The translations under genes were made by a program, and so were the position numbers. Source: Paramyrothecium sp. XJ0827 (Eukaryota > Ascomycota > Sordariomycetes > Hypocreales > Stachybotryaceae). From it: a stretch of DNA of 64,000 nt. The notes below the pieces were generated by a model. That model saw only the letters and a list, made by a program, of their open reading frames with translations, was not told the origin of the DNA and did no database searches. Shown here in pieces: positions 1 through 64,000 of this stretch. The stretch is from positions 1,116,001-1,180,000 of the forward strand of contig JAJFPB010000011.1 of NCBI GenBank assembly GCA_020881915.1, read 5' to 3'. The number at the start of each line of letters is the position of its first letter. Positions within the stretch are counted from its first letter, which is position 1.

Positions 1-416
1 AATCTCTACCACGAAGCCATTGGGTGAGTTGGCCATCTATTATAATGTGTTCATATTAGTTTTCTGATGTGTATAGATCCGGAGTCTCCCAGGTTGTGCT
101 GCCGTTATGGATCGACCTTTACAACTTTGCCGCACTCGCCGAGACACTCGGGGTGGGTATTTGGGGCTGCAAGGCTACCAGCCCTTCCTGGACGTCAGAG
201 TGTCTAGCTAGTGCATTTCTCCAAGCTGTGAGCGAGGAGGATGAAGGCAATGCAAGGCGCGAGAAAGCCAAGGAAATTGGCGCCAAGGTCAAGGCTCGAC
301 CCCAGGGTCATGACATTGCTGCGCGGGACATTGCCAAATTGGCGTGCGTTGGCTGTGACAATGTCTGGGTTGAGGACGAGTCTTGCAGGAGAATTACGCA
401 GACCAAAGCACTGTGA
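1..416 (+). CDS. UDP-glycosyltransferase, 3' end only
   Basis: C-terminal end of a fungal UDP-glucosyl/glucuronosyltransferase (GT1-type), which transfers a sugar from a UDP-sugar to a small acceptor. The frame opens at base 1 with NLYHEAIG, is interrupted by a 53-bp intron (24-76, GTGAGT...TAG), and continues GVSQVVLPLWIDLYNFAALA, the typical nucleotide-sugar-binding end of the family. A helical tail with EKAKEIGAKVKARPQGHDIA and AARDIAKLA follows, then a run-out sequence before the stop. Most of the enzyme lies left of the window, so activity cannot be judged. The last ~25 residues (Cys/Trp-containing) are not typical and may be an altered tail. Confidence 0.8.
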
Positions 417-799
417 GAGCCAGCTCTATAATCTAGGATGGACATGCATAGAATCGGTTAGACCTCGAAAGCGCTTCCCACTCGCCGAAACATATAAGCA
501 CAGTAAGTTCCCAAGCCCAGCGCGACTTCAGTCCAGAAATAGATCATACATCAAGCTGGCACTGACAACGAAGGTCTCTCTTGTTCCTCCGAAATTTTGG
601 CCAATTGTTTGTCGATCAGAGTACGCTCGGCTACCTCCCGTCTAAATACATTCCTTGCCAGTGACTATAGAGTCCGGATCAATAGACGTGCTACGAGACC
701 ACATTCATCGTTCGTTGACACGACAACCAAGTCTGTAACTAGACGTATCTAATAAGTAACAAGAGGATCTGCTAGATATGCCTAACCGAATCTTGGGTA
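417..799. other. No gene recognised
   Basis: Short overlapping frames only; nothing family-like on either strand and no repeat structure seen. Confidence 0.5.
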
Positions 800-1060
800 A
801 TGATGCAGACGAAAGCTACGGCGAGCTGCACGACGAAGCTCGGGGCTTATCATCCCGATACGCTCACCAGCATGGCCAACCTAGCGTCGATGTACTGGAG
901 CCAAGATCGATGTACAGAAGCTGTAAACCTGATGAGCCGATGCATCAAGGGACAGGTGGTTAAGCTCGGTGTAGCGCATCCAGCATATTGCAATAATGCT
1001 ATAATATTGGCTCGGTGGAAATCAGAGCTAAGTGTTTCCAATGCTGGTGTATCCTCTTAG
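800..1060 (+). pseudogene. TPR (kinesin-light-chain-like) repeat remnant
   Basis: One frame reads LGAYHPDTLTSMANLASMYW, then a second helix pair with CTEAVNLMSRCIKGQVVKLG and VAHPAY. This is the signature of the TPR_10/TPR_12 repeats at the C-terminus of fungal NB-ARC/TPR and related NLR-type proteins. Only about one and a half repeats survive, with no effector or nucleotide-binding domain next to them. It is most likely debris of a larger gene. A similar scrap lies at 56817-57044. Confidence 0.6.
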
Positions 1061-1341
1061 AAGAGTTAGCTAGAAATAGCGAGAGGACTAGTATACTCCA
1101 AGTGGTAACTTATGTGATAAGATAAGATGTGATTGGCTTGGTAGTGCCATGGTTTGGGTGAACTGGGATCCAGCCAAGCGTTATCGATTGCTTACACAGC
1201 CCCACATCGTTGTCAGTTGCTGCGTCAACACAAGCTACCAGCCGCCTTCTCCGATCCCGCGTTAAGAACTCATCTTGAGGATGCACCGCCATCACCCAAA
1301 CCAATTCAGTTCTACCACGTTGATATAATCAAGTTCGATCT

Positions 1342-3084
1342 ATGGCCCGAGCTCGAAGAAGCCGAAGGTTGACTCATGATGAGTCGTCTTTTGACATCGG
1401 GCGCAACGAGGTGAAAACTGCCGGACCCGTCATGGCGGGCGGACAACGTGATGGACCTGTTGGCAATTTGAAGGATGAAATGTGAGCGCTTAGCGTTTAT
1501 TGAATTTTCGAAAGTACTCACAGAATCCCCAGTTTCACCGTGAAATTGATAAGAGATCACATCGTCGACAAAGCTGTGAGCACGCCGCTAACGTACGGCA
1601 CGGTGTGTCGATGGAACTGACGTCGTTCAGGGCGATCCCAAATTTCTGGTTGAATGGCTAGGATTTGGAAAAAGAAAGGATTGGACATGGGAACCCGAGA
1701 GTAACCTAAGGTATGTTGTTGGTCTTCACTCATTATATCACCCTGCGGTTCCAGTGAAGTAAATAGTGTGGCCGTAAATAAGACAATATCATATTCAATA
1801 TCGTATTGCCTGCACGGTATTTTTATACCGTGCAGTGCAAGCAACACCGGAAACCGTGTAATACAGTGCATGGTCGTTCAAATATCGTATAAATATGATA
1901 TCAAATATAGTGCAAGTACTATGTAATACGAGTAATACGAGGACTCTCCCCATATATGCCTCCAAGATCGCAGGAACAGGTTAGGGATTGATATAATCGA
2001 GGCAATTGAGTGCATAAAGTCCTGGTCGAAGACTCACAACTTGGCTTGGGTTGACGACGTTGCGCTTGTCTTGGATACAGCTATCATTGGAGAAGAGGAA
2101 CAGCAGGGGTCTTCTAACATTATACCTGATATTACGAGCAATAGATAGTATGCAAACAATTCAAACTCATAATGCTCGAATCTGTGGAGTTTTCTTTTGA
2201 CCTCTAGATCTACCTATTTCATTCTCACACCTAAGCAATAGGAGTGACGTTAAATTAGTCAATAATGTAGCTTAAGTAAACCCTTAACATACGCGAGCGA
2301 GGTCTAGGAAAACGTTTTCCCGAGCGTTCTCGTTATCTGGCAATAGTATAATCTTATATGTTGGCTGTGAATGGCTTCATCTTGTTAGGGTCCGTGAGAC
2401 TATCTTGAGCCTCAACCTTACTCAATTTGGTTAGTTTTATGCTTAGGCCATGCGGCTCTTCGCACGCCGTGCGATATGATATTACGATACGATATTGCTT
2501 AAATATAGTGGAATACCGTATGCCGTGCAGTGCACCGAATTCCTAAACAATCCAGTGCAGTGTGGCGTTGAAAAAATATCGTATACCGTATTTTGCACTA
2601 TTTACTTCACTGTGCGGTTCTCTTACTGACGTCTTTCTTGAAGGATATCGGGTGACCAGCTTCTCAACGAATATTATGCCACGATTGGAGGAAGAGATAA
2701 AATATTCCAGAAACCAGACAAAATTCCCAGAGCGAAAAGAACAAGGCGGGCGACGACGAAAAATATCCCACTCACCTCTACGAAGCAGTGGAGTCCTCCT
2801 CCTGGCTCGTGGGAAGAACATATCGAGAGGATTGATGGTTGCGAAGAAGGGGACGATGGAAAGTTGATTGTTTACTTGGTTTGGAAGAACGGCCAGAGAA
2901 CCAAGCATGGGACGCAAGTTATCTATGGGAAGTGTCCGCAGAAGGTATTCCACCTTTCTGCCGCGACTATGAGCTTATCGGTTGGCATGCTAACACAAAA
3001 CAGATGCTGAAGTATTACGAGAAACACATCAAGATCGTAGGGAAGGAAAAAGATGCACTGCAAAAGGTTACGAGCGCCTTTTAG
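1342..3084 (+). CDS. HP1-like heterochromatin protein (chromodomain + chromo shadow domain)
   Basis: Five exons join in frame to 217 aa: 1342-1481, 1524-1575, 1631-1710, 2644-2944, 3004-3084. The chromodomain (about 50-91) includes FTVKLIRDHIVDK, GDPKFLVEWLGF and DWTWEPESNL. Methyl-lysine cage positions are aromatic (F51, W73, F76). A basic hinge (PRAKRTRRATTK) follows. The chromo shadow domain (about 137-206) starts WSPPPGSWEEHIERID and includes GKLIVYLVWKNGQRTKHG and CPQKMLKYYEKHIKIV. HP1 proteins bind methylated H3K9 and dimerise through the shadow domain to hold heterochromatin. The ATG at 1342 is the first that keeps exon 1 open; the N-terminus is basic and not conserved. Intron 3 (1711-2643) would be 64 bp without the hAT derivative and one target duplication. 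Splicing through that insertion is inferred. No frameshift or stop was seen. It could be an extra, diverged HP1 rather than the housekeeping copy. Confidence 0.82.
1752..2612 (+). mobile_element. Non-autonomous hAT element (internal-deletion derivative of hAT-1)
   Basis: 861 bp bounded by 17-bp perfect inverted ends (CAGTGAAGTAAATAGTG) and flanked by a perfect 8-bp target duplication, TGCGGTTC (1744-1751 and 2613-2620). Bases 1752-1958 match the first 207 bp, and 1959-2612 the last 654 bp, of the full hAT at 49568-52927. The missing 2499 bp corresponds to 49775-52273. It retains the last ~60 codons of the transposase as non-expressed sequence. The two copies differ at only a handful of positions, so the insertion is recent. 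It sits in intron 3 of the HP1-like gene in the same orientation. Confidence 0.95.
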
Positions 3085-3530
3085 AGAATTTTGTGACTTT
3101 TCTTTCTTTCAATTGATTTTCCTTCTCTTTACTCTCTGATTTTTCATTCTTTATATCCTCGTTCTCTTTCTTCTGACTTCTAATGTCCTACAGCGCTGGT
3201 GAAGTTATGATATTGCTAATAGGCATCCCACCGTCACAGGATGCATTATCAAAGGACGTCAGGTCATATGGAGAGCCGACTACCTGCATCCTGGAATAAG
3301 TAGCGCATTCCGGACGAACCAGGTCTCGATGTCTTTGCTATTATCGAAGGCGACGGTTTCTCGCCCGCTCGCGTTGGCTTTCAATCTTGGATGCGTTTTT
3401 AATGGCTCGGCGACCCATCTTCTATTGAATGCTTGTGCGTAACAACCTGGTCAGCCATTTTGTTCGTCATGACTGACGTTCTCCTTTTTGATTTTGGTTG
3501 CAAAAGCTCACTTTTGATGAATCCTCGCGT
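3085..3530. other. HP1 3' flank, no gene recognised
   Basis: T/C-rich stretch just after the HP1 stop (3100-3180), probably 3' UTR, then unassigned sequence. No coding frame of note. Confidence 0.4.
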
Positions 3531-4838
3531 CAGGCTTGCAAACAAATAAATCAAATCAAATCGGGGACCTGATTTGATTTGATTTGATTTGATTTGGATC
3601 GATTTGGATCTTATTTGGATCTTATTTGGATATCTGGATAACCCCACTTTTCTCCCAAGACGATATACATTGAGCAGCTCCTATGAGATCCGCTTTGAGA
3701 CGCCCTCTCTGAGCCGTGACCATTTACCCGGCGAGGCTGAATATCCGCTCGGGCTCGGATGACATGGCCGGGACTGAAAAGAGATCAATTGCCATCCGCG
3801 ACAGACGTGGATACTGGCGCCTTCGGAGAAGCCAGTATTGAATCGGGTCATCCACTAAACAATCGCCTGGATCGGTTGTGGCCACCCACTCTGCATACTC
3901 ATCGCGCATGGCAGACGTCGAAGGCGCAGGCTGAGTACTGAGCTTCCTGATCGAGGCCATAAAGTCATCCAGGTCCGTTGTCTTCCTTGCAATAGTCGGC
4001 TGTTCCGGTAGCGCATCCTGCTCGACGGAGAGGTTTCGATACTCCTCCCATAGCTCTTGCACTGCTGTCTTTCCTCTGATTAACCAGCCCGGATGGTCAG
4101 CCCACTGCGACTCGACAGTCGATCAGCGAAATGCGGGATGGAGGACAAGCGCCGCGAGGTAGGCAGGGCTATCCTCGGTAAGGGTGTAGTATTGGTCCAG
4201 TTTCACCCAGCCGAGGTTGCAGCCAATCCGTAGGTACGGTTCCTCGTTTCGTTCATGTTGTAACTTAGCCTCTTCCAGATGCTTCAAAAGCCACTCCATC
4301 GTTAGTAGAACCTCCCAAATCGCGCCAAATTTGCCTTCTTGAGGTCGGCCTTCCAGGCGCTAAGTCGTAATCTTTAATGGTTTTAGGATCGCCAGGTACT
4401 CTACAATTATTGACCAGTCCTCAGCGGCCATCTTATCGTCAACAATCGCAGGTTTCTTGCGGTTCTTCTTCGGCAACGGTTTTATCCCGTTCTATGTCCT
4501 CCTGGCCACGTGCTGGTTCCATTCTGTTACCTCCGCTTGAACCAGAGAATCGAGTGCGTTCCGAAGCAGGTAGCCCCGCTCCATCATGGCCTCAGACGAG
4601 TTCCAGCGAGTAGCGTTGTCGGTGATGATGTCGTAGGTTGTTTTGTCCTCGAGGCTTAAGGCGGTATTCTCAATAGACTTGGAGCTTGTGCAGCTTCTCA
4701 ATGCGCTGACCAGACTTTTGCACCCAGTGAATAATATTGTGCAGTTTGCCTATGGGACCATTTGATCTCCAGAGTTGGACCTCATCTTGGATTTCCTTGT
4801 CGACTTGACAATCCTCTTCAAATGCGTCGACGTCCGTG
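3531..4838 (-). pseudogene. hAT transposase remnant (hAT-4), 3' half
   Basis: Minus-strand decayed hAT transposase. From the 5' side it shows EIQDEVQLWRSNGPIGKLHN, a degraded middle with GCNLGWVKLDQYYTLTED and SPAYLAALVLHP, and the C-terminal dimerisation region (YWLLRRRQYPRLSRMAIDLF, MSSEPERIFSLAG). A TAA follows directly where the family has a Lys (AGKM), so the frame is cut before the last helix. A CAGGCTTGCAAAC sequence at 3531 could be its terminal inverted repeat, next to a TTTGATTTGAT array (3570-3600). The 5' half is missing: the next hAT begins exactly where homology stops. Confidence 0.75.
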
Positions 4839-7800
4839 CAGAGTGCGTAATCAACCAACTACTTCCAATCGTTGGAGCCGTTGGATCCTCCAACTGTGGG
4901 TCCAACTCAACTGAGATCTCGCTCCCCGTGCTTGGCAACCAACCAATTCAGAAGTCCAGTTGATTGGGTTTGGATCCAACCGGTTCCAACTCGTTCCCAG
5001 TGTCCGAGGGTCATGTGAGGCCCGGGCGCCGTAACTTTGACCCCACCTTCAACTTCCCAGTTTGGCTTTTCGTAGCATCATCTTGAGCCAAACGAAACAA
5101 ACCCTTTCTCGCCTCTCCCACCCGCGCCAGCTTCGCGCTCTTCTCGCGCCAGCCTGGCGTCTGATTATAATTCATTCTTGAGCTTATCATTCAGCTTCTC
5201 CACGGAAGGCTGAACGGTGGGGCCTTGGAAGTTAAGCCTCCGCGTGAAGGCCTGTGGGGGATCTATAAAGTCGCTAGTACATGCGTCCAGTGAAACATTT
5301 TGACTTGTGTGTAGGTACAGCGGCCTGTCACCCCACATTCATCATGTCACAGTGGTCGATGTTCACTGTCATGCACACGGCATTCTGGACTACGAAACGA
5401 TACCTTGGAAACATATCTCTAACCATGATAGAATTGATACCAGAAGAAAGCTTTCAGCAAAAGAAATTCAGTGAGTATACTTTAACTGTATGAATGTTAT
5501 TTCACGTAGAGACTGACGTGTTTATTAGGATTTCAGCAATTTCGTTCAGGAGCAAGATACGTCGGACAGTCTACCCTATACACGCTAGATAAGAGCTACC
5601 GTACAGGCCGCCTATTTATTATGGTGGGGCTGGTATCTCTTAACTCCACAGCTTAGGCTTCGCCGCTGAGATAACATACTCTTTACTATCTCTCATGTTG
5701 CAAGATACATCCGGTACCGTAGATTATATAGTGCCGTGGCTGTGCCTGCTAACATGCCTTAGCACCACATCAGAGCTTCGCGATTTGCACACGGCGCGTC
5801 GGATCGCGTGGCGGTTTCTCAACGCGTTAATTGTCCCTGCAGACGGCCTGGAAAGGCTGCGCTGTCGTGCCCGATAAAATGGAGGCAAAGGACGTTGGCC
5901 TCTGGTCGTCAAATGTTGCAGTACGTCGCCGCTGAAGGAAGCCATACTATTCCTTCGCTGACAGACTCCAGCAGTCTAGCTTCCCAGCCAACACGATGGA
6001 TATCGATTCCCAGGACATTTTCTTGGGCCAAGTAGGATCTGAAACGTCCTTGACCCTACATTCGTCTCCCTGCCCGTCGAGGCTCTCTACTCAGTCCTCA
6101 TTCTTGTCAGGTTCAACGCCGCAGACCCCGCCGAGGAAGATATTTAACCTGGATGAGAATCCTACGCCTGGCGAGATAGCCACGTTCCCGTTCGAGCTCT
6201 TCAACGACGAGCTTCGGGCAGGCACGCCTCCGAGGACTAATGGCGCAAAGGTTGCCTGGTGGTGGGTGAAAGGGGTTCCGTATGAGGCTCAAGGGTAACA
6301 GCAAGAAGCTTCGATGGGTATGCCGTCTGTGCGTGAGGAAGAGGTGCCGGACGGTCTCGCACTTCTCGTACGAATCTAACGGCAGTGCCAATATTATCAA
6401 GCACCTGCGAGATATTCATGGGATCAAGGTAAGCAATAAGCAGCTCCTCATTCTTTTACTCCAACTCAATCTTGCAGGACCCAGGAAGGAAAGACGTGAC
6501 GCCGCCCAGCCGCACTAAGTCTCTGACAGAACACTTTGGAGTGACTGCAGCCCCAGCCGACCAGCGTATCTTTTCTACCATTCTTGGGAGGCTCAAACTC
6601 GGCGCATTCGAAGAGCTTCTCGTCGACTGGATAACACACGATAATCTTCCTTTCCGACTAATCGAGAGTGAGCGTCTCCGCCGCCTCATTGAGTTTGTCA
6701 ACCCCGATGTACAAAGACAAGATACCATCTTCCGCGGTTCTTCGGTCTCGACTGCGATCGATCTACAATGGGCGAAAGGAGCTGTAACGGAACATCTAAA
6801 AACTGCTCGTGGCAAGATTCACATCACATTTGATGGCTGGACGTCTCGCAATCAGCTCTCGTTGCTTGGAGTCAACTGCTTCTTTGTTGACGAACAATGG
6901 CGGCACCGGAAACTGCTTCTCGCCCTTCCAGCCGTATCCGGACGCCATACTGGCGATAGCTTAGCCAACGAAGTGGCTGACGTCTTGGCAGAGTGGGATC
7001 TTGGAGGCGACCGGCTTGGGTATATGGTCCTTGATAATGCCAGCAATAACGACACGGCAATGGTGGCTCTCGGCAACGAATTCGAGTTTGACCCAGACGA
7101 ACACCGTCTCCGCTGTCTGGGCCACGTCATTAACCTCGCCGTCAAGCAGCTGATATTCGGCAAGGCGGCGGACGCAATGGAGCATACAGGCAGCAACGAA
7201 CTGGACTCCGAATACGATTTCGACTCTCTACCGGCCGATAAGCTTATGCAATGGCGGAGGAGGGGCCCAATTGGTCGACTTCACAATCTCAACGCCGCTG
7301 TCTTGAACTCGCCACAACACTTAGAGTGCCTCTTGAAGTGGCAAGAAGAAGATCTCAAAAGCGGTGTCCTTGAACTCGTCGATCCTGAGACTAGGAAGAA
7401 GCGAGTGCCGCTCAGACCTATCGCTGACAACGAGACCCGCTGGAACTCTCGCCACCGTATGATGGTCCGCGCTCTGCTTCTCCGTAGATACTTCAATCGG
7501 ATTGTCGACAAGGCAGAAAGGGCGTGGGGAAGGAGCAAGAGAAAGTCAACGAAGCCTTCTATAATTGACGACGAGCTGTCAGAAGAGGACTGGGACGTGG
7601 TTGAGGTTTTAATTCAAGTCTTGCGGCCGTTTGATGAGATCTCCGTTCGTCTACAAGGCAACCCGAAGACTAGCGAGGATAACTATGTTACCACCGGCTC
7701 CTTTTGGGAGTATTTCCCCTCCTTTGAGTATCTCTTAACGCATTTAGAGGAGCTCAAGCAGAGTCATGACCTCCTTGAGGGCTTGGGAAAGGACAGCGCT

Positions 7801-8637
7801 GATATGGTTGCTACCCATATCAACCTTGCGTGGATGAAGCTTAACGAGTACTACGATAAACTCTGGCCTGTTGCGTATATCGGTGCTGTAGTGCTTCACC
7901 CTTGCTTTGGGTGGCCGGCGCTGCAATACCACTGGGAAGGACATGCGGATGCGACGCAGTGGGAAGAAGATTACTCGACAAGACTCAAGAAGATGTGGAA
8001 GGAGGAGTATGCTACTCGCGTGGTTCCTGGCTTAGCGATGCTGTCGACAGCGAGCAGCCGAAGGGCGCTCTCTGGATATGACGCGTTCCTGGCACAGTCG
8101 CTCGGCAAACGCAAAAGGGCGCATCCAGATGACAGAGCGGGATATCCTTCGCAACGGCGCCCAGCGCTTGACGAGTACGAACGTTATATCCAGACGTTTA
8201 CCCCAGCCGACGACAAATGCCAATTCAGCCCTCTTTCTTGGTGGAAAGAGCACGAAATGGAGTATCCGAACCTCTCTCGAATGGCCTCTGACTTGCTGTC
8301 TATCCCTACAATGTCAGCAGAGACTGAAAGGTCGTTCAGTAGCGCGGGCAAGATGGTATCACCTTTACGAACTCGTCTTGATCGACACACTATTGGGATG
8401 GCGCAGAGTATGCGGTCATGGAGCAGGGAGGGTATTGTCCTACCCTCATGGCAGTGATGAGTGGGATCGGCGTTAAGACGTGAAGATCGGAGATATCCGT
8501 TGGTCCGAAACAACCAACTGCAATCCAACTGAGAGCAGCCTCGTCCAACGTCAATCCAACTGAAATATACTTGGCCGGATGTCAATCCAACTGCGAGGAG
8601 GTACCAGTTGAGTTGAATTGGTTGATTACGCACTCTG
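4839..8637 (+). mobile_element. hAT transposon (hAT-3), near complete
   Basis: 3.8-kb element with about 20-bp terminal inverted repeats, CAGAGTGCGTAATCAACCAA at 4839 and its complement ending at 8637. It contains one long transposase gene on the plus strand and about 1.1 kb of leader without a recognisable gene. The 8-bp flanks (CGTCCGTG and CGTTTAAT) do not match, so a target duplication cannot be shown. The left end lies inside the hAT-4 remnant. The right flank is not hAT-4 sequence, which suggests a deletion after insertion. Confidence 0.82.
5996..8457 (+). CDS. hAT-3 transposase (one apparent frameshift near 6297)
   Basis: hAT-family DNA transposase, which cuts and moves the element. 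First segment 5996-6296: acidic/Ser-rich N-terminus then KVAWWWVKGVPYEAQG. A one-base shift at about 6297 leads into the BED-type zinc finger (CRLC ... HLRDIH). A 49-bp intron (6429-6477, GTAAGC...GCAG) joins this to the 660-codon main exon. That exon has ITFDGWTSRNQLSLLG (first catalytic Asp), LDNASNNDTAM (second), RCLGHVINLA, NETRWNSRHRMM, and the dimerisation domain (SRMASDLLSIPTMSAETERS). The main exon has no internal stop. The single-base shift, if real, would inactivate the zinc finger join; a sequencing error or unusual splicing is possible. Confidence 0.82.
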
Positions 8638-10649
8638 CGTTTAATAGGGGTCTTTTTGGCCTTTTTTTGTAATTGAATAGCTAGCTATGTGAGGCTACAT
8701 ACAACGCATATGTATGTGTTGGTGAGAGCCTCAAATCTCAATCAGGCTTCCGAATCGAGTGTGGTGTTGTTGAACTTACGTAATTTTCACGGGGCCCCGC
8801 GTAGGATAAAATCACGGGGCCCCGTGACTGTATCCTTCGCCGACATACCATGACTCTTGAGCGTGTTTGACGTGTTACTTGATTGAGGTTGATGTCTAGA
8901 ATAATGCAAAGTACAGTAAAGACTTAAAAACTACCCAATCAGGTCCTTTCCGGCTGTTCATCGGCAGTGTCAATCGTAGGGAAATCATTGATAACAAAAT
9001 GGTGAACAGTCTCATCACCATTCACCTGTTCTTTGTGTCCTTTATCGGGGTTCGGGTCATCTCCTTGTTTATGATCGTTGGGATCTTCCCTGGCGGCGTG
9101 CTCGCTGTTGTCCCTGTGAGCTTCAGACATTATCGGCAGATATAATGGTGGGCAGAGTACAGCCTAACCGTGGAACAGGGCGGTTCTTGACCTGATCACG
9201 GCCGGCCACGAAATCGCTTCAGCTGCTGTTTCTCGACTGCTGGAGACTGGGTGGATGCTTGAGTAAAAGCTCTGAGCCTCGGAACTGTAGCAGAGCAGAC
9301 TTACAAGCAATCTGATGAGTGTGGACGTATGGTGGCAGTAGTGGCTACAGGTAACAATGCCGGGCACGATAGCATGGCTTGATATTGATGGAGGAAATTA
9401 CACATTCTTATACCTGCTTACCTGGAACATACAAAGCCATCAATCTCCGCTGCATGGATGTGGACGTGGGGGACAGCATCATGGTAGCTGGTCAATGGCA
9501 GCAACTGCTCGGAGGCCATGGTCACATCTGCATGAAACGATTCATGAATTAGCCGGCATATACGGTTATCATCATCTTCGACAGGGGTTGGTCGCATACG
9601 GCTCGACCAGCCATCGCTCACTCAACCAAGCCAACACGGCGCTATCTCTCGTACAGAAACCGGGTTCATGAACGAGCCTGTCACGGCCACGCACCAGGAT
9701 GCGTAGGATATTGGATCCTTTGACAAGTAGACATAGATGTCTTCATTAGTACCTATGTAAACGTGCCGTCAAGGTGAAGTTTGGTGTACATACGGGCAAT
9801 CCTTGAGTTGGAGACAGCATGGTCGAAATTGATCGATTATTGGCCAATCCGTTTGCGAGAATGCAACCCGACAACGAGTATTAGAGATGGCCGCATAGAT
9901 CTGGATTGTATTGAAATGTTTTATTGCTTTGTTGACTCCTAACCCTTATTCTCAAACGAAGCACCTCGGGTTGTCTGTTTTCCTTTCCTTGCCTATATAT
10001 TATCGTATCTCTCTCGTATTCTAATCCCATGATCTCTGAAGGCATTTGCAGGCAGCTATTGCATTTGGTTAACATCAACATTGACCCATTGTACTCCACC
10101 TCAGGCAATCACAAGATGGATCAAGGAAACACACAGTGTTTTGTGCCTCAATTAAAGTATACAGCGACGATGCCACCAAGGCCGGTTCGGCATATGCCCC
10201 TATACCTTCCGAATCTGTCCCGGCCATCCCTTTCGGCACTCCGTTGGCCCCCATGTGTAAATACCCAGATGCCATCGAAGTGTGGATTATGATAAGTATG
10301 CGCCACTGCGGATTGCGGATGCATTCCTAGTGGACTCCTCAGAACTCCCGATAGCCATGCACCTTTTATTACGGTGGGTCCACAAGGCATACTCTCGGCG
10401 AATAAGTCTGCTATAGCTCCTTCCAGGCGCGTGGTTTGGTCAAGAGAGCTAGAAAAAACTTAGTAGTCACGGCTAGATAGAATAGCCATAGATCGCGCCT
10501 TTGCCTACACACCAAGTCGTCTGAATCACCTTGCCCGCACCCCACCCACCTCCAATGAAAGCTAGAAGGTACCCAAAGAAGACAGAGACACGCATCGTAA
10601 TAAGATTTTCGTTGCTCGGGCCGATCAATGATGTGCTTCTATGATCACA
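8638..10649. other. No gene recognised (2 kb)
   Basis: Only short frames. A 63-residue hydrophilic minus-strand frame at 8939-9130 starts with ATG and is rich in Asp/Glu/His; it could be a small exon but resembles nothing I know. A GC-rich palindrome pair lies at 8788-8826. Confidence 0.4.
8788..8826. repeat. Pair of GC-rich palindromes
   Basis: CACGGGGCCCCG at 8788-8799 and CACGGGGCCCCGTG at 8813-8826, a perfect 14-bp palindrome. They are direct repeats 25 bp apart and also self-complementary, so they can pair with each other or fold singly. Could be a binding site or a transposon-end relic. Confidence 0.6.
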
Positions 10650-11546
10650 TCATTTGGACTTGTGGCGGCTGGAAATGGGGCAAGTTCCGATAACAATGCA
10701 ATAAAGAGCATATGATTGGGGAAACGTGCAGGCTGAAGTTGGTCTTCGACACCGAAAGCGAATGATCCTGGAGGGCGCTGCTTCGGCGGATATTTGCGGG
10801 ACTACCATAGTAGATAGTTGGGTATCGAAAACATCGTAATTGAGGTAGATGATGATAACGTCGCTCATCGTCCTATTTGCGCTGTCCACTGTAAATATCG
10901 CGCCAGTCGAGTGTTTGAAACCGCCAAGGAGGAATTGATTGATGCTATGGTGCACCAATCTTACAGTCGGCTCTTCTACGTCGACAGCAATGAGGCTTCA
11001 GCAGCAGGCCAACGCCGAATATACATCGCTGGGGAGCTGGGTCGGGTTCCAGACGGCATCGCCTGGAACTACGCTCAAGGCTTCTCGAAGTTCCTCCGTC
11101 GTCAATGGCCGGTGAGCTACGGTAACAAGCTCAAATATCCGCGTCTGATAATGCTTTCCTAACTATCCTGATATCTGCAGAATACGAGAAAACGTTTCTG
11201 GAAGATCTTTTGGGAGGTCCTTCAGGGTCAGGCAAATGGCTTCATCTGTCTTCGCGGCGCACAAGGATTCTATCTGAAGAGCCACCCAGAGGAACATTCC
11301 CTGAGCACCCTGCAGCAGGGCGTCCTCTATTTCAAGGATAAGCGCAGGGCTCCCTATCGTCAGCTTTCTGGATTCTATGAGTCTCTCCAATTCTGTACTG
11401 ATTCTTCTGGAAAATGCACTTCTTGTGACTGGAAACACATTGTTGTAATAGCCGGGCGGGTAGTACCCAAGAATAGTAGCTAACAGCAGTAACCATCCTG
11501 AGTAGGTCCAAAGGCGCACATAGAGTGGATTGGAAGGAAAAGCCAA
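10650..11546 (-). pseudogene. NACHT/NLR-type receptor remnant
   Basis: One minus-strand frame, interrupted by a TAG (about 11164) and a TGA (about 11000), reads as the region following the NACHT domain of fungal NOD-like receptors. Visible segments are LLQGAQGMFLWVALQIESLC, LKDLPKDLPETFSRILQ, IFELVTVAHRPLTTEELREA, LSVVPGDAVWNP, VRLVHHSINQFLLGGF and VFDTQLSTMVVP. These match the winged-helix/linker before ankyrin or TPR repeats. The P-loop and the N-terminal effector domain are absent, and no C-terminal repeat follows. The stops are G-to-T or similar changes rather than classic RIP C-to-T, so ordinary decay is likely. Confidence 0.78.
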
Positions 11547-12534
11547 GTTCAGTCATTCGTCTGAGTTAAAGGACTTACTCTTGATGGCATGGCTCTCTCG
11601 AAAATCTATGGCTTGGCGGGGATTCGCGTCGCCAGCTTGTTGAGAGACCTACTAAGTCCAATTCTTCTCAACATAGCTGCCAGCAGAGCTGCTGCATAGC
11701 TGGGGGAAGGTTAGATTAGAGGTGAATTAACACTAAGGTAGTTAACCACAATAATTCACTGGAGGATACGCTTGGTAGTTGGTAGATAGAGATCTCATAA
11801 TATTGGATTTGTTTTATCCTGCTGAATAGCCTACAGTATACCTATTACAGAAGAATACAAGCCTTGTCTACTATTCTACCTCCTACCTTCGGGACTGGCC
11901 TCAGTGGCGTCCCAGGCATGGCTACTTATGGCCGGCGAGCACCCCATCGGCTGCTAATCTTCACGGTAACCACACTAGCTCGACCGGGCAGAGCGCTGAG
12001 GGTCTGTTATCGGCCCCCGATGTCATGTACCTTGCGGATACGCGAGGATCGAGCTGTAGATGAAGGACCACACGCTGAGCCTCCACTGCGAGAGCGTACT
12101 GTAGCTTCTTAACCGTCTGGAGGATGCACTGTGAGATAATCATGTGCGCTATCCGTAACCACGCCCAGTCGTGTCTACTGCAATATGACATACAAAGCTG
12201 GGTTTGAGCCTGACAACAGAGAGTTGACCGAGTAGCCGGATTTCAGACCCTACCAACCTGGGGATGGATAGTACAGCGTGAAGTTCTCACCGGCAGATAC
12301 CGGGGGATGCTCCTGCCAGTGTCTCCGGGCCGAGGTTCTTGCTGCTAACAGTCGTGTCGCCTGCAGTTGTTGCCGTGATCTTGAGTTACGGCCGGTACGA
12401 CGATGTTGCTGGCAGAGGAGGATGACTCGATAATACCTTTCTCCGTCCCTAGCCAAAAAAAGTGTAGAAGACGTGTTCGTAAGCGCCAGGCCAGTTCGGC
12501 GTCTTAGATATCCTTCGGACAGGGCGTTGCCAGT
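11547..12534. other. No gene recognised
   Basis: Short frames on both strands with no family resemblance. The sequence just upstream of the NLR remnant is not readable as its N-terminal part. Confidence 0.4.
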
Positions 12535-14377
12535 CTACCCGCCGGCTGGTCTACGCTTCTTCTTATTTTGCCGGGGAGATAAAGGAGATGGAGGGCTGCG
12601 TGGTATAGCAGGCTGACGTTGGGGAGGTATGTGACCTTGGCGGTGGAGCTCCGATGTGATACTGGATCCAAAGCTTGTCTCAAAGACCGTTGAGGCTTCA
12701 GTCTCCAGCTGCGAAAAAGCTGCATCTTCCGCATCGTCCTCGCCGTGAAGAATAGCAAGCCCAACATCGGTCTCTTGGGTCTCCCCGTCGCTGTCGTGTG
12801 ATGGGGCAAAAGGTAAACAATCGAAGTAATCAGCAGGGCTCGAAGCCTGAGCGTGCTCTTTAGTTGCAAGAGTATTATCTCCTTCGACAACCGCGACTTC
12901 TGCGCTTCGCGCTCTCGCATTGGCCATCTTGATGAACCGATCGCGGTAGCCTTTCGCTAATACCCTCAAGTTCCGGAACGCCCCAATACCCTCCGCCCAA
13001 ACCTCATCGTCACTCGTCAAAGCATAAGCTTTGAGTTGAGTGGTCCAATAGTCTGGCCGCTGCCCAGGAGTCGCAGGGGCAGTCAAATGATGTGCGTTCA
13101 ACTTGACTTGCCCGTCGACTAAAGTTGCAGAAAACGTATAGGCATTACCATCGTAGACTGGCGCTTCTAGACGGTAGTTTTGCAGCGCAAATATCACGCG
13201 AGTCCCAGTCGCGCCATCCTGGATGGCTTGTCCTTTCGCCACGTCCCCTGTCCCCGCTGGACCCTTAGCCTCAAGGAATAAGTTGGCGGCAATGGGAACA
13301 TTTGCGTGTTTCGTCGGTATGATTATCTTGTTCAGATCTTCTCTTACCTGCTTATCCAGAGCCCCAGGAAGCGCTCCGTCGAAGAAGTCTGGTATGGGTA
13401 TAGCAGTAATGTTCTCGGTCATCGACTCGAGATTGGTGAACGGAAGATGTCCTTCATTTGGAATATCGAGATCGCCTGTGAGAACTGGAACCACACTGCG
13501 CATCATAGTGCCTTCAGACTTGGTCGTGTTCTTGATTTGAAAGTCTTCGAAAGCAGTCCCAGGAACTACAGATGGTGAAAGAGACCCTCTAGGAACTCTT
13601 AAGGCCTGACGAATTTCTTCCAAGTTTGCTGGCTTCGGTGGTCGACGGCCGTCGGGAAATTTGTGAAACGGGGGGTATATATGGTAGTCGATACAATGCT
13701 GCTCGAAATTGGCATCGTAGGCAGAAGAGCGTTTGCTTTTAGAGGAAAGGGTCGTTGCCTTGGTTGACCTTGTCTGCTGGCTGCTCGAGGAAGAAACCGA
13801 CGGGGACGCCATTGCGCTGCTCGTCGGGCTTTGATACTAAGCAAAACTGGTTTAGTCGGTGACAGTTGAAGGTTTAGCATTAACGACATACCCCTCGAAG
13901 ATCGCTGAGATCTAGGCCACCTGTTGCTGCAACCGAGGCAAGATTCGAGCCAAACCGTCTCGCAAGCGTGGCAACCTTCGAGTCGCGAGGTAACCGAGGC
14001 CTTGCCGTAGGCTTGGATAGAGGGAGATTCCCGTTCCGCCAGTCGAATTCTTGCAAGGCGAGAGGTGTAAGCCAAACCTTGGATAGTTTATCGTAGAATT
14101 CGGGAGGAAAGTTCCGAGGTCTGTAGATTATGCCGCTCGATTTCGGCTTCTTAGATAGGATAGGGTCTTGCAGAGTATCGTCTGCTCGTCTCTTTCGGTC
14201 CCCCGATCTCAATAACCCGGGAAACTCGGACTGGGCTTGATCGTGCGGAGGGTCGTCTGCTCGAATTCGATCCGGTCTTCTCCAAGGTCTCGCACTGCTC
14301 GATCTCGCCTTCTTGGGTACGATTTGGTTTGACGGAGGGTCGTCTACTCGCTGCTTCCGTTTCTGCGGTCGCGCCAT
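12535..14377 (-). CDS. DUF7924-like fungal protein A (PD-(D/E)XK-like motif)
   Basis: Two exons on the minus strand, 13892-14377 and 12535-13836, separated by a 55-bp intron (GTATGT...CTTAG), give 595 aa. The N-terminus is basic with repeated KKARS-type and DDPP segments, then PPEFYDKLSKVWLTPLALQE, the usual start of this family. The second exon contains FEQHCIDYHIYPP, RGSLSP and the core domain. In the core, IPDFFDG is followed 39 residues later by FLEAKGP, spaced like the PD...ExK catalytic pattern of PD-(D/E)XK nucleases. The C-terminal ~110 residues are acidic then basic (KKKRR). Function is unknown; the nuclease fold is my inference and the DUF number is from memory. It is a diverged paralogue of genes B and C across hAT-2. 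An ATG at 14401 would add eight residues. Confidence 0.8.
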
Positions 14378-15233
14378 GGATGGCCATCGTTGGGGGAGCA
14401 AGCTGTGGGAGATGAGCTAGGTGACTCACGGCTGGCTAGAGCAATTACGCGCCGAGATTCGCATGGGAGACGCGCCAGCCAATCGGTGAGAAGCTGTTCC
14501 GCCCGGAGCGCGTGGTCGAGCTTCATCAGGATGGACAAAGTACAGGAAATGGATTGGCGTTGGGCATTGGTTTCGCGCGCGGCTAGTTTTTATTACGTGG
14601 TCTCCCGGGGTGTGACTTAATCGACCAATAAGAGCCAGATTATCATCCCCGCAGAGCCGCCGAGTGGGTACTGAGCTCCGCCTTGACTCTCAACCACCGC
14701 GCTCGAAAGGGCTGTGAGGGAAGTACAGAGAGCTATTGAGGAAGCAGCGGGAGCTCTAGGGAAAAAACAGAAAGAGAGGGTCGATGCTCAGGAGTCTCGG
14801 GAGGCGAAGCAGGTTGCGGTAGACAAGGCGGATACAAGGCTGAAGAGAGGAAAATTGATGCAAAACAAAAACTACGGAGCTTCCTACGTCAGGCCAAATG
14901 GTGTCAGGTACGGAAAGTCCCCCCTCTCCATCTCCAAAACAACATCGCCCGCTGTCGTATCCTCTAGGTCAACAAACCCATCATCGAGAAGGGCCCATTG
15001 CACTGTCTCAGAGGAGAACAGTGTCAACTCCACAAAGAAGGGGCAGCAGACCGTAATATTTAAATGAACTGAAGCTAGAGGGGATTTTGTCAGAGGCTGG
15101 CAAACAATCAAGACCCAACGAGCTATTAGCAGTGAAAATACAGAGTGAGGGGTCAAGTACAAATACTAGTATAATTGAACCCTTAGGCTTGAGTGACAAT
15201 CAGGGACCAACTGAGAATTCTAAGCCCGCCAAG
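14378..15233. other. Upstream region of gene A; unassigned coiled-coil frame
   Basis: Contains a plus-strand frame (14714-15067) whose first half is Lys/Glu/Ala-rich and coiled-coil-like (REVQRAIEEAAGALGKKQKE). It could be the tail of a transposase or a random helix; it has no clear start or partner exon. The rest is unassigned up to the hAT-2 end. Confidence 0.35.
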
Positions 15234-18200
15234 CAGCGCTCATCATATGTCAATCAAATCAACTTTGACCTCAAAGTTGATTTGATTGATAGCCCTCGAG
15301 CTCAAAGTTGATTTGATTGATTTGATTGATGTTCTATATCAATTCTATAGGTGGAGACCCCTACGCGAAGTCGTCCCCCTCGTGCACACCAAAAGTCAGC
15401 TACCCACCCAGCTACCCAACTTTACTCCGCCCTGCCTGACCCAGTTCTTGAGGCACTGAACGTGTTCCAATGTATCCGAGCCCATCGAAAGCCTCTGAGA
15501 CGTCAACGTCAGCTTCGCTAGGCTAAATTGCCTCTCACAATCGCTTGCCATCGCTGGAATAGCAAAGACATCCAGAGCAAAGCTGCTCAGTGAAGGAAAC
15601 GAAGCCCTGTGGTCTCTCCACCATTGGATAGCATCCTGCGTATCCTGTGGCTCGAGACGGAGATACCTTTCGAGCTCGCCGACACTGCCGCTCGTCGCAA
15701 ACGCTTTCTTCGTCTTGCTGTTAATCCATTGAGTGTACTGATCATCCTCTTGGCCCATCGTCCTTGGCGCTGCGTCGTACTTCATTGTTTCTTCACACAG
15801 TCCCTGGTTCGCGTCGTACCAACGGGTAAAGTAATCCTTAATTCCAACTTTGGCATCACGAACCCAGGCGAGTTGTTCCTCAGAGACCCAAGTGGCCTCT
15901 AACCAGCTGATCCCGAACCTCGGATGAAGAATGATCGCTGCCGCAAACAAGGGAGATTCTCCGAGTTTGTCATAATACTCATTTAGCTTCTTCCACCCGT
16001 TGTTAATCGATGCCCGGATATAGGCTCGATGGTCTGCTGGTAATGTGCTCTTTTGCGACGTCTCGGACGCTGATCGCTTCTCCGCCGTGGAATATTCAGC
16101 CCGAGAACGCAGCGGTAAGGCAGATTCCATGATCTCGTGGGTTGGCTCCGCTGCGGTAGCGCGTAAACCTCATCTTCGTCAAAGCGGGCAGGGAGACGGC
16201 GTACGCGGCTTGGCCGGCTGTTGCGCTCACGGAAATTTGTCGGCGCCGTTGCAATCCGCTCCGCGGCATCCAGATGAGTTTCACCCACTGTCTCCGCCGC
16301 AACTTCACTATAGAAGACTTTCCAGTCCTCAAAGTGCTCCAGTAGATATTCCATTCCTATCAACACCTCCCATAGGCGTCCATGGCTGTCGCCTTTACCC
16401 CAGCCTTGCGTCCGCATCGTCTGAAGGTATATAGGTTTGAGAATCTCGTTCACTTCGCCAAGAACCCGCCAGTCTTCGCTGGACAATATGTCATCCGCCG
16501 GGATACGTCTTGCCTCGCTTTCCTCCTCTAGAATCGCAAAGAGAAATGCCCTGATGTCTGTCTGCTTTCGCAAAGACCTCTCAATCATCATGTACGTTGA
16601 GTTCCACCGCGTTTCGTTGTTCATGACAACCTCGAGCTCGGCCGTGGATTCCTCGCACAGCCGATATCCCTCGTAATCCTGCTCCCGGGCAATTCGCTTG
16701 AACTGTTCACTCCGCTGCGGCGACGAACGGATAAACTTGACAATATTGCGGAGCTTACCAATCGGGCCCTTTGTGCGCCAATGATCCAGGTCCTGCTCAA
16801 TAAGGCCGCGCATGCTGTTGATGTCAGACTCCAGCTCGACCGAGTCGGCGTCTTTGCCAAAGAGAAAGGCTCGCGCGACGAGATTGAGCGTGTGCCCATA
16901 GCATCGCATCCGGCGGGCCTTTATATCAACAGACCTCATCGATGGATCGAGCTTCTGGTACATGTGGTACAGACAAGTATCGTTTGCCGCCATGTTATCA
17001 GAGATGGCACAGCCAACTCGCCAGCCCCTCAATCTCCCATTCGTGGACGATGTCGACCAGAGAACCGGCAAGGTTCTCGCCACTATGAGCACCAGATTGA
17101 CGACGCAAAGCCAGAAGACGGGATTGCTGATGCCCCTGTTGATCGATAAAGTGCGCAAATACAGCCATGATTGCAAAGCGATTCGGTGACGTCCAGAGAT
17201 CGAAGCTAATGTGCACCGCTGTCAAGGCGTTACAGAGCTCTGCCTTGATGGTATCTCGCTTCGCTTCAAAGAGCCGGTGTATCTCTCTAGTGACAGAGCT
17301 ACCACTCCACGCCATCTGGACCACTAAATCGCTGTCGAAATGGTTGAAGATCTTCCGAAGGAAGCTGTGCTCGAAGATGGTGAATGGCACATCGCTATCA
17401 ATGACGAACCCAACGCTTAGTTCTTGTATGGCTCTTATTTTCGCTTTTGGTATGACGCTCTGTTCAAGCCGGCGCCTTTTAGGTGTTGCACCAGAATAAA
17501 TATCAATGGCGCTTTCATCACTAGGACTTGGCTCACTAGACTGGCTGGCTGGGGTGATCCGGTGAGCTCTATGCAGGTCGATCAGCTGCTGGGTATCTTG
17601 TGAACAATATTGAACGGGACAGGTACATGCTTTCGGAGATGATCTGCTGCGGAAGACGTGGCTTGCACCGAGAAGAACTCCGCTGCGCCTTTCATGTCAC
17701 ATCGATTGCAGCACCAGACATGACCTATCGGTTGATCCTGATAGTTCAGTTCGACAAGGAAGGTCCCGTGCGACCTAATCCAGCTCTTCCTGCCCTTTGC
17801 ACCTTTTCGAGCCAGCGAATCCTCTTGGACGAAGCGACGGTTCTTCCAGGTAATCTTGGGCAGATCTTCAATAGTCGGGTTAGGAGGTAAAGCTGCAACG
17901 GCTGCCTCTTCCAACTGTTTGGCAACCGTCTTAGGCTGAGACAATCGTGAGAAGACGGAAGAGGGAGGTGTGGGGCAAGGCGTCAACGTTGCTGGCGGAA
18001 AGCCAGCTGGCGATGGGGGGGGAGAGCGGCGAATTCGACATTTTGCTGATGAAATCAAAACAAAAAAAAAAAAAAGCATATGTAGAAGGGGCTGTTTTGG
18101 TGGCGCGACATGGTTGGGAAACGCGTTCCAGATTGCATACGCGTGGTGGGGTTACGCGTTAAGTAGGTACTTGGTTTTGGTGCTGACTCACAGCTATTAG

Positions 18201-18419
18201 AAAGTAGACCTCCATCTGTAACTATCTGGTATAGGGTAGTGGTCCGGGAAGACTTGAATTTTTGCCTCGATATTAGACGATCGCATGATACATTTGAAAT
18301 ATATCAATTATTTCAACTTTCGAAATGCATGATTTGATTTGATTGAAAGGAAGAATTCGACAATTTGATTGATTTGATTGGGGTGATTGATTGATTGAGT
18401 TGACATATGATGAGCGCTG
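15234..18419 (-). mobile_element. hAT transposon (hAT-2, copy A)
   Basis: 3186 bp with 20-bp perfect inverted ends, CAGCGCTCATCATATGTCAA, at 15234-15253 and 18400-18419. TTTGATTGAT-type subterminal repeats occur at both ends. The transposase is on the minus strand. Flanking 8-mers (CCGCCAAG and CTTCGAAG) agree at only 5 of 8 positions, so no clean target duplication. A truncated second copy is at 43955-45464. The element separates the divergently oriented DUF7924-like genes A and B. Confidence 0.88.
15396..18079 (-). pseudogene. hAT-2A transposase, frameshifted
   Basis: Read from 18079 downward. A proline-rich start is disrupted in a C8 run, then comes a BED-like finger (HVWCCNRCDMKGA ... 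DHLRKH). The catalytic part follows in several frames: HISFDLWTSPNRFAIM, SDNMAANDTCLYHMY, RCYGHTLNLVARAFLF, NNETRWNSTYMMIE. The C-terminal dimerisation domain is LSSFALDVFAIPAMASDCER. Two clear frameshifts are near 17040 and at about 16130. At the second, copy A reads ATGATCTC where copy B reads ATGAATCTC, so a one-base deletion is directly visible. The copy is therefore not translatable as one protein but keeps intact ends, so it could still be moved in trans. Confidence 0.85.
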
Positions 18420-19045
18420 CTTCGAAGGCACTTGCGGGCGCCGTGCCGGTGCTTTACTTTGCTTTGTCAGCAATCCTGAATTACAAGCAGAATATAACTA
18501 TCGAATAGCTGAACCCTTCCAACGTTGGTAAGATACATTGCTTTACTGTAAGCTTGACATAGCGACAAGTTGTGGCTCATAGTATCGAGAAGCGTGGATG
18601 TGCGGGGTTGTTTTGACCAATGAATTGATAACGTTCATAAAACTACAGTACTAGTTTGATCTCATTGATCTGTGTCACACGGCGGCCCTGCCCAGTAAGC
18701 TAGACCGGGTTTGTTGTCAGAAGCTGGTGCAGCCCTTATGCGCAGTCGCAGCGTAAGCGCATATGTGGAGAATTTAGCAAGGGGGTCTTTCGCAACAATT
18801 ATTGATGGATGAGGACGGCTTGCAGCTGATTGGCTTTGAATCGCCCAGTCTAACTCTGCCGGCCCACATCTGACGAAGCTAAGTGGCCGAAAGTGTGGGC
18901 CGCTTATCGCTGTGGGCGATACGCTACGTTGTCAGCTGGTTGATTCGCACTCCACTCTTGGTGTCAGCTCTCGTAGCAACATTCCCCAGACCAACCTTTA
19001 AGAACCCAGACACTGCACGTTCGCGCTGGCCCTCAAACACCAAGG
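18420..19045. other. Upstream region of gene B
   Basis: No gene recognised; presumably the promoter of gene B. Short frames only. Confidence 0.4.
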
Positions 19046-20764
19046 ATGGTCGAGCTACACGGCCGCTTGTTTTCCCCGACGAATCGCACGAAGCGCCCAA
19101 GACTAGACGAGCCCTGGGCTGCAGACGCGCAAACGCCCAAGAGGCGCAAGCTCAACCATCCCTCAGTCCCTCCTCCGCAGTTCTGGGACAACCTCTCTCA
19201 GCCACTCTTGACCAAAAACGCACTACGAGAGTTGGATCGCCGAAATAGCGTGAACAACTATCAGAGCCGAGCCTGTACTACGAGCCGAAGATATTATACA
19301 CGAAGCGCGTCTATCAAGACACGGGAGACGCTTCCACCTACTGCAAAGCTCGTTCTCTCATTATCGCCGACAGATCAGGCGCACCTTAGACGTGCGGCGA
19401 AACACGGCGGTCCTGACCTGAGAGACCTTAGAGGGGTATGAGTCTTCTCAGTGGTACCCAGTATGTGTCGCTGACCTGGACAGCACCCTCCTCCAAGCAA
19501 CCGCAAAATGAGCTCGAGCCAATCGAGCCTCGGCCGTCGCAAACGAGGATCACAGTCAACACAGTCAACACTTAGAAGTAATGCGACACCCGATACCACA
19601 ACAACAAGAAGCACAGGGCCATATGATCGTGCTTTCCAGCAACACTTGATCGATCATAATATATTCCCTCCCGATTACGAGTACCCCAACGGAGACGAAC
19701 TTCCCGAACCTGAAAACATCGACGAGATCCAGCGAGTGCTTGGACAGTCTAGAAAATCATTGTCGCCAAGCCGATTTTCGAAGGAAGACTTCAAGAAATT
19801 TAAACGCGCAGACGCCCATGCGACGAAGGAGAGCCGAGTGGTCTCAACTGTGATTCCAATAATTGAGGGAGATGTGGGTGCTCCGAGATGCGTCGCAAGC
19901 GACATTGCATTCTCAAACCTCGACCACTTGACAGACGGATCGCTTGTCTGTGCCAAACCGGATACATTTTATGGTGCCCGACCTGAACAGTTGAAGAAAG
20001 AGATCAGAGAAGAGCTTGGCAACCTAATTGTACCCTCAACTCAAGACGATCTGCCGATCTTGCCAAACAATTTCCTCGAGGTTAAGGGACCGGACGGCTC
20101 ATTATCGGTGGGAACTCGTCAGGCAACCTATACCGCGGCTCTTGGCTCCAGAGCACTTCACGCTCTCCAGACATACGGGGCTGTTGATCACCCCTACGAC
20201 AACAAGGCCTACACTCTTGCATGGACATATCATGGAGGCACTCTCAAAGCTTTTACAAGTCATCCCATCTCGCCAGCGACTCCAGGAACGCAGCCTGGCT
20301 ACGCCATGACACAGCTAAAGGGCTGGTCCCTGACCAGTGATATGGATACGTTTCGTCAAGGAGTCGCCGCATATCGAAATGGTCGGGATTGGGCCAAGTT
20401 GCAGCGCGATGAGGCTATTGCGCAGGCCAACGAGATCGTATCCATGTCAGTTACTGCTCATTCGCCGCATGAGGCTCAACCTTTAGAAGTCTACTCCGAG
20501 GACACCAGCCGCATGACAAGCAATGAGCCTAGCCTTATTTCGCGTCATATTACAGATACTTCCGAAGATGAGCTGTCTCTCGAGTTTGCGCATCCGGCTA
20601 AACGCTCATGCTCCCCGCAAAAGCAGGCTTCGAAAGGGAGTTCTAATCAAGGAGATCAGAATACAACTGGGGGAAAGGTGCTTTGTGGGCTGAAGCTGGG
20701 TACATTTCGTGGAACTAGAGGGCGCAAGACAAGACCGTCCAATAACACGGATCGCGAGGAGTGA
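19046..20764 (+). CDS. DUF7924-like fungal protein B (PD-(D/E)XK-like motif)
   Basis: Two exons, 19046-19435 and 19484-20764, with a 48-bp intron (GTATGA...GACAG) give 556 aa. The N-terminal exon has the family's basic stretch (TPKRRKL) and FWDNLSQPLLTKNALRELDR. Exon 2 has YDRAFQQHLIDHNIFPPDYE, RKSLSPSRF and IPIIEGDVG. The core carries KPDTFYGARPEQL and, 39 residues after the PD, FLEVKGPDG, matching the PD...ExK spacing of PD-(D/E)XK nucleases. The following RQATY and ALHALQTYG helix fits such a fold. The tail is low complexity with KRSCSPQKQ. No stop or frameshift; biochemical function unknown. Gene C is a close tandem relative, and a third copy of the 3' end lies at 23096-23222. Confidence 0.83.
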
Positions 20765-21085
20765 GATAAACGACGTTTAGCTCTAGACAGGTGTATCCAT
20801 ACAGTACATACAGTACTACGGAGAGATCATGAGGTGAAAGGAGGGGCTATGGCGCCACTCCCAACACCAAGATATCCTCGTACCTGCATATTGCCTTCCG
20901 AGGCATCTGGCACCTACTACTACGAAGCTGTTTACGAGTAAAAATGTTGAATCCCACCCCAATCAATTCGAGCTAGCTCAATATTATAGTTAACTACGGA
21001 AAGCTAGCTCAGTATCATAGTCAACTACGGGAAGCTAGCTCCAGCAGGAGCTAACTCAAATGAGCTAGCTTAAATTTACCCAAAA
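20765..21085. repeat. Intergenic spacer with ~31-bp tandem repeat
   Basis: Between 20970 and 21035 a unit of about 31 bp beginning AGCTAGCTCA and ending AACTACGG occurs twice, then a partial third copy runs into the start of gene C. Each unit begins with the palindrome AGCTAGCT. It lies just before the point where gene C's N-terminus departs from gene B. Confidence 0.6.
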
Positions 21086-22219
21086 ATGGAAGCCACTCAA
21101 ACCTATCACTCTGGTGCGTTTGGCTTCCGATTGCAAGATTTGGTCCATATGGATATCGGCAGCTTCGACATGGATTGGAGGCGGTCCCTCGACATCCGGA
21201 GAGTATTGGAGCAGCCGAGACAATCCCTGTCTCCAAGTCGGTTTACTAAGGAGAACTTTAAGGAGTTCGAACGTGCAGACACTCATGCGACTAAGGAGAG
21301 CCGAGTGATTGCAACTGTGATCCCAATCATTGAAGGGGACGTGGGTGATCCGAGGTGCATTGCCAGCGATATTGCATTCTCAAACCTCGAGCATTTAACG
21401 AATGGGTCCCTTGTCTCTGCCAAACCGGACATATATTATGGTGCCCGACCTGAACAGTTGAAGAAAGAGATTAGACAAGAGCTTGGCAACCTGATCGTGC
21501 CATCAACTCAAGACGATCTGCCGATTTTGCCAAACAATTTCCTCGAGGTAAAGGGACCGGATGGCTCATTATCAGTGGCAACTCGTCAGGCAACGTATAA
21601 CGTGCTCGGCTCCCGAGCACTTCATGCTCTCCAGACATATGGGGCGGTTGATAAGTCTTACGACAATGAGGCCCGCGCTCTCGCTTGGACATATCATGGA
21701 GGGCAACTAAAGGCCTATGCAAGCCATCGTATCCCGCCATCAACTCCCGGAGCACAGCCTGGCTACGCTCTAACACAGCTGAACAGCTGGTCGCTAACAG
21801 GCAATGTCGACACATTTCGTCAAGGAGCTGCTGCGTTTCGAAATGGTCGAGACTGGGCCAAGTTGCAGCGCGATCAGGCTATTGCGCAGGCAAACGAGAT
21901 CGGACCTAAGTCAGTCACTGCTGATTTGCAGCATGAGAGTCCCGTCTTAGAAGTATCTACCGCAGACATCAACCACATTACAAGCAATGAACCCAGCCTT
22001 ACTTCGCATACCACAGATACTTCTGAGGATGAGCTATCTCTCAAATTTGAGCCTCCTACTAAGCGTTCACGATCCCCAGAAAAGCAAGCTCCAAATATAC
22101 CTTCCAGTCAAGGAGACGATTATGCGACCGGGGAAAAGGTATTGGCTGTGCCAAAGCTGGGTACATTCGGTGGAGGTCAAAGGCGTAATGTAAGATCGCG
22201 ACGCAAGCCACAGAGATAG
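21086..22219 (+). CDS. DUF7924-like protein C, 5'-truncated paralogue of B
   Basis: 377-residue open frame. From about residue 38 (RRVLEQPRQSLSPSRF) to the end it aligns closely with gene B, including KPDIYYGARPEQLKKE, FLEVKGPDGSLSVATRQ and the GRDWAKLQRDQAIAQANE region. The PD...ExK spacing is kept. The first ~37 residues are unrelated to B, and the whole first exon plus the FQQHLIDH segment are missing. The gene therefore looks like a duplicate that lost its 5' end and now uses a chance ATG. The body has no stop and only a few small indels relative to B, so it may still be expressed as a core-domain-only protein, or may be recently inactivated. Confidence 0.72.
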   Translation: MEATQTYHSGAFGFRLQDLVHMDIGSFDMDWRRSLDIRRVLEQPRQSLSPSRFTKENFKEFERADTHATKESRVIATVIPIIEGDVGDPRCIASDIAFSNLEHLTNGSLVSAKPDIYYGARPEQLKKEIRQELGNLIVPSTQDDLPILPNNFLEVKGPDGSLSVATRQATYNVLGSRALHALQTYGAVDKSYDNEARALAWTYHGGQLKAYASHRIPPSTPGAQPGYALTQLNSWSLTGNVDTFRQGAAAFRNGRDWAKLQRDQAIAQANEIGPKSVTADLQHESPVLEVSTADINHITSNEPSLTSHTTDTSEDELSLKFEPPTKRSRSPEKQAPNIPSSQGDDYATGEKVLAVPKLGTFGGGQRRNVRSRRKPQR

Positions 22220-22329
22220 GAATCTCTAATGAGACAATATTGTTCAGTTTTGATCAACTCCTGACTGTTGTAAGGCTGAAAGTTTGCCTCCTTTCTCTCA
22301 CATTGTGCCTTCACCGTTACACTCAAGGG

Positions 22330-22617
22330 TCAGGAAGACATCCCACACATAGCAATTATGACACGTTCTGTTCCGTCCCCGCCATTAACATCGCCAGTAT
22401 AACCCAATCGCCCGGCTCCCATTCCTGCCATCACGACCGGCGTTTCCCCTGGGGTGTTGACACTGGATAGAGCGAAGACGTGAGATTCGGTCAATGAAGT
22501 TCCTTTCGTGATATACCATGCGTCCATAGAAGTAACATTTTCAGCCGACAAGGCTTTTTGGCTGTATTGTAGTAGGAGATTCGTAGCGTCGCAGTCGTTG
22601 GCCCAAAGAACACTCAA
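22330..22617 (-). pseudogene. C-terminal fragment of an unassigned conserved protein
   Basis: Minus-strand frame with SVLWANDCDATNLLLQYSQK, ESHVFALSSVNTPGETPVVM and GRLGYTGDVNGGDGTERVI. The composition and ordered glycine motifs look like a real protein C-terminus rather than a shadow frame. There is no ATG at its left end, so it is partial. I cannot name the family. Confidence 0.45.
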
Positions 22618-22764
22618 AATCTCTAGCTAACACTGAAAGCAACCCAGCCCAGATACCCCTCACATACTGTGCAACCTGCGGCGTCACCTGGCTCGTGGGG
22701 GAGAAAGGCCAGGATGCTGCAATAAAGCACCCGACACCACACCTATGAACACATATATGTCAGG

Positions 22765-22983
22765 ACTCATGGCTCAGTTGTGGTCTTTATTGATGGTGCC
22801 TGCCCATCCAACGGGCCAGCTGCTGTCCAGGCCTCAATTGGTGCGTATTTTGGACCGGGCTCACCGAAGAACATTTCTCGTATCCTAGATACGAAAAACC
22901 CAACGAACCAGCTGGCGGAGATTACAGCAGCATTGGAGGCCATGCGCATGGTCCGCTCTTCGCGTGGTGTTATATCTCCTTAG
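22765..22983 (+). pseudogene. RNase H-like fragment
   Basis: The frame reads VVFIDGACPSNGPAAVQASI, GAYFGPGSPKNISRIL and NQLAEITAALEAMRMV. This is the start of a fungal RNase HI domain, with the first catalytic Asp (FIDGA) and the Glu (AEITAAL) present. The remaining catalytic Asp residues and the second half of the domain are absent; a stop follows at 22981. Upstream, a CATCGVTW segment in another frame may be the eroded Cys-rich N-terminus. RNase HI would cleave RNA in RNA:DNA hybrids; this fragment cannot. Confidence 0.7.
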
Positions 22984-23095
22984 GTACTTTCGACAGTCTC
23001 TGTAGTGAAACATTCTAAAAGATCCGCCTATTGGGAGCCAAGATCTAATTCTTGTCAATCCCGTTCGAATGGGAGTTCGAATCATGGAGACTAGG

Positions 23096-23222
23096 ATATA
23101 ACTGGGGGAAAGGTATTTCGTGGGCCAAAGCTGGGTGCATTTCGTGGAACTAGAGGGCGCAAGATAAGACCGTACAGTAACACGGATCGCAAGACAGGAG
23201 AATGGGATAAACGGCGTTCAGC
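23096..23222 (+). pseudogene. Duplicated 3'-end fragment of gene B
   Basis: About 125 bp closely matching 20665-20790 of gene B, including GGGGGAAAGGT, TTTCGTGGAACTAGAGGGCG and the post-stop GATAAACGRCGTTYAGCT. Only the last ~30 codons and the 3' flank are present. It marks a further copying event in this family. Confidence 0.8.
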
Positions 23223-23637
23223 TTTATATATGCAGCCGCACAAAGCAAGTTGCAGTATTTCGTCCCTTTGAGCGCCCATTGATAGTGCTGGACACGGTCT
23301 TGTCCCCAATAGCGCGCCACCGTCTTTAAAGCGGCAAGACATTGGGACTTGATGTCGAGACCGCTCTTAGCAATACCAAAAAATCGATGCCAGTGTGTCG
23401 TGTCGTCCTCATCTCGCCGCGAAGGCCCGTTTGATGGTTTTCCTGGCCCCTCCTTCCTATTTTTGTACTCGGTACATTTGGTGAACATAACATGCTCACA
23501 AGCAGCGGCCAGAAGTTGCACTCTGGTGTCCTTGACAAGTAACTCGTTTCGCACTCGCACGCATGCCTCGTACCTATCCAGGTCAGTTTGGCATAGGCGG
23601 ATTTCCTCTCGAAATCGGGCGACTCTCTGGAGCTACG
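23223..23637 (-). other. Unassigned minus-strand frame downstream of CHAT gene
   Basis: A 136-residue minus-strand frame (23150-23560) reads RVRNELLVKDTRVQLLAAAC and continues upstream without an ATG (REEIRLCQTDLDRYEACV). Helical, charged and plausible as a real exon, but I do not recognise it. It starts just after the CHAT stop and runs into the gene B fragment. Confidence 0.35.
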
Positions 23638-26600
23638 TTAGGCACCAGAGTGAATATATGGCGCCCACAGGCCTGGATCTCGACCAGAGCGGACTCTGAG
23701 TATGGCATCACGTAATGCTTCCGCCACTACCCGGTCTGTGATATCACCGCACCCATGTCTGGCAAAGTATTCGTAGAAGAATTTCGCCACTTGGACGCAG
23801 GTTTCATCGTCGGCCGGCCATAAGGAGCCTATCACATGTCCAAATCCAGCTACCTGGAATGCACTGACAATGTGGAGGGCTTCGTCGGCGAATTGCTCTG
23901 CCTTGACTTCTGCTGTCGAGCACGCGGAAAGGTAGGCAATCTGTGCCTTTCCTAGGGCTTGATTGTCGGAAATTTGTTGAACTGTCAGCCTGTCCACGGA
24001 CGGGCCTGATGGGGTTGTCCTCTGGAGCAGGAGGTGACTGTTGGAAGGGTCTGCGCGATCCGATGATCCGTGACAGGCAAAGTGAACAATATCTGATTCT
24101 CTCATGTTTCCCATCACCTGCTCCACCGACGGTTGTACCAGTGTCTTGACCGTAAAAATATTCCCAAGCGCTTGTTGAACAGCCGAAATTTCCTTGGCTA
24201 CACCAGCAAGCTGCTTTTGGCCTGGTGTCTGCGGCATCGCAACCACTAGAGCTGAGCCCTTCTCGCATTTGTCGCCATTTGATCTCGCTGCGCATGATCT
24301 GGCGTGCACAAGCGACTTGATTGTCGGGGTGTAGGAGGAGATTGTTCGACTTAGTGTGTTGTCCAGAGAACCATCAGAATAATGACCCGCAGCGTGGAAT
24401 GGTAAAGAGCTCGCGATGCCTGTGCCAATCCACCAAATCCGGGGAATCTGCGTAGATTCATCAAGTTCCGAAAGTTCCGCGAGAACTGGCTGCACGCAAC
24501 TCGTCCATAGCCAGGATAAGAACGTGGCGCTGTATTTTGTCGTTGCATCAGTGTCGCTTTCAATGTCTCGGCCATGATTCTCTCGGTATTCATCCATGGA
24601 TCTATACTTTCCGAAGTCCCGAACCAGGAACGAAGCCTTGGGCGAAGTCATCTGCGGTAGCTCAATCGTTTTGACACCAGATGGAGAGACAATAATAGCA
24701 TCACCGCTAATGTCCGTGACATTTACAATAATGATTGGTCCTTCTGTGGTACACCCCCAGTAGTTCGGCTAGTGTTGGCTCTCGGAGAAACCGTTCGTGG
24801 CCATTCTTCTGACGAATTCGACCCAGGCATTCCTCCAATCCACGAGTTGCTTCTGTACGCTCCTGTATTAATCGCCGTCGAATTGGGCTGGAGTCCACAG
24901 CATCGATAGGTCTGGACGCTATAAAGCGTAGTTCCTCGAATTCTTTCGCCAAATCCGGGTGATCCTGCCGCAAGACGGAAACATCACTTCGGTTGTCGAT
25001 TAAGTAACCGAGGATCAGTCCGCGTCCAAACTCCACTTGTTGAAGGGCCTGGTTGACATCGCCCACCCTGAGATATAGAGAACACGCGTCTGCAGCAAGT
25101 CCTGATGTCTGCAGCACTGCATGCTGCTGGTCCTGGCGACTTAAATAGCGACCACACACATAGGGAAGGAGCCTTACTGCTTCCTGAGCCAGTTGACTAG
25201 CCCGCTCCCACATGTGAAGGTCTCGTAAAATTCGAATAGCTCGCCGAGCGGCCTGCACACGCATCAAAGGGATTGCGCTGGAACATTTGGTTGATTCCTC
25301 AAAATTACTCAACGCTGCATCACGGTCATCTGTGTTTCTGGTGCGGTCGAATCGGCTGCCGAGCCGGTTTCCAAGGTTGGTCAACCGACCAGCTCGATCG
25401 GGATGGTCTTGCGGGGTGGCCTCTACCGCCTCGCCTGCAACCTGCACTGCACGATCGAGGTCGTCCATCGAGCCGATGCACTCAAATCGCCTGCCGAGCC
25501 AGATTCCAAGGTTGTTCAACATTCCAACTCGATCGGGATGGTCTTGCGGGGTGGCCTCTACCGCCTCGCCTGCAACATGCACTGCACGATCGAGGTCGTC
25601 CAACAAGCCGATGCGCTCGAATCGCCTGCCGAGCCGATTTGCAAGGTTGGTCAACCAACCAGCTCGATCGGGGTTGTCTTGTGGTGTGGCCTCTACTGCC
25701 TCGCCTGTGATCTCCACCGCATAATTAAGGTCGTCCATCGAGCCGGAGCGCTCGAATCGCCTGCCGAGCCACATTCCAAGGCTGCCCAACGCTCTAACTC
25801 GATCGGGGTTGTCTTGCGGTATGGCCTCTACTGCCTCGCCTACAACTTCTACGGCACGATTAAGGTCATCCATCGAACCGGTGCGCTCGAATTGCCTGCC
25901 GAGCCAGTTTCCAAGGTTGCTTAACAAACCAGCTCGAATGGGACGGTCTTGCGAGGTGGCTTCCACTGCCTCGCCTGCGATCTCCACGGCACGATTAAGG
26001 TCATCCATCGAGCCGATGCGCTCAAATCGCCTGCCGACCCAGATTCCATGGTTGGCCAACCTTGCAGCGCGATCGGGGTGGTCTTGCGGGGTGGCCTCTA
26101 CTGCCTCGCCTGCAACCTCCACGGCACGATTGAGATCGTCCATAGAACCAGTGCGATCGAATCGGCTGCCGAGGCAATTTCCAAGGCTGCTCAACATTCC
26201 AGCCCGATCGAGGTGAGCTTGCAAGGTGGCGGTCTCTACTGCCTCGCCTGCAACCTGCACTGCACGGTTGAGGTCGTCCAACAAGCCGATGCGCTCGAAT
26301 CGGCTGCTGAGCCGATTTGCAAGGTTGGTCAACCGACCAGCCCGATCGGGATTATCTTGCGGTGTGGCCTCTACTGCCTTGTCTATAACCTCCACGGCAC
26401 GATTGAGGTCATCCATCGAGCCGGTGCGATCGAATCGCCTGCCGAGCCAGATTCCAAGGTTATATAACCAAGCAGCTCGATTGGGATGGTCTTGCGGTGC
26501 GGCCTCTACTGCCTGGCCAGCGAGCCAGATTCCGAAGTTGTTCAACCAACCGGTGCGCTCGAATTGTCTGCCGAGCCAGTTTCCAAGGTTACTCAACCAA

Positions 26601-26722
26601 CCAGCCCGATCGGGATTGTCTTGCGGGGTGGCATCTACTGCCTCGCCTGCAACCTCCACGGCATGATTGAGGTCATCCATCGAGCCGATACGCTCGAATC
26701 CGCCTGCCCAGGCGATTTCCAA
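23638..26722 (-). CDS. TPR-CHAT protein (caspase-like CHAT protease), frameshifted
   Basis: Minus-strand gene in two abutting frames. 24707-26722 encodes about ten near-identical 45-residue TPR-like units (FERIGSMDDLNRAVEVAGEA, VEATPQDHPDRAG) and a helical linker. Removing one G from a G5 run near 24765 joins it to CTTEGPIIIVNVTDIS and then the 23638-24651 frame. That frame is a CHAT domain with the catalytic His in VHFACHGSSDR and Cys in AYLSACSTAE, ending APYIHSGA. A second one-base insertion (AGGCGGATTCG) near 26700 cuts off an upstream repeat (DHPDRVEILNNLGNRLG), so the original start lies beyond 26722, perhaps near 26850. CHAT proteases are caspase relatives that in bacteria and fungi can act in regulated cell death; TPR units would sense or bind a partner. 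The two indels may mean a pseudogene or assembly errors in homopolymers. Confidence 0.82.
25270..26722 (-). repeat. Array of ~135-bp TPR-coding repeats
   Basis: Ten to eleven tandem units of about 135 bp (45 codons), similar at DNA level as well as protein level. One unit (near 26500-26560) is a hybrid lacking its first helix (WLNNFGIWLAGQAVEAAPQD), as expected from unequal recombination. The long open plus-strand frames here are shadows of this array. Confidence 0.85.
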
Positions 26723-26849
26723 GGTTGTTCAATATTTCAACTCGATCGGGATGGTCTATCCTTTGCGTGTAGGTTATTGCCCCGTTAGCTTCTACTGCGC
26801 CGATATCGGTTGTTGCCCGGATGGGAGCTCTCTTGAGGAATGCGGCGTC

Positions 26850-28550
26850 ATGACAACCTTAAGTGTCATTCCACCTCCAGCTACCGAAGAGCCCAGTGCG
26901 TTGTCGAGTTCTCCCAGCCACCTACTATGACTACTCCTTTGGCCTCTCCTACCACCACGGGGTCGGTGAAGAATACACAATTCGGTACTTTAGCTGCTAT
27001 CGGAGCTCTCTGTGCGTTAGCCCTGTAATCAGACCATCAACATTCGAACGAGCCTTGGCCACCTTAAGATTAAGAATTTCGACTCACTAGGATGAGCACC
27101 TTCTTTTTATGGTAGAGTACTTGATGGTGGACTGTTCGGGGCCACTGTTAGCAGGCTTCTATGGCTAATCCCTCTTTCCAAACTTGGTTAATTATCAGGA
27201 ACTATGTTTAATCTGTGTACTTCGTGACTTTAACTCCTTCAACTCTAGAATCTATTCCAGACTCCATTCTACCACGATCTGCAGAATACACATTCTTCAT
27301 GATGTAGTCTGATGGTACCGCTGGAATGGGACGAAGAGATCTAGACCAGCTCGGCCAGCTAGTTGAGATAAAGCATAAGGAGCTGTTTGGTTGTGAGCTC
27401 AGTGGGGGCAATATACTTTTCTAGTACTGTGGTCTGACAGTATCACCGAGTGAGATAGAGTTCTAGACCAGCTCAGCCAGCTAGTTTATGTAATGTAAAT
27501 CATGATGAATGCCACGCACAACTATGTGGCGGTAAGCACGCTACTTGATGTATGGCTACACTCAAATCCCCAACCAAGCTTCCACTACTGCACTTTGCGA
27601 ACACGAACCAAAATGTTAAGATGTTTAGTTGAGCGTCACCTACATATCGCGACCGGCTGTTCGGCTGAACCGCTACGGGAGACATTAAAAATATAGCAAT
27701 GCCAATGACCAGGGTTAGGTTTCTAACCATACGCCATTACGCCATGCGGACCTATATGGTTTATGATGTGATCTATTCTTGTATGGTGAGCTAAACCATA
27801 AATTGCCAGTACGGCAAATGACGCCAAGAGCCCATATCTTCCTCTAGAGCGCTAGAGCTTCTCTCCTTTCCTATGTACTCATACTGTTCAACTCGTCTAC
27901 TTGTAGCCCTAAGGGGGGGAAGGCTTCGGAGCCGGACTGGCCAAGACCACCATTCTGGATTCCCAAGACTGCCATGCACTGAGAGCTCAGTGGATATATC
28001 TGACTTCAACGGTCGCTATAGGAAATGCTGCTATTATATATCCTGAAAAGTGAAATGTCTCCAAGATGCTGGTTCTGACACCTAGAAAGAGATAATAACT
28101 TAGAAAGGTCAAGTAGAATTCCTCTTGTTGCAGGCTCATCTTTCTAGTTCTGTGTAAGATGTACGCCAGTTAGATTAAGGCTATTTACAGCCATGTAGGT
28201 AGGAAATCTGAAGGGGCTAAGTTATTGTAATGGCGCTTGCATTGGAGAGAAATGGGCGCAAGCAAGCAGTTCGACGCAGGTTTAACTTTAGGCTACGAAA
28301 TTATCTTTGCCGCTTTGAATTTTTTTCCCCCATGCGGTATTGCCATGCTCGCAGCCTCAGCGGCCCGGTTGAGATGTTCCATCGGCTCTGCGCGCTCAAA
28401 CAGCATACCATGAGGATTTGCTTTTTTTTTCCAGCTGCAACCGGGTATAAAGATCTCATGTAGGCCATGGGCGGTTTCTGCCTTCTCGCCATCCGCGACA
28501 ACGTCCAAGCGTTGAAGCTATTTTTGGCGGGTGCTATGTGAATATTGAAG
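26850..28550. other. Spacer between CHAT and caspase-like genes
   Basis: About 1.7 kb without a convincing gene. A diverged direct repeat containing CTAGACCAGCTC and CCAGCTAGTT occurs at about 27340-27367 and 27462-27487. A minus-strand frame at 28293-28508 contains ERAEPMEHLNRAAEAASMAI, which resembles one of the TPR units and may be a lone relic. The spacer presumably holds the caspase-like gene's promoter. Confidence 0.4.
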
Positions 28551-31277
28551 ATGCCGCTGACGAAGCGCGCGTTGTTGATCGCCAGCCCGTTCCAGGGTCT
28601 CCGCGGCCCTCTTAACGATGTCGAGATCATGGCAGATGTTCTCCGGGAGCAGGGTTTCCACATCTTCTATTGCCGCGGTGAGAATGCCACCCGTGCAGGC
28701 ATCCTGGAAGCCTGGCATCGCATCATAGATATCTCCTCCCCCGACGATGCCGTGGTCATCTACTACTCCGGCCACGGCGGGATCGTCGAGGACTCGGTGA
28801 AGACACCGAAGAACAACGCCGAAGAGGCCGCAACACAACAACGTCCATGGAGGTACCAGTTCCTAGTCCCCATGGACTTCCGCGCCGACCCACACTCGGA
28901 ACGAGACGGCAACGATGCCAATACAGATACGGACGAGGACGCGGACGCGGACTACTCCTTCACGGGCATCCTGGATGTGGAACTAGCACACCTGCTACGT
29001 GCCACCACCGACCGCACAGCCAACGTCACAACCATCCTCGACTGCTGCCACTCGGGTCGCATGGCCCGGGACCCGTCCCACAGAGACGCCGTCCCACGTA
29101 ACCTACCCGAGGTGCAGTACGCCGCCATATCACGGCACATCGACCGTCTACGCGCTGCAGGGCATCTCCCAAGGCACGCACACCTAGACGTCGAAGGCAA
29201 CGAGCACGCCGTGCGCATTGCTGCCGCCGCCAGCATGGAGACGGCATGGGAGTACTATAGTCTAAGCGGCCAGTGGGCCGGCATAATGACCCAGGCGCTG
29301 AGCCAGGCGCTGCGAGAGGCGTGGGGGAATGGCAATGACGGCAGTGAACCCGTTTCGTGGCGGACAACGCTGTTGCGGGTGCGCGAGGTGGTCAACAGCG
29401 AGTTCCCCCAGCAGAACCCGCATGTGGAAGGGCCCGACACGCGCCTCCTCTTTTCTCTCGAAGCGACTGTGACAGGTGCGCTCGTGCTACAGCTTGTCGA
29501 AGGGGTGGGCATCATCCAGGCGGGTAGGGTATCAGGCGTTCGGGAGGGCAACGTATACGCCCTCATGCCATTTGGGGCCGAACGGCCGAGCGACAAGACG
29601 CGGATCGGCGTGGCGACCGTGACGCATGTCGTCGGCCTTAAGGCCAAGGCGGAGCTGTCGCTACTTGCTGGAAAGGGCCGCATTCCACGGGAAGGCGTCC
29701 TGGCGTTTCTGGTACAGGAAGCCCTATACGAGTGGCCGGCTGCCTGTCCGGAAGGGCTTAGTGTGCTCCGGAATGCCATTGACGATTCCAAGTATCTTCG
29801 TTGCAGAGACGCCAAACAAGACACCGGCTCTTTAGTAGAGTTCCGGCAAGATGGCCATAACCTAATCCTAGCCACTAGCCAGGGAGTGAAGCTTGCATCC
29901 CGACAAGTCTCCGACAGGGATCCTAGCTCGTGGACGAATGCAGCCAACGATCTCGTCAAACAGGCCGAGCAGGTCGCCAGGGCACAGCACTTACAGGCCC
30001 TCACCTGCGACAGCCAGGATGAGAAACTCGAACACAGCTTGGCTGTAACGTTCGGCACGGTCAAGCACGGCAAATGCGATAGGATTGTCGAGCAGGACGG
30101 CAGCGGCTCCGTAGCCGAGGACGACCGCATCTATATTGAGTTCACGAACAACGGCGTCGGGACGGTGTACGCGTCCGTCTTCAATATTAACATCGCCGGC
30201 AAGATCTCACTCATATCCAAGAGCAGCGCCAAAGGCATCGACCTAGCCCCTGGCCGGTCCTACGTTCTCGGGGCCGACCAGTTCGGCCTGGGCCTGCAGG
30301 GCCTCTCTGTCAGCTGGCCCCAGGGTATCCCCAGGACGCAGGCCGTCAACGAGCATCTTGTTGTAATCCTAACAGACTCTCCTGTCGATCTTAGGTACCT
30401 CGCCGACACCGCCACCGCTAAATCCCGAGGTCACGCTGGTCCCTCCTCCCTCGAGGGGCGGGTTTCCCGTCTCGCTACCGGGGCGAAACGCGACGTGGCC
30501 AGCGACAGCTGTAACGTGCGCATTAGCTACGACACGATGCACATCCCCTTCACTGTCAATCCTCTCGCTACCGAGGGCATCTCGGCCGCCCCGACGTCCC
30601 TTCCAGACCTGGACGAAGGGCCCGAGCTGCGGGCCGAGGAGCTCCCGCTGCCGGAAGAGGCAGTCCAGGGGCAGGCCCCCCCTCCGCAATCTCCGTATCT
30701 TCAGCAAGCGGCGCGGGTCAGTGGCAACGCAGCATCTGTTTACCCAAAGAATTTTGGTTAACAGAGACCACTATGTGCAGGGAGTCATTGGCGCCGTCAT
30801 CCGCGCCACCAAGAGCATCCCCCCGTACGTGTGGGTCGTCAACCAGCATGACGAAGACATCCTGGTTGTTGTGTCCAAGTACCGTCCCAATCGGATGCTC
30901 TCCAGCGGCGGTATTACCGCCTCGACGACGGGGGCTGGCATCGAATTCAGCTCCACCGTAAGTGGCCTAATTCCGGTGTCCTTGCTTCTCTCCTGCGTCG
31001 TCCGCAGCTCACTAACAAAAGAGTTGCCCTACCCCAGTCGTTCGTCAGCCCTGCGTGCAAGAAACCCCTGGCCGATCGGGAGGGCAAGGATGATTCCATC
31101 GGCGCCTTCCTGCTGTGGACGCGGAAGGAAGGCTTTGGTATCATCACTATTTTCAAGGGTCCCCAGAAGGAGCTGTGTATCGAGAATGACCAGATTCCGC
31201 TTGGCGCCACGGCCTTTTTTTCAAACAAACCGAACCTGAGGATCGTGGATTACGAGGGAAAGGAAGTGTCGCCATAG
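28551..31277 (+). CDS. Caspase-like (peptidase C14) protein with unassigned C-terminal domain
   Basis: Three exons, 28551-30716, 30781-30957, 31038-31277, keep phase at both introns (GTCAGT...GCAG and GTAAGT...CCAG) and give 860 aa. The N-terminal 260 residues are a caspase/metacaspase fold: KRALLIASPFQGLRGPLNDV, VVIYYSGHGG (His75) and TTILDCCHSGRM (Cys166). A long middle part is rich in beta strands (GVGIIQAGRVSGVREGNVYA). The C-terminus (about 720-860) contains YVWVVNQHDEDILVVVSKYR, TTGAGIEF, FLLWTRKEGFGIITIF and ATAFFSNKPNLRI. I cannot name it; it looks like a compact beta domain. The ATG at 28551 is the first in frame at the conserved start. It lies divergent from the TPR-CHAT gene, suggesting a cell-death-related neighbourhood; that link is inference. 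Confidence 0.85.
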
Positions 31278-31955
31278 AGGCGCTCGGGTGACGTGTTGCT
31301 GTCGCCCATGACTGTTTCCCAGTGCATACGAGTCTCACTGGATTGGATTGGAGTCAGATCTGAGGGTCGTGTTAATCTTGTCCTGAAGTGAATACGGTGG
31401 GCGATAGGGGGCACTGTTGCAAAACCCCATTTGGGTTTAGGGGCTCGACTCCTTAGTCATCCGAGTACCTTTTGGCTGGCCTGGGAAATGTACTGCGGAC
31501 TAGCAGCGGACTCGCGCGGTAGCCTTTAGCCAGTCGAAATTCCCAGTCACTATACTTTTTGGCGTCGCCATCACATAGATGCTCACAACACCATGTCCGG
31601 GACATGGTTCTGACTATTTGAGTCGATCTTTCTAAACAACCTCACTACTCAATCCTTACTTTCTATTCGCCATTGAAACTCCCCTATTTTAGAAATGGCG
31701 AAAACTTAGCTGCTCATTCCTCTTCCATTCGCATGAGCAGCAGCTTGGTGAGCCCATTCGGGGTCACCGCAGTAATCCCGCTACTGGTCAGCAGCGGACT
31801 AGCGCAGCAACCTCCTGCTTAAATGAGCCTAGCGACTTCATCCACCATAGGGAAGGGCGATATTGTTGTTCTTGTTATATTAAACACTCAATGGATACAG
31901 GACTTCCCCTTTTTCTCCCTTCCCGACTTTCACCTCCTCTCTTCTAGGTACCGAA

Positions 31956-33436
31956 ATGGGCCCTCCTAAGATCCCCAGAGCATGCCTACTGCATCCAAGC
32001 CGGAAAAAGCACTACGAACTCTTCACCACCGCGTATGTTGGCGCGAACTATTGCGGCCGTTGCGGCTTGGCCAACCCCTTTCGGCCCCAGCATCAAGCCA
32101 GGTCCAAAACTCCGGCACTTCCGGGTCCGTACGATGAGGTGGTGGAAGTTGAGGACTCTCCTCCACGGGCAGTCAGTCCGGCAAGCCAGCTACTGCGTGA
32201 CAGGCAGAAGCCGGTATCCTCTGTTGGCATTGGACGTACGGCTCAACTACTCCCTAACGAAGAGTCTACTCCCGGCGCAGTGAATACACGGGCACGCATA
32301 CCCCTCCTGCGTTGTCAAGCAATCCCCAGTTCATGACCGTCGCATCGGCGGCCAGCCGGGCCATTCAGAATTCAAAGGCTAATACCAGGAAGCCAACAAG
32401 ACATCGAACGGGATACCAGTGGGTACATATTAGCCTCCTGCTTGTGAGCCTGGAGACCAGATATTTCAACGGGCTGGCAGTGGAGGTTCCTGAGACAGTG
32501 CTGCCTCTGAAAGATACTGTGATTAAGTTTTCCTCGGCGGATTTACTGACTTGGCCCTCATTCACTGAGATTTTGTTCGACCATCTCCGTCCGCTTCCGC
32601 CTACAATCGATCTTACAAATAGAGATTTTTGGAGTCTTTCATACGCTTCGAGTTTCTCCGGCAAGAAGATAGTCACTGTTCCCAACACCGATAAGTACAT
32701 GACACCGTCGAGTATGCTCGCCTCGGGGCACTTCGGAAACAACCAAGCAGGACAGTTGAAGGTTCTGGTCGTCCTTACATCCACAGATGTAGTTGACAAG
32801 CAGGAGCCAGTCACACCGCTCCGGCCGGATGAATACTCAACGCCAGTCAAGGAAGAAAAGAAACGGAAGGTCAAGAAAGAAGATACAAGCCCTGCGCCCC
32901 ATGGAAAGAAGCGTATCAAACAGGAGGAACATGTCAAGAAAGAGACTAGCACTGGGAACACAGACCAGATCAAGCCGGAGGCACCGGTACACGTCACGAT
33001 GAAGTCGGAAGAGCCTGTCCCGACCGCCTCTTGCCAGGACCCGACAGACGACGAGCTTGAAAGTATCGCCGACGAGATCGTTGTACATCAAGATGTGGTA
33101 GATCTCTGTGAAGTAGAGGATCCGCTTCATGATCTAATTTTGACAGCATCCCTGCTGATAACGGGAGTGGAAACAGGGCAGATGACGGAGACGAAGAATA
33201 TGGTGAGCAAGTTATGGTCCCGGAGTTCGTAAGAGACCAGATAATCTCCTTCCCGAGTCAAGCGCTGACACTAACAGGCAACCCTGGGGCCCCTTCCTCA
33301 AAGCTTTGGGGGTAACCAGGCTCGACTGTCCGACACCGATATTTCTGAGGCGCTTCCGCCAGCACACTCCACACGGTTTAAAGGAACAAAGATTCCCGCA
33401 ACATTTGTTGTCCGACATAAGAATAGGAAGGATTGA
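31956..33436 (+). CDS. Transposon accessory protein 1 (unknown)
   Basis: Three exons, 31956-32279, 32330-33202 and 33278-33436, with introns GTGAAT...CCAG and GTGAGC...ACAG, both phase 0, give 451 aa. The N-terminus has a CxxC knuckle (NYCGRCGLANPF). The middle has a folded segment (LTWPSFTEILFDHLRPLPPT, FWSLSYASSFSGKKIVTVPN). Then comes a Lys/Glu-rich basic stretch (KKRKVKKE, nuclear-signal-like), an acidic segment, and a C-terminal exon (LSDTDISEALPPAHSTRFKG). I do not recognise the family. Position inside the transposon ends and the CxxC plus basic region suggest a DNA- or transposase-binding helper; that is inference. Confidence 0.68.
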
Positions 33437-33652
33437 CTACTCGGGCTCCTCATTCGAACTCTCGCTTTCCTCCCCGTCATCACTTATCCCTTCCACGTCG
33501 CTCCCTTCCTCGTCCTCATATCCTAGTTCAACAAGAGGTTGCTCTGCTGGTTCCCCATCTCCAAGTTCATTGTGGGAGGCTCGATTTGTTCGCTCATGTA
33601 GCGCTTGCTATTTGTGTTTAGCTAGGTTAAAATTGCAAAGAAATGACGACGC

Positions 33653-35163
33653 TTACATATTCAGCGACGCCCCGGTAGGCGCTCTGCGATACGCCAACAC
33701 AGGCTGCTGGCCACTTTCAATGTGTTGAATGATCCTATCTCGAAGTTCAAGGTAGAAGCGCTTAAAAGGCCGCAACGTGTCCGGCTCTTGTCGAGTCCCA
33801 AGGCTACGTTGCCATAGCCCATTTCACTGAGAGCTCGGTGACACCAATCCTTTGTCTCCGGCTCCAAACACGTAGTAATATCAATATCGGCTAATGGCCG
33901 CTTCATCTGCCCCAGAACTGCGCGGTCAATGGGGATACCCCAGTTGCATGCCTTATCTGGATCGGGGTAGTGGTAATTCATCCAGGGCTGACCGTGGACT
34001 ACATGGGGACGGTTCTTCTGAAGGCGAATTCGATGGAGGTTCCACGCCTCCACAAAGTCGAAGAGCTCTTGGCGTAATATATCTTCGAAGACGGCGTAGA
34101 TCGCAATCTGATCCTCCAACATGTCGCCGTCGAAGTCCCCGTCCCGGGCGAGTTCCCCAAAGTAGTCTACCCACTGCCGGGAGGAGACGTGAAGCATGCT
34201 CTCCCACCATTTCTCAATCTTGACATTCTTTGTGCTCGGTGCCGCCTTGTAGGAATCCTTTAGGCGCTTCCCTTGCTGGAAGACCTGCCCATTCCACTCC
34301 ACACGCCCATCTGCCGCCAAGGCAAAGTTCCAATGGGCTGCTGCGATTAGTGGTGTTTCGCTGCCTCTATCTGCCTGCAAATACCATGGCCGGAAGCCAT
34401 AGGCATCACACGCTGTCAAGTACTGCTTCAGGACGCTCAAAGCAGTTGTAGCAGAGTGGCCGATATAGAACCAGATGATGTTGCGTGAGTAAGCGTCGAT
34501 TGCAGCGTATATCTCGAATCCGTACGCCTTGAGCTTGTCATGACCGTCAATGCACCACTGGTAGTTTGGTCCCGGTACAAGGAACTGTCCCTTCTTCCGC
34601 CGAAACATCCTTTTCCGGATATCGACCTCATTCGGGAACATGATTTTGTACATCGCAAAGAGAGGGTCTCTTGGTACCCAGAGCTGCTTTTGCTGGCGAA
34701 GGTAAGGCTGGAGAAGGCTTTTGCCATATCCGGAAATGGCGTTGGATCGTCGTGTCATTTCGATGATAACTTTCTCTGTCTTTTCCAGCAATGCGAGACG
34801 TTCTTCATCGCTATTGATCCTGCGTACCCAGCGGCGGTCTGGGTGAAGCCTGATGCGCTTCAGGCCTCGTTTGGTGATCGGCCAGCCCTGTCTCTGTAGA
34901 ACACTCAACGTCTGCTTCTCGCTAAGCCCAACGCGGAATATCAGATCGCGGGTGGCCTCTATCAGCTCAGGACTCTCTTTGGTGCGAGCTTGCTGGCGCG
35001 GCAGATCCCAGTTCGCGATTCGGCGGGAGAGAGTGCTGAGATTGACGGCGACATCATGATGCTTGCGAAGCTTATATTGAATCCTGCGTCGCGAGACACC
35101 ACTGAGGTAGAGATGAGTGATATAGTCTCGGTGTTGATCGATTGAGTGGAGAGGACGTGCCAT
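33653..35163 (-). CDS. Integrase-like DDE transposase
   Basis: 500-residue minus-strand frame (35163 to 33661), single exon. The N-terminus is a helix-turn-helix (SGVSRRRIQYKLRKHHDVAV, TLSRRIANWDL) like those that bind transposon ends. The rve-type catalytic core has NYQWCIDGHDKL (Asp206), WYLQADRGSET (Asp265) and KNVKIEKWWESM (Glu317), so all three acidic residues are present. Then comes AWNLHRIRLQKNRPHVVHGQ and PWMNYHYPDP. Near 33795 the frame appears to lose one G: the last ~35 residues are atypical, while the next frame reads FKRFYLELRDRIIQHIES and ends at 33653, which looks like the original C-terminus. The catalytic core is intact. Related proteins occur scattered in fungi and some animals; I do not assign a family name. 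Confidence 0.83.
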
Positions 35164-35498
35164 CTCTTATTTATTTATTTTGTTTTGTTTTAAAGCAGGT
35201 GAAGTTGCAAAATGGGGTGGGCGAATCTCTTGGTCCTGATAGCATGAAAAGGGGCGATGCAGTCTGGGATACCGCACTGGTCCGCAGCGGTATTGCAACT
35301 GGCCCGCGGCGGTGATTAGCCAGGAGGAGCTTAGTGTCGGGTTGCTCATTGGTTGGGGCGCGACCAAACCAGGGGTAGGACCGATATTTACAGAACCTAG
35401 ATCCCTTCTAACCACGGTTTCACCTTCCTTTTTATACCATCGCGCCCGTGGAAAAGCTCACGGTCAACAACGGCGTCACGCCCACGGTCGATCCCGAA

Positions 35499-36355
35499 AT
35501 GATTAGCGAGACTCTTGGCGCGGATGGGGGCTCTCGCAGCAGGAACGCTGCGGTGAAGAGGAGCAGAAGATTGTTTCAACCCAGCGTCCCCAAGCCCACG
35601 GCAAAGATTACCGTACAACCAGCAAGTCCTCATGCGAAGTGATGGATGCTAACTTAACCATCCGAGCAGAAGAAGAAGCAGACGAAGAAGACCCCTCCCC
35701 GCGGCTCAGTACGTCACTTCCCATGCCGGCAGTGCGTCACCCGCGCCACCAAGGCTCCCGGCCATGAATGTGCCTCTCAAGACAGTATGTTTAGTTGACT
35801 GAGGCCATACATCTCGTACGCTAATATCCACGTCGTAGATACGGGTGCTGCATGCTGGGACTGCGCAAAGAATGGCCACACATGTAGGCCGGTGAGGCAT
35901 CTCTGCGCTGTGTCAAGTAGCGAGCCACTAACCAAGTTGCGTCTCTAGGTCCCCGCTGCAGCTCTTGCTGCTGTGCGCGTACCTTTGGGACCTGAACCGG
36001 CAGGTCAATGTCGCAGATGGCGATCCGGATGATGCCTGGCATGCCGCTGCACAGCGCGCGGCACAACAATTACGAGCTTGCGGTAGTGCTGCGGCCCCTC
36101 CGGAACCCCAGTACCAGCTCCCGCTTTGGCTTCCTTTGGCGAGGTATCTGAGAAGAGTCTCGAGGAGAGAAAGGTTGTGGCTTTAGAGGCTATCGCCGGA
36201 GCTGCGCGGCTCTGGGTTGTGAGTGTGATCAAATCATTGGATGCAAGTCAACAGCTGACTCAATGTTCAGCAATGCTATCATGCGAAGAAGAAGGCGGTC
36301 GAAGAGGAGGAAGAAGAAGAAGATAATGACGAAGATGAAGAAAATGAATATAATT
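35499..36355 (+). CDS. Transposon accessory protein 3 (Cys-rich zinc-binding, multi-intron)
   Basis: Small gene split by several short introns; exact borders are uncertain, especially the first. From the ATG at 35499 a basic exon leads to an exon at about 35671-35787 with PCRQCVTRATKAPGHECASQ. After GTATGT...GTAG comes TGAACWDCAKNGHTCRP (35840-35893). After GTGAGG...CTAG comes VPAAALAAVRVPLG and a helical part. The last exon from about 36272 has CYHAKKKAVEEEEEEEDNDE and stops at 36355. The CxxC...HxC...CxxC...C spacing resembles zinc-binding modules of other fungal mobile-element proteins. Role unknown; it is the third gene of the 5.2-kb transposon. Confidence 0.55.
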
Positions 36356-36706
36356 GAGCAGTGGCTCCTAATCCTATGGCAGCATGACGCCTGGTGTCGC
36401 TTTGAATAGAATTGAAAGGGGCTCAGCTGGTCCGCTGCGGTCCCGTTGCTGCGATTGCACCGTCCGTGATGCCCACAAAATCAGGAAATTTATGCTGATA
36501 GTACATAGGTCAATGTACTGCGGGGCAGGGCGAATATGTCATTAACCCAATTTGGCAATTTTGTAGTTATTTTGGGGGTTTTGCAACAGTGACCCCTATA
36601 GCCTGCCATAGTGCATGATAAGCGAACGCTCCAGACAAGCGAACGCTCCACTAATCCCTCATCCTACATCATCATCCAAAGATCAATTGATTCACAACAA
36701 CTAGGC

Positions 36707-38167
36707 ATGTCTACCTTAAATAATGAAGCAAATATCCTTCTTGCACTTCAAGCCCTTCAAAAAGATCCAAAATTAAGCTTGCGACGCGCTGCAACTATCT
36801 ATAATATCTCTCGCTTTACACTGCAGCGCCGGCAACAGGGCATACAGTCCCGACGCGATATTATAGCCAATTCGCGTAAACTATCTGATCTTGAGGAACA
36901 GACAATAGTTCAATATATCCTTGACCTGGATACACGAGGGTTTCCCCCCCGGCTTTGTGGTGTTGAAGATATGGCCAATCGACTGCTTGCTGAACGCAAT
37001 ATGCTTCCAGTTGGGCAACGCTGGGCTTCAAACTTTATCAGGCGGCAACCAGAGCTTAAGACGCGTTTCTTTCGCAGGTATGACTATCAAAGAGCCAAAT
37101 GCGAAGACCCAGCTATTATAAATGCGTGGTTTTTGCTTATGGCGAACACAATCGCGAAGTACGGCATAAGATCAAATGATATATACAACTTTGATGAGAC
37201 AGGCTTTATGATGGGCGTTATTGCAAGCGGTATGGTTGTTACAGGCACAGAAAGGCGTGCAAACCCTAAAAAGGTTCAGCCTGGAAACCGTGAATGGGTT
37301 ACTACGATTCAATCGATCAATGCTGAAGGGTGGGCGCTGCCGCCATTCATCATCGTTGCAGGCCAATATCACCTCTCTAGCTGGTATCGAGAAAGCAACC
37401 TCCCGGCCGATTGGGCTATTGCAACCACCAAGAATGGCTGGACCGATAACGAGACGGGCTTCCAGTGGCTAAAGCACTTCAATCAATATACAATCAAAAG
37501 ATCAAATGGTGCCTATCGTCTTCTGGTCCTTGACGGGCATGAGAGCCACCATTCGGTTGCTTTTGAGGAATATTGCAAGGAGAACAACATCATTACGCTA
37601 TGCATGCCACCTCATTCATCTCATCTACTCCAGCCACTTGATGTAGGATGCTTTGGGCCGCTCAAAAAGGCATATGGGCGAGAAATAGAGCAATTAATCA
37701 AATGCTCTATAACACACGTTTCTAAGACTGAGTTCTTCCCAGCGTTTTATGCCGCACACCAAGCCACTATGACGGAAAAAAATATCAAAGGAGGCTTCCA
37801 AGGGGCCGGGCTTATTCCTTTAGATGCAGACCATGTGATCTCAAAGCTTGATATTCAGTTACGAACTCCAACGCCGCCAGTGGGTGAGCCAGCTCTTCCT
37901 GCCTTTTGGGTTCCGAAGACCCCAAAGACAGCCCTTGAGGCAGAATCTCAATCTGAATTCATTGAGAGGCGAATTAGAAGACATAAGAGCAGCTCTCCAG
38001 CATCAATTGTTGAGGCATTGAAGTCTTTTTCTAAGGGAACGAAGGCAATTATCTATAGGATGGCTCTATTAGAGTCAGAGGTTAAGGATCTTCGAGAGGC
38101 AAATGCAATACTAAGCCGGCGCCGGAGGGAAAAAAAAAGAAACACCTACGTAATGGAGGGACGATGA
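36707..38167 (+). CDS. P1 transposase (truncated by poly-A frameshift)
   Basis: 486 residues from the ATG at 36707, which aligns with the start of P2. Order: psq-type HTH (about 1-50; recognition segment NISRFTLQRRQQGIQSRRD), CENP-B/Tc5-like HTH (RWASNFIRRQPELKTRFFRR), then a DDE_1 core with FDETGFMMG, VLDGHESHHS and LLQPLDVGCFGPLK. All three catalytic Asp residues are present. A run of 9 A (38130-38138; 7 in P2 and P4) shifts the frame, so the CCHC zinc knuckle falls in a separate frame at 38164-38364 (CGICGKTGHNARTC). The catalytic part could still be made. Transposases of this type bind the end repeats and cut at TA. Confidence 0.88.
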   Translation: MSTLNNEANILLALQALQKDPKLSLRRAATIYNISRFTLQRRQQGIQSRRDIIANSRKLSDLEEQTIVQYILDLDTRGFPPRLCGVEDMANRLLAERNMLPVGQRWASNFIRRQPELKTRFFRRYDYQRAKCEDPAIINAWFLLMANTIAKYGIRSNDIYNFDETGFMMGVIASGMVVTGTERRANPKKVQPGNREWVTTIQSINAEGWALPPFIIVAGQYHLSSWYRESNLPADWAIATTKNGWTDNETGFQWLKHFNQYTIKRSNGAYRLLVLDGHESHHSVAFEEYCKENNIITLCMPPHSSHLLQPLDVGCFGPLKKAYGREIEQLIKCSITHVSKTEFFPAFYAAHQATMTEKNIKGGFQGAGLIPLDADHVISKLDIQLRTPTPPVGEPALPAFWVPKTPKTALEAESQSEFIERRIRRHKSSSPASIVEALKSFSKGTKAIIYRMALLESEVKDLREANAILSRRRREKKRNTYVMEGR

Positions 38168-38364
38168 CTATAGACGAAGGTCAGGCATCAATTGATCAAA
38201 TTGAGGTAGATAGTCAGATAGTGACCGAATCGTCGAGAAGAGGTGGTCAAGGGAGGTCATTGCAATCGAGGCCAAGGCGCTGTGGCATTTGCGGCAAGAC
38301 AGGGCATAATGCACGAACATGCAAGGCAGAGATACGGGTCTCTAGACAAGAGTATAGCGATTAG
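38164..38364 (+). CDS. P1 zinc-knuckle tail in separate frame
   Basis: 66-residue frame opening with an ATG that overlaps the end of the P1 main frame. It matches the last ~66 residues of P2 and ends QEYSD. It contains CGICGKTGHNARTC, a CCHC knuckle. It is the displaced C-terminus of the P1 transposase; independent translation is possible but unproven. Confidence 0.6.
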   Translation: MTIDEGQASIDQIEVDSQIVTESSRRGGQGRSLQSRPRRCGICGKTGHNARTCKAEIRVSRQEYSD

Positions 38365-38529
38365 TTTCAATTGATCAAATGGTTCGTTGTGTTTTATTGA
38401 AGTTTCTGTTGTAAGGGTTGAGATTTTTGGAGCGTTCGCTTATCTGGAGCGTTCGCTTATCATGCACGTTAGTCCTAGAAAATCTGGAACTTCTAGTGCA
38501 GCATAATTTACTAGCATCTCCTTGTACTA

Positions 38530-40389
38530 ACGTACATGATAAGCGAGTCGGTCAGACAAGCGAGTCGGTCAAAAATCCCTCATCCTACATCTCAATCAAT
38601 TGATCAAATGATTCACCACAACTAGCCATGTCAAACTTAATTCAAGAGGCTAATATTATTCTTGCACTTCAAGCCATTCAAAAGGACCCAAAATTAAGCC
38701 TGCGACGCGCTGCAAAGGCCTACCAGATTCCATATAGTACTCTGCTTGATCGTAAGCACGGCAGACAATCCCGACGCGATATTATGGCCAATTCGCGTAA
38801 ACTATCTGATCTTGAGGAACAGACAATAGTTCAATATATTCTTGATCTAGATATGCGAGGGTTTTCTCCCCGGCTTTGTGGTGTTGAAGAAATGGCCAAT
38901 CGACTGCTTGCTGAGCGCGAGATGCCTCCTGTTGGTCAACGCTGGGCTTCGAATTTTATTAGGCGGCAACCAGAGCTCAAGACGCGTTTCTTTCGCAGAT
39001 ATGATTACCAGAGGGCCAAATGCGAAGATCCAATCGCAATAAACGCGTGGTTTTCGCTCGTGGAGAACACAATCGCGAAGTACGGCATAAGACCAGATGA
39101 TCAGTACAACTTTGATGAGACTGGCTTTATGATGGGCGTGATTATGAGCGGTATGGTTGTTACAGGCTCAGAAAGGCGTGCAAACCCTAATAAGGTTCAG
39201 CCCGGAAACCGTGAATGGGTCACAGTAATTGAATCGATCAATGCCGAAGGGTGGGCGCTGCCGCCGTTCATCATCGTTGCAGGCCAATATCACCTCTCTA
39301 GCTGGTATCGCGAAAGCAACCTCCCGGCCGACTGGGCTATTGCAACCACTAATAATGGCTGGACCGACAACGAGACGGGCCTTGAGTGGCTAAAACACTT
39401 CAATCGGCATACTATCAAAAGATTAAATGGTGCCTATCGTCTCCTGATCCTTGACGGTCATGAGAGCCACCATTCGGTTGCTTTTGAGGAATTCTGCAAG
39501 GAGAACAAGATCATTACGCTCTGTATGCCGCCCCATTCATCTCACCTACTCCAGCCGCTAGATGTGGGCTGCTTTGGGCCGCTTAAGAAGGCTTATGGTC
39601 GAGAAATAGAGCATTTGATCAAGTGCTCTATAACACACATTTCCAAGACCGAGTTCTTTCCCGCCTTCCACGCCGCACATCTAGCCACGATGACTAATAA
39701 CAATATTCGGGGAGGGTTCAAAGGCGCCGGACTTGCTCCTTTAGATGCGAACTATGTGATCTCGAAGCTTGATATTCGGTTACGAACTCCAACGCCTATT
39801 ATCGATGAGCCGGAGCTTCCTGCCCCTTGGACTTCAAGGACCCCAAAGACAGTCAGGGAAACTGAATCTCAATCTGAATACCTAAGAAGACGAATCAGAA
39901 GACATAAAAGTAGCTCCCCAGCATCAATTATTGATGCCTTGAATTCATTTTCTAAGAGTTTACTTGCAAATCAGCATAAGATGGCACTACTAGAGGCTGA
40001 GAACCGCGATCTTCGAGAGGCAAATGAGATACTAAGCCGGCGCCGGAGGGAAAAAAAGAAACGCCTACGGGATGGAGGGACAATGACTGTAGGGGAAGGC
40101 CAGGCATCAATTGATCAAATAGATGTAGATACGCAGGTAGTGGCCGAATTGTCGAGGCGAGGTGGTCAAGGAAGGTCAGGGCAACCAACCCAACGGCGAT
40201 GTGGTGTATGCGGCAAGCCCGGCCATAATGTACGAACATGTCAGGCAAAGATAGAGGTATCTGGGCAAGAGTATAGCGATTAGTTCTAATTGATCAAATG
40301 ATCTGTGGTGTTTTAATTGAGGTTCCTGCCTTGAGGGTTGAGATTAGTGACCGACTCGCTTGTCTGACCGACTCGCTTATCATGTACGT
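38530..40389 (+). mobile_element. pogo/Fot-like transposon P2 (complete)
   Basis: 1860 bp with perfect ends beginning ACGTACATGATAAGCG, flanked by TA on both sides (38528-38529, 40390-40391). Two tandem 13-bp sites AAGCGAGTCGGTC at each end (left 38541-38553, 38558-38570). It encodes an uninterrupted transposase, so it is the best candidate for an active copy. Starts 60 bp after P1. Confidence 0.95.
38628..40283 (+). CDS. P2 transposase, intact
   Basis: 551 residues, single exon. HTH_psq at 1-50 with recognition segment QIPYSTLLDRKHGRQSRRD; CENP-B/Tc5-like HTH around 60-130; DDE_1 nuclease with YNFDETGFMMG (Asp163), LILDGHESHHS (Asp276) and LQPLDVGCFG (Asp312). Then a coiled, basic segment (SRRRREKKKRLRDGG) and a C-terminal CCHC knuckle (CGVCGKPGHNVRTC, about 525-538). 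Catalytic residues, both DNA-binding domains and the element ends are all intact. P1, P3 and P4 are close relatives, with the clearest divergence in the first HTH. Confidence 0.93.
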   Translation: MSNLIQEANIILALQAIQKDPKLSLRRAAKAYQIPYSTLLDRKHGRQSRRDIMANSRKLSDLEEQTIVQYILDLDMRGFSPRLCGVEEMANRLLAEREMPPVGQRWASNFIRRQPELKTRFFRRYDYQRAKCEDPIAINAWFSLVENTIAKYGIRPDDQYNFDETGFMMGVIMSGMVVTGSERRANPNKVQPGNREWVTVIESINAEGWALPPFIIVAGQYHLSSWYRESNLPADWAIATTNNGWTDNETGLEWLKHFNRHTIKRLNGAYRLLILDGHESHHSVAFEEFCKENKIITLCMPPHSSHLLQPLDVGCFGPLKKAYGREIEHLIKCSITHISKTEFFPAFHAAHLATMTNNNIRGGFKGAGLAPLDANYVISKLDIRLRTPTPIIDEPELPAPWTSRTPKTVRETESQSEYLRRRIRRHKSSSPASIIDALNSFSKSLLANQHKMALLEAENRDLREANEILSRRRREKKKRLRDGGTMTVGEGQASIDQIDVDTQVVAELSRRGGQGRSGQPTQRRCGVCGKPGHNVRTCQAKIEVSGQEYSD

Positions 40390-40433
40390 TATTCTATTCT
40401 GCAGTCTTTATTGGCTCAGATCCCAGTCTGGTA

Positions 40434-42292
40434 ACGTACACCACAAGCGAAAGTCACAACTAAGCGAAAGTCACAAAAATCTCTCAACCTACAACCTACC
40501 AATTCAATCAACCAATTCTCAACAAATCAACATGCCACAGCTAAATGATGAAGCTAATATTATTCTTGCCCTTCAAGCCCTTCAAAAAGACCCAAAATTA
40601 AAAGTCGGGCGCGCTGCATCAATCTACCAAGTCTGCAGACAGAAGCTGGGCCGCCGTCACCGAGGCACACCATCTCGACACAATATTATAGCCAATTCCC
40701 GTAAACTATCTGATCTTGAGGAACAGACGATAGTTCAGTATATCCTTTACCTGGATTCACGAGGATTTTCTCCCCGGCTTCGTGGCGTTGAAGATATGGC
40801 TAATCGCTTACTTGCTGAGAGCGCGACGCGTCTCCCGTTGGAACACATTGGGCTTCCAACTTCGTCAAACGGCAACCAGAGCTCCGGACGCGTTTCTTTC
40901 GCAGATATGACTACCAGAGAGCCAAATGCGAAGATCCAATCGCGATAAGCGCGTGGTTCGCGCTCGTGGCGAACACAATCGCGAAGTATGGCATTGGATC
41001 AAATGATATCTATAACTTTGATGAGACTGGCTTTATGATGGGCGTGATTGCGAACGGTATGGTCATTACAGGCACAGAAAGGCGTGCAAACCCTAAGAAG
41101 GTTCAGCCTGGAAACCGTGAGTGGGTTACAGTCATTGAATCGATCAATGCTGAAGGGTGGGCGCTGCCGCCATTCATCATCGTTGCAGGCCAATATCACC
41201 TCTCTAGTTGGTATCGCGAAAATAACCTCCCGGGCGATTGGGCTATTGCAACTACTAAAAATGGCTGGACCGATAACGAGACGGGCTTCGAGTGGCTAAA
41301 GCACTTCAATCGGCATACAATTCAGCGATCAAATGGTGCCTATCGTCTCCTGATCCTTGATGGGCATGAGAGCCACCACTCGGTCGCCTTCGAGGATTTT
41401 TGCAAGGAGAATAAGATCATCACGCTCTGTATGCCGCCTCATTCATCTCACCTGCTCCAGCCTCTTGATGTGGGCTGCTTTGGGCCGCTTAAAAGGCATA
41501 TGGACGAGAAATAGAGCATTTGATCAAATGCTCTATCACACATGTTTCCAAGACCGAGTTCTTTCCCGCCTTCCACGCCGCACACCAAGCTACTATGACC
41601 AAGAAAAATATCGAGGAGGCTTCCGAGGTGCCGGCCTTGCTCCTCTTGATGCAAACTATGTGATCTCGAAGCTGGATGTGAAGTTAAATACTCCAACGCC
41701 TCCTAAGGGAACCCCTGACCTTCCCGACCCTTGGGTTTCAAAGACCCCAAGACAGTCAGAGAAACTGATTATCAATCCGAATACCTTGAAAAGCGAATTA
41801 AAAGACATCAAAGCAGCTCCCCGGCATCAATTATCCAAGCATTAAGGTCATTGACCAAGGGAACTAAAGCAAACTCGCATCGAATAGCATTATTAGAGTC
41901 TGAGGTCAAGGACCTTCGAGAGGCAAATGTAATACTAAGCCGGCGCCGCAGAGAAAAAAGGAAACGCTTACGCGATGGAGGGACAATGACTGTAGAGGAA
42001 GGTCAAGCATCAATTGATCAGACGGATGTTGATATGCAGATATTGGCGGAAACATCGAGGAGAGGAGGTTCGGGAGGGTCAGCGCGACCGAGGGAAAGGC
42101 GCTGTGGTGTATGCGGCAAGCCCGGGCATAATGCACGAACATGTAAGGCAGATATTCCAGCCTCTGGAGATAAGTATAGAGATTAATTTGAATTGATTTT
42201 ATGGTCTGCTGTGTTTTGATTGAATTTCTTATTGGAAGGGTTGAGATTTTTGTGACTTTCGCTTAGTTGTGACTTTCGCTTGTGGTGTACGT
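40434..42292 (+). mobile_element. pogo/Fot-like transposon P3
   Basis: 1859 bp with ends ACGTACACCACAAGCG, flanked by TA (40432-40433, 42293-42294). Two tandem 13-bp sites AAGCGAAAGTCAC per end (left 40445-40457, 40462-40474; spacer AACT rather than AGAC). 44 bp after P2, same orientation. Confidence 0.93.
40532..42186 (+). pseudogene. P3 transposase, multiple frameshifts
   Basis: Starts MPQLNDEANIILALQALQKD with recognition segment QVCRQKLGRRHRGTPSRHN. Frame is lost near 40828 (before the Tc5-like HTH), regained for the catalytic core at 40966 (FDETGFMMG, ILDGHESHHS, LLQPLDVGCFGPLK), then lost near 41498, again near 41610 and again near 41748. It ends with an intact zinc knuckle (CGVCGKPGHNARTC). 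Each break is a one- or two-base indel against P1/P2. The ends are intact, so it may still be mobilised by a transposase that recognises its sites. Confidence 0.9.
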
Positions 42293-42453
42293 TAGTCACA
42301 CCATGACCTAGTGTGACCACCCACCAAACTGGCACTACCCCCAAACCGGCAGGTGGAACGCGACGCGCCCAAATGAACTCACCATAGTAACTGCACCACA
42401 ACTTGATCAATTCTAGTCCAAATTTAATTCTTTCTTCGTCTGTACGTACCAAA

Positions 42454-43954
42454 ATGAATGATCGTGAGATTCTGATAGCTGAAGCACTGCAGAACGTCGA
42501 GGAAGGTGCCACAATCGCAGCGGTCGCACGCGACTACGGAATCCCTCGGTCGACCCTCTCCGACCGGCTTCGCGGCGCTCAACCACGCAACAACATCTCG
42601 ATGATGACCCAAAGTCTATCTCCCATACAAGAAGAGTCCCTGATCCAATGGATCCTAGATGCTGGAGCTGCCGGAAGGTCCCCGTCGCATCGTGAGATCC
42701 ACGAATTCGCAGAGTTGATCCTAGGGGGCGGGGAGCGTGGACAGGTCCTCGGCCACAACTGGGTCGCCCGGTTCATTGCCCGGCATCCAGATATTAAAAA
42801 GAAGCCCTCGCGGCAGCTCGAAGCCCTACGATCGAAATCGACACAGTCAGAACGCCTGGAGGCGTGGATTTTGCTTGTCAAACAGCTCGTCAGACGCCTC
42901 AATATTGGTCCTGACTGTCTGTATAATATGGATGAGACGGGCATGGCCGAAGGGGAAACAAGACACGGAAGAGTCATTGGATCGAGCCTTTTACGCTATG
43001 GGGCCGTCACAGACAGCGATCCAACGCCGTGGGTGACGGCAATCGAGGCTGGAAGCGTCCAAGGGCACATTACGACGCCTGTGATCGTATTCGCCGGCGC
43101 AACATTGCAAGGACAGTGGTTTCCACGGCATTTTCCGACTTGGGCTTACGATTCTAGTGAGACAGGGTGGGCAAATAGTAGGATCTTATTGAAATGGCTG
43201 AAGCAGGTTTTCCTACCCGAGACGAAGCCTAAAGACCCCGACCCGATGGCGCCTTCTAATTGTCGACGGCCACGCAGCCCATTTGACCATAGCTTTCCAA
43301 TATGCGGCTTGGATCAACCGTTGCTATGTCCTCTACCTTCCATCGCACACATCGCATGTGTCCCAGCCACTAGATGTAGGCGTTTTCTCACCACTGAAGG
43401 CAGCATTCAGAAAAAACACCCGTCCATACGCCTTGTTCGAGACAACAGCGCCCAAGCAGAAACAACGGTTCCTGTCTGCCTATGAAGACGCCCGTAAGGT
43501 GGCCTTGACGAAAGAAAACCTCAAAGCCGGGTTCCAAGCAACAGGTCTGTGGCCCATTGACCCTGACCGGCTCATCAGAGCAGCCCGCGGGGCAGAACGC
43601 CCACCAGCATCGAACCCGACGCCCCGGACGCCCCCGATGCCTCGAACGAATACAGAACAACTGTGGAAAACGCCGAAAAACAGCTCTGCTTTCAAGGATA
43701 TGATGGACGGGCTTATCCTTGATTCTATTTCTATGGAATCTAACCTTCAGACAATAAAGACGAAGACAGCGAAGGAAATGGACAGAAAGGATGCGCAGAT
43801 TGCCGCCCTGCTTGTCCGGAACGGCCACCTAGAGGCTGAATTAGATTCCCGGCAGCCTCAAAAACGTAGAAAAGTAAACCATGACCCTAATAAGGAATTT
43901 CCCGGTGTTGAAGTTATCTCAGCGGCTCGAGAAGCGGCTCAAGTCAATGACGAG
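42454..43954 (+). pseudogene. Second, more distant pogo-like transposase (P5), frameshifted
   Basis: The ATG at 42454 opens MNDREILIAEALQNVEEGAT with a psq-type HTH (GIPRSTLSDRLRGAQPRNN), a Tc5-like HTH (LGHNWVARFIARHPDIKKKP) and YNMDETGMAEG (first Asp). A one-base shift near 43245 (CCCGACCCGATGG) moves the rest into the 43283-44032 frame. There LLIVDGHAAHLTI, HTSHVSQPLDVGVFSPLKAA, a coiled-coil tail and QKRRKV follow. The 3' end of the element is replaced at 43955 by a hAT-2 end. The left boundary between 42295 and 42453 is not certain. It belongs to the same superfamily as P1-P4 but to a different lineage. Confidence 0.85.
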
Positions 43955-45464
43955 CAGCGCTCATCATATGTCAATCAAATCAACTTTGACCTCAAAGTTG
44001 ATTTGATTGATAGCCCTCGAGCTCAAAGTTGATTTGTTTGATTTGATTGATGTTCTATATCAATTCTATAGGTGGAGACCCCTACGCGAAGTCGTCCCCC
44101 TCGTGCACACCAAAAGTCAGCTACCCACCCAGCTACCCACCCAGCTACCCAACTTTACTCCGCCCTGCCTGACCCAGTTCTTGAGGCACTGAACTTGTTC
44201 CAATGTATCCGAGCCCATCGAAAGCCTCTGAGACGTCAACGTCAGCTTCGCTAGGCTAAATTGCCTCTCACAATCGCTTGCCATCGCTGGAATAGCAAAG
44301 ACATCCAGAGCAAAGCTGCTCAGTGAAGGAAACGAAGCCCTGTGGTCTCTCCACCATTGGATAGCATCCTGCGTATCCTGTGGCTCGAGACGGAGATACC
44401 TTTCGAGCTCGCCGACACTGCCGCTCGTCGCAAACGCTTTCTTCGTCTTGCTGTTAATCCATTGAGTGTACTGATCATCCTCTTGGCCCATCGTCCTTGG
44501 CGCTGCGTCGTACTTCATTGTTTCTTCACACAGTCCCTGGTTCGCGTCGTACCAACGGGTAAAGCATCACGAACCCAGGCGAGTTGTTCCTCAGAGACCC
44601 AAGTAGCCTCTAACCAGCTGATCCCGAACCTCGGATGAAGAATGGTCGCTGCCGCAAACAAGGGAGATTCTCCGAGTTTGTCATAATACTCATTTAGCTT
44701 CTTCCACCCGTTGTTAATCGATGCCCGGATATAGGCTCGATGGTCTGCTGGTAATGTGCTCTTTTGCGACGTCTCGGACGCTGATCGCTTCTCCACCGTG
44801 GAATATTCAGCCCGAGAATGCAGCGGTAAGGCAGATTCTATGAATCTCGTGGGTTGGCTCCGCTGCGGTAGCGCGTAAACCTCATCTTCGTCAAAGCGGG
44901 CAGGGAGACGGCGTACGCGGCTTGGCCGGCTGTTGCGCTCACGGAAATTTGTCGGCGCCGTTGCAATCCGCTCCGCGGCATCCAGATGAGTTTCACCCAC
45001 TGTCTCCGCCGCAACTTCACCATAGAAGACTTTCCAGTCCTCAAAGTGCTCCAGTAGATATTCCATTCCTATCAACACCTCCCATAGGCGTCCATGGCTG
45101 TCGCCTTTACCCCAGCCTTGCGTGCGTCCGCATCGTCTGAAGGTATATAGGTTTGAGAATCTCGTTCACTTCGCCAAGAACCCGCCAGTCTTCGCTGGAC
45201 AATATGTCATCCGCCGGGATACGTCTTGCCTCGTTTTCCTCCTCTTGAATCGCAAAGAGAAATGCCCTGATGTCTGTCTGCTTTCGCAAAGCCCTCTCAA
45301 TCATCATGTACGTTGAGTTCCACCGCGTTTCGTTGTTCATGACAACCTCGAGCTCGGCCGTGGATTCCTCGCAGAGCCGATATCCCTCGTAATCCTGCTC
45401 CCGGGCAATTCGCTTGAACTGTTCACTCCGCTGCGGCGACGAACGGATAAACTTGACGATATTA
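43955..45464 (-). mobile_element. hAT-2 copy B, truncated
   Basis: Begins with the same inverted end as copy A (CAGCGCTCATCATATGTCAA) and follows 15234-16747 nearly base for base, then stops at 45464. The right half and second inverted end are missing. Relative to copy A it has an extra unit of a 12-bp repeat (CCCAGCTACCCA, about 44120-44150), lacks 22 bp near 44564 and gains 4 bp near 45121. It inserted into, or recombined with, the 3' end of P5. Confidence 0.9.
44117..45340 (-). pseudogene. hAT-2B transposase fragment
   Basis: Minus-strand C-terminal half of the hAT-2 transposase in three frames (45107-45340, 44515-45078, 44117-44518). It contains NNETRWNSTYMMIERAL and the dimerisation domain LSSFALDVFAIPAMASDCER. 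It keeps the base that copy A lost near 16130 (ATGAATCTC), but the 22-bp deletion and 4-bp insertion break the frame elsewhere. Confidence 0.85.
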
Positions 45465-46654
45465 CAGGACTACACTAAACGTCAAGATATGTACGTGCCC
45501 CAAAAAGGAGAGATGGTGGTCCCGCACCAAGCACTCCCAGCTCTAGTCAATCCAAGAATAATGCTACTATGGCAAGCGGGAAAAAGTACACAAACAACAT
45601 AGGGCTACTTAATTGCAATGTACCTATTGTGACAAGACATGGGGCTTCGAACTGCCTAGGAGATAAACTACACCATTGAAATTTTAGCAAGCGTTGGAAG
45701 TTAGATCCTTAGTGCCTCCGCCGACCGGTCTGGAACCCCTCTCGGAAAGGCTGTTACAATCCATTTCGTCAATCCGCCTTTGTGCATTATATCCAAAGTT
45801 TTGTGGCGTTGCGGTTTCATTTAGCATACATAGGCTTGTTGCTAGCACACACACACACACACGGAGTCTATTACGCCCGATGACTTGCGCCAGAAGGGCC
45901 ACTATCAGCTGTCTACATTATCCCTTCCACCATTATGTCCTAATCCCTAGGTAAACATAAACAACGATACTAACCATGACTGTGATGACTGAGCGACCCG
46001 GGAGTAGAATGGCAATAGCACCGGGTTATCATCCCACATTATTCCTTTTTATATTCCGTTTTTAGATGTCTTACAGCCAACAGACACACGTGGCATGACA
46101 AGCGTATAGTGGCTTGGCTTAAGTAGGACCATTTTGAAGCCAGTTAGACATCGACGATTCTCAAGCGCCGGGGGTGCCTCTTTAAGAACCGACCGAAGCT
46201 TCAAGCCACTCGGGTCAGTGGCCCCTACCTTCCTGCTCAATGTAGTCGACATACGTCAGATTTGTCTGGGTACCTAGGTAGCTGTATTATTAACGCCGTT
46301 GTCAAATCAGCTCTAGTTCGACAGCGAATTGCCAAATTGTTCACTAAAGTTGGTTTGTGATGCAAGTGGAATCGGGGCCAATACAGATTCAGGACTAAAT
46401 AGCATCCGAAGTCGTGGCAAGATTGTCAAAGAAAAGAATGATCAAGCCGTCTATTTAAATGCAACATTCACTCGCGTCCGTCACTGAGTTTCCAGGCCCA
46501 CGTTGCAATCCCAACCCAACATACTTGATACTTCACCCTGATTGTTCTCTTCTATCCATAACTCGCGATTAGTTGTTTCCAACGCCTCGAAGCATACATC
46601 TCTTTCAATCAACTTGATTTAGATTTTTTAACTTCCTGAATATTAAAGTCGAGC
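45465..46654. other. No gene recognised; promoter of secreted repeat protein
   Basis: A (CA)n microsatellite at 45846-45861 and short frames only. The last ~200 bp are presumably the promoter and 5' UTR of the 46655 gene (C/T-rich at 46490-46620). Confidence 0.45.
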
Positions 46655-47404
46655 ATGAAATTCACCCCCGCAATTTGCGCTGCCATTTTATACTTTCCAG
46701 CTGTCTTTGCTGCTCTGGCCGATCCCGTCGCGAAAGATCTCGAAAGTCGAACCAACAAAATGCCAAACGAGATGTACATCAGGGCGGGCAATAGCGGATT
46801 GGGCGAAGATGGCGAGCCAGGCTGGGGAACAGCGGGAGGCAAGGGCTGGAGCAGCGACGGAGGCAAGGGCTGGGGCAGCGACGGAAGCAAGGGCTGGGGC
46901 AGCGACGGAAGCAAGGGCTGGGGCACCGACGGAAGCAAGGGCTGGGGCAGCGACGGAAGCAAGGGCTGGGGCACCGACGGAAGCAAGGGCTGGGGCACCG
47001 ACGGAAGCAAGGGCTGGGGCACCGACGGAGGCAAGGGCTGGGGCACCGACGGAGGCAAGGGCTGGGTCACCGACGGAGATACAAGTGGCGTAGATGGACA
47101 TGAGGGAAGAGGATATGGAGGCAACGGAGGAGGTGGTGGAGGCCAAGGGCATAGTGACGGAGGCCAGGGAGGTAACGAAGGACGAGGCGGTAAAGGTAAA
47201 GGACACGGTGGTGGAGGTCAAGGAGGCAAGGACGGAAACCAAGGCGGTAGCCAAGATGGCAAGGACGGAGCTGGCCCTGGAGGAGGTAAGGGTGGTGTCG
47301 GCCGCGGCGGCTCAGGTGGTCATGGAGGTTCTGGCTCGGGTGGTAACGGTGGCTCGGGTGGCTATGGCAAAGGTGGCAGTGGTGGTGATTGTGGACACTG
47401 GTAA
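46655..47404 (+). CDS. Secreted glycine-rich tandem-repeat protein
   Basis: 249 residues, single exon. A signal peptide (MKFTPAICAAILYFPAVFAA) is followed by a short spacer (DPVAKDLESRTNKMPNEMYI). Then come 11 tandem copies of an 8-residue unit, GWG[ST]DG[SG]K, with small changes in the first two and the last. A long Gly/Lys/Asp/His-rich tail (GGGGQGHSDGG, HGGSGSGGNGGSGGYGKG) ends in GDCGHW. The regular Trp-Gly/Lys pattern suggests an exported structural, wall-associated or effector-type protein. The repeats lack dibasic (KR/RR) sites, so classic Kex2 release of repeats is not indicated, though single Lys residues recur. The long antisense frames here are codon-bias shadows. Confidence 0.75.
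   Translation: MKFTPAICAAILYFPAVFAALADPVAKDLESRTNKMPNEMYIRAGNSGLGEDGEPGWGTAGGKGWSSDGGKGWGSDGSKGWGSDGSKGWGTDGSKGWGSDGSKGWGTDGSKGWGTDGSKGWGTDGGKGWGTDGGKGWVTDGDTSGVDGHEGRGYGGNGGGGGGQGHSDGGQGGNEGRGGKGKGHGGGGQGGKDGNQGGSQDGKDGAGPGGGKGGVGRGGSGGHGGSGSGGNGGSGGYGKGGSGGDCGHW
46820..47090 (+). repeat. 24-bp tandem repeat inside secreted protein gene
   Basis: Eleven units of 24 bp of the type GGCTGGGGCACCGACGGAAG plus CAAG, differing mainly at AGC/ACC and AGC/GGC codons. Units 3-8 are almost identical, indicating recent expansion. Confidence 0.85.
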
Positions 47405-49512
47405 GGACCAGTAGTGACGCTTTGGCCAAGTTATTGCCGATAATACTATTATTTTGGAAAGGATTAAGAAAGGCAGGATATAAGAATTCATTGAACTATG
47501 CAACTGTAAGAATTAAAATTGAATCTCTGTCCACAGGCTTGTTCGCATCGTGCGCTACATCCAGATCAAATTAAAGTATTTATTCCTGGGGTTCATGCTT
47601 CTAATGGCAACAAGCTGTTGTATGATTGATAGATTTTATCTAGTCGTCAGCTGGAGGATTCACCAGCTGGAAACAAGTTCGCTATGGAGAGGTTCCAAGC
47701 CATATATGTCCGTGTCGATGACTGTTCGCCCTTGCAGCGAAGGATCGCGCTTCAGATGCTGAATAGCTTATCGAACTACTCCGTCACGTGGATCGTTGCT
47801 TTCTTCGGAAAAGAAAAAAATTGCTTGCTTGGAAACAATTACACGACTGCACTGATTCGTAAAGGCAAATTCAGGTTGTTCACGGCTTGCAACCCAACCC
47901 GCTAGAAGCGGAGAGGCATGCGATGTGGTACTCTTGTTCGCAAATAGGAGAAGCACTTTAGTGCCAGAATGAATCCGTATGCTTCGCAGCACTATCCAGT
48001 AGATGTCTTGTCAGCAATGTGTCTAATTATCGCCCGACCTCGACGACTATGAAGCCCTCAATCTCTCGAGACCTCGAACAAAGGCATAAGGAAGACATGA
48101 AATTTGAGCTTTCTGGTTACTACATGGCGGAAAATAATTCTCGCCATCAATTCGGTAAACTTGAGCCCCTAATAGAGGAAAAGTGCCGACAACTTGAAGG
48201 CCGTATATCTGGAACCCTAATGGTCATTTGACTACTAAGCATAAAATATTGGCCAAAGAAAACAAGGTCTTGGATCCATTCTTACCAATGCTAGGGAACC
48301 CTACAGCAACATTCCAGACCTCGGATTTGTTAAGTTTCAAAGTACCTTGCATCATTGATGCTTGATATCCAAGTGAAAGCAAGGTGAAGTCTGATATCAC
48401 TATTTAGACAACAACGAAAGATTGACTAGGAACCCTATCGTCTCACAAAAGACAGACACAAGTTGGGCACAACGGACAATGCCTGCACCATGGATCACTG
48501 GTGTCGTGGGCTGTTACTTGGCCACATTTTTCGACCACGGCCAATGGCATCATGGTGCCACTGCAGTTCCTCAGCTACCATAATGCAAAGTCAACACGTG
48601 TGTTTTGGTAGCAAGTCTTTAATGCAGTTAGCTCGGGGGGCCGTATGCTCGTCGGGTCAGACTGGAAAAGCAAACAGATGTTATTATCTTCTACAAAGTT
48701 CTCGATAGAAGAACGCTGATTGGAAACTAAGGACTTGCTTTCATTGAGCTGGATCATTCCTCATGTATACACCGCTAAAGAAAGAGGTAAAGGACTCGCG
48801 AGGACAAAGTTGGACAGCTGACGGTGGAAGCAGAACGCGCTGCAGTGCTTCATGTATAATCACAAGGCCCAAAGAACTACCCCATCACCTGATCAGCTTA
48901 CCAACATCTATTCGTCACAATTATCTTCTAGAAACCAAGTCCAATGATTGCATCGTAGTTGCTACTCAACTTGCTTAACCAACGATGGAAGTTCGAGATT
49001 AATACAGCACCTTTATCCCCAATGTAACCCTCCCCAGAAAATAAGGTTGAGAAAATGGGCCATTTTTGTTGTTTTTGGTTACGAATACCATAAAATAATG
49101 CAAGTTTAAGACCCTGTGCCAAAACCGTGGTACTTAAGTCTTTTCCACTTTGAGTCCGGCGCAACGTTGGTCAACCACTTCTATAAACTATCGTGATTGA
49201 GCCATTGTAATGCTCTGCATGTCCCATTGATTCGCGGTGTGGAGATTGGAAAAACCTTGATTTCTGAGTGAGATCTAGTGTCGACTCTTTGTCCTTGCAT
49301 ACGCCATCGTGTAAACGGTAATAATGTGCCATCATTAAACCTGCCTCGGATGCATGGTTGAATAAACGTATCCTTGTGGGCTGTATTAATCGGAAACCGC
49401 CTCCATTCATCCTAGATATCTTCTAGGTATTTTATACATTTGTTAGTTGGCCCTACATGTTCAGCCATTTTTAGGCTTCGCGAAGAGGGCTCCATATGTT
49501 AAAATACAAATG
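47405..49512. other. No gene recognised (2.1 kb)
   Basis: Scattered frames of 60-80 residues, none with a family pattern or splice-consistent neighbour. A 70-residue plus-strand frame at 48019-48231 (HKEDMKFELSGYYMAENNSR) is the most protein-like, but I cannot support it. Confidence 0.4.
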
Positions 49513-49567
49513 ACGTATATGATAAGCGAGTGTCACAGACAAGCGAGTGTCACAAAATCCCTCATCC

Positions 49568-52500
49568 CAGTGAAGTAAATAGTGTGGCCGTAAATAAGAC
49601 AATATCATATTCAATATCGTATTGCCTGCACGGTATAAAAATACCGTGCAGTGCAAGCAACACCGGAAACCGTGCAATACAGTGCATGGTCGTTCAAATA
49701 TCGTATAAATATGATATCAAATATAGTGCAAGTACTATGTAATACGAGTAGTACGAGGATTCTCCCCATATATGAAGCATTATGAAGATCCCAATTTACA
49801 GGACTTTTTACTAACGAAGTGTAACCTGGTTGATCTGCACTCGGTTGATTGCCGATAGTAATAACGCCACCAAATAAAGGCCTCGTCACAAACTCCTGAG
49901 TGTTTGAGTGAGTATGTAACAAGCTCGCCAGCTCTCCGAGAGCTTTCAGTTCTTCTTTTCTTCAATGCAATCAATTTGTTGGTTTCCAAGCATGCTTCTG
50001 GACGAATAAGGCCTATGCCCCTGACATGAAGCGTGTCAGCTCCTGAACTTTTCCCTACTTCCTCAACAAGTCTTATCCTACGAAATAATGGCTTCTCAGC
50101 GCTCAGGCATTAGCGCTTCCTTCACGGCTACATCATCCCAGACTTCCCTAGCCCCTGGTTCGTCGGTTATCAGCGACAACGGAGATTCTGATGTCGGAGA
50201 GACATCTATTTCGCCGTTGTTAACCTCTCAATTTAAGAAGAAGAAGCGTACGTCGAAGATATGGGATCATACGCCCTTCGGAAGGAATCAGATCGTCCGT
50301 AATACGGAAGGTCAGATTATATGGCGTTGCAAGTACTGTAAAGGGAAGCCTGCCGAATATCTCGAAAATGGAGGCACGGCACACATCTACAAGCACCTTA
50401 AATCTCACACTACTCTCGATATATTAACGCCTAATGAAGAAAGGGCTGCTAAAACAAGGAATCACCTTGAGGAAGCCTTCTCACGGATGTCTCAGAACAC
50501 GAATCCCCTCAAACGCCGTCGACACGATGACGAAACGACAGATCTTGACGCTGATAAGTTTGAGCAACTGTATGTAGAGTGGATTGCAGACTGCGGGATT
50601 GCACTTCGTATAGCAACAAGAGAAAGCTTTCGAGCGTAAGTGCTCTAATACACTTAATATTAATGGTTCATATACTAATCTTATGCCCTTTTAGCTTGCT
50701 CAAATTCCTCAATCCTGGAGTCCTCTCGATTTTACCTACATCACATCAAACGATTCGCGAGTGGGTGATGCGAACGTTTGAGACGCAAAAGCGACGTATA
50801 CGACAAGTTCTCCAATCAGCTATCTCGAGAATACACTTCACCGTCGATATATGGTCCTCTCCAAATAAGCTTGGTATCCTTGGTATTGTTGCACACTTCA
50901 TTGATAGCAACGGCGAGCTGGTTTCATATTGTGTCGCTTTACGAGAGGTACACGGCAAGCATTCAGGAGAGAATCAGGCCCATATTGTGATGAATGTCGT
51001 CGAGGACTACGGAATTGTCACCCAGATTGGATACTTTGTTTCAGACAATGCAGACTCGAATGATACGTTGATGAATTCTCTACAGAAATGCATGCCTCTA
51101 TCAACTTATTGAGAGAATAATACTAATGATTAATAGTGTTGAACGAGAGGCACAATATCATATACGACGCGAAACATCACCGCCTTCGTTGTAACGGTCA
51201 TACCATCAATCTAGCGGCTCATGCGTTTATGTTCCCAAAAACCGCACCCGACGAAGCCCCTACGAAAAACCAGGTTAAAAAGGACACTACGAGCGAATAT
51301 ATCAAGCCTTCAGACGCTGATATATTGAAGTGGAGGAAGGCTGGTCCTCTTGGCAAGCTCCACAACATCGTTGTCTTTATCCGATGTAGTCCACAACGGA
51401 TACAGAGGTTTAAGGAGATCAGTGAGAAAAAGGGTCTTCTTCGTGACAACGATACAAGATGGAACTCAAAGTACTACATGATTGAGAGAGCCATTGAGCT
51501 CGCAGATCAAATTGATTACTATTGCTCAAAGGAGAAGGACCTTAAGCTTGATTCGCGTATGCTATATATCCAATTGAGAGGACAACACTAATAGTTTCTA
51601 GTTTCCGAACAAGACTGGGCTGAGCTGAAAAAATTTGCAACTTCCTCAAGTCATTCACCGATGCCACCAAGGCTGCAGAAGGTCACGCGCATACAATCGA
51701 TCGAACGCTACCCATAATGGACTTCCTGCTTAGCGAATTTGAGGCTGCACGAATCGAGTACGCAGATGACGCTTTTATGACGCCTTGTATTGATGCTGGA
51801 TGGGCGAAACTCGACGCATATTACACTCTTACAGAGCGGTCACCTGCTTATGTTGCAGCTATTGTCCTCAGCCCTCATCGAAAGTGGCACTACTTTGACA
51901 CCGCCTGGGAGGAACATCCTGAGTGGATTGAGAGCAATAAGACTGCCGTAGAAGATCTCTGGAAGTCTCGTTACGCACCAGTCGCCAAGTCAGCGGAGTC
52001 GTCGACCCAGTCCTTGGTTGAAAAGCCACTAGTGAAGAACTCGTTTCTTGCATGGGAAGACGAACATGAGGATCCCGAGCTTCCTACCCTATTTGACGAG
52101 TATCAGAACTATATATCAGCCCCAAGAATCAAAGTCAAGGATGTACGAAGGTGGTGGCTTGAGGATACACAACAAACGCTCTATCCAAACCTTTCCAAAA
52201 TGGCGCTCGATCTTTTGTCAATTCCTGCGATGTCTGCTGAGCCAGAACGTCTCTTCTCTGATACAAAAATCACCCTCCAAGATCGCAGGAACAGGTTAGG
52301 GATTGATATAATTGAGGCAATTGAGTGCATAAAGTCCTGGTCGAAGACTCACAAATTGGCTTGGGTTGACGACGTTGAGCTTGTCTTGGATACAGCTATC
52401 ATTGGAGAAGAGGAACAGCAGGGGTCTTCTAACATTATACCTGATATTACGAGCAATAGATAGTATGCAAACAATTCAAACTCATAATGCTCGAATCTGT

Positions 52501-52927
52501 GAAGTTTTCTTTTGACCTCTAGATCTACCTACTTCATTCTCACACCTAAGCAATAGGAGTGACGTTAAATTAGTCAATTATGTAGCTTAAGTAAACCCTT
52601 AACATACGCGAGCGAGGTCTAGGAAAACGTTTTCCCGAGCGTTCTCGCTATCTGGCAATAGTATAATCTTATATGTTGGCTGTGAATGGCTTCATCTTGT
52701 TAGGGTCCGTGAGACTATCTTGAGCCTCAACCTTACTCAATTTGGTTAGTTTTATGCTTAGGCCATGCGGCTCTTCGCACGCCGTGCGATATGATATTAC
52801 GATACGATATTGCTTAAATATAGTGGAATACCGTATACCGTGCAGTGCACCGAATTCCTAAACAATCCAGTGCAGTGTGGCGTTGAAAAAATATCGTATA
52901 CCGTATTTTGCACTATTTACTTCACTG
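49568..52927 (+). mobile_element. hAT transposon (hAT-1), full length, nested in P4
   Basis: 3360 bp with perfect 17-bp inverted ends CAGTGAAGTAAATAGTG and an exact 8-bp target duplication CCTCATCC (49560-49567, 52928-52935). Contains one transposase gene on the plus strand. It is the parent type of the deleted copy at 1752-2612. Confidence 0.97.
50088..52463 (+). CDS. hAT-1 transposase (multi-exon; one-base deletion near 51630)
   Basis: Exon 1, 50088-50635, has a BED zinc finger (WRCKYCKGKPAEYLENGG ... IYKHLKSH). Intron GTAAGT...TTTAG. Exon 2, 50695-51089, has RIHFTVDIWSSPNKLGIL and FVSDNADSNDTLMNSLQ. Then a possible GC-AG intron (GCATGC...TAATAG). Exon 3, 51137-51556, has RLRCNGHTINLAAHAFMF and DNDTRWNSKYYMIERA. 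Intron GTATGC...TTCTAG. Exon 4 begins SEQDWAELKK, but an A6 run at 51628-51633 seems one base short. The frame then resumes as ICNFLKSFTDATKAAEG and continues through 51717-52463 with the dimerisation domain (LSKMALDLLSIPAMSAEPER). hAT enzymes excise and insert the element with 8-bp duplications. The apparent deletion would block the full-length product. Confidence 0.85.
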
Positions 52928-52977
52928 CCTCATCCTACATCCTTACCGAAAGATCAAATGATTCACCACAATTAAAG

Positions 52978-54643
52978 ATGTCAATCTCGAATAACGAAGC
53001 TAATATCAATCTTGCACTTCAAGCCCTTCAAAAGGACCCAAAATTAAGCATCCGACGCGCTGCATCTATCTATAATATCTGTTACCAAACCCTAGGCCGG
53101 CGCCAAAGAGGCATTCAATCCAGACGCAATACTATGGCTAATTCGCGTAAGCTATCTGATCTTGAGGAACAGACGATAGTTCAATATATCCTTGATCTAG
53201 ATACGCGAGGGTTTTCTCCCCGGCTTTGTGGTGTTGAAAATATGGCTAATCGACTGCTTACTGAACGCGATGCGTCCCCAGTTGGGCAACGCTGGGCTAC
53301 AAACTTCATTAGGCGGCAACCAGAGCTCAAGACGCGTTTCTTTCGGAGATATGACTACCAGAGAGCCAAATGCGAAGACCCAGCTATTATAAATGCGTGG
53401 TTCTTGCTTGTAGCGAACATAATCACGAAGTACGGTATAAGATCAAATGATACGTACAACTTTGATGAGACAGGCTTTATGATGGGCGTTATTGCAAGCG
53501 GTATGGTCGTTACAGGCACAGAGAGACGTGCAAACCCTAAAAAGGTTCAGCCTGGAAACCGTGAATGGGTTACTACGATCGAATCAGTCAATGCAGAAGG
53601 GTGGGCGCTGCCGCCGTTCATTATCGTTGCAGGCCAATATCACCTCTCTAGCTGGTATCGAGAAAGCAACCTCCCGGCCGATTGGGCTATTGCAACTACT
53701 AAAAATGGCTGGACAGATAACGAGACGGGCCTCGAGTGGCTAAAGCACTTCAATCAACATACGATCAAAAGATCAAATGGTGCCTATCGTCTCCTAGTCC
53801 TTGATGGGCACGAGAGGCCACCATTCGGTCCCTTTTGAGGAATACTGCAAGGAGAATAAGATTATTACACTATGCATGCCACCTCATTCATCTCACCTAC
53901 TCCAGCCACTTGATGTAGGTTGCTTTGGGCCGCTTAAAAAAGCATATGGGCGAGAAATAGAGCAATTGATCAAATGCTCTATAACACACATTTCCAAGAC
54001 CGAGTTCTTCCCAGCGTTTTATGCCGCACACCAAGCCACTATGACGGAAAGCAATATCAAGGGAGGCTTCCGAGGGGCCGGGCTTGTTCCTTTGAATGCA
54101 GACTATGTGATCTCGAAGCTTGATATTCAATTACGAACTCCAACGCCGCCAGTGGGTGAGCCAGCTCTTCCTGCCCCTTGGGTCTCGAAGACCCCAAAGA
54201 CTGTTAGGGAAAGCGAATCTCAATCTGAATACCTTAAAAGACGAATTGAAAGACATCAAAGCAGCTCCCCAGCATCAATCATTGAGGCTTTAAAGTCAAT
54301 GACCAAGGGTTTAAAGGGCACAATGCATGAGATGACATTATTGAGGGCTGAGGTCAAGGATCTTCGAGAGGCAAATGCAATACTAAGCCGGCGCCGGAAG
54401 GAAAAAAAGAAACGGCTACGTAATGGAGGGACGATGACTATAGATGAAGGTCAGGCATTAATTGATCAAATTGAGGTAGATAGTCAGGTAGTGGCCGAAT
54501 CGTCGAGAAGAGGCGGTCAAGGGAGGTCATCGCAATCGAGGCTGAGACGCTGTGGCATTTGCGGCAAGACTGGGCATAATGCACGAACATGCAAGGCAGA
54601 GATAGAGGTCTCTGGGCAAGAGTATAGCATTAGTTTCAATTGA
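52978..54643 (+). pseudogene. P4 transposase, frameshifted
   Basis: ATG at 52978; psq HTH with recognition segment NICYQTLGRRQRGIQSRRN. DDE core with FDETGFMMG, then an extra G near 53814 (GAGAGGCC versus GAGAGCC in P1) shifts the frame inside LVLDGHES. The rest is read in the 53801-54643 frame with LLQPLDVGCFGPLKKAYG, the basic coil and the CCHC knuckle (CGICGKTGHNARTC). A second small deletion removes the normal stop after QEYS, adding ISFN. Confidence 0.92.
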
Positions 54644-54739
54644 TCAAATGGTTCGTTGTGTTTTTATTAAGGTATCTATCTTGAGGGTTGGGTTTTTTGT
54701 GACACTCGCTTGTCTGTGACACTCGCTTATCATATACGT

Positions 54740-55094
54740 TATACAAGCTTTAGATGCTTATATTGTAAGACCCCGCTCAACCTCGAAGCAACGACTCTCT
54801 GCACGCGATGGGAATAGCCTTTGGCAACGGATACCATTGATCCATGGATAAGCGCTCCACCCCGTCCGCCAATCACGGCCCAGCATCCAGTCGCGCGGCA
54901 AAACCTCAGGTGGCAAGCTGGTGGTATTAGGTGGATCCCTGGTATTAGGGGGTTTGACACTTGTCGCAGGTGTCTATCGCTTGTCGACCAGTGCTCAGCT
55001 TACCGGAGCTCTCACCCTCAGCAGGCAAGGCTCTTCGAACGGTGTCTGAATCTTCCAAATAGGCTCAACTCTGACCACTGCATCCGCTGCTTCA
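54740..55094. other. No gene recognised
   Basis: Unassigned stretch between P4 and the permease remnant; short frames only. Confidence 0.4.
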
Positions 55095-56095
55095 GTGAAC
55101 CTTATCAACGGCGCCTTGCCCTGTAATGTCTTCTGGCAAGTGGGGCCTTCGACTACCATCGGCACCGCAACTACTTTTGTTGGCAGCGTCTTGGCCCTCA
55201 CGTTCATCACCATGAACTCTGGCGCGAGTTCCAACGGAGACCTATATGCCCGGAACGGTGCTGTAACTTTGGACAATAATAGGGTTAGAGGCGCTCCTTT
55301 GTCCCGAGTAAGGCTCAGGTCGCGCTGGGAGCAATGAAACATCTCCCGAGGCACCTGGGCTCCCCAAACAACCCTTCCAATTTAGCAACATCCTCAGTTT
55401 CGCTGCCGACGCGTGGGGAAGATCTTTTCTGACCAAGATTTATAAAGCTAGCTGTGGGTTGCTACAGCCACATCACCAGACTCTGCATGATGCTAATAAA
55501 TTGAACTTAGTTGCTTTCAGCATCACTGCCCGTTTCAGCATCTTCATTGCCATTTTGGTAAGCCAGAAAGACAAGAGATCGGCCAGCTTCGTTTGGACCA
55601 GCTTCATCAACAACACTGGATGGCCCGATGGACTTGCCCCCCTGATCACACCGAGCGGGCCTACAGTCATGTACTGCCCCATTGACGGCGTCGTTCACCT
55701 CGTCGAAGATACCAAGCGACCTAGAAGCGTGATCCCAAAGGCAATTTCAACCGCCCTGCTTTGTCTTTCGTATGTGCGACGGCCTTTGGAGTCGGTATCA
55801 CTTATTGCATCTCCGACCTCTTGCATCGCGCACTGAATTTCCGGCTTTTGAGATCTGGAAACAAGACATGAACTCAGATGCGTGGGCTGTATTCTTTCTA
55901 ACGTTCCTTCTAATCATGGTTCCAGCCAGCACCTTTAGCGTGACTCAGATTGTCTCCAGAATGAACTGGAGTTTCGCTAACGATAAAGCTCTATTGTTTT
56001 CCAACTATCTGAGTGCTGTCAGCACAAAGGACAAAGCCCCTCTCAGAGCTCTGCTCTTCAATGCATTCTTAGTATTTCTGATTGGCTGTTTATAA
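55095..56095 (+). pseudogene. Amino-acid/choline permease (APC family) remnant
   Basis: Recognisable pieces in several frames: possibly SVNLINGALPCNVFWQVGPS (55095 on), then FVWTSFINNTGWPDGLAPLI and DGVVHLVEDTKRPRSVIPKA (55459-55740). After a frameshift near 55765 comes SFVCATAFGVGITYCISDL, then MVPASTFSVTQIVSRMNWSF, LLFSNYLSAVSTKDKAPLRA and LLFNAFLVFLIGCL (55870-56095). These follow the order of fungal GABA/choline-type permeases from about TM5 to TM10. Several transmembrane segments and the termini are missing, so it cannot transport. It is host-gene debris. Confidence 0.75.
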
Positions 56096-56816
56096 TTAGT
56101 TTCTTCCACCGGTAAGAGAGGTCCAACATAACATAGGTAATAGATGCAGAGGAATCGGATATCATTGACCGTGCCCTTCCTACTAGCCGGCTGGTCAACG
56201 GTTATTTATGCTATAGTAATCCAAGGAGGTCAGTGGCGTGCGTGGACAGAGGAGGGGGGGGGGGGATTGAATGTAATGGTGGACGGGGTGAAAGTGCAAG
56301 TAGCGGTGGAGGGAGTGATAATGATAGAGGAGGGAGCGAGGGTGGAGGAGGTGGAAGTGATAGTGGCGGTGGAGGGAGTGATGCTGGAGGAGGAGGAAGT
56401 GATAGTGATAGTGGATGGAGTGATGATCGTTGAGGGGGTGACCGTGCTCGGCGCGGCTGCGTTTGCCTGATTTGTTGACTGCGGCAATCGAGGACGCCAA
56501 AATCTTGCATCATCCAGAGTTATGTAATTTGTCACTGGAGGCGGACATATCGCAACGAAGTAGAGGGGTTATCTTGAAAGTGATTGGGAGAAGATCGATT
56601 GGCTTTTGCTTCTACAAGTATGGGTAGTTGGATATGTTATATAGCCAAATCCGATGCGCCCCTCAGCTAGCCTACCGGCCCCATCAAGCCAGTGCGCTCT
56701 CCATCTGTAAGTGCCTGAGATGCCTGCCTCAATACCCAATCTCGCTCCTGCTGTCCCCAGACATTTCCGTTGGTTGATGGATCGTTGGGCTTAACGTTGC
56801 GACGCTATTGTAAGGT
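56096..56816. repeat. Purine-rich low-complexity tract and spacer
   Basis: 56236-56440 is a G/A/T-rich tract built from GGAGGGAGTGATR and GTGGAGG-type words with a G9 run at its start. It gives long frames in both strands that are not believable proteins. The remainder is unassigned. Confidence 0.55.
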
Positions 56817-57044
56817 ATGCGTTGGGCTTGTCTCCGTCGGTCGTACTGCGGCAACCTCGCGTTTGTGCTTGATCGCCAGAGCAAATACGAGGAGGCCGAA
56901 GCGATGCATCGACGGATGCTTGATCTACGTACGGAAGTGCTTGGCTCGGAGCATCCCTATACGCTTACCAGCATAAATAGCCTCGCATGTGTGCTTAACC
57001 ACCGGAGCAAGTACGAGAATAATGTAGCGTGTCTTCAAGCGTAA
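56817..57044 (+). pseudogene. TPR (kinesin-light-chain-like) repeat remnant
   Basis: The frame reads GNLAFVLDRQSKYEEAEAMH, RRMLDLRTEVLGSEHPYTL and TSINSLACVLNHRSKYE. These are nearly two TPR_10/TPR_12 units as found in fungal NLR-type proteins, then a stop. No neighbouring domain. It is a different unit type from the repeats in the CHAT gene. Confidence 0.68.
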
Positions 57045-57484
57045 TATCATTTGATGTGCTTATCATCCGAGGATAGCAATACTATAGCAGGTGTCTGAAA
57101 CCCGAAGGATAGTATCGTAAGGAGCCAACGTGAGATTTCGCAGTGCTCCTGCGTTGGGTCAGCTGTGGATTAGCGCTGTAATTTCAGCCCAAGCCAGCTT
57201 CAGCGACTCAGCCGCAGCATAGAGCAATAGTATTACGGTCTGCAAAAATTGAAATGTCATTAACCATGTAATTTTCTTCTGATCTCCTCTTTTCTAAGTT
57301 TCCACGTCGTTCTATGAGCATAATGGATCCTCCCACTATAGTGCCAAATCATCAAATAATTGATCAAAACTTGCCATAAAAAGTAGTCTCCTCTGTGGCG
57401 CTGGAAACCACGTCGTGCAGGGGGGAGGAGGCCGTCAGACGCTGTCGCCGTTGTCGTTGTTGTAGCTGGAAAGCAACGGCTAGT
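57045..57484. other. Spacer, 3' flank of MFS gene
   Basis: No gene seen; includes the presumed 3' UTR of the minus-strand transporter gene. Confidence 0.45.
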
Positions 57485-59441
57485 CTAGAAGCTACCGGTA
57501 GTCTTCGTCATCGGGCACAGGTCGTGATGTCCTCCCCCTTCAGCGATTTGCGAGCTCAGGTAAGCGCCCACAATCGTGACGAGCCCACTGAACCACCATG
57601 CTAACCCGGAGTAGCCGGTTTGGAGACCCAGGGAGTAGAGCAGGCCAGACAATGTGGGGCCCAAGGCTCTGCAAAGGCTGGCGGAGGAGGCGGCGATGCC
57701 ATTGATCGTCCCTAATACCTGCTTGCTCGGCGCTGAATTGGCTAGCAAGATGGCATTGCTGGGATACGCCATTGTTGAGAAAGTGCACTTCCAGACAGCC
57801 AGGATGTAGATGGCCGACATCCGCATCTCGTCGGGCAGCAGAATCAGGTAGGGTGTGATGAGATAGAGTAGGAAGTATGAAAAGGCCAGCAGCCGGAACA
57901 GTCGCAAAGATCCGAGCCTTTGGATTACGTGAGGAACGATGAGGTAATTCGACACAAGCGAGTAGAGACCCTGCACGGACATGATGACACCGATAGTCTT
58001 TGTCTCAAGGCCGAACCCATCGACGAATCGGAAGGGGAGCTCGTGGATAGGCTGTTCTGGCGCCGGCGTACTGAGGAAAACTGGGAATAGTTGATCGAAA
58101 GTCATGGTATGGCTGCATGGCGGTGGTCAGCAGAATGCACACACAAATGTGAGGGGGATGAGGGCAACTCACAATGCGAGAATGCCGTACGAAACAATGT
58201 TCAGGATGACTGGCTTCGTGAAGATCTTGGAGGTCCTATTCGCAACACCTTCATGAGCCGAGGTGAGGGTGGAAGGTGGCGAGTGCGACTGAGGAGACAA
58301 TCTCACACAGTTGTCCTGGCTTCGGTAGGCAGACAGGGTTTCACTCGAGCTGCCACCTTCGTCCCTTGGCCGAGATCCGACAGTTCGGTAGCCGGCCAGA
58401 GAGTCGTTGTCCAAGAGGCTCTGCTCCTCGAGGCTGCGTGCTCTGCCCTGGCAACTGCCTGCCCGGCAGAGGAGCGAAGTGATATGATCGCCTATCTCAC
58501 GACAACGGTCACGCTGATGCTTCTTCACAGTGTGAGTTTCCTCGAGGAAGAGGAGGCCAACGATGATACAGAACAATACCGTACCTGCGGTGAAGAGATT
58601 AGGGAGGAGATATGGGTGCCGGTCCCAAATGGTTCCCTTGGCGAAGAGGGTGGGATAGCTGACGCATGGGCGTGCGAGGGCACCTCCAATCATTGGTCCA
58701 ATGATAGATCTATTGCCGGTTAGTTTTTGCTGCCGCCAGTCACTCATGCCAGTCTGCAAACATACCCAATGCACCATACCATGGGCATAATTGTGTAGGC
58801 ACGCGCTGCATTAGGTCAGCCTGGATCGCCCACACCCTGCGGTTTTGGCCCCTTTTAGGGTGGACTCACGCTGTAGGTCCTTGGCGGTGACCAGTTCGGC
58901 AACTGTGGTCTGAAGGACGCCGATGTTACTGGAAAAAACCGTTAGACTCCCATGTCCCTTGTGGGATTGACGACACGCCGCAACTCTTACCCGTTTAGAA
59001 GACCGCCAAGAGCACGGCCAATGAGAGCAACAGTTAAGCTAGGGGCAAAACCGAAAATGAGGGCGCTGATGCCTGTTCCGATGAGGCCGGTCAACAGTAT
59101 GGGCTTGCGGCCAATCTTGTCACTGAGCCTTCCCCACATGACACCAGTCGCAAACTCGGCCAAAGTGAATGCTGATGTGACCATGCCGGCATATACCGAT
59201 AGCTTGCTGGGATCATCGGTGATGTGGAAGTCTTCGATCATGTAGTAGATGTAAGGAAAGATGGACATGAAAGCGATAGGCTCACATATCCTGCAACATG
59301 CTGCAACCCGCTCACCGTCAGCCATGCACCTCACATTTCCGCGTGATGAGAGTGCTGTATACCGAGAACAAGCATTTGCTTGGTTGGGAAAGGCGGTGTG
59401 GTCTTGCCATCCTTGCCGGTCCGGCTCCGGCGAGTCGCCAT
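57485..59441 (-). CDS. Major facilitator superfamily transporter, DHA1-like
   Basis: Six exons on the minus strand join in phase to 550 aa: 59363-59441, 59300-58991, 58928-58870, 58805-58766, 58709-58173, 58112-57485. All introns are GT-AG, 54-64 bp. The N-terminus is MATRRSRTGKDGKTTPPF; TM1 starts KQMLVLACCRICEPIAFMSI. Motif A is GRLSDKIGRKPILLTG between TM2 and TM3. GRALGGLLNGNIGVLQTTVA and CIGSIIGPMIGGALARP are the motif B/C region. A long polar central loop (SLEEQSLLDNDSLAGYRT) separates two six-helix halves. The second half includes FHTMTFDQLFPVFLS and LGTINGIAASSASLCRALGP. Proteins of this type are plasma or vacuolar membrane proton antiporters for drugs or small metabolites; the substrate is unknown. 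No lesion was found, making it one of the few intact host genes here. Confidence 0.88.
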
Positions 59442-60946
59442 GCCCAGTCTATTCCTCCTCATGCTGGGTCTTACACCGCCGTCTTTTTGTTTGAGGCTCG
59501 ATGATGACTTATCCTAGAGCCCAGAAAGGTGGTTTGACGATAGTAGATGAGTGTTGTTGTTGCTTCTTCTGCTGCCTTGGCAATTGCTGTAGCCTCAAGG
59601 GAAGACGAGGCGTAGAGGAATGCTCAATTTAGTGGAAGAACAAGTGAACCCAAAAAAACAAAAAACAAAAAAAGCCGAAGTCCGAAAGAATTCCTGATCG
59701 AGCAAGTGCACTGAGAAGTGCTTGCAAGATCGCGGCACGAGACAGAAGAACGAGAAGAGGTGTGCGATGTTGATGGGCGAGCGAGACTCCCAGGCAGAGA
59801 GACCTGGCTGTATCAAGACAATGGATGGTCTAGTCAAGGTGGTCTTGTAGTATCATGCAAGCTTGACGGTGGCTTACCATAGTCAGGCACACTAGAGATA
59901 GGATAAGAAAGGTCGAGAAAGGGAGAGAAGACTTGAAGAAGCGGGAGTGGATACACATAAAGAAGATGGCCCTCGCAGTGACCATCTGGAGGGCATATAA
60001 GTCACTCATGCAGCGGCTCCATATGGTTAACCTACATAAATCTAACGTTATCTTAATATACAATTCCATGATTTCCGCGTTGGGGGGGTGGTAGCTTTGC
60101 TTGATTTGCAGTGTAGTTGCATAGATACCAGGCTACCAGTGCCCCACCCCTGTCGCAATTGACTTCATCGCATCTGCAGAAAAGATGTTACTGTGGAAGC
60201 TGGCCCGCGCCGGCGCTTTTTGGTCCAAGTCAAAATTTGTATACAAAGGGCTACCTAGGATGGCCGTCAAGACTTGCCGTTGGCAATCATCGCAAGAGCT
60301 TGATAATCAGACGCGATGACCTAGCAGGCGAATTTTTATATGCGTATAGAGAGCTGCAACCTTTCATGCGCGACTCATGTATTCGCACATGAAGAACCTG
60401 TCTCTGAGGTGATTTTTGTTGGTTGATTGATGCCACCTCGAGCTACATGAAGAATTGGGTGATAAGCCTTGCAGAAGGTCGGCGACACAGCAATTGATCC
60501 TCGCATCACTGACTATCCACTAGGTAATCTTCCAGAAGCAGTTTCCTAGTCCAGCTTCGCACAGGCATGACAAAACTCAATGGGTATCTGCATAAGATAG
60601 GAGCAGCAGAATCTGGCTTTGCGATTGTGTACAAGCAGTAGAGACAATAGAGCACTTTTTGTGTCGATGCAGGAAGTGGACGGTGCAGGAAGCGATGTGA
60701 AAATACTCGCGAACGACGATAGGAAATCTATCGTTCCTTTTTGGGAGGGAAAGCGGCATCGGATGACGACAGGTGGAAGCCTGACATGCAGGCCGTTCGA
60801 GCGGTGATCAAATTTGCGATTGCCACAAAAACGCTGCATGTGGAACAAGCGACCGTCAGAAAGAGAGCAAAATAGACGGAATGCACAAAACACTAACAAA
60901 CAGTACCACTAACACAACAGCCTCGAAACTGGCCTTCAAGCAGGCG
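59442..60946. other. MFS upstream region; no gene recognised
   Basis: Promoter side of the MFS gene, with an A-rich tract (59650-59672). Short frames on both strands without family features; a 117-residue minus-strand frame at 60546-60899 has no support. Confidence 0.4.
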
Positions 60947-61071
60947 TGTTGAGGAGTCATGTATAATAATGTACCGAACCGTAAAGAGCTAACTTACTCA
61001 AGGCTCTCTAGGGGATATCCCTCCGGCCCCTCCGGGCGTAATAAATCAATCAATCAGCCAATATCCGCAGG
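60947..61071 (+). repeat. Possible solo LTR (copia-like)
   Basis: Starts TGTTGAGGAGTCATG, contains AAAGAGCTAACTTACTCAAG, a CCCTCCGGCCCCTCCGGGCG segment and a TAATAAATCAATCAATCA polyadenylation-like stretch, and ends CCGCA. The flanking four bases GGCG (60943-60946, 61072-61075) match. The layout resembles fungal Ty1/copia LTRs. No internal retrotransposon sequence is next to it. The right border is uncertain. Confidence 0.32.
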
Positions 61072-62829
61072 CGGAGAGAGGAGGACACAGGAACGATAAA
61101 ACTGGAACCCAGGGGGGGAGGACGAGATTCCTACCTTTTTCGACTGCGGGGTCCCAGTGCGACGCTAGGGGGGAAGGGTCAGTGGGTAAGGTACACACTG
61201 GCACGATGCTTGCTACACGGTAGGGAGAGCTCTCACCGCCTTCCTTCTAGATGACGCGAGTTCGACGAAGGCCCACCTAAAGGTAAACTTGCTTTTAGCT
61301 GCTATTATATCGTTCATGGTACCGGTTAACCTGTTCTAGACCGAAGATAGCTAATGACTTGGCTCGGAGTGCTCCAGCCCAATCAGCCCTTTCCGGCCAC
61401 ACCCCGCTAGCTCACTTATTCGCCACTACACAGCCGCCCTTCTAGGATAGTGAAACGGAGCGACCCTCCGATCATGGTAATTGGATAGATGCTCAGCGGA
61501 AGGAAGACGCTAGCAAACACATACGGGGAAGCATATAAAGGTAGAGATATTCTTGTAGCTACACTTGTCAATATGCAATTTTGTGGGAATGTGGTTATAT
61601 TATATAGATTGTAATGGTCTTAACTTGCATTAACTCTCGTGCTCCTACCGTCTCGTCCCACATTCTTCTAGCCCTCCACTACGTCATCCTCAAACACAGT
61701 ATCACTACAAGGCATCATTTAGCCAGCGTTGATCATGTCAAACATACGCTGCCAGCATCACTCAACGCATGAGTGCCCTTTCTTGGCTGACCCAATCAAG
61801 GGTCTTTGTGCTGCATGCATCCAAGCTGCAGAACATGGTCATCCATGCAAATAGGCCACACGAAATGTTGTATTGTCGTCGCTCCAGCTCCAAAATATGC
61901 TTCTCGAGACAAGCAGACTGATCCAGGACTACCGTCTCTTTGGGATGTATCGGACATGGATCTGATCCAATCAGGACGGGGGAAAAGCTAGTGATGTCAG
62001 CTACATAGGCTGCTAGATTAGCTTGTACATAGAGAGGACATTGCACCCATTCTAGTCGCCACTCAATAGATACGGCGGGTGAGCGACCCAGTATTATCAT
62101 ATAATGAGGACGTGCTTCAGACACGAATGTGCCACACCTGACCGGTCGACTCAGTAGCCCTGTTCGGGTCTGGCAGTATTCAGCAAGATAAATGTAGGAG
62201 AAGAAGGACCATGTGACAGCATGCGACAAGTCCCATGATGCCTCCGTGCCTTCCTTAGAGTTTTGTCAATCGAAACAAGAAATGCGAAAGTCAAGTTCAG
62301 TTTCAACTGCCGTAACTAACAAGCTCGTGCACATGTACACTCCGCGCACGCAAGACATCAAGCGTCGCGTAACGATTAATTGAGCTGTAGGCCATCAAGC
62401 TCGGATTTCTTCTCAACTCGACTTACGCTGTCGACAAGGCCCTTTGTATTTTGTCTTTTTGTAATTCCTATTGAAGCTCTTGCAGGGTAAGCAATCCCCA
62501 AGAGGATCGTTTGAGTCCATCTTGCACTGGCGTTTGTCGGTCCACAACGTTGCACAAAGCAGAACTCATCAGAGACATGTTTACTCTGGTCTCCTACTGA
62601 CGACAACGCTCACAAGCTCCCGTCCAGCGTGTGGCGGCTGTTTCGTGTCGCTGAGCGAAGTCTTGCCTTGCTTCCGCGATCGTACCTGGGCGGAAAACGA
62701 AGCCCACCGGCGGGGTAGTGTTCTACAGCTTCTAATGTGCTGTCGTTTTCCTTGTCGCGTACTAGCGCTATACACGATGGTATCTCTCACCATTACCGGC
62801 GTTGAGTCGACTCCGCCCATCACGTCGAT
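61072..62829. other. No gene recognised
   Basis: Includes GC-rich sequence (61090-61480) without frames of note. A 155-residue minus-strand frame (61762-62229; PLYVQANLAAYVADITSF) resembles nothing I know and has no clear partner exon. Confidence 0.4.
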
Positions 62830-64000
62830 ATGAGTTTGCTTAGGTAGTTTCCAGTTGTGGCGTCATAGGATATGGCTCAATTGCCAAGCTTCTCCTCAGC
62901 CTTGACCATTATTTAACCGTACAGCTCCAGGACCATATACGTCCATTTTCTGACTTGCCACCTTCTGGTCTCTCCGTCTTTCACGAAACACAGTATCCAT
63001 CCCACGCTTCAATCCGAAACTATCCTCAATTTTGCTGCTATCATTGCCTCTAGAGCTATCTCATTCATTTGGGGATAGAGCGCCGCGTTTCGTTTACTGC
63101 AACACCGTGATGAGAATATCAGGATCAATCTGATATGCACAAACAGACCGTTACATGAATGCATCGCCTGATTCCACAGAGATCGAAGAGCCGGTAGTCG
63201 GTACGGCAACGGCAGCAGTCAATCCTTTGATGGTCCAGCTTACGTTTCTCCTTATCACTGTTTGGAGCTCTGTTTCAATTCAACTGATTGGATCTTGTGG
63301 TTCAATATAGTATCTAAAAGCCTGTAGAAACTCGGATCTTCCTAACCGAGCACAGTTCCCAAATGGGTCATATATTTACTCATCTCGAAGAACCCTCTTC
63401 GTGCTTAAATGTATTCTTGAATTTCGTTATCGTACCGCCGTGAATAAGTTGCTGGGCATGGTAGGCTAGTCATGACTGTTGGTTCACAGGTCGAAGAGTT
63501 CCTCAAGGTCTTGTGCATCAGACCGATTCTCTGTTTTACCGTTTATATCACGGATTGAAGAGATGATGTTGCCAAGTATTTTTCTCTAGATTTCATCAGC
63601 GATGTTCTTTGATCAAACTCAGGAATACCAACAAAAGCCCAGTCCATCTCATCACCAATATCCGACACGGGAATCTTATATTTTTCAGCCATCCTTTAGT
63701 AGATCTCATATCCTTCCGAGACTGACGAGAAGTCCTGCTGACAAGTCGACAAATCAATGCCAGCTGCCCACATATAGGCTGTTAAGACAGTCTTAGTATT
63801 ATCCGGTATGTGGTCGAATACTTGACGTATAGTTGCATTCCTCACGGAATGTTGTCCAGTGCATGCCTTGATGATGTGCTTGATATACTTGGTTGTGAAC
63901 ACATCTCGCACGCCTCGGACAATTGCTTCGTGGTGTGACTCAACCTTATTGGCCAGCTCACCGTCGACACAGACCTTATCAAGGGCAAAACTTAGCTCTG
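62830..64000 (-). pseudogene. Degenerate unrecognised gene, runs off the right edge
   Basis: A single minus-strand reading, broken by at least eight stops and two frame changes, gives continuous protein-like text. From the edge: LSFALDKVCVDGELANKVES, RDVFTTKYIKHIIKACTGQH, MWAAGIDLSTCQQDFSSVSE, DIGDEMDWAFVGIPEFDQRT, LMKSREKYLATSSLQSVI, ARRGFFEMSKYMTHLGTV, EDPSFYRLLDTILNHKI, IALEAMIAAKLRIV, RGMDTVFRERRRDQKVAS, MDVYGPGAV and YDATTGNYLSKLIST. I do not recognise the family. Some stops (for example TAA in EYI*ARR where CAA would fit) suit C-to-T decay. The 5' end lies outside the window. Confidence 0.6.

Follow-up and report, generated by a model that had tools for sequence, protein, structure and literature searches.

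Covariation of transposase recognition helix and terminal half-site in a Fot5/DAHLIAE1-like pogo family of Paramyrothecium sp. XJ0827

Related elements and systems

DAHLIAE1 of Verticillium dahliae is 1861–1862 bp long, and its 551-aa transposase contains HTH_psq, HTH_Tnp_Tc5 and DDE_1 domains; it has ends starting with ACGT, internal direct repeats of 15–17 bp and a TA target. Termini and ORF vary between its five subfamilies, and each combination of terminus and transposase is said in general terms to secure the specificity of transposition (PMC3441728). Fot5-A/C of Fusarium poae is 1865 bp with a 51-bp TIR (PMC4994206), and the TIRs of pogo (Fot/Fot-like) elements are bordered by TA (or TAA) target duplications (PMC7386202). 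The parts of the DAHLIAE1 and Fot5 accounts consulted relate no terminus to helix residues, whereas here such a relation is seen across 25 helix types of a single genome. Tc1-Mariner elements of Sclerotinia sclerotiorum (1.8–2.3 kb, HTH_psq, HTH_Tnp_Tc5, DDE, ACGT ends, TA target) are likewise said to gain some specificity from their end/transposase combinations, but their TIRs are reported without direct repeats, and the sections consulted give no relation between helix and terminus (PMC4188875).

Two other systems are similar in principle. In the VANDAL elements of Arabidopsis the element-encoded DNA-binding protein VANC and a tandem motif co-diverge across sister families, but according to the parts consulted VANC is an anti-silencing factor and not a transposase, and its variable regions are often peptide repeats and not one helix (PMC5735166). 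Bacterial RAYT transposases coevolve with REP repeats and the tree topologies match, but these are tyrosine transposases acting with palindromic repeats, and the evidence in the sections consulted is of co-descent, with no residue-to-base relation on common backbones (PMC2817692). The element family described below is already known, and a helix/half-site covariation or code was not found described in the literature searched (few subscription journals, main texts without supplements).

Four elements and the P2 transposase

P1–P4 are Fot5/DAHLIAE1-like pogo elements located in a window of 64,000 nucleotides (Table 1). The first-pass annotation had described them as equal in architecture and length, with tandem 13-bp sites (a core AAGCGA plus a 7-bp half-site) at both ends, half-sites that agree between the ends, and transposases that differ in the helix segment between near-invariant flanks, and all of this stands for the four elements. 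By sequence reading P4 is 1859 bp when the nested hAT and one copy of its 8-bp duplication CCTCATCC are removed; the motif AAGCGA-N11-AAGCGA has eight occurrences in the window, which coincide with the eight element ends, and none in 100 dinucleotide-preserving shuffles of it; the half-sites are consistent at 16/16 sites (two sites at both ends of four elements); and the helix and flank translations are as quoted there. TA flanks are found by direct reading of P2 and P3, and the left flank of P4 is TG. Only P2 has an intact frame; that of P1 is truncated near its end, and those of P3 and P4 are each split into several.

Table 1. Positions of the elements, their terminal sites and their helix segments in the window.
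Feature	Position	Strand	Remarks
P1, Fot5/DAHLIAE1-like pogo element	36611..38469	+	half-site ACGCTCC; terminal AC of ACGT missing at 5' end
P1 5' tandem sites	36620..36649	+	AAGCGAACGCTCC x2, spaced 17 bp
P1 3' tandem sites	38429..38458	-	AAGCGAACGCTCC x2
P1 HTH1 recognition-helix segment	36809..36829	+	SRFTLQR (x1–x7); by homology with P2 model
P2, pogo element	38530..40389	+	half-site GTCGGTC; flanked by TA on both sides
P2 5' tandem sites	38541..38570	+	AAGCGAGTCGGTC x2
P2 3' tandem sites	40349..40378	-	
P2 transposase	38628..40283	+	551 aa, intact
P2 HTH1 recognition-helix segment	38730..38750	+	PYSTLLD; residues 35–41; model helix 36–43
P2 Gln104	38937..38939	+	directly before HTH2 helix (106–113) in structure model
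P3, pogo element	40434..42292	+	half-site AAGTCAC; broken frame
P3 5' tandem sites	40445..40474	+	AAGCGAAAGTCAC x2
P3 3' tandem sites	42252..42281	-	
P3 HTH1 helix segment	40634..40654	+	CRQKLGR
P4, pogo element	49513..54739	+	half-site GTGTCAC; split by hAT; broken frame
P4 5' tandem sites	49524..49553	+	AAGCGAGTGTCAC x2
P4 3' tandem sites	54699..54728	-	
P4 HTH1 helix segment	53080..53100	+	CYQTLGR
hAT element nested in P4	49568..52927	.	from sequence reading and open frames

P2 resembles DAHLIAE1 in its 1860 bp, 551-aa product, ACGT ends and 17-bp repeat. Profile searches place HTH_psq at residues 7–47 (E=4e-9), HTH_Tnp_Tc5 at 62–120 (20.0 bits for the full protein with a cut-off of 22.2, and 23.4 bits for the N-terminal part) and DDE_1 at 195–364 (E=9e-31), which is the pogo arrangement of N-terminal HTH_psq/HTH_Tnp_Tc5 followed by DDE_1. 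The C-terminus may contain a CCHC-like knuckle, a candidate read from the sequence that has insignificant PDB matches only. In the predicted model the variable residues of HTH1 lie in or adjoin its third helix. For the whole-protein model the matches were Mos1 and other DDE enzymes, and for a 130-residue model of the two-HTH part CENP-B on its box (1hlv) was the top structural match in both fold searches, with a weak score; CENP-B was absent from the results of two PDB sequence searches and came only from these fold searches. CENP-B likewise has two HTHs within one DNA-binding part and a bipartite box, but it is a domesticated protein with one specificity only, and the two HTHs of the P2 model are placed differently relative to each other.

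Another pogo-like element in the window, at 42439, has Asp at x7 and 17-bp tandem ends; it was excluded from all counts, its register being ambiguous and one of its units having T where another has C.

Helix type and half-site

In this genome 122 element starts were read, a few distant relatives among them. Three without a readable helix, five with a stop in the helix and 16 without a tandem pair conforming to the rule were dropped, leaving 98. The rule lets the two half-sites of a pair differ at up to two positions, and agreement within an end is therefore partly built in; P4 fails it, its sites lying beyond its hAT, and four of the 16 pairless starts are of a SEPR type with, by eye, the core AAGCAT/AAGTAT and the half-site GCGACGC. 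Eleven fragments (L126, L127, L129–L134, L136, L137 and L138), some with Asp at x7 as well, were left unused for lack of clear 17-bp tandem ends.

Helix type and half-site covary. Among the 98 copies, which represent 27 helix types, 97 carry the half-site usual for their type and the exception is a chimera; agreement is trivial for the nine single-copy types, and for the 18 multi-copy types it is 88/89. The half-site is degenerate at base 1, where 21 of the 23 copies with unequal 5' half-sites differ. The two ends match as well: full-length end pairs agree in 53/58 cases among the sites listed, compared with a mean of 7.1 and a maximum of 17 after shuffling. This pairing used 217 sites, namely 96 from the 100 listed of 239 (four chance-like ones were dropped), 21 from 46 (25 were already in the first listing) and the 100 listed of 114. 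Free assortment of helix type and half-site in a larger sample, which the first-pass annotation had named as contradicting its proposal, is not seen within this genome in either count, and the signal is specific to the helix (see below).

We consider it highly probable that about two dozen matched helix/half-site specificities exist in one known pogo family of this genome, the Fot5/DAHLIAE1-like family having presumably split here into that many. Each transposase would bind the tandem 13-bp sites at both ends through a pair of helix-turn-helix domains: the recognition helix of HTH1 (psq) would read the variable 7-bp half-site, effectively its bases 2–7, and the HTH2 (Tc5) domain the 6-bp core. 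Within the HTH1 helix segment the variable residues x1–x4, x6 and x7 would set the half-site, and the core type would go with one residue just ahead of the HTH2 helix. Because one protein grips both ends, a helix change would be kept only with matching site changes at both, and helix cassettes and backbones would be reshuffled between sister elements.

Binding by the different helix types may be orthogonal. The series supplies transposase systems that are candidates for working independently of each other, and it makes testable the old question how sister transposon families within one genome escape mutual mobilisation, titration or parasitism. That the transposases instead cross-mobilise the elements, with half-sites as subfamily labels of little effect, is unlikely. 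Such an account would fit a few elements (L018 and L048) that combine complete termini with mismatched ends; the five mismatched full-length pairs of the 58 listed are these two, L083 and L049/L051. However, L049 and L051 are duplicates of one insertion: the sole mismatch combination repeated among the five, which L041 also has at its 5' end, comes with shared flanks and so is one insertion. Furthermore, 18 of the 27 types are multi-copy, short end pairs match within one base in 10 of the 11 listed, the one mismatched short pair is a short element inside another element, and two of the three recurrent short-pair half-sites belong to coding families. The 5' end of L019 is at odds with its helix.

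For comparisons between types, near-identical or degraded variants (PFST, RYQT, SRFT-Q, SCRT) were merged and PRTT, PPST and PRST omitted, giving 25 types, not fully independent of one another, with 22 half-sites. The covariation is restricted to the helix: half-site distance follows helix distance (r=0.24, Mantel P=0.0017; P=0.0013 given the flanks) and not the flanking protein (r=-0.03, P=0.58), and in leave-one-out prediction the nearest helix gives 4.99 of 7 bases (3.8 when permuted, P=0.0005), whereas the nearest flanks give 3.87 (P=0.39). One helix type and half-site recurs on differing cores in SRFT/ACGCTCC, CRKK/ATGTCCC and PRKT/GTGGCCC, and the similar helices KWST-D and SWET-D have the common half-site GCCGCCC with different cores. 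These results argue against the view, which we find very improbable, that a helix type is simply an old clonal family with which the half-site travels without any recognition relation. In favour of co-descent, linkage is tight, no more than about 200 bp separating the 5' sites from the helix, and many types are clusters of near-identical copies; but the half-site does not track the flanking protein, three helix types retain it on differing cores, backbones differ, the 3' sites also match at a distance of some 1.8 kb from those at the 5' end, and chemistry-consistent residue-base associations hold also in distant families.

Residue-base associations

Among the 25 types, base 3 is C where x7 is Asp (3/3) and G where x7 is Arg (18/18), the rest being Asn with G (two) or T (one) and His with G (one). 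An acidic x2 (Glu/Asp) goes with G at base 6 (3/3, and 0/22 other types) and Cys at x1 with T at base 4 (3/3, and 0/22). The strongest single association was equalled in 4 of 200 permutations across all associations. Of the eight types with Arg at x2 only six have C at base 6, and the code is not one-to-one, as the dissimilar helices SYGALWR and SHTTLLR both have GTGGACC. The distant types are PRQTLQD-TCCGGCC, PRATLQD-TCCGGMC, PPSTVSD-CYCGGTC and PRTTLQA-GCGGGCC; C at base 3 is thus found in three more types with Asp at x7, where the register in the four distant families was chosen by the analyst as the 7 bp preceding an A. When the x7 and x1 associations were calculated, L115 and L111/L112 had already been seen; L128/L135 and L139 followed afterwards. 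Direct contacts between these residues and bases may explain the associations. The set is a natural and dense one of recognition-helix residues against DNA bases on similar backbones, of use in decoding the specificity of psq/CENP-B-type HTHs.

The core and HTH2

A constant AAGCGA core, as first proposed, holds at all ends of P1–P4 and was rejected for the genome, where TAACGA, TAGCGA, CCCCGA and AAGCAT variants are present. A Pro preceding the HTH2 helix, at the position of Gln104 in P2, is found in 16/16 elements with the core TAACGA and in 0/29 with AAGCGA or TAGCGA, with L029 violating the rule; HTH2 seems to provide the core with a protein partner of its own. The reading of the first-pass annotation is supported in part, and its invariant core is one point that needs changing.

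Divergence, proposed exchange and possible selection

Identity windows and pair comparisons were computed without the misaligned element L044p. Conservation along the frame is lowest in the helix, where the mean DNA identity of the 30-bp window is 0.52, against 0.65–0.95 in the others (20 elements). The dN/dS check along the protein that the first-pass annotation had suggested did not turn out in its favour: pN/pS (computation with 57 close pairs of 300) exceeds 1 in no window along the frame and is about 0.6 in the helix, where synonymous and non-synonymous differences both peak. Positive selection on point mutations was set aside as not shown, as pS climbs together with pN, and exchange of old cassettes is for that reason favoured. 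This suggests that the helix segments are old, exchanged cassettes. L027 and L018 (CRKK) are 96% identical in helix DNA and 89% over codons 61–500, and P2 and L011 92% over codons 61–500 but 33% in the helix.

Negative frequency-dependent selection, by escape from transposase sharing, may be the cause; the motive offered by the first-pass annotation, evasion of cross-mobilisation or of repression by the host, is likewise conjectural. The broader proposal, to which we give slightly less than an even chance, is a two-module combinatorial address code, in which cassettes of HTH1 for the half-site and variants of HTH2 for the core would be shuffled among backbones, such selection would keep dozens of private specificities per genome, and half-sites would be predictable from the protein; private specificities kept by selection on a two-module reading may be likened to self-incompatibility and restriction-specificity loci. 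Neutral drift, where the helix reads the half-site and each transposase tracks its own ends but the difference gives no advantage, seems to us a doubtful account that nevertheless has some weight, since no test shows positive selection, the helix pN/pS of about 0.6 is below 1, and compensatory drift is able to yield such a series of types. Against drift, the helix is the least conserved part of the frame and has an excess of old diversity; such a concentration of diversity in a single functional segment, bordered by exchange, resembles diversifying selection. A homologue search gave 700 matches, the best 120 of which are mostly from Fusarium among the named ones; 115 of these 120 are readable and contain 67 helix types, which also speaks against drift, and the helix series therefore probably extends past this genome.

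Elements of the window and their distribution

The four pogo elements P1–P4 are real as elements, since AAGCGA-N11-AAGCGA has 8 matches in the window, which are the eight ends of P1–P4, and 0 in 100 shuffles of it. P2 encodes an intact transposase of 551 aa with HTH_psq (HTH1), HTH_Tnp_Tc5 (HTH2) and DDE_1 domains, the frames of P1, P3 and P4 are shortened or broken, and P4 contains a hAT element. They share with DAHLIAE1 of Verticillium dahliae (PMC3441728) the element size, the length of the ORF, ends in ACGT, a TA target and internal direct repeats of 15–17 bp, and Fot5 of Fusarium poae (PMC4994206) is of almost equal size, with a 51-bp TIR. P1, P2 and P3 follow one another head to tail, separated by just 60 and 44 bp, and the tight packing of these and similar groups (Table) may reflect local hopping or target preference.

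In the host genome (51.8 Mb, 15 contigs), where the window occupies C2:1116001-1180000, the paired end pattern occurs at 239 places against 54 for the reversed control, and the transposase DNA motif is present in 128 copies with at most two mismatches. Among the copies listed, 65 of 100 (of the 128) are located on contigs C2 and C4, which together make up 3.2 of the 51.8 Mb; accessory chromosomes would be expected to show such a concentration.

Half-site and recognition helix

Each end carries tandem 13-bp sites with a 17-bp step, consisting of a 6-bp core and a 7-bp half-site. The covariation of half-site with the HTH1 recognition helix (x1–x7), proposed in the first-pass annotation, is real, helix-specific and present at both ends. 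The loci sampled gave 122 distinct element starts (L-numbers), including a few distant relatives, and 98 of them, representing 27 helix types, had both a stop-free helix segment and a tandem site pair. Helix type and half-site do not assort freely in this larger sample, as 97 of the 98 copies are within one base of the half-site usual for their type (88/89 in the 18 types represented by more than one copy). The sole misfit, L019, is a chimera, because its 5' end and adjoining flank are shared with L066. The two half-sites within one 5' end are identical in 75/98 copies, and of the 23 copies in which they are not, 21 differ at base 1 only, indicating that this base is probably not read.

Across 25 merged helix types, which carry 22 different half-sites, the distance between half-sites is correlated with that between helices at their six variable residues (r=0.24, P=0.0017), also when the flanking protein is allowed for (P=0.0013), and shows no correlation with the 50 residues on the flanks (r=-0.03, P=0.58). 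The nearest helix predicts 4.99 of 7 half-site bases (permuted 3.81, P=0.0005), and the nearest flank 3.87 of 7 (P=0.39). Single residues go with single bases: base 3 is C where x7 is Asp (3/3 types) and G where x7 is Arg (18/18), base 6 is G where x2 is Glu or Asp (3/3; 0/22 other types), and base 4 is T where x1 is Cys (3/3; 0/22 others); judged over all such associations, the best was matched by 4/200 permutations. Preferences of Arg for G and of acids for C are expected from established protein-DNA chemistry, and would fit here with x7 facing the top strand and x2 the bottom one, a geometry that we infer. The code is not strict, as just 6/8 types with Arg at x2 have C at base 6, and GTGGACC is common to the unlike helices SYGALWR and SHTTLLR. 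Recognition of the half-site directly by the helix is the best reading of the covariation; private specificity and a selective cause for it are plausible suggestions.

VANC/VANDAL (PMC5735166) and RAYT/REP (PMC2817692) offer comparable ideas, and fungal transposon papers (PMC3441728, PMC4188875) state in general that terminus and transposase go together; our literature search found no residue-to-base series of this kind within one transposon family.

Matching of the two ends

Among the end sites listed, 58 pairs have the spacing of full-length elements, and in 53 of these the half-sites of the two ends are identical or differ at one base; with shuffled labels the number was 7.1 on average and 17 at most. 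In the five mismatched pairs (L018, L048, L083, L049 and L051) the helix agrees with the 5' end but not with the 3' end, which is foreign, as expected of recombination inside the frame; L049 and L051 also lack the outer part of the 3' end. L041, L049 and L051 are one insertion, duplicated, since they share the 5' flank and L049 is like L051 across the whole compared stretch. The two C2 segments that hold L049, L050 and L051 have their pogo elements in common, in opposite order and with flanks identical where compared, and are an inverted duplication.

Ten of the 11 short end pairs listed match within one base, and the eleventh, GCGCGCA/GTGCAAC, is mismatched because a short element sits inside a longer one. 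Recurrent short elements among the pairs listed carry the coding-family half-sites GTGCAAC (three places) and AAGTCAC (two); for AGCGATC (two places) no helix was found among those read. Some ends, including those of L032 and L066, have three to five tandem sites with the 17-bp step kept.

Cores and exchange of modules

The AAGCGA core of P1–P4 is replaced by TAACGA, TAGCGA or CCCCGA in some relatives. Two residues before the HTH2-helix tryptophan (47 copies in all), Pro is found in 16/16 readable TAACGA copies and in none of the 29 whose core is AAGCGA or TAGCGA, which have Gln (16), Thr (8) or Lys (5), and single copies with ATACGA/TAACGA and CCCCGA have Gln and Ile, respectively. The core, too, appears to have a partner in the protein, in HTH2, a result weaker than that for HTH1 and half-site because few independent events may underlie it.

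SRFT/ACGCTCC is found on AAGCGA, TAACGA and TAGCGA, CRKK/ATGTCCC on AAGCGA and TAACGA, PRKT/GTGGCCC on AAGCGA and TAGCGA, and the similar helices KWST-D and SWET-D share GCCGCCC on different cores. GCGACAC/ACGACAC, present with AAGCGA in L085 (PLKTLHR), also occurs on TAGCGA, a possible further core exchange judged from end sites. Between L027 and L018, two CRKK elements, identity is 96% in the DNA of the helix but 89% in codons 61–500; between P2 and L011 it is 92% in those codons but 33% in the helix. Conservation along the frame is lowest in the helix, with a mean DNA identity of 0.52 in its 30-bp window over 20 elements and of 0.65–0.95 in the other windows. In the 57 close pairs of 300, pN is 0.43 in the helix against 0.13 and 0.08 in the flanks, and pS is 0.72 against 0.33 in both flanks. 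The high pN and pS together suggest old helix cassettes, maintained and moved between backbones; they are not evidence of positive selection in its usual sense.

Distant families and other genomes

Three distant kinds with Asp at x7 have C at base 3, and the distant PR kinds have GG at bases 4–5, a feature shared with the three main-set types that begin with PRQ. The half-site register was our choice; L115 and L111/L112 were already known when the single-residue associations were calculated, and L128/L135 and L139 came later. The window's pogo-like element from 42439 onward (Asp at x7), also represented by L140 and L141, was excluded as ambiguous. L140 belongs to a copy whose N-terminal part has 17 TAG/TAA stops, which could have been left by repeat-induced point mutation. 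The DAHLIAE2 repeat TTTCGGACACCCCCCCC, given in PMC3441728, resembles the L139 unit. AAGCGAGATCAGTTCGAAAGCGA, found close to the beginning of three contigs, is probably a subtelomeric repeat unrelated to pogo elements. Named members of the best 120 of 700 protein relatives are chiefly from Fusarium, and 115 of the 120 have a readable helix, giving 67 helix types, 3 of them shared with this genome.

Positions, helices and half-sites of the features described
Feature	Position	Helix	Half-site
P1	window 36611-38469		
P2	window 38530-40389	PYSTLLD	
P3	window 40434-42292		
P4	window 49513-54739		
Pogo-like, tandem 17-bp repeats CCAAACYGGC at end	window 42439 onward	PRSTLSD	
Packed groups	C4:315-323 kb; C2:1789.8-1792.4 kb		
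Inverted duplication	C2:570.9-580.8 kb; C2:591.2-601.1 kb		
~400-bp elements, matched ends, core TAGCGA	C4:874227-874629; C4:894588-894990		AGCGATC (orphan)
Three to five tandem sites	C2:455269-455315; C4:950353-950426		
Core TAGCGA	C4:154062; C4:950353-950426; C2:1789873		GCGACAC/ACGACAC
AAGCGAGATCAGTTCGAAAGCGA	C1:11784; C2:3958; C3:4616		
L128/L135		PRQTLQD	TCCGGCC
L139		PRATLQD	TCCGGCC/TCCGGAC
L111/L112		PRTTLQA	GCGGGCC
L115		PPSTVSD	CCCGGTC/CTCGGTC
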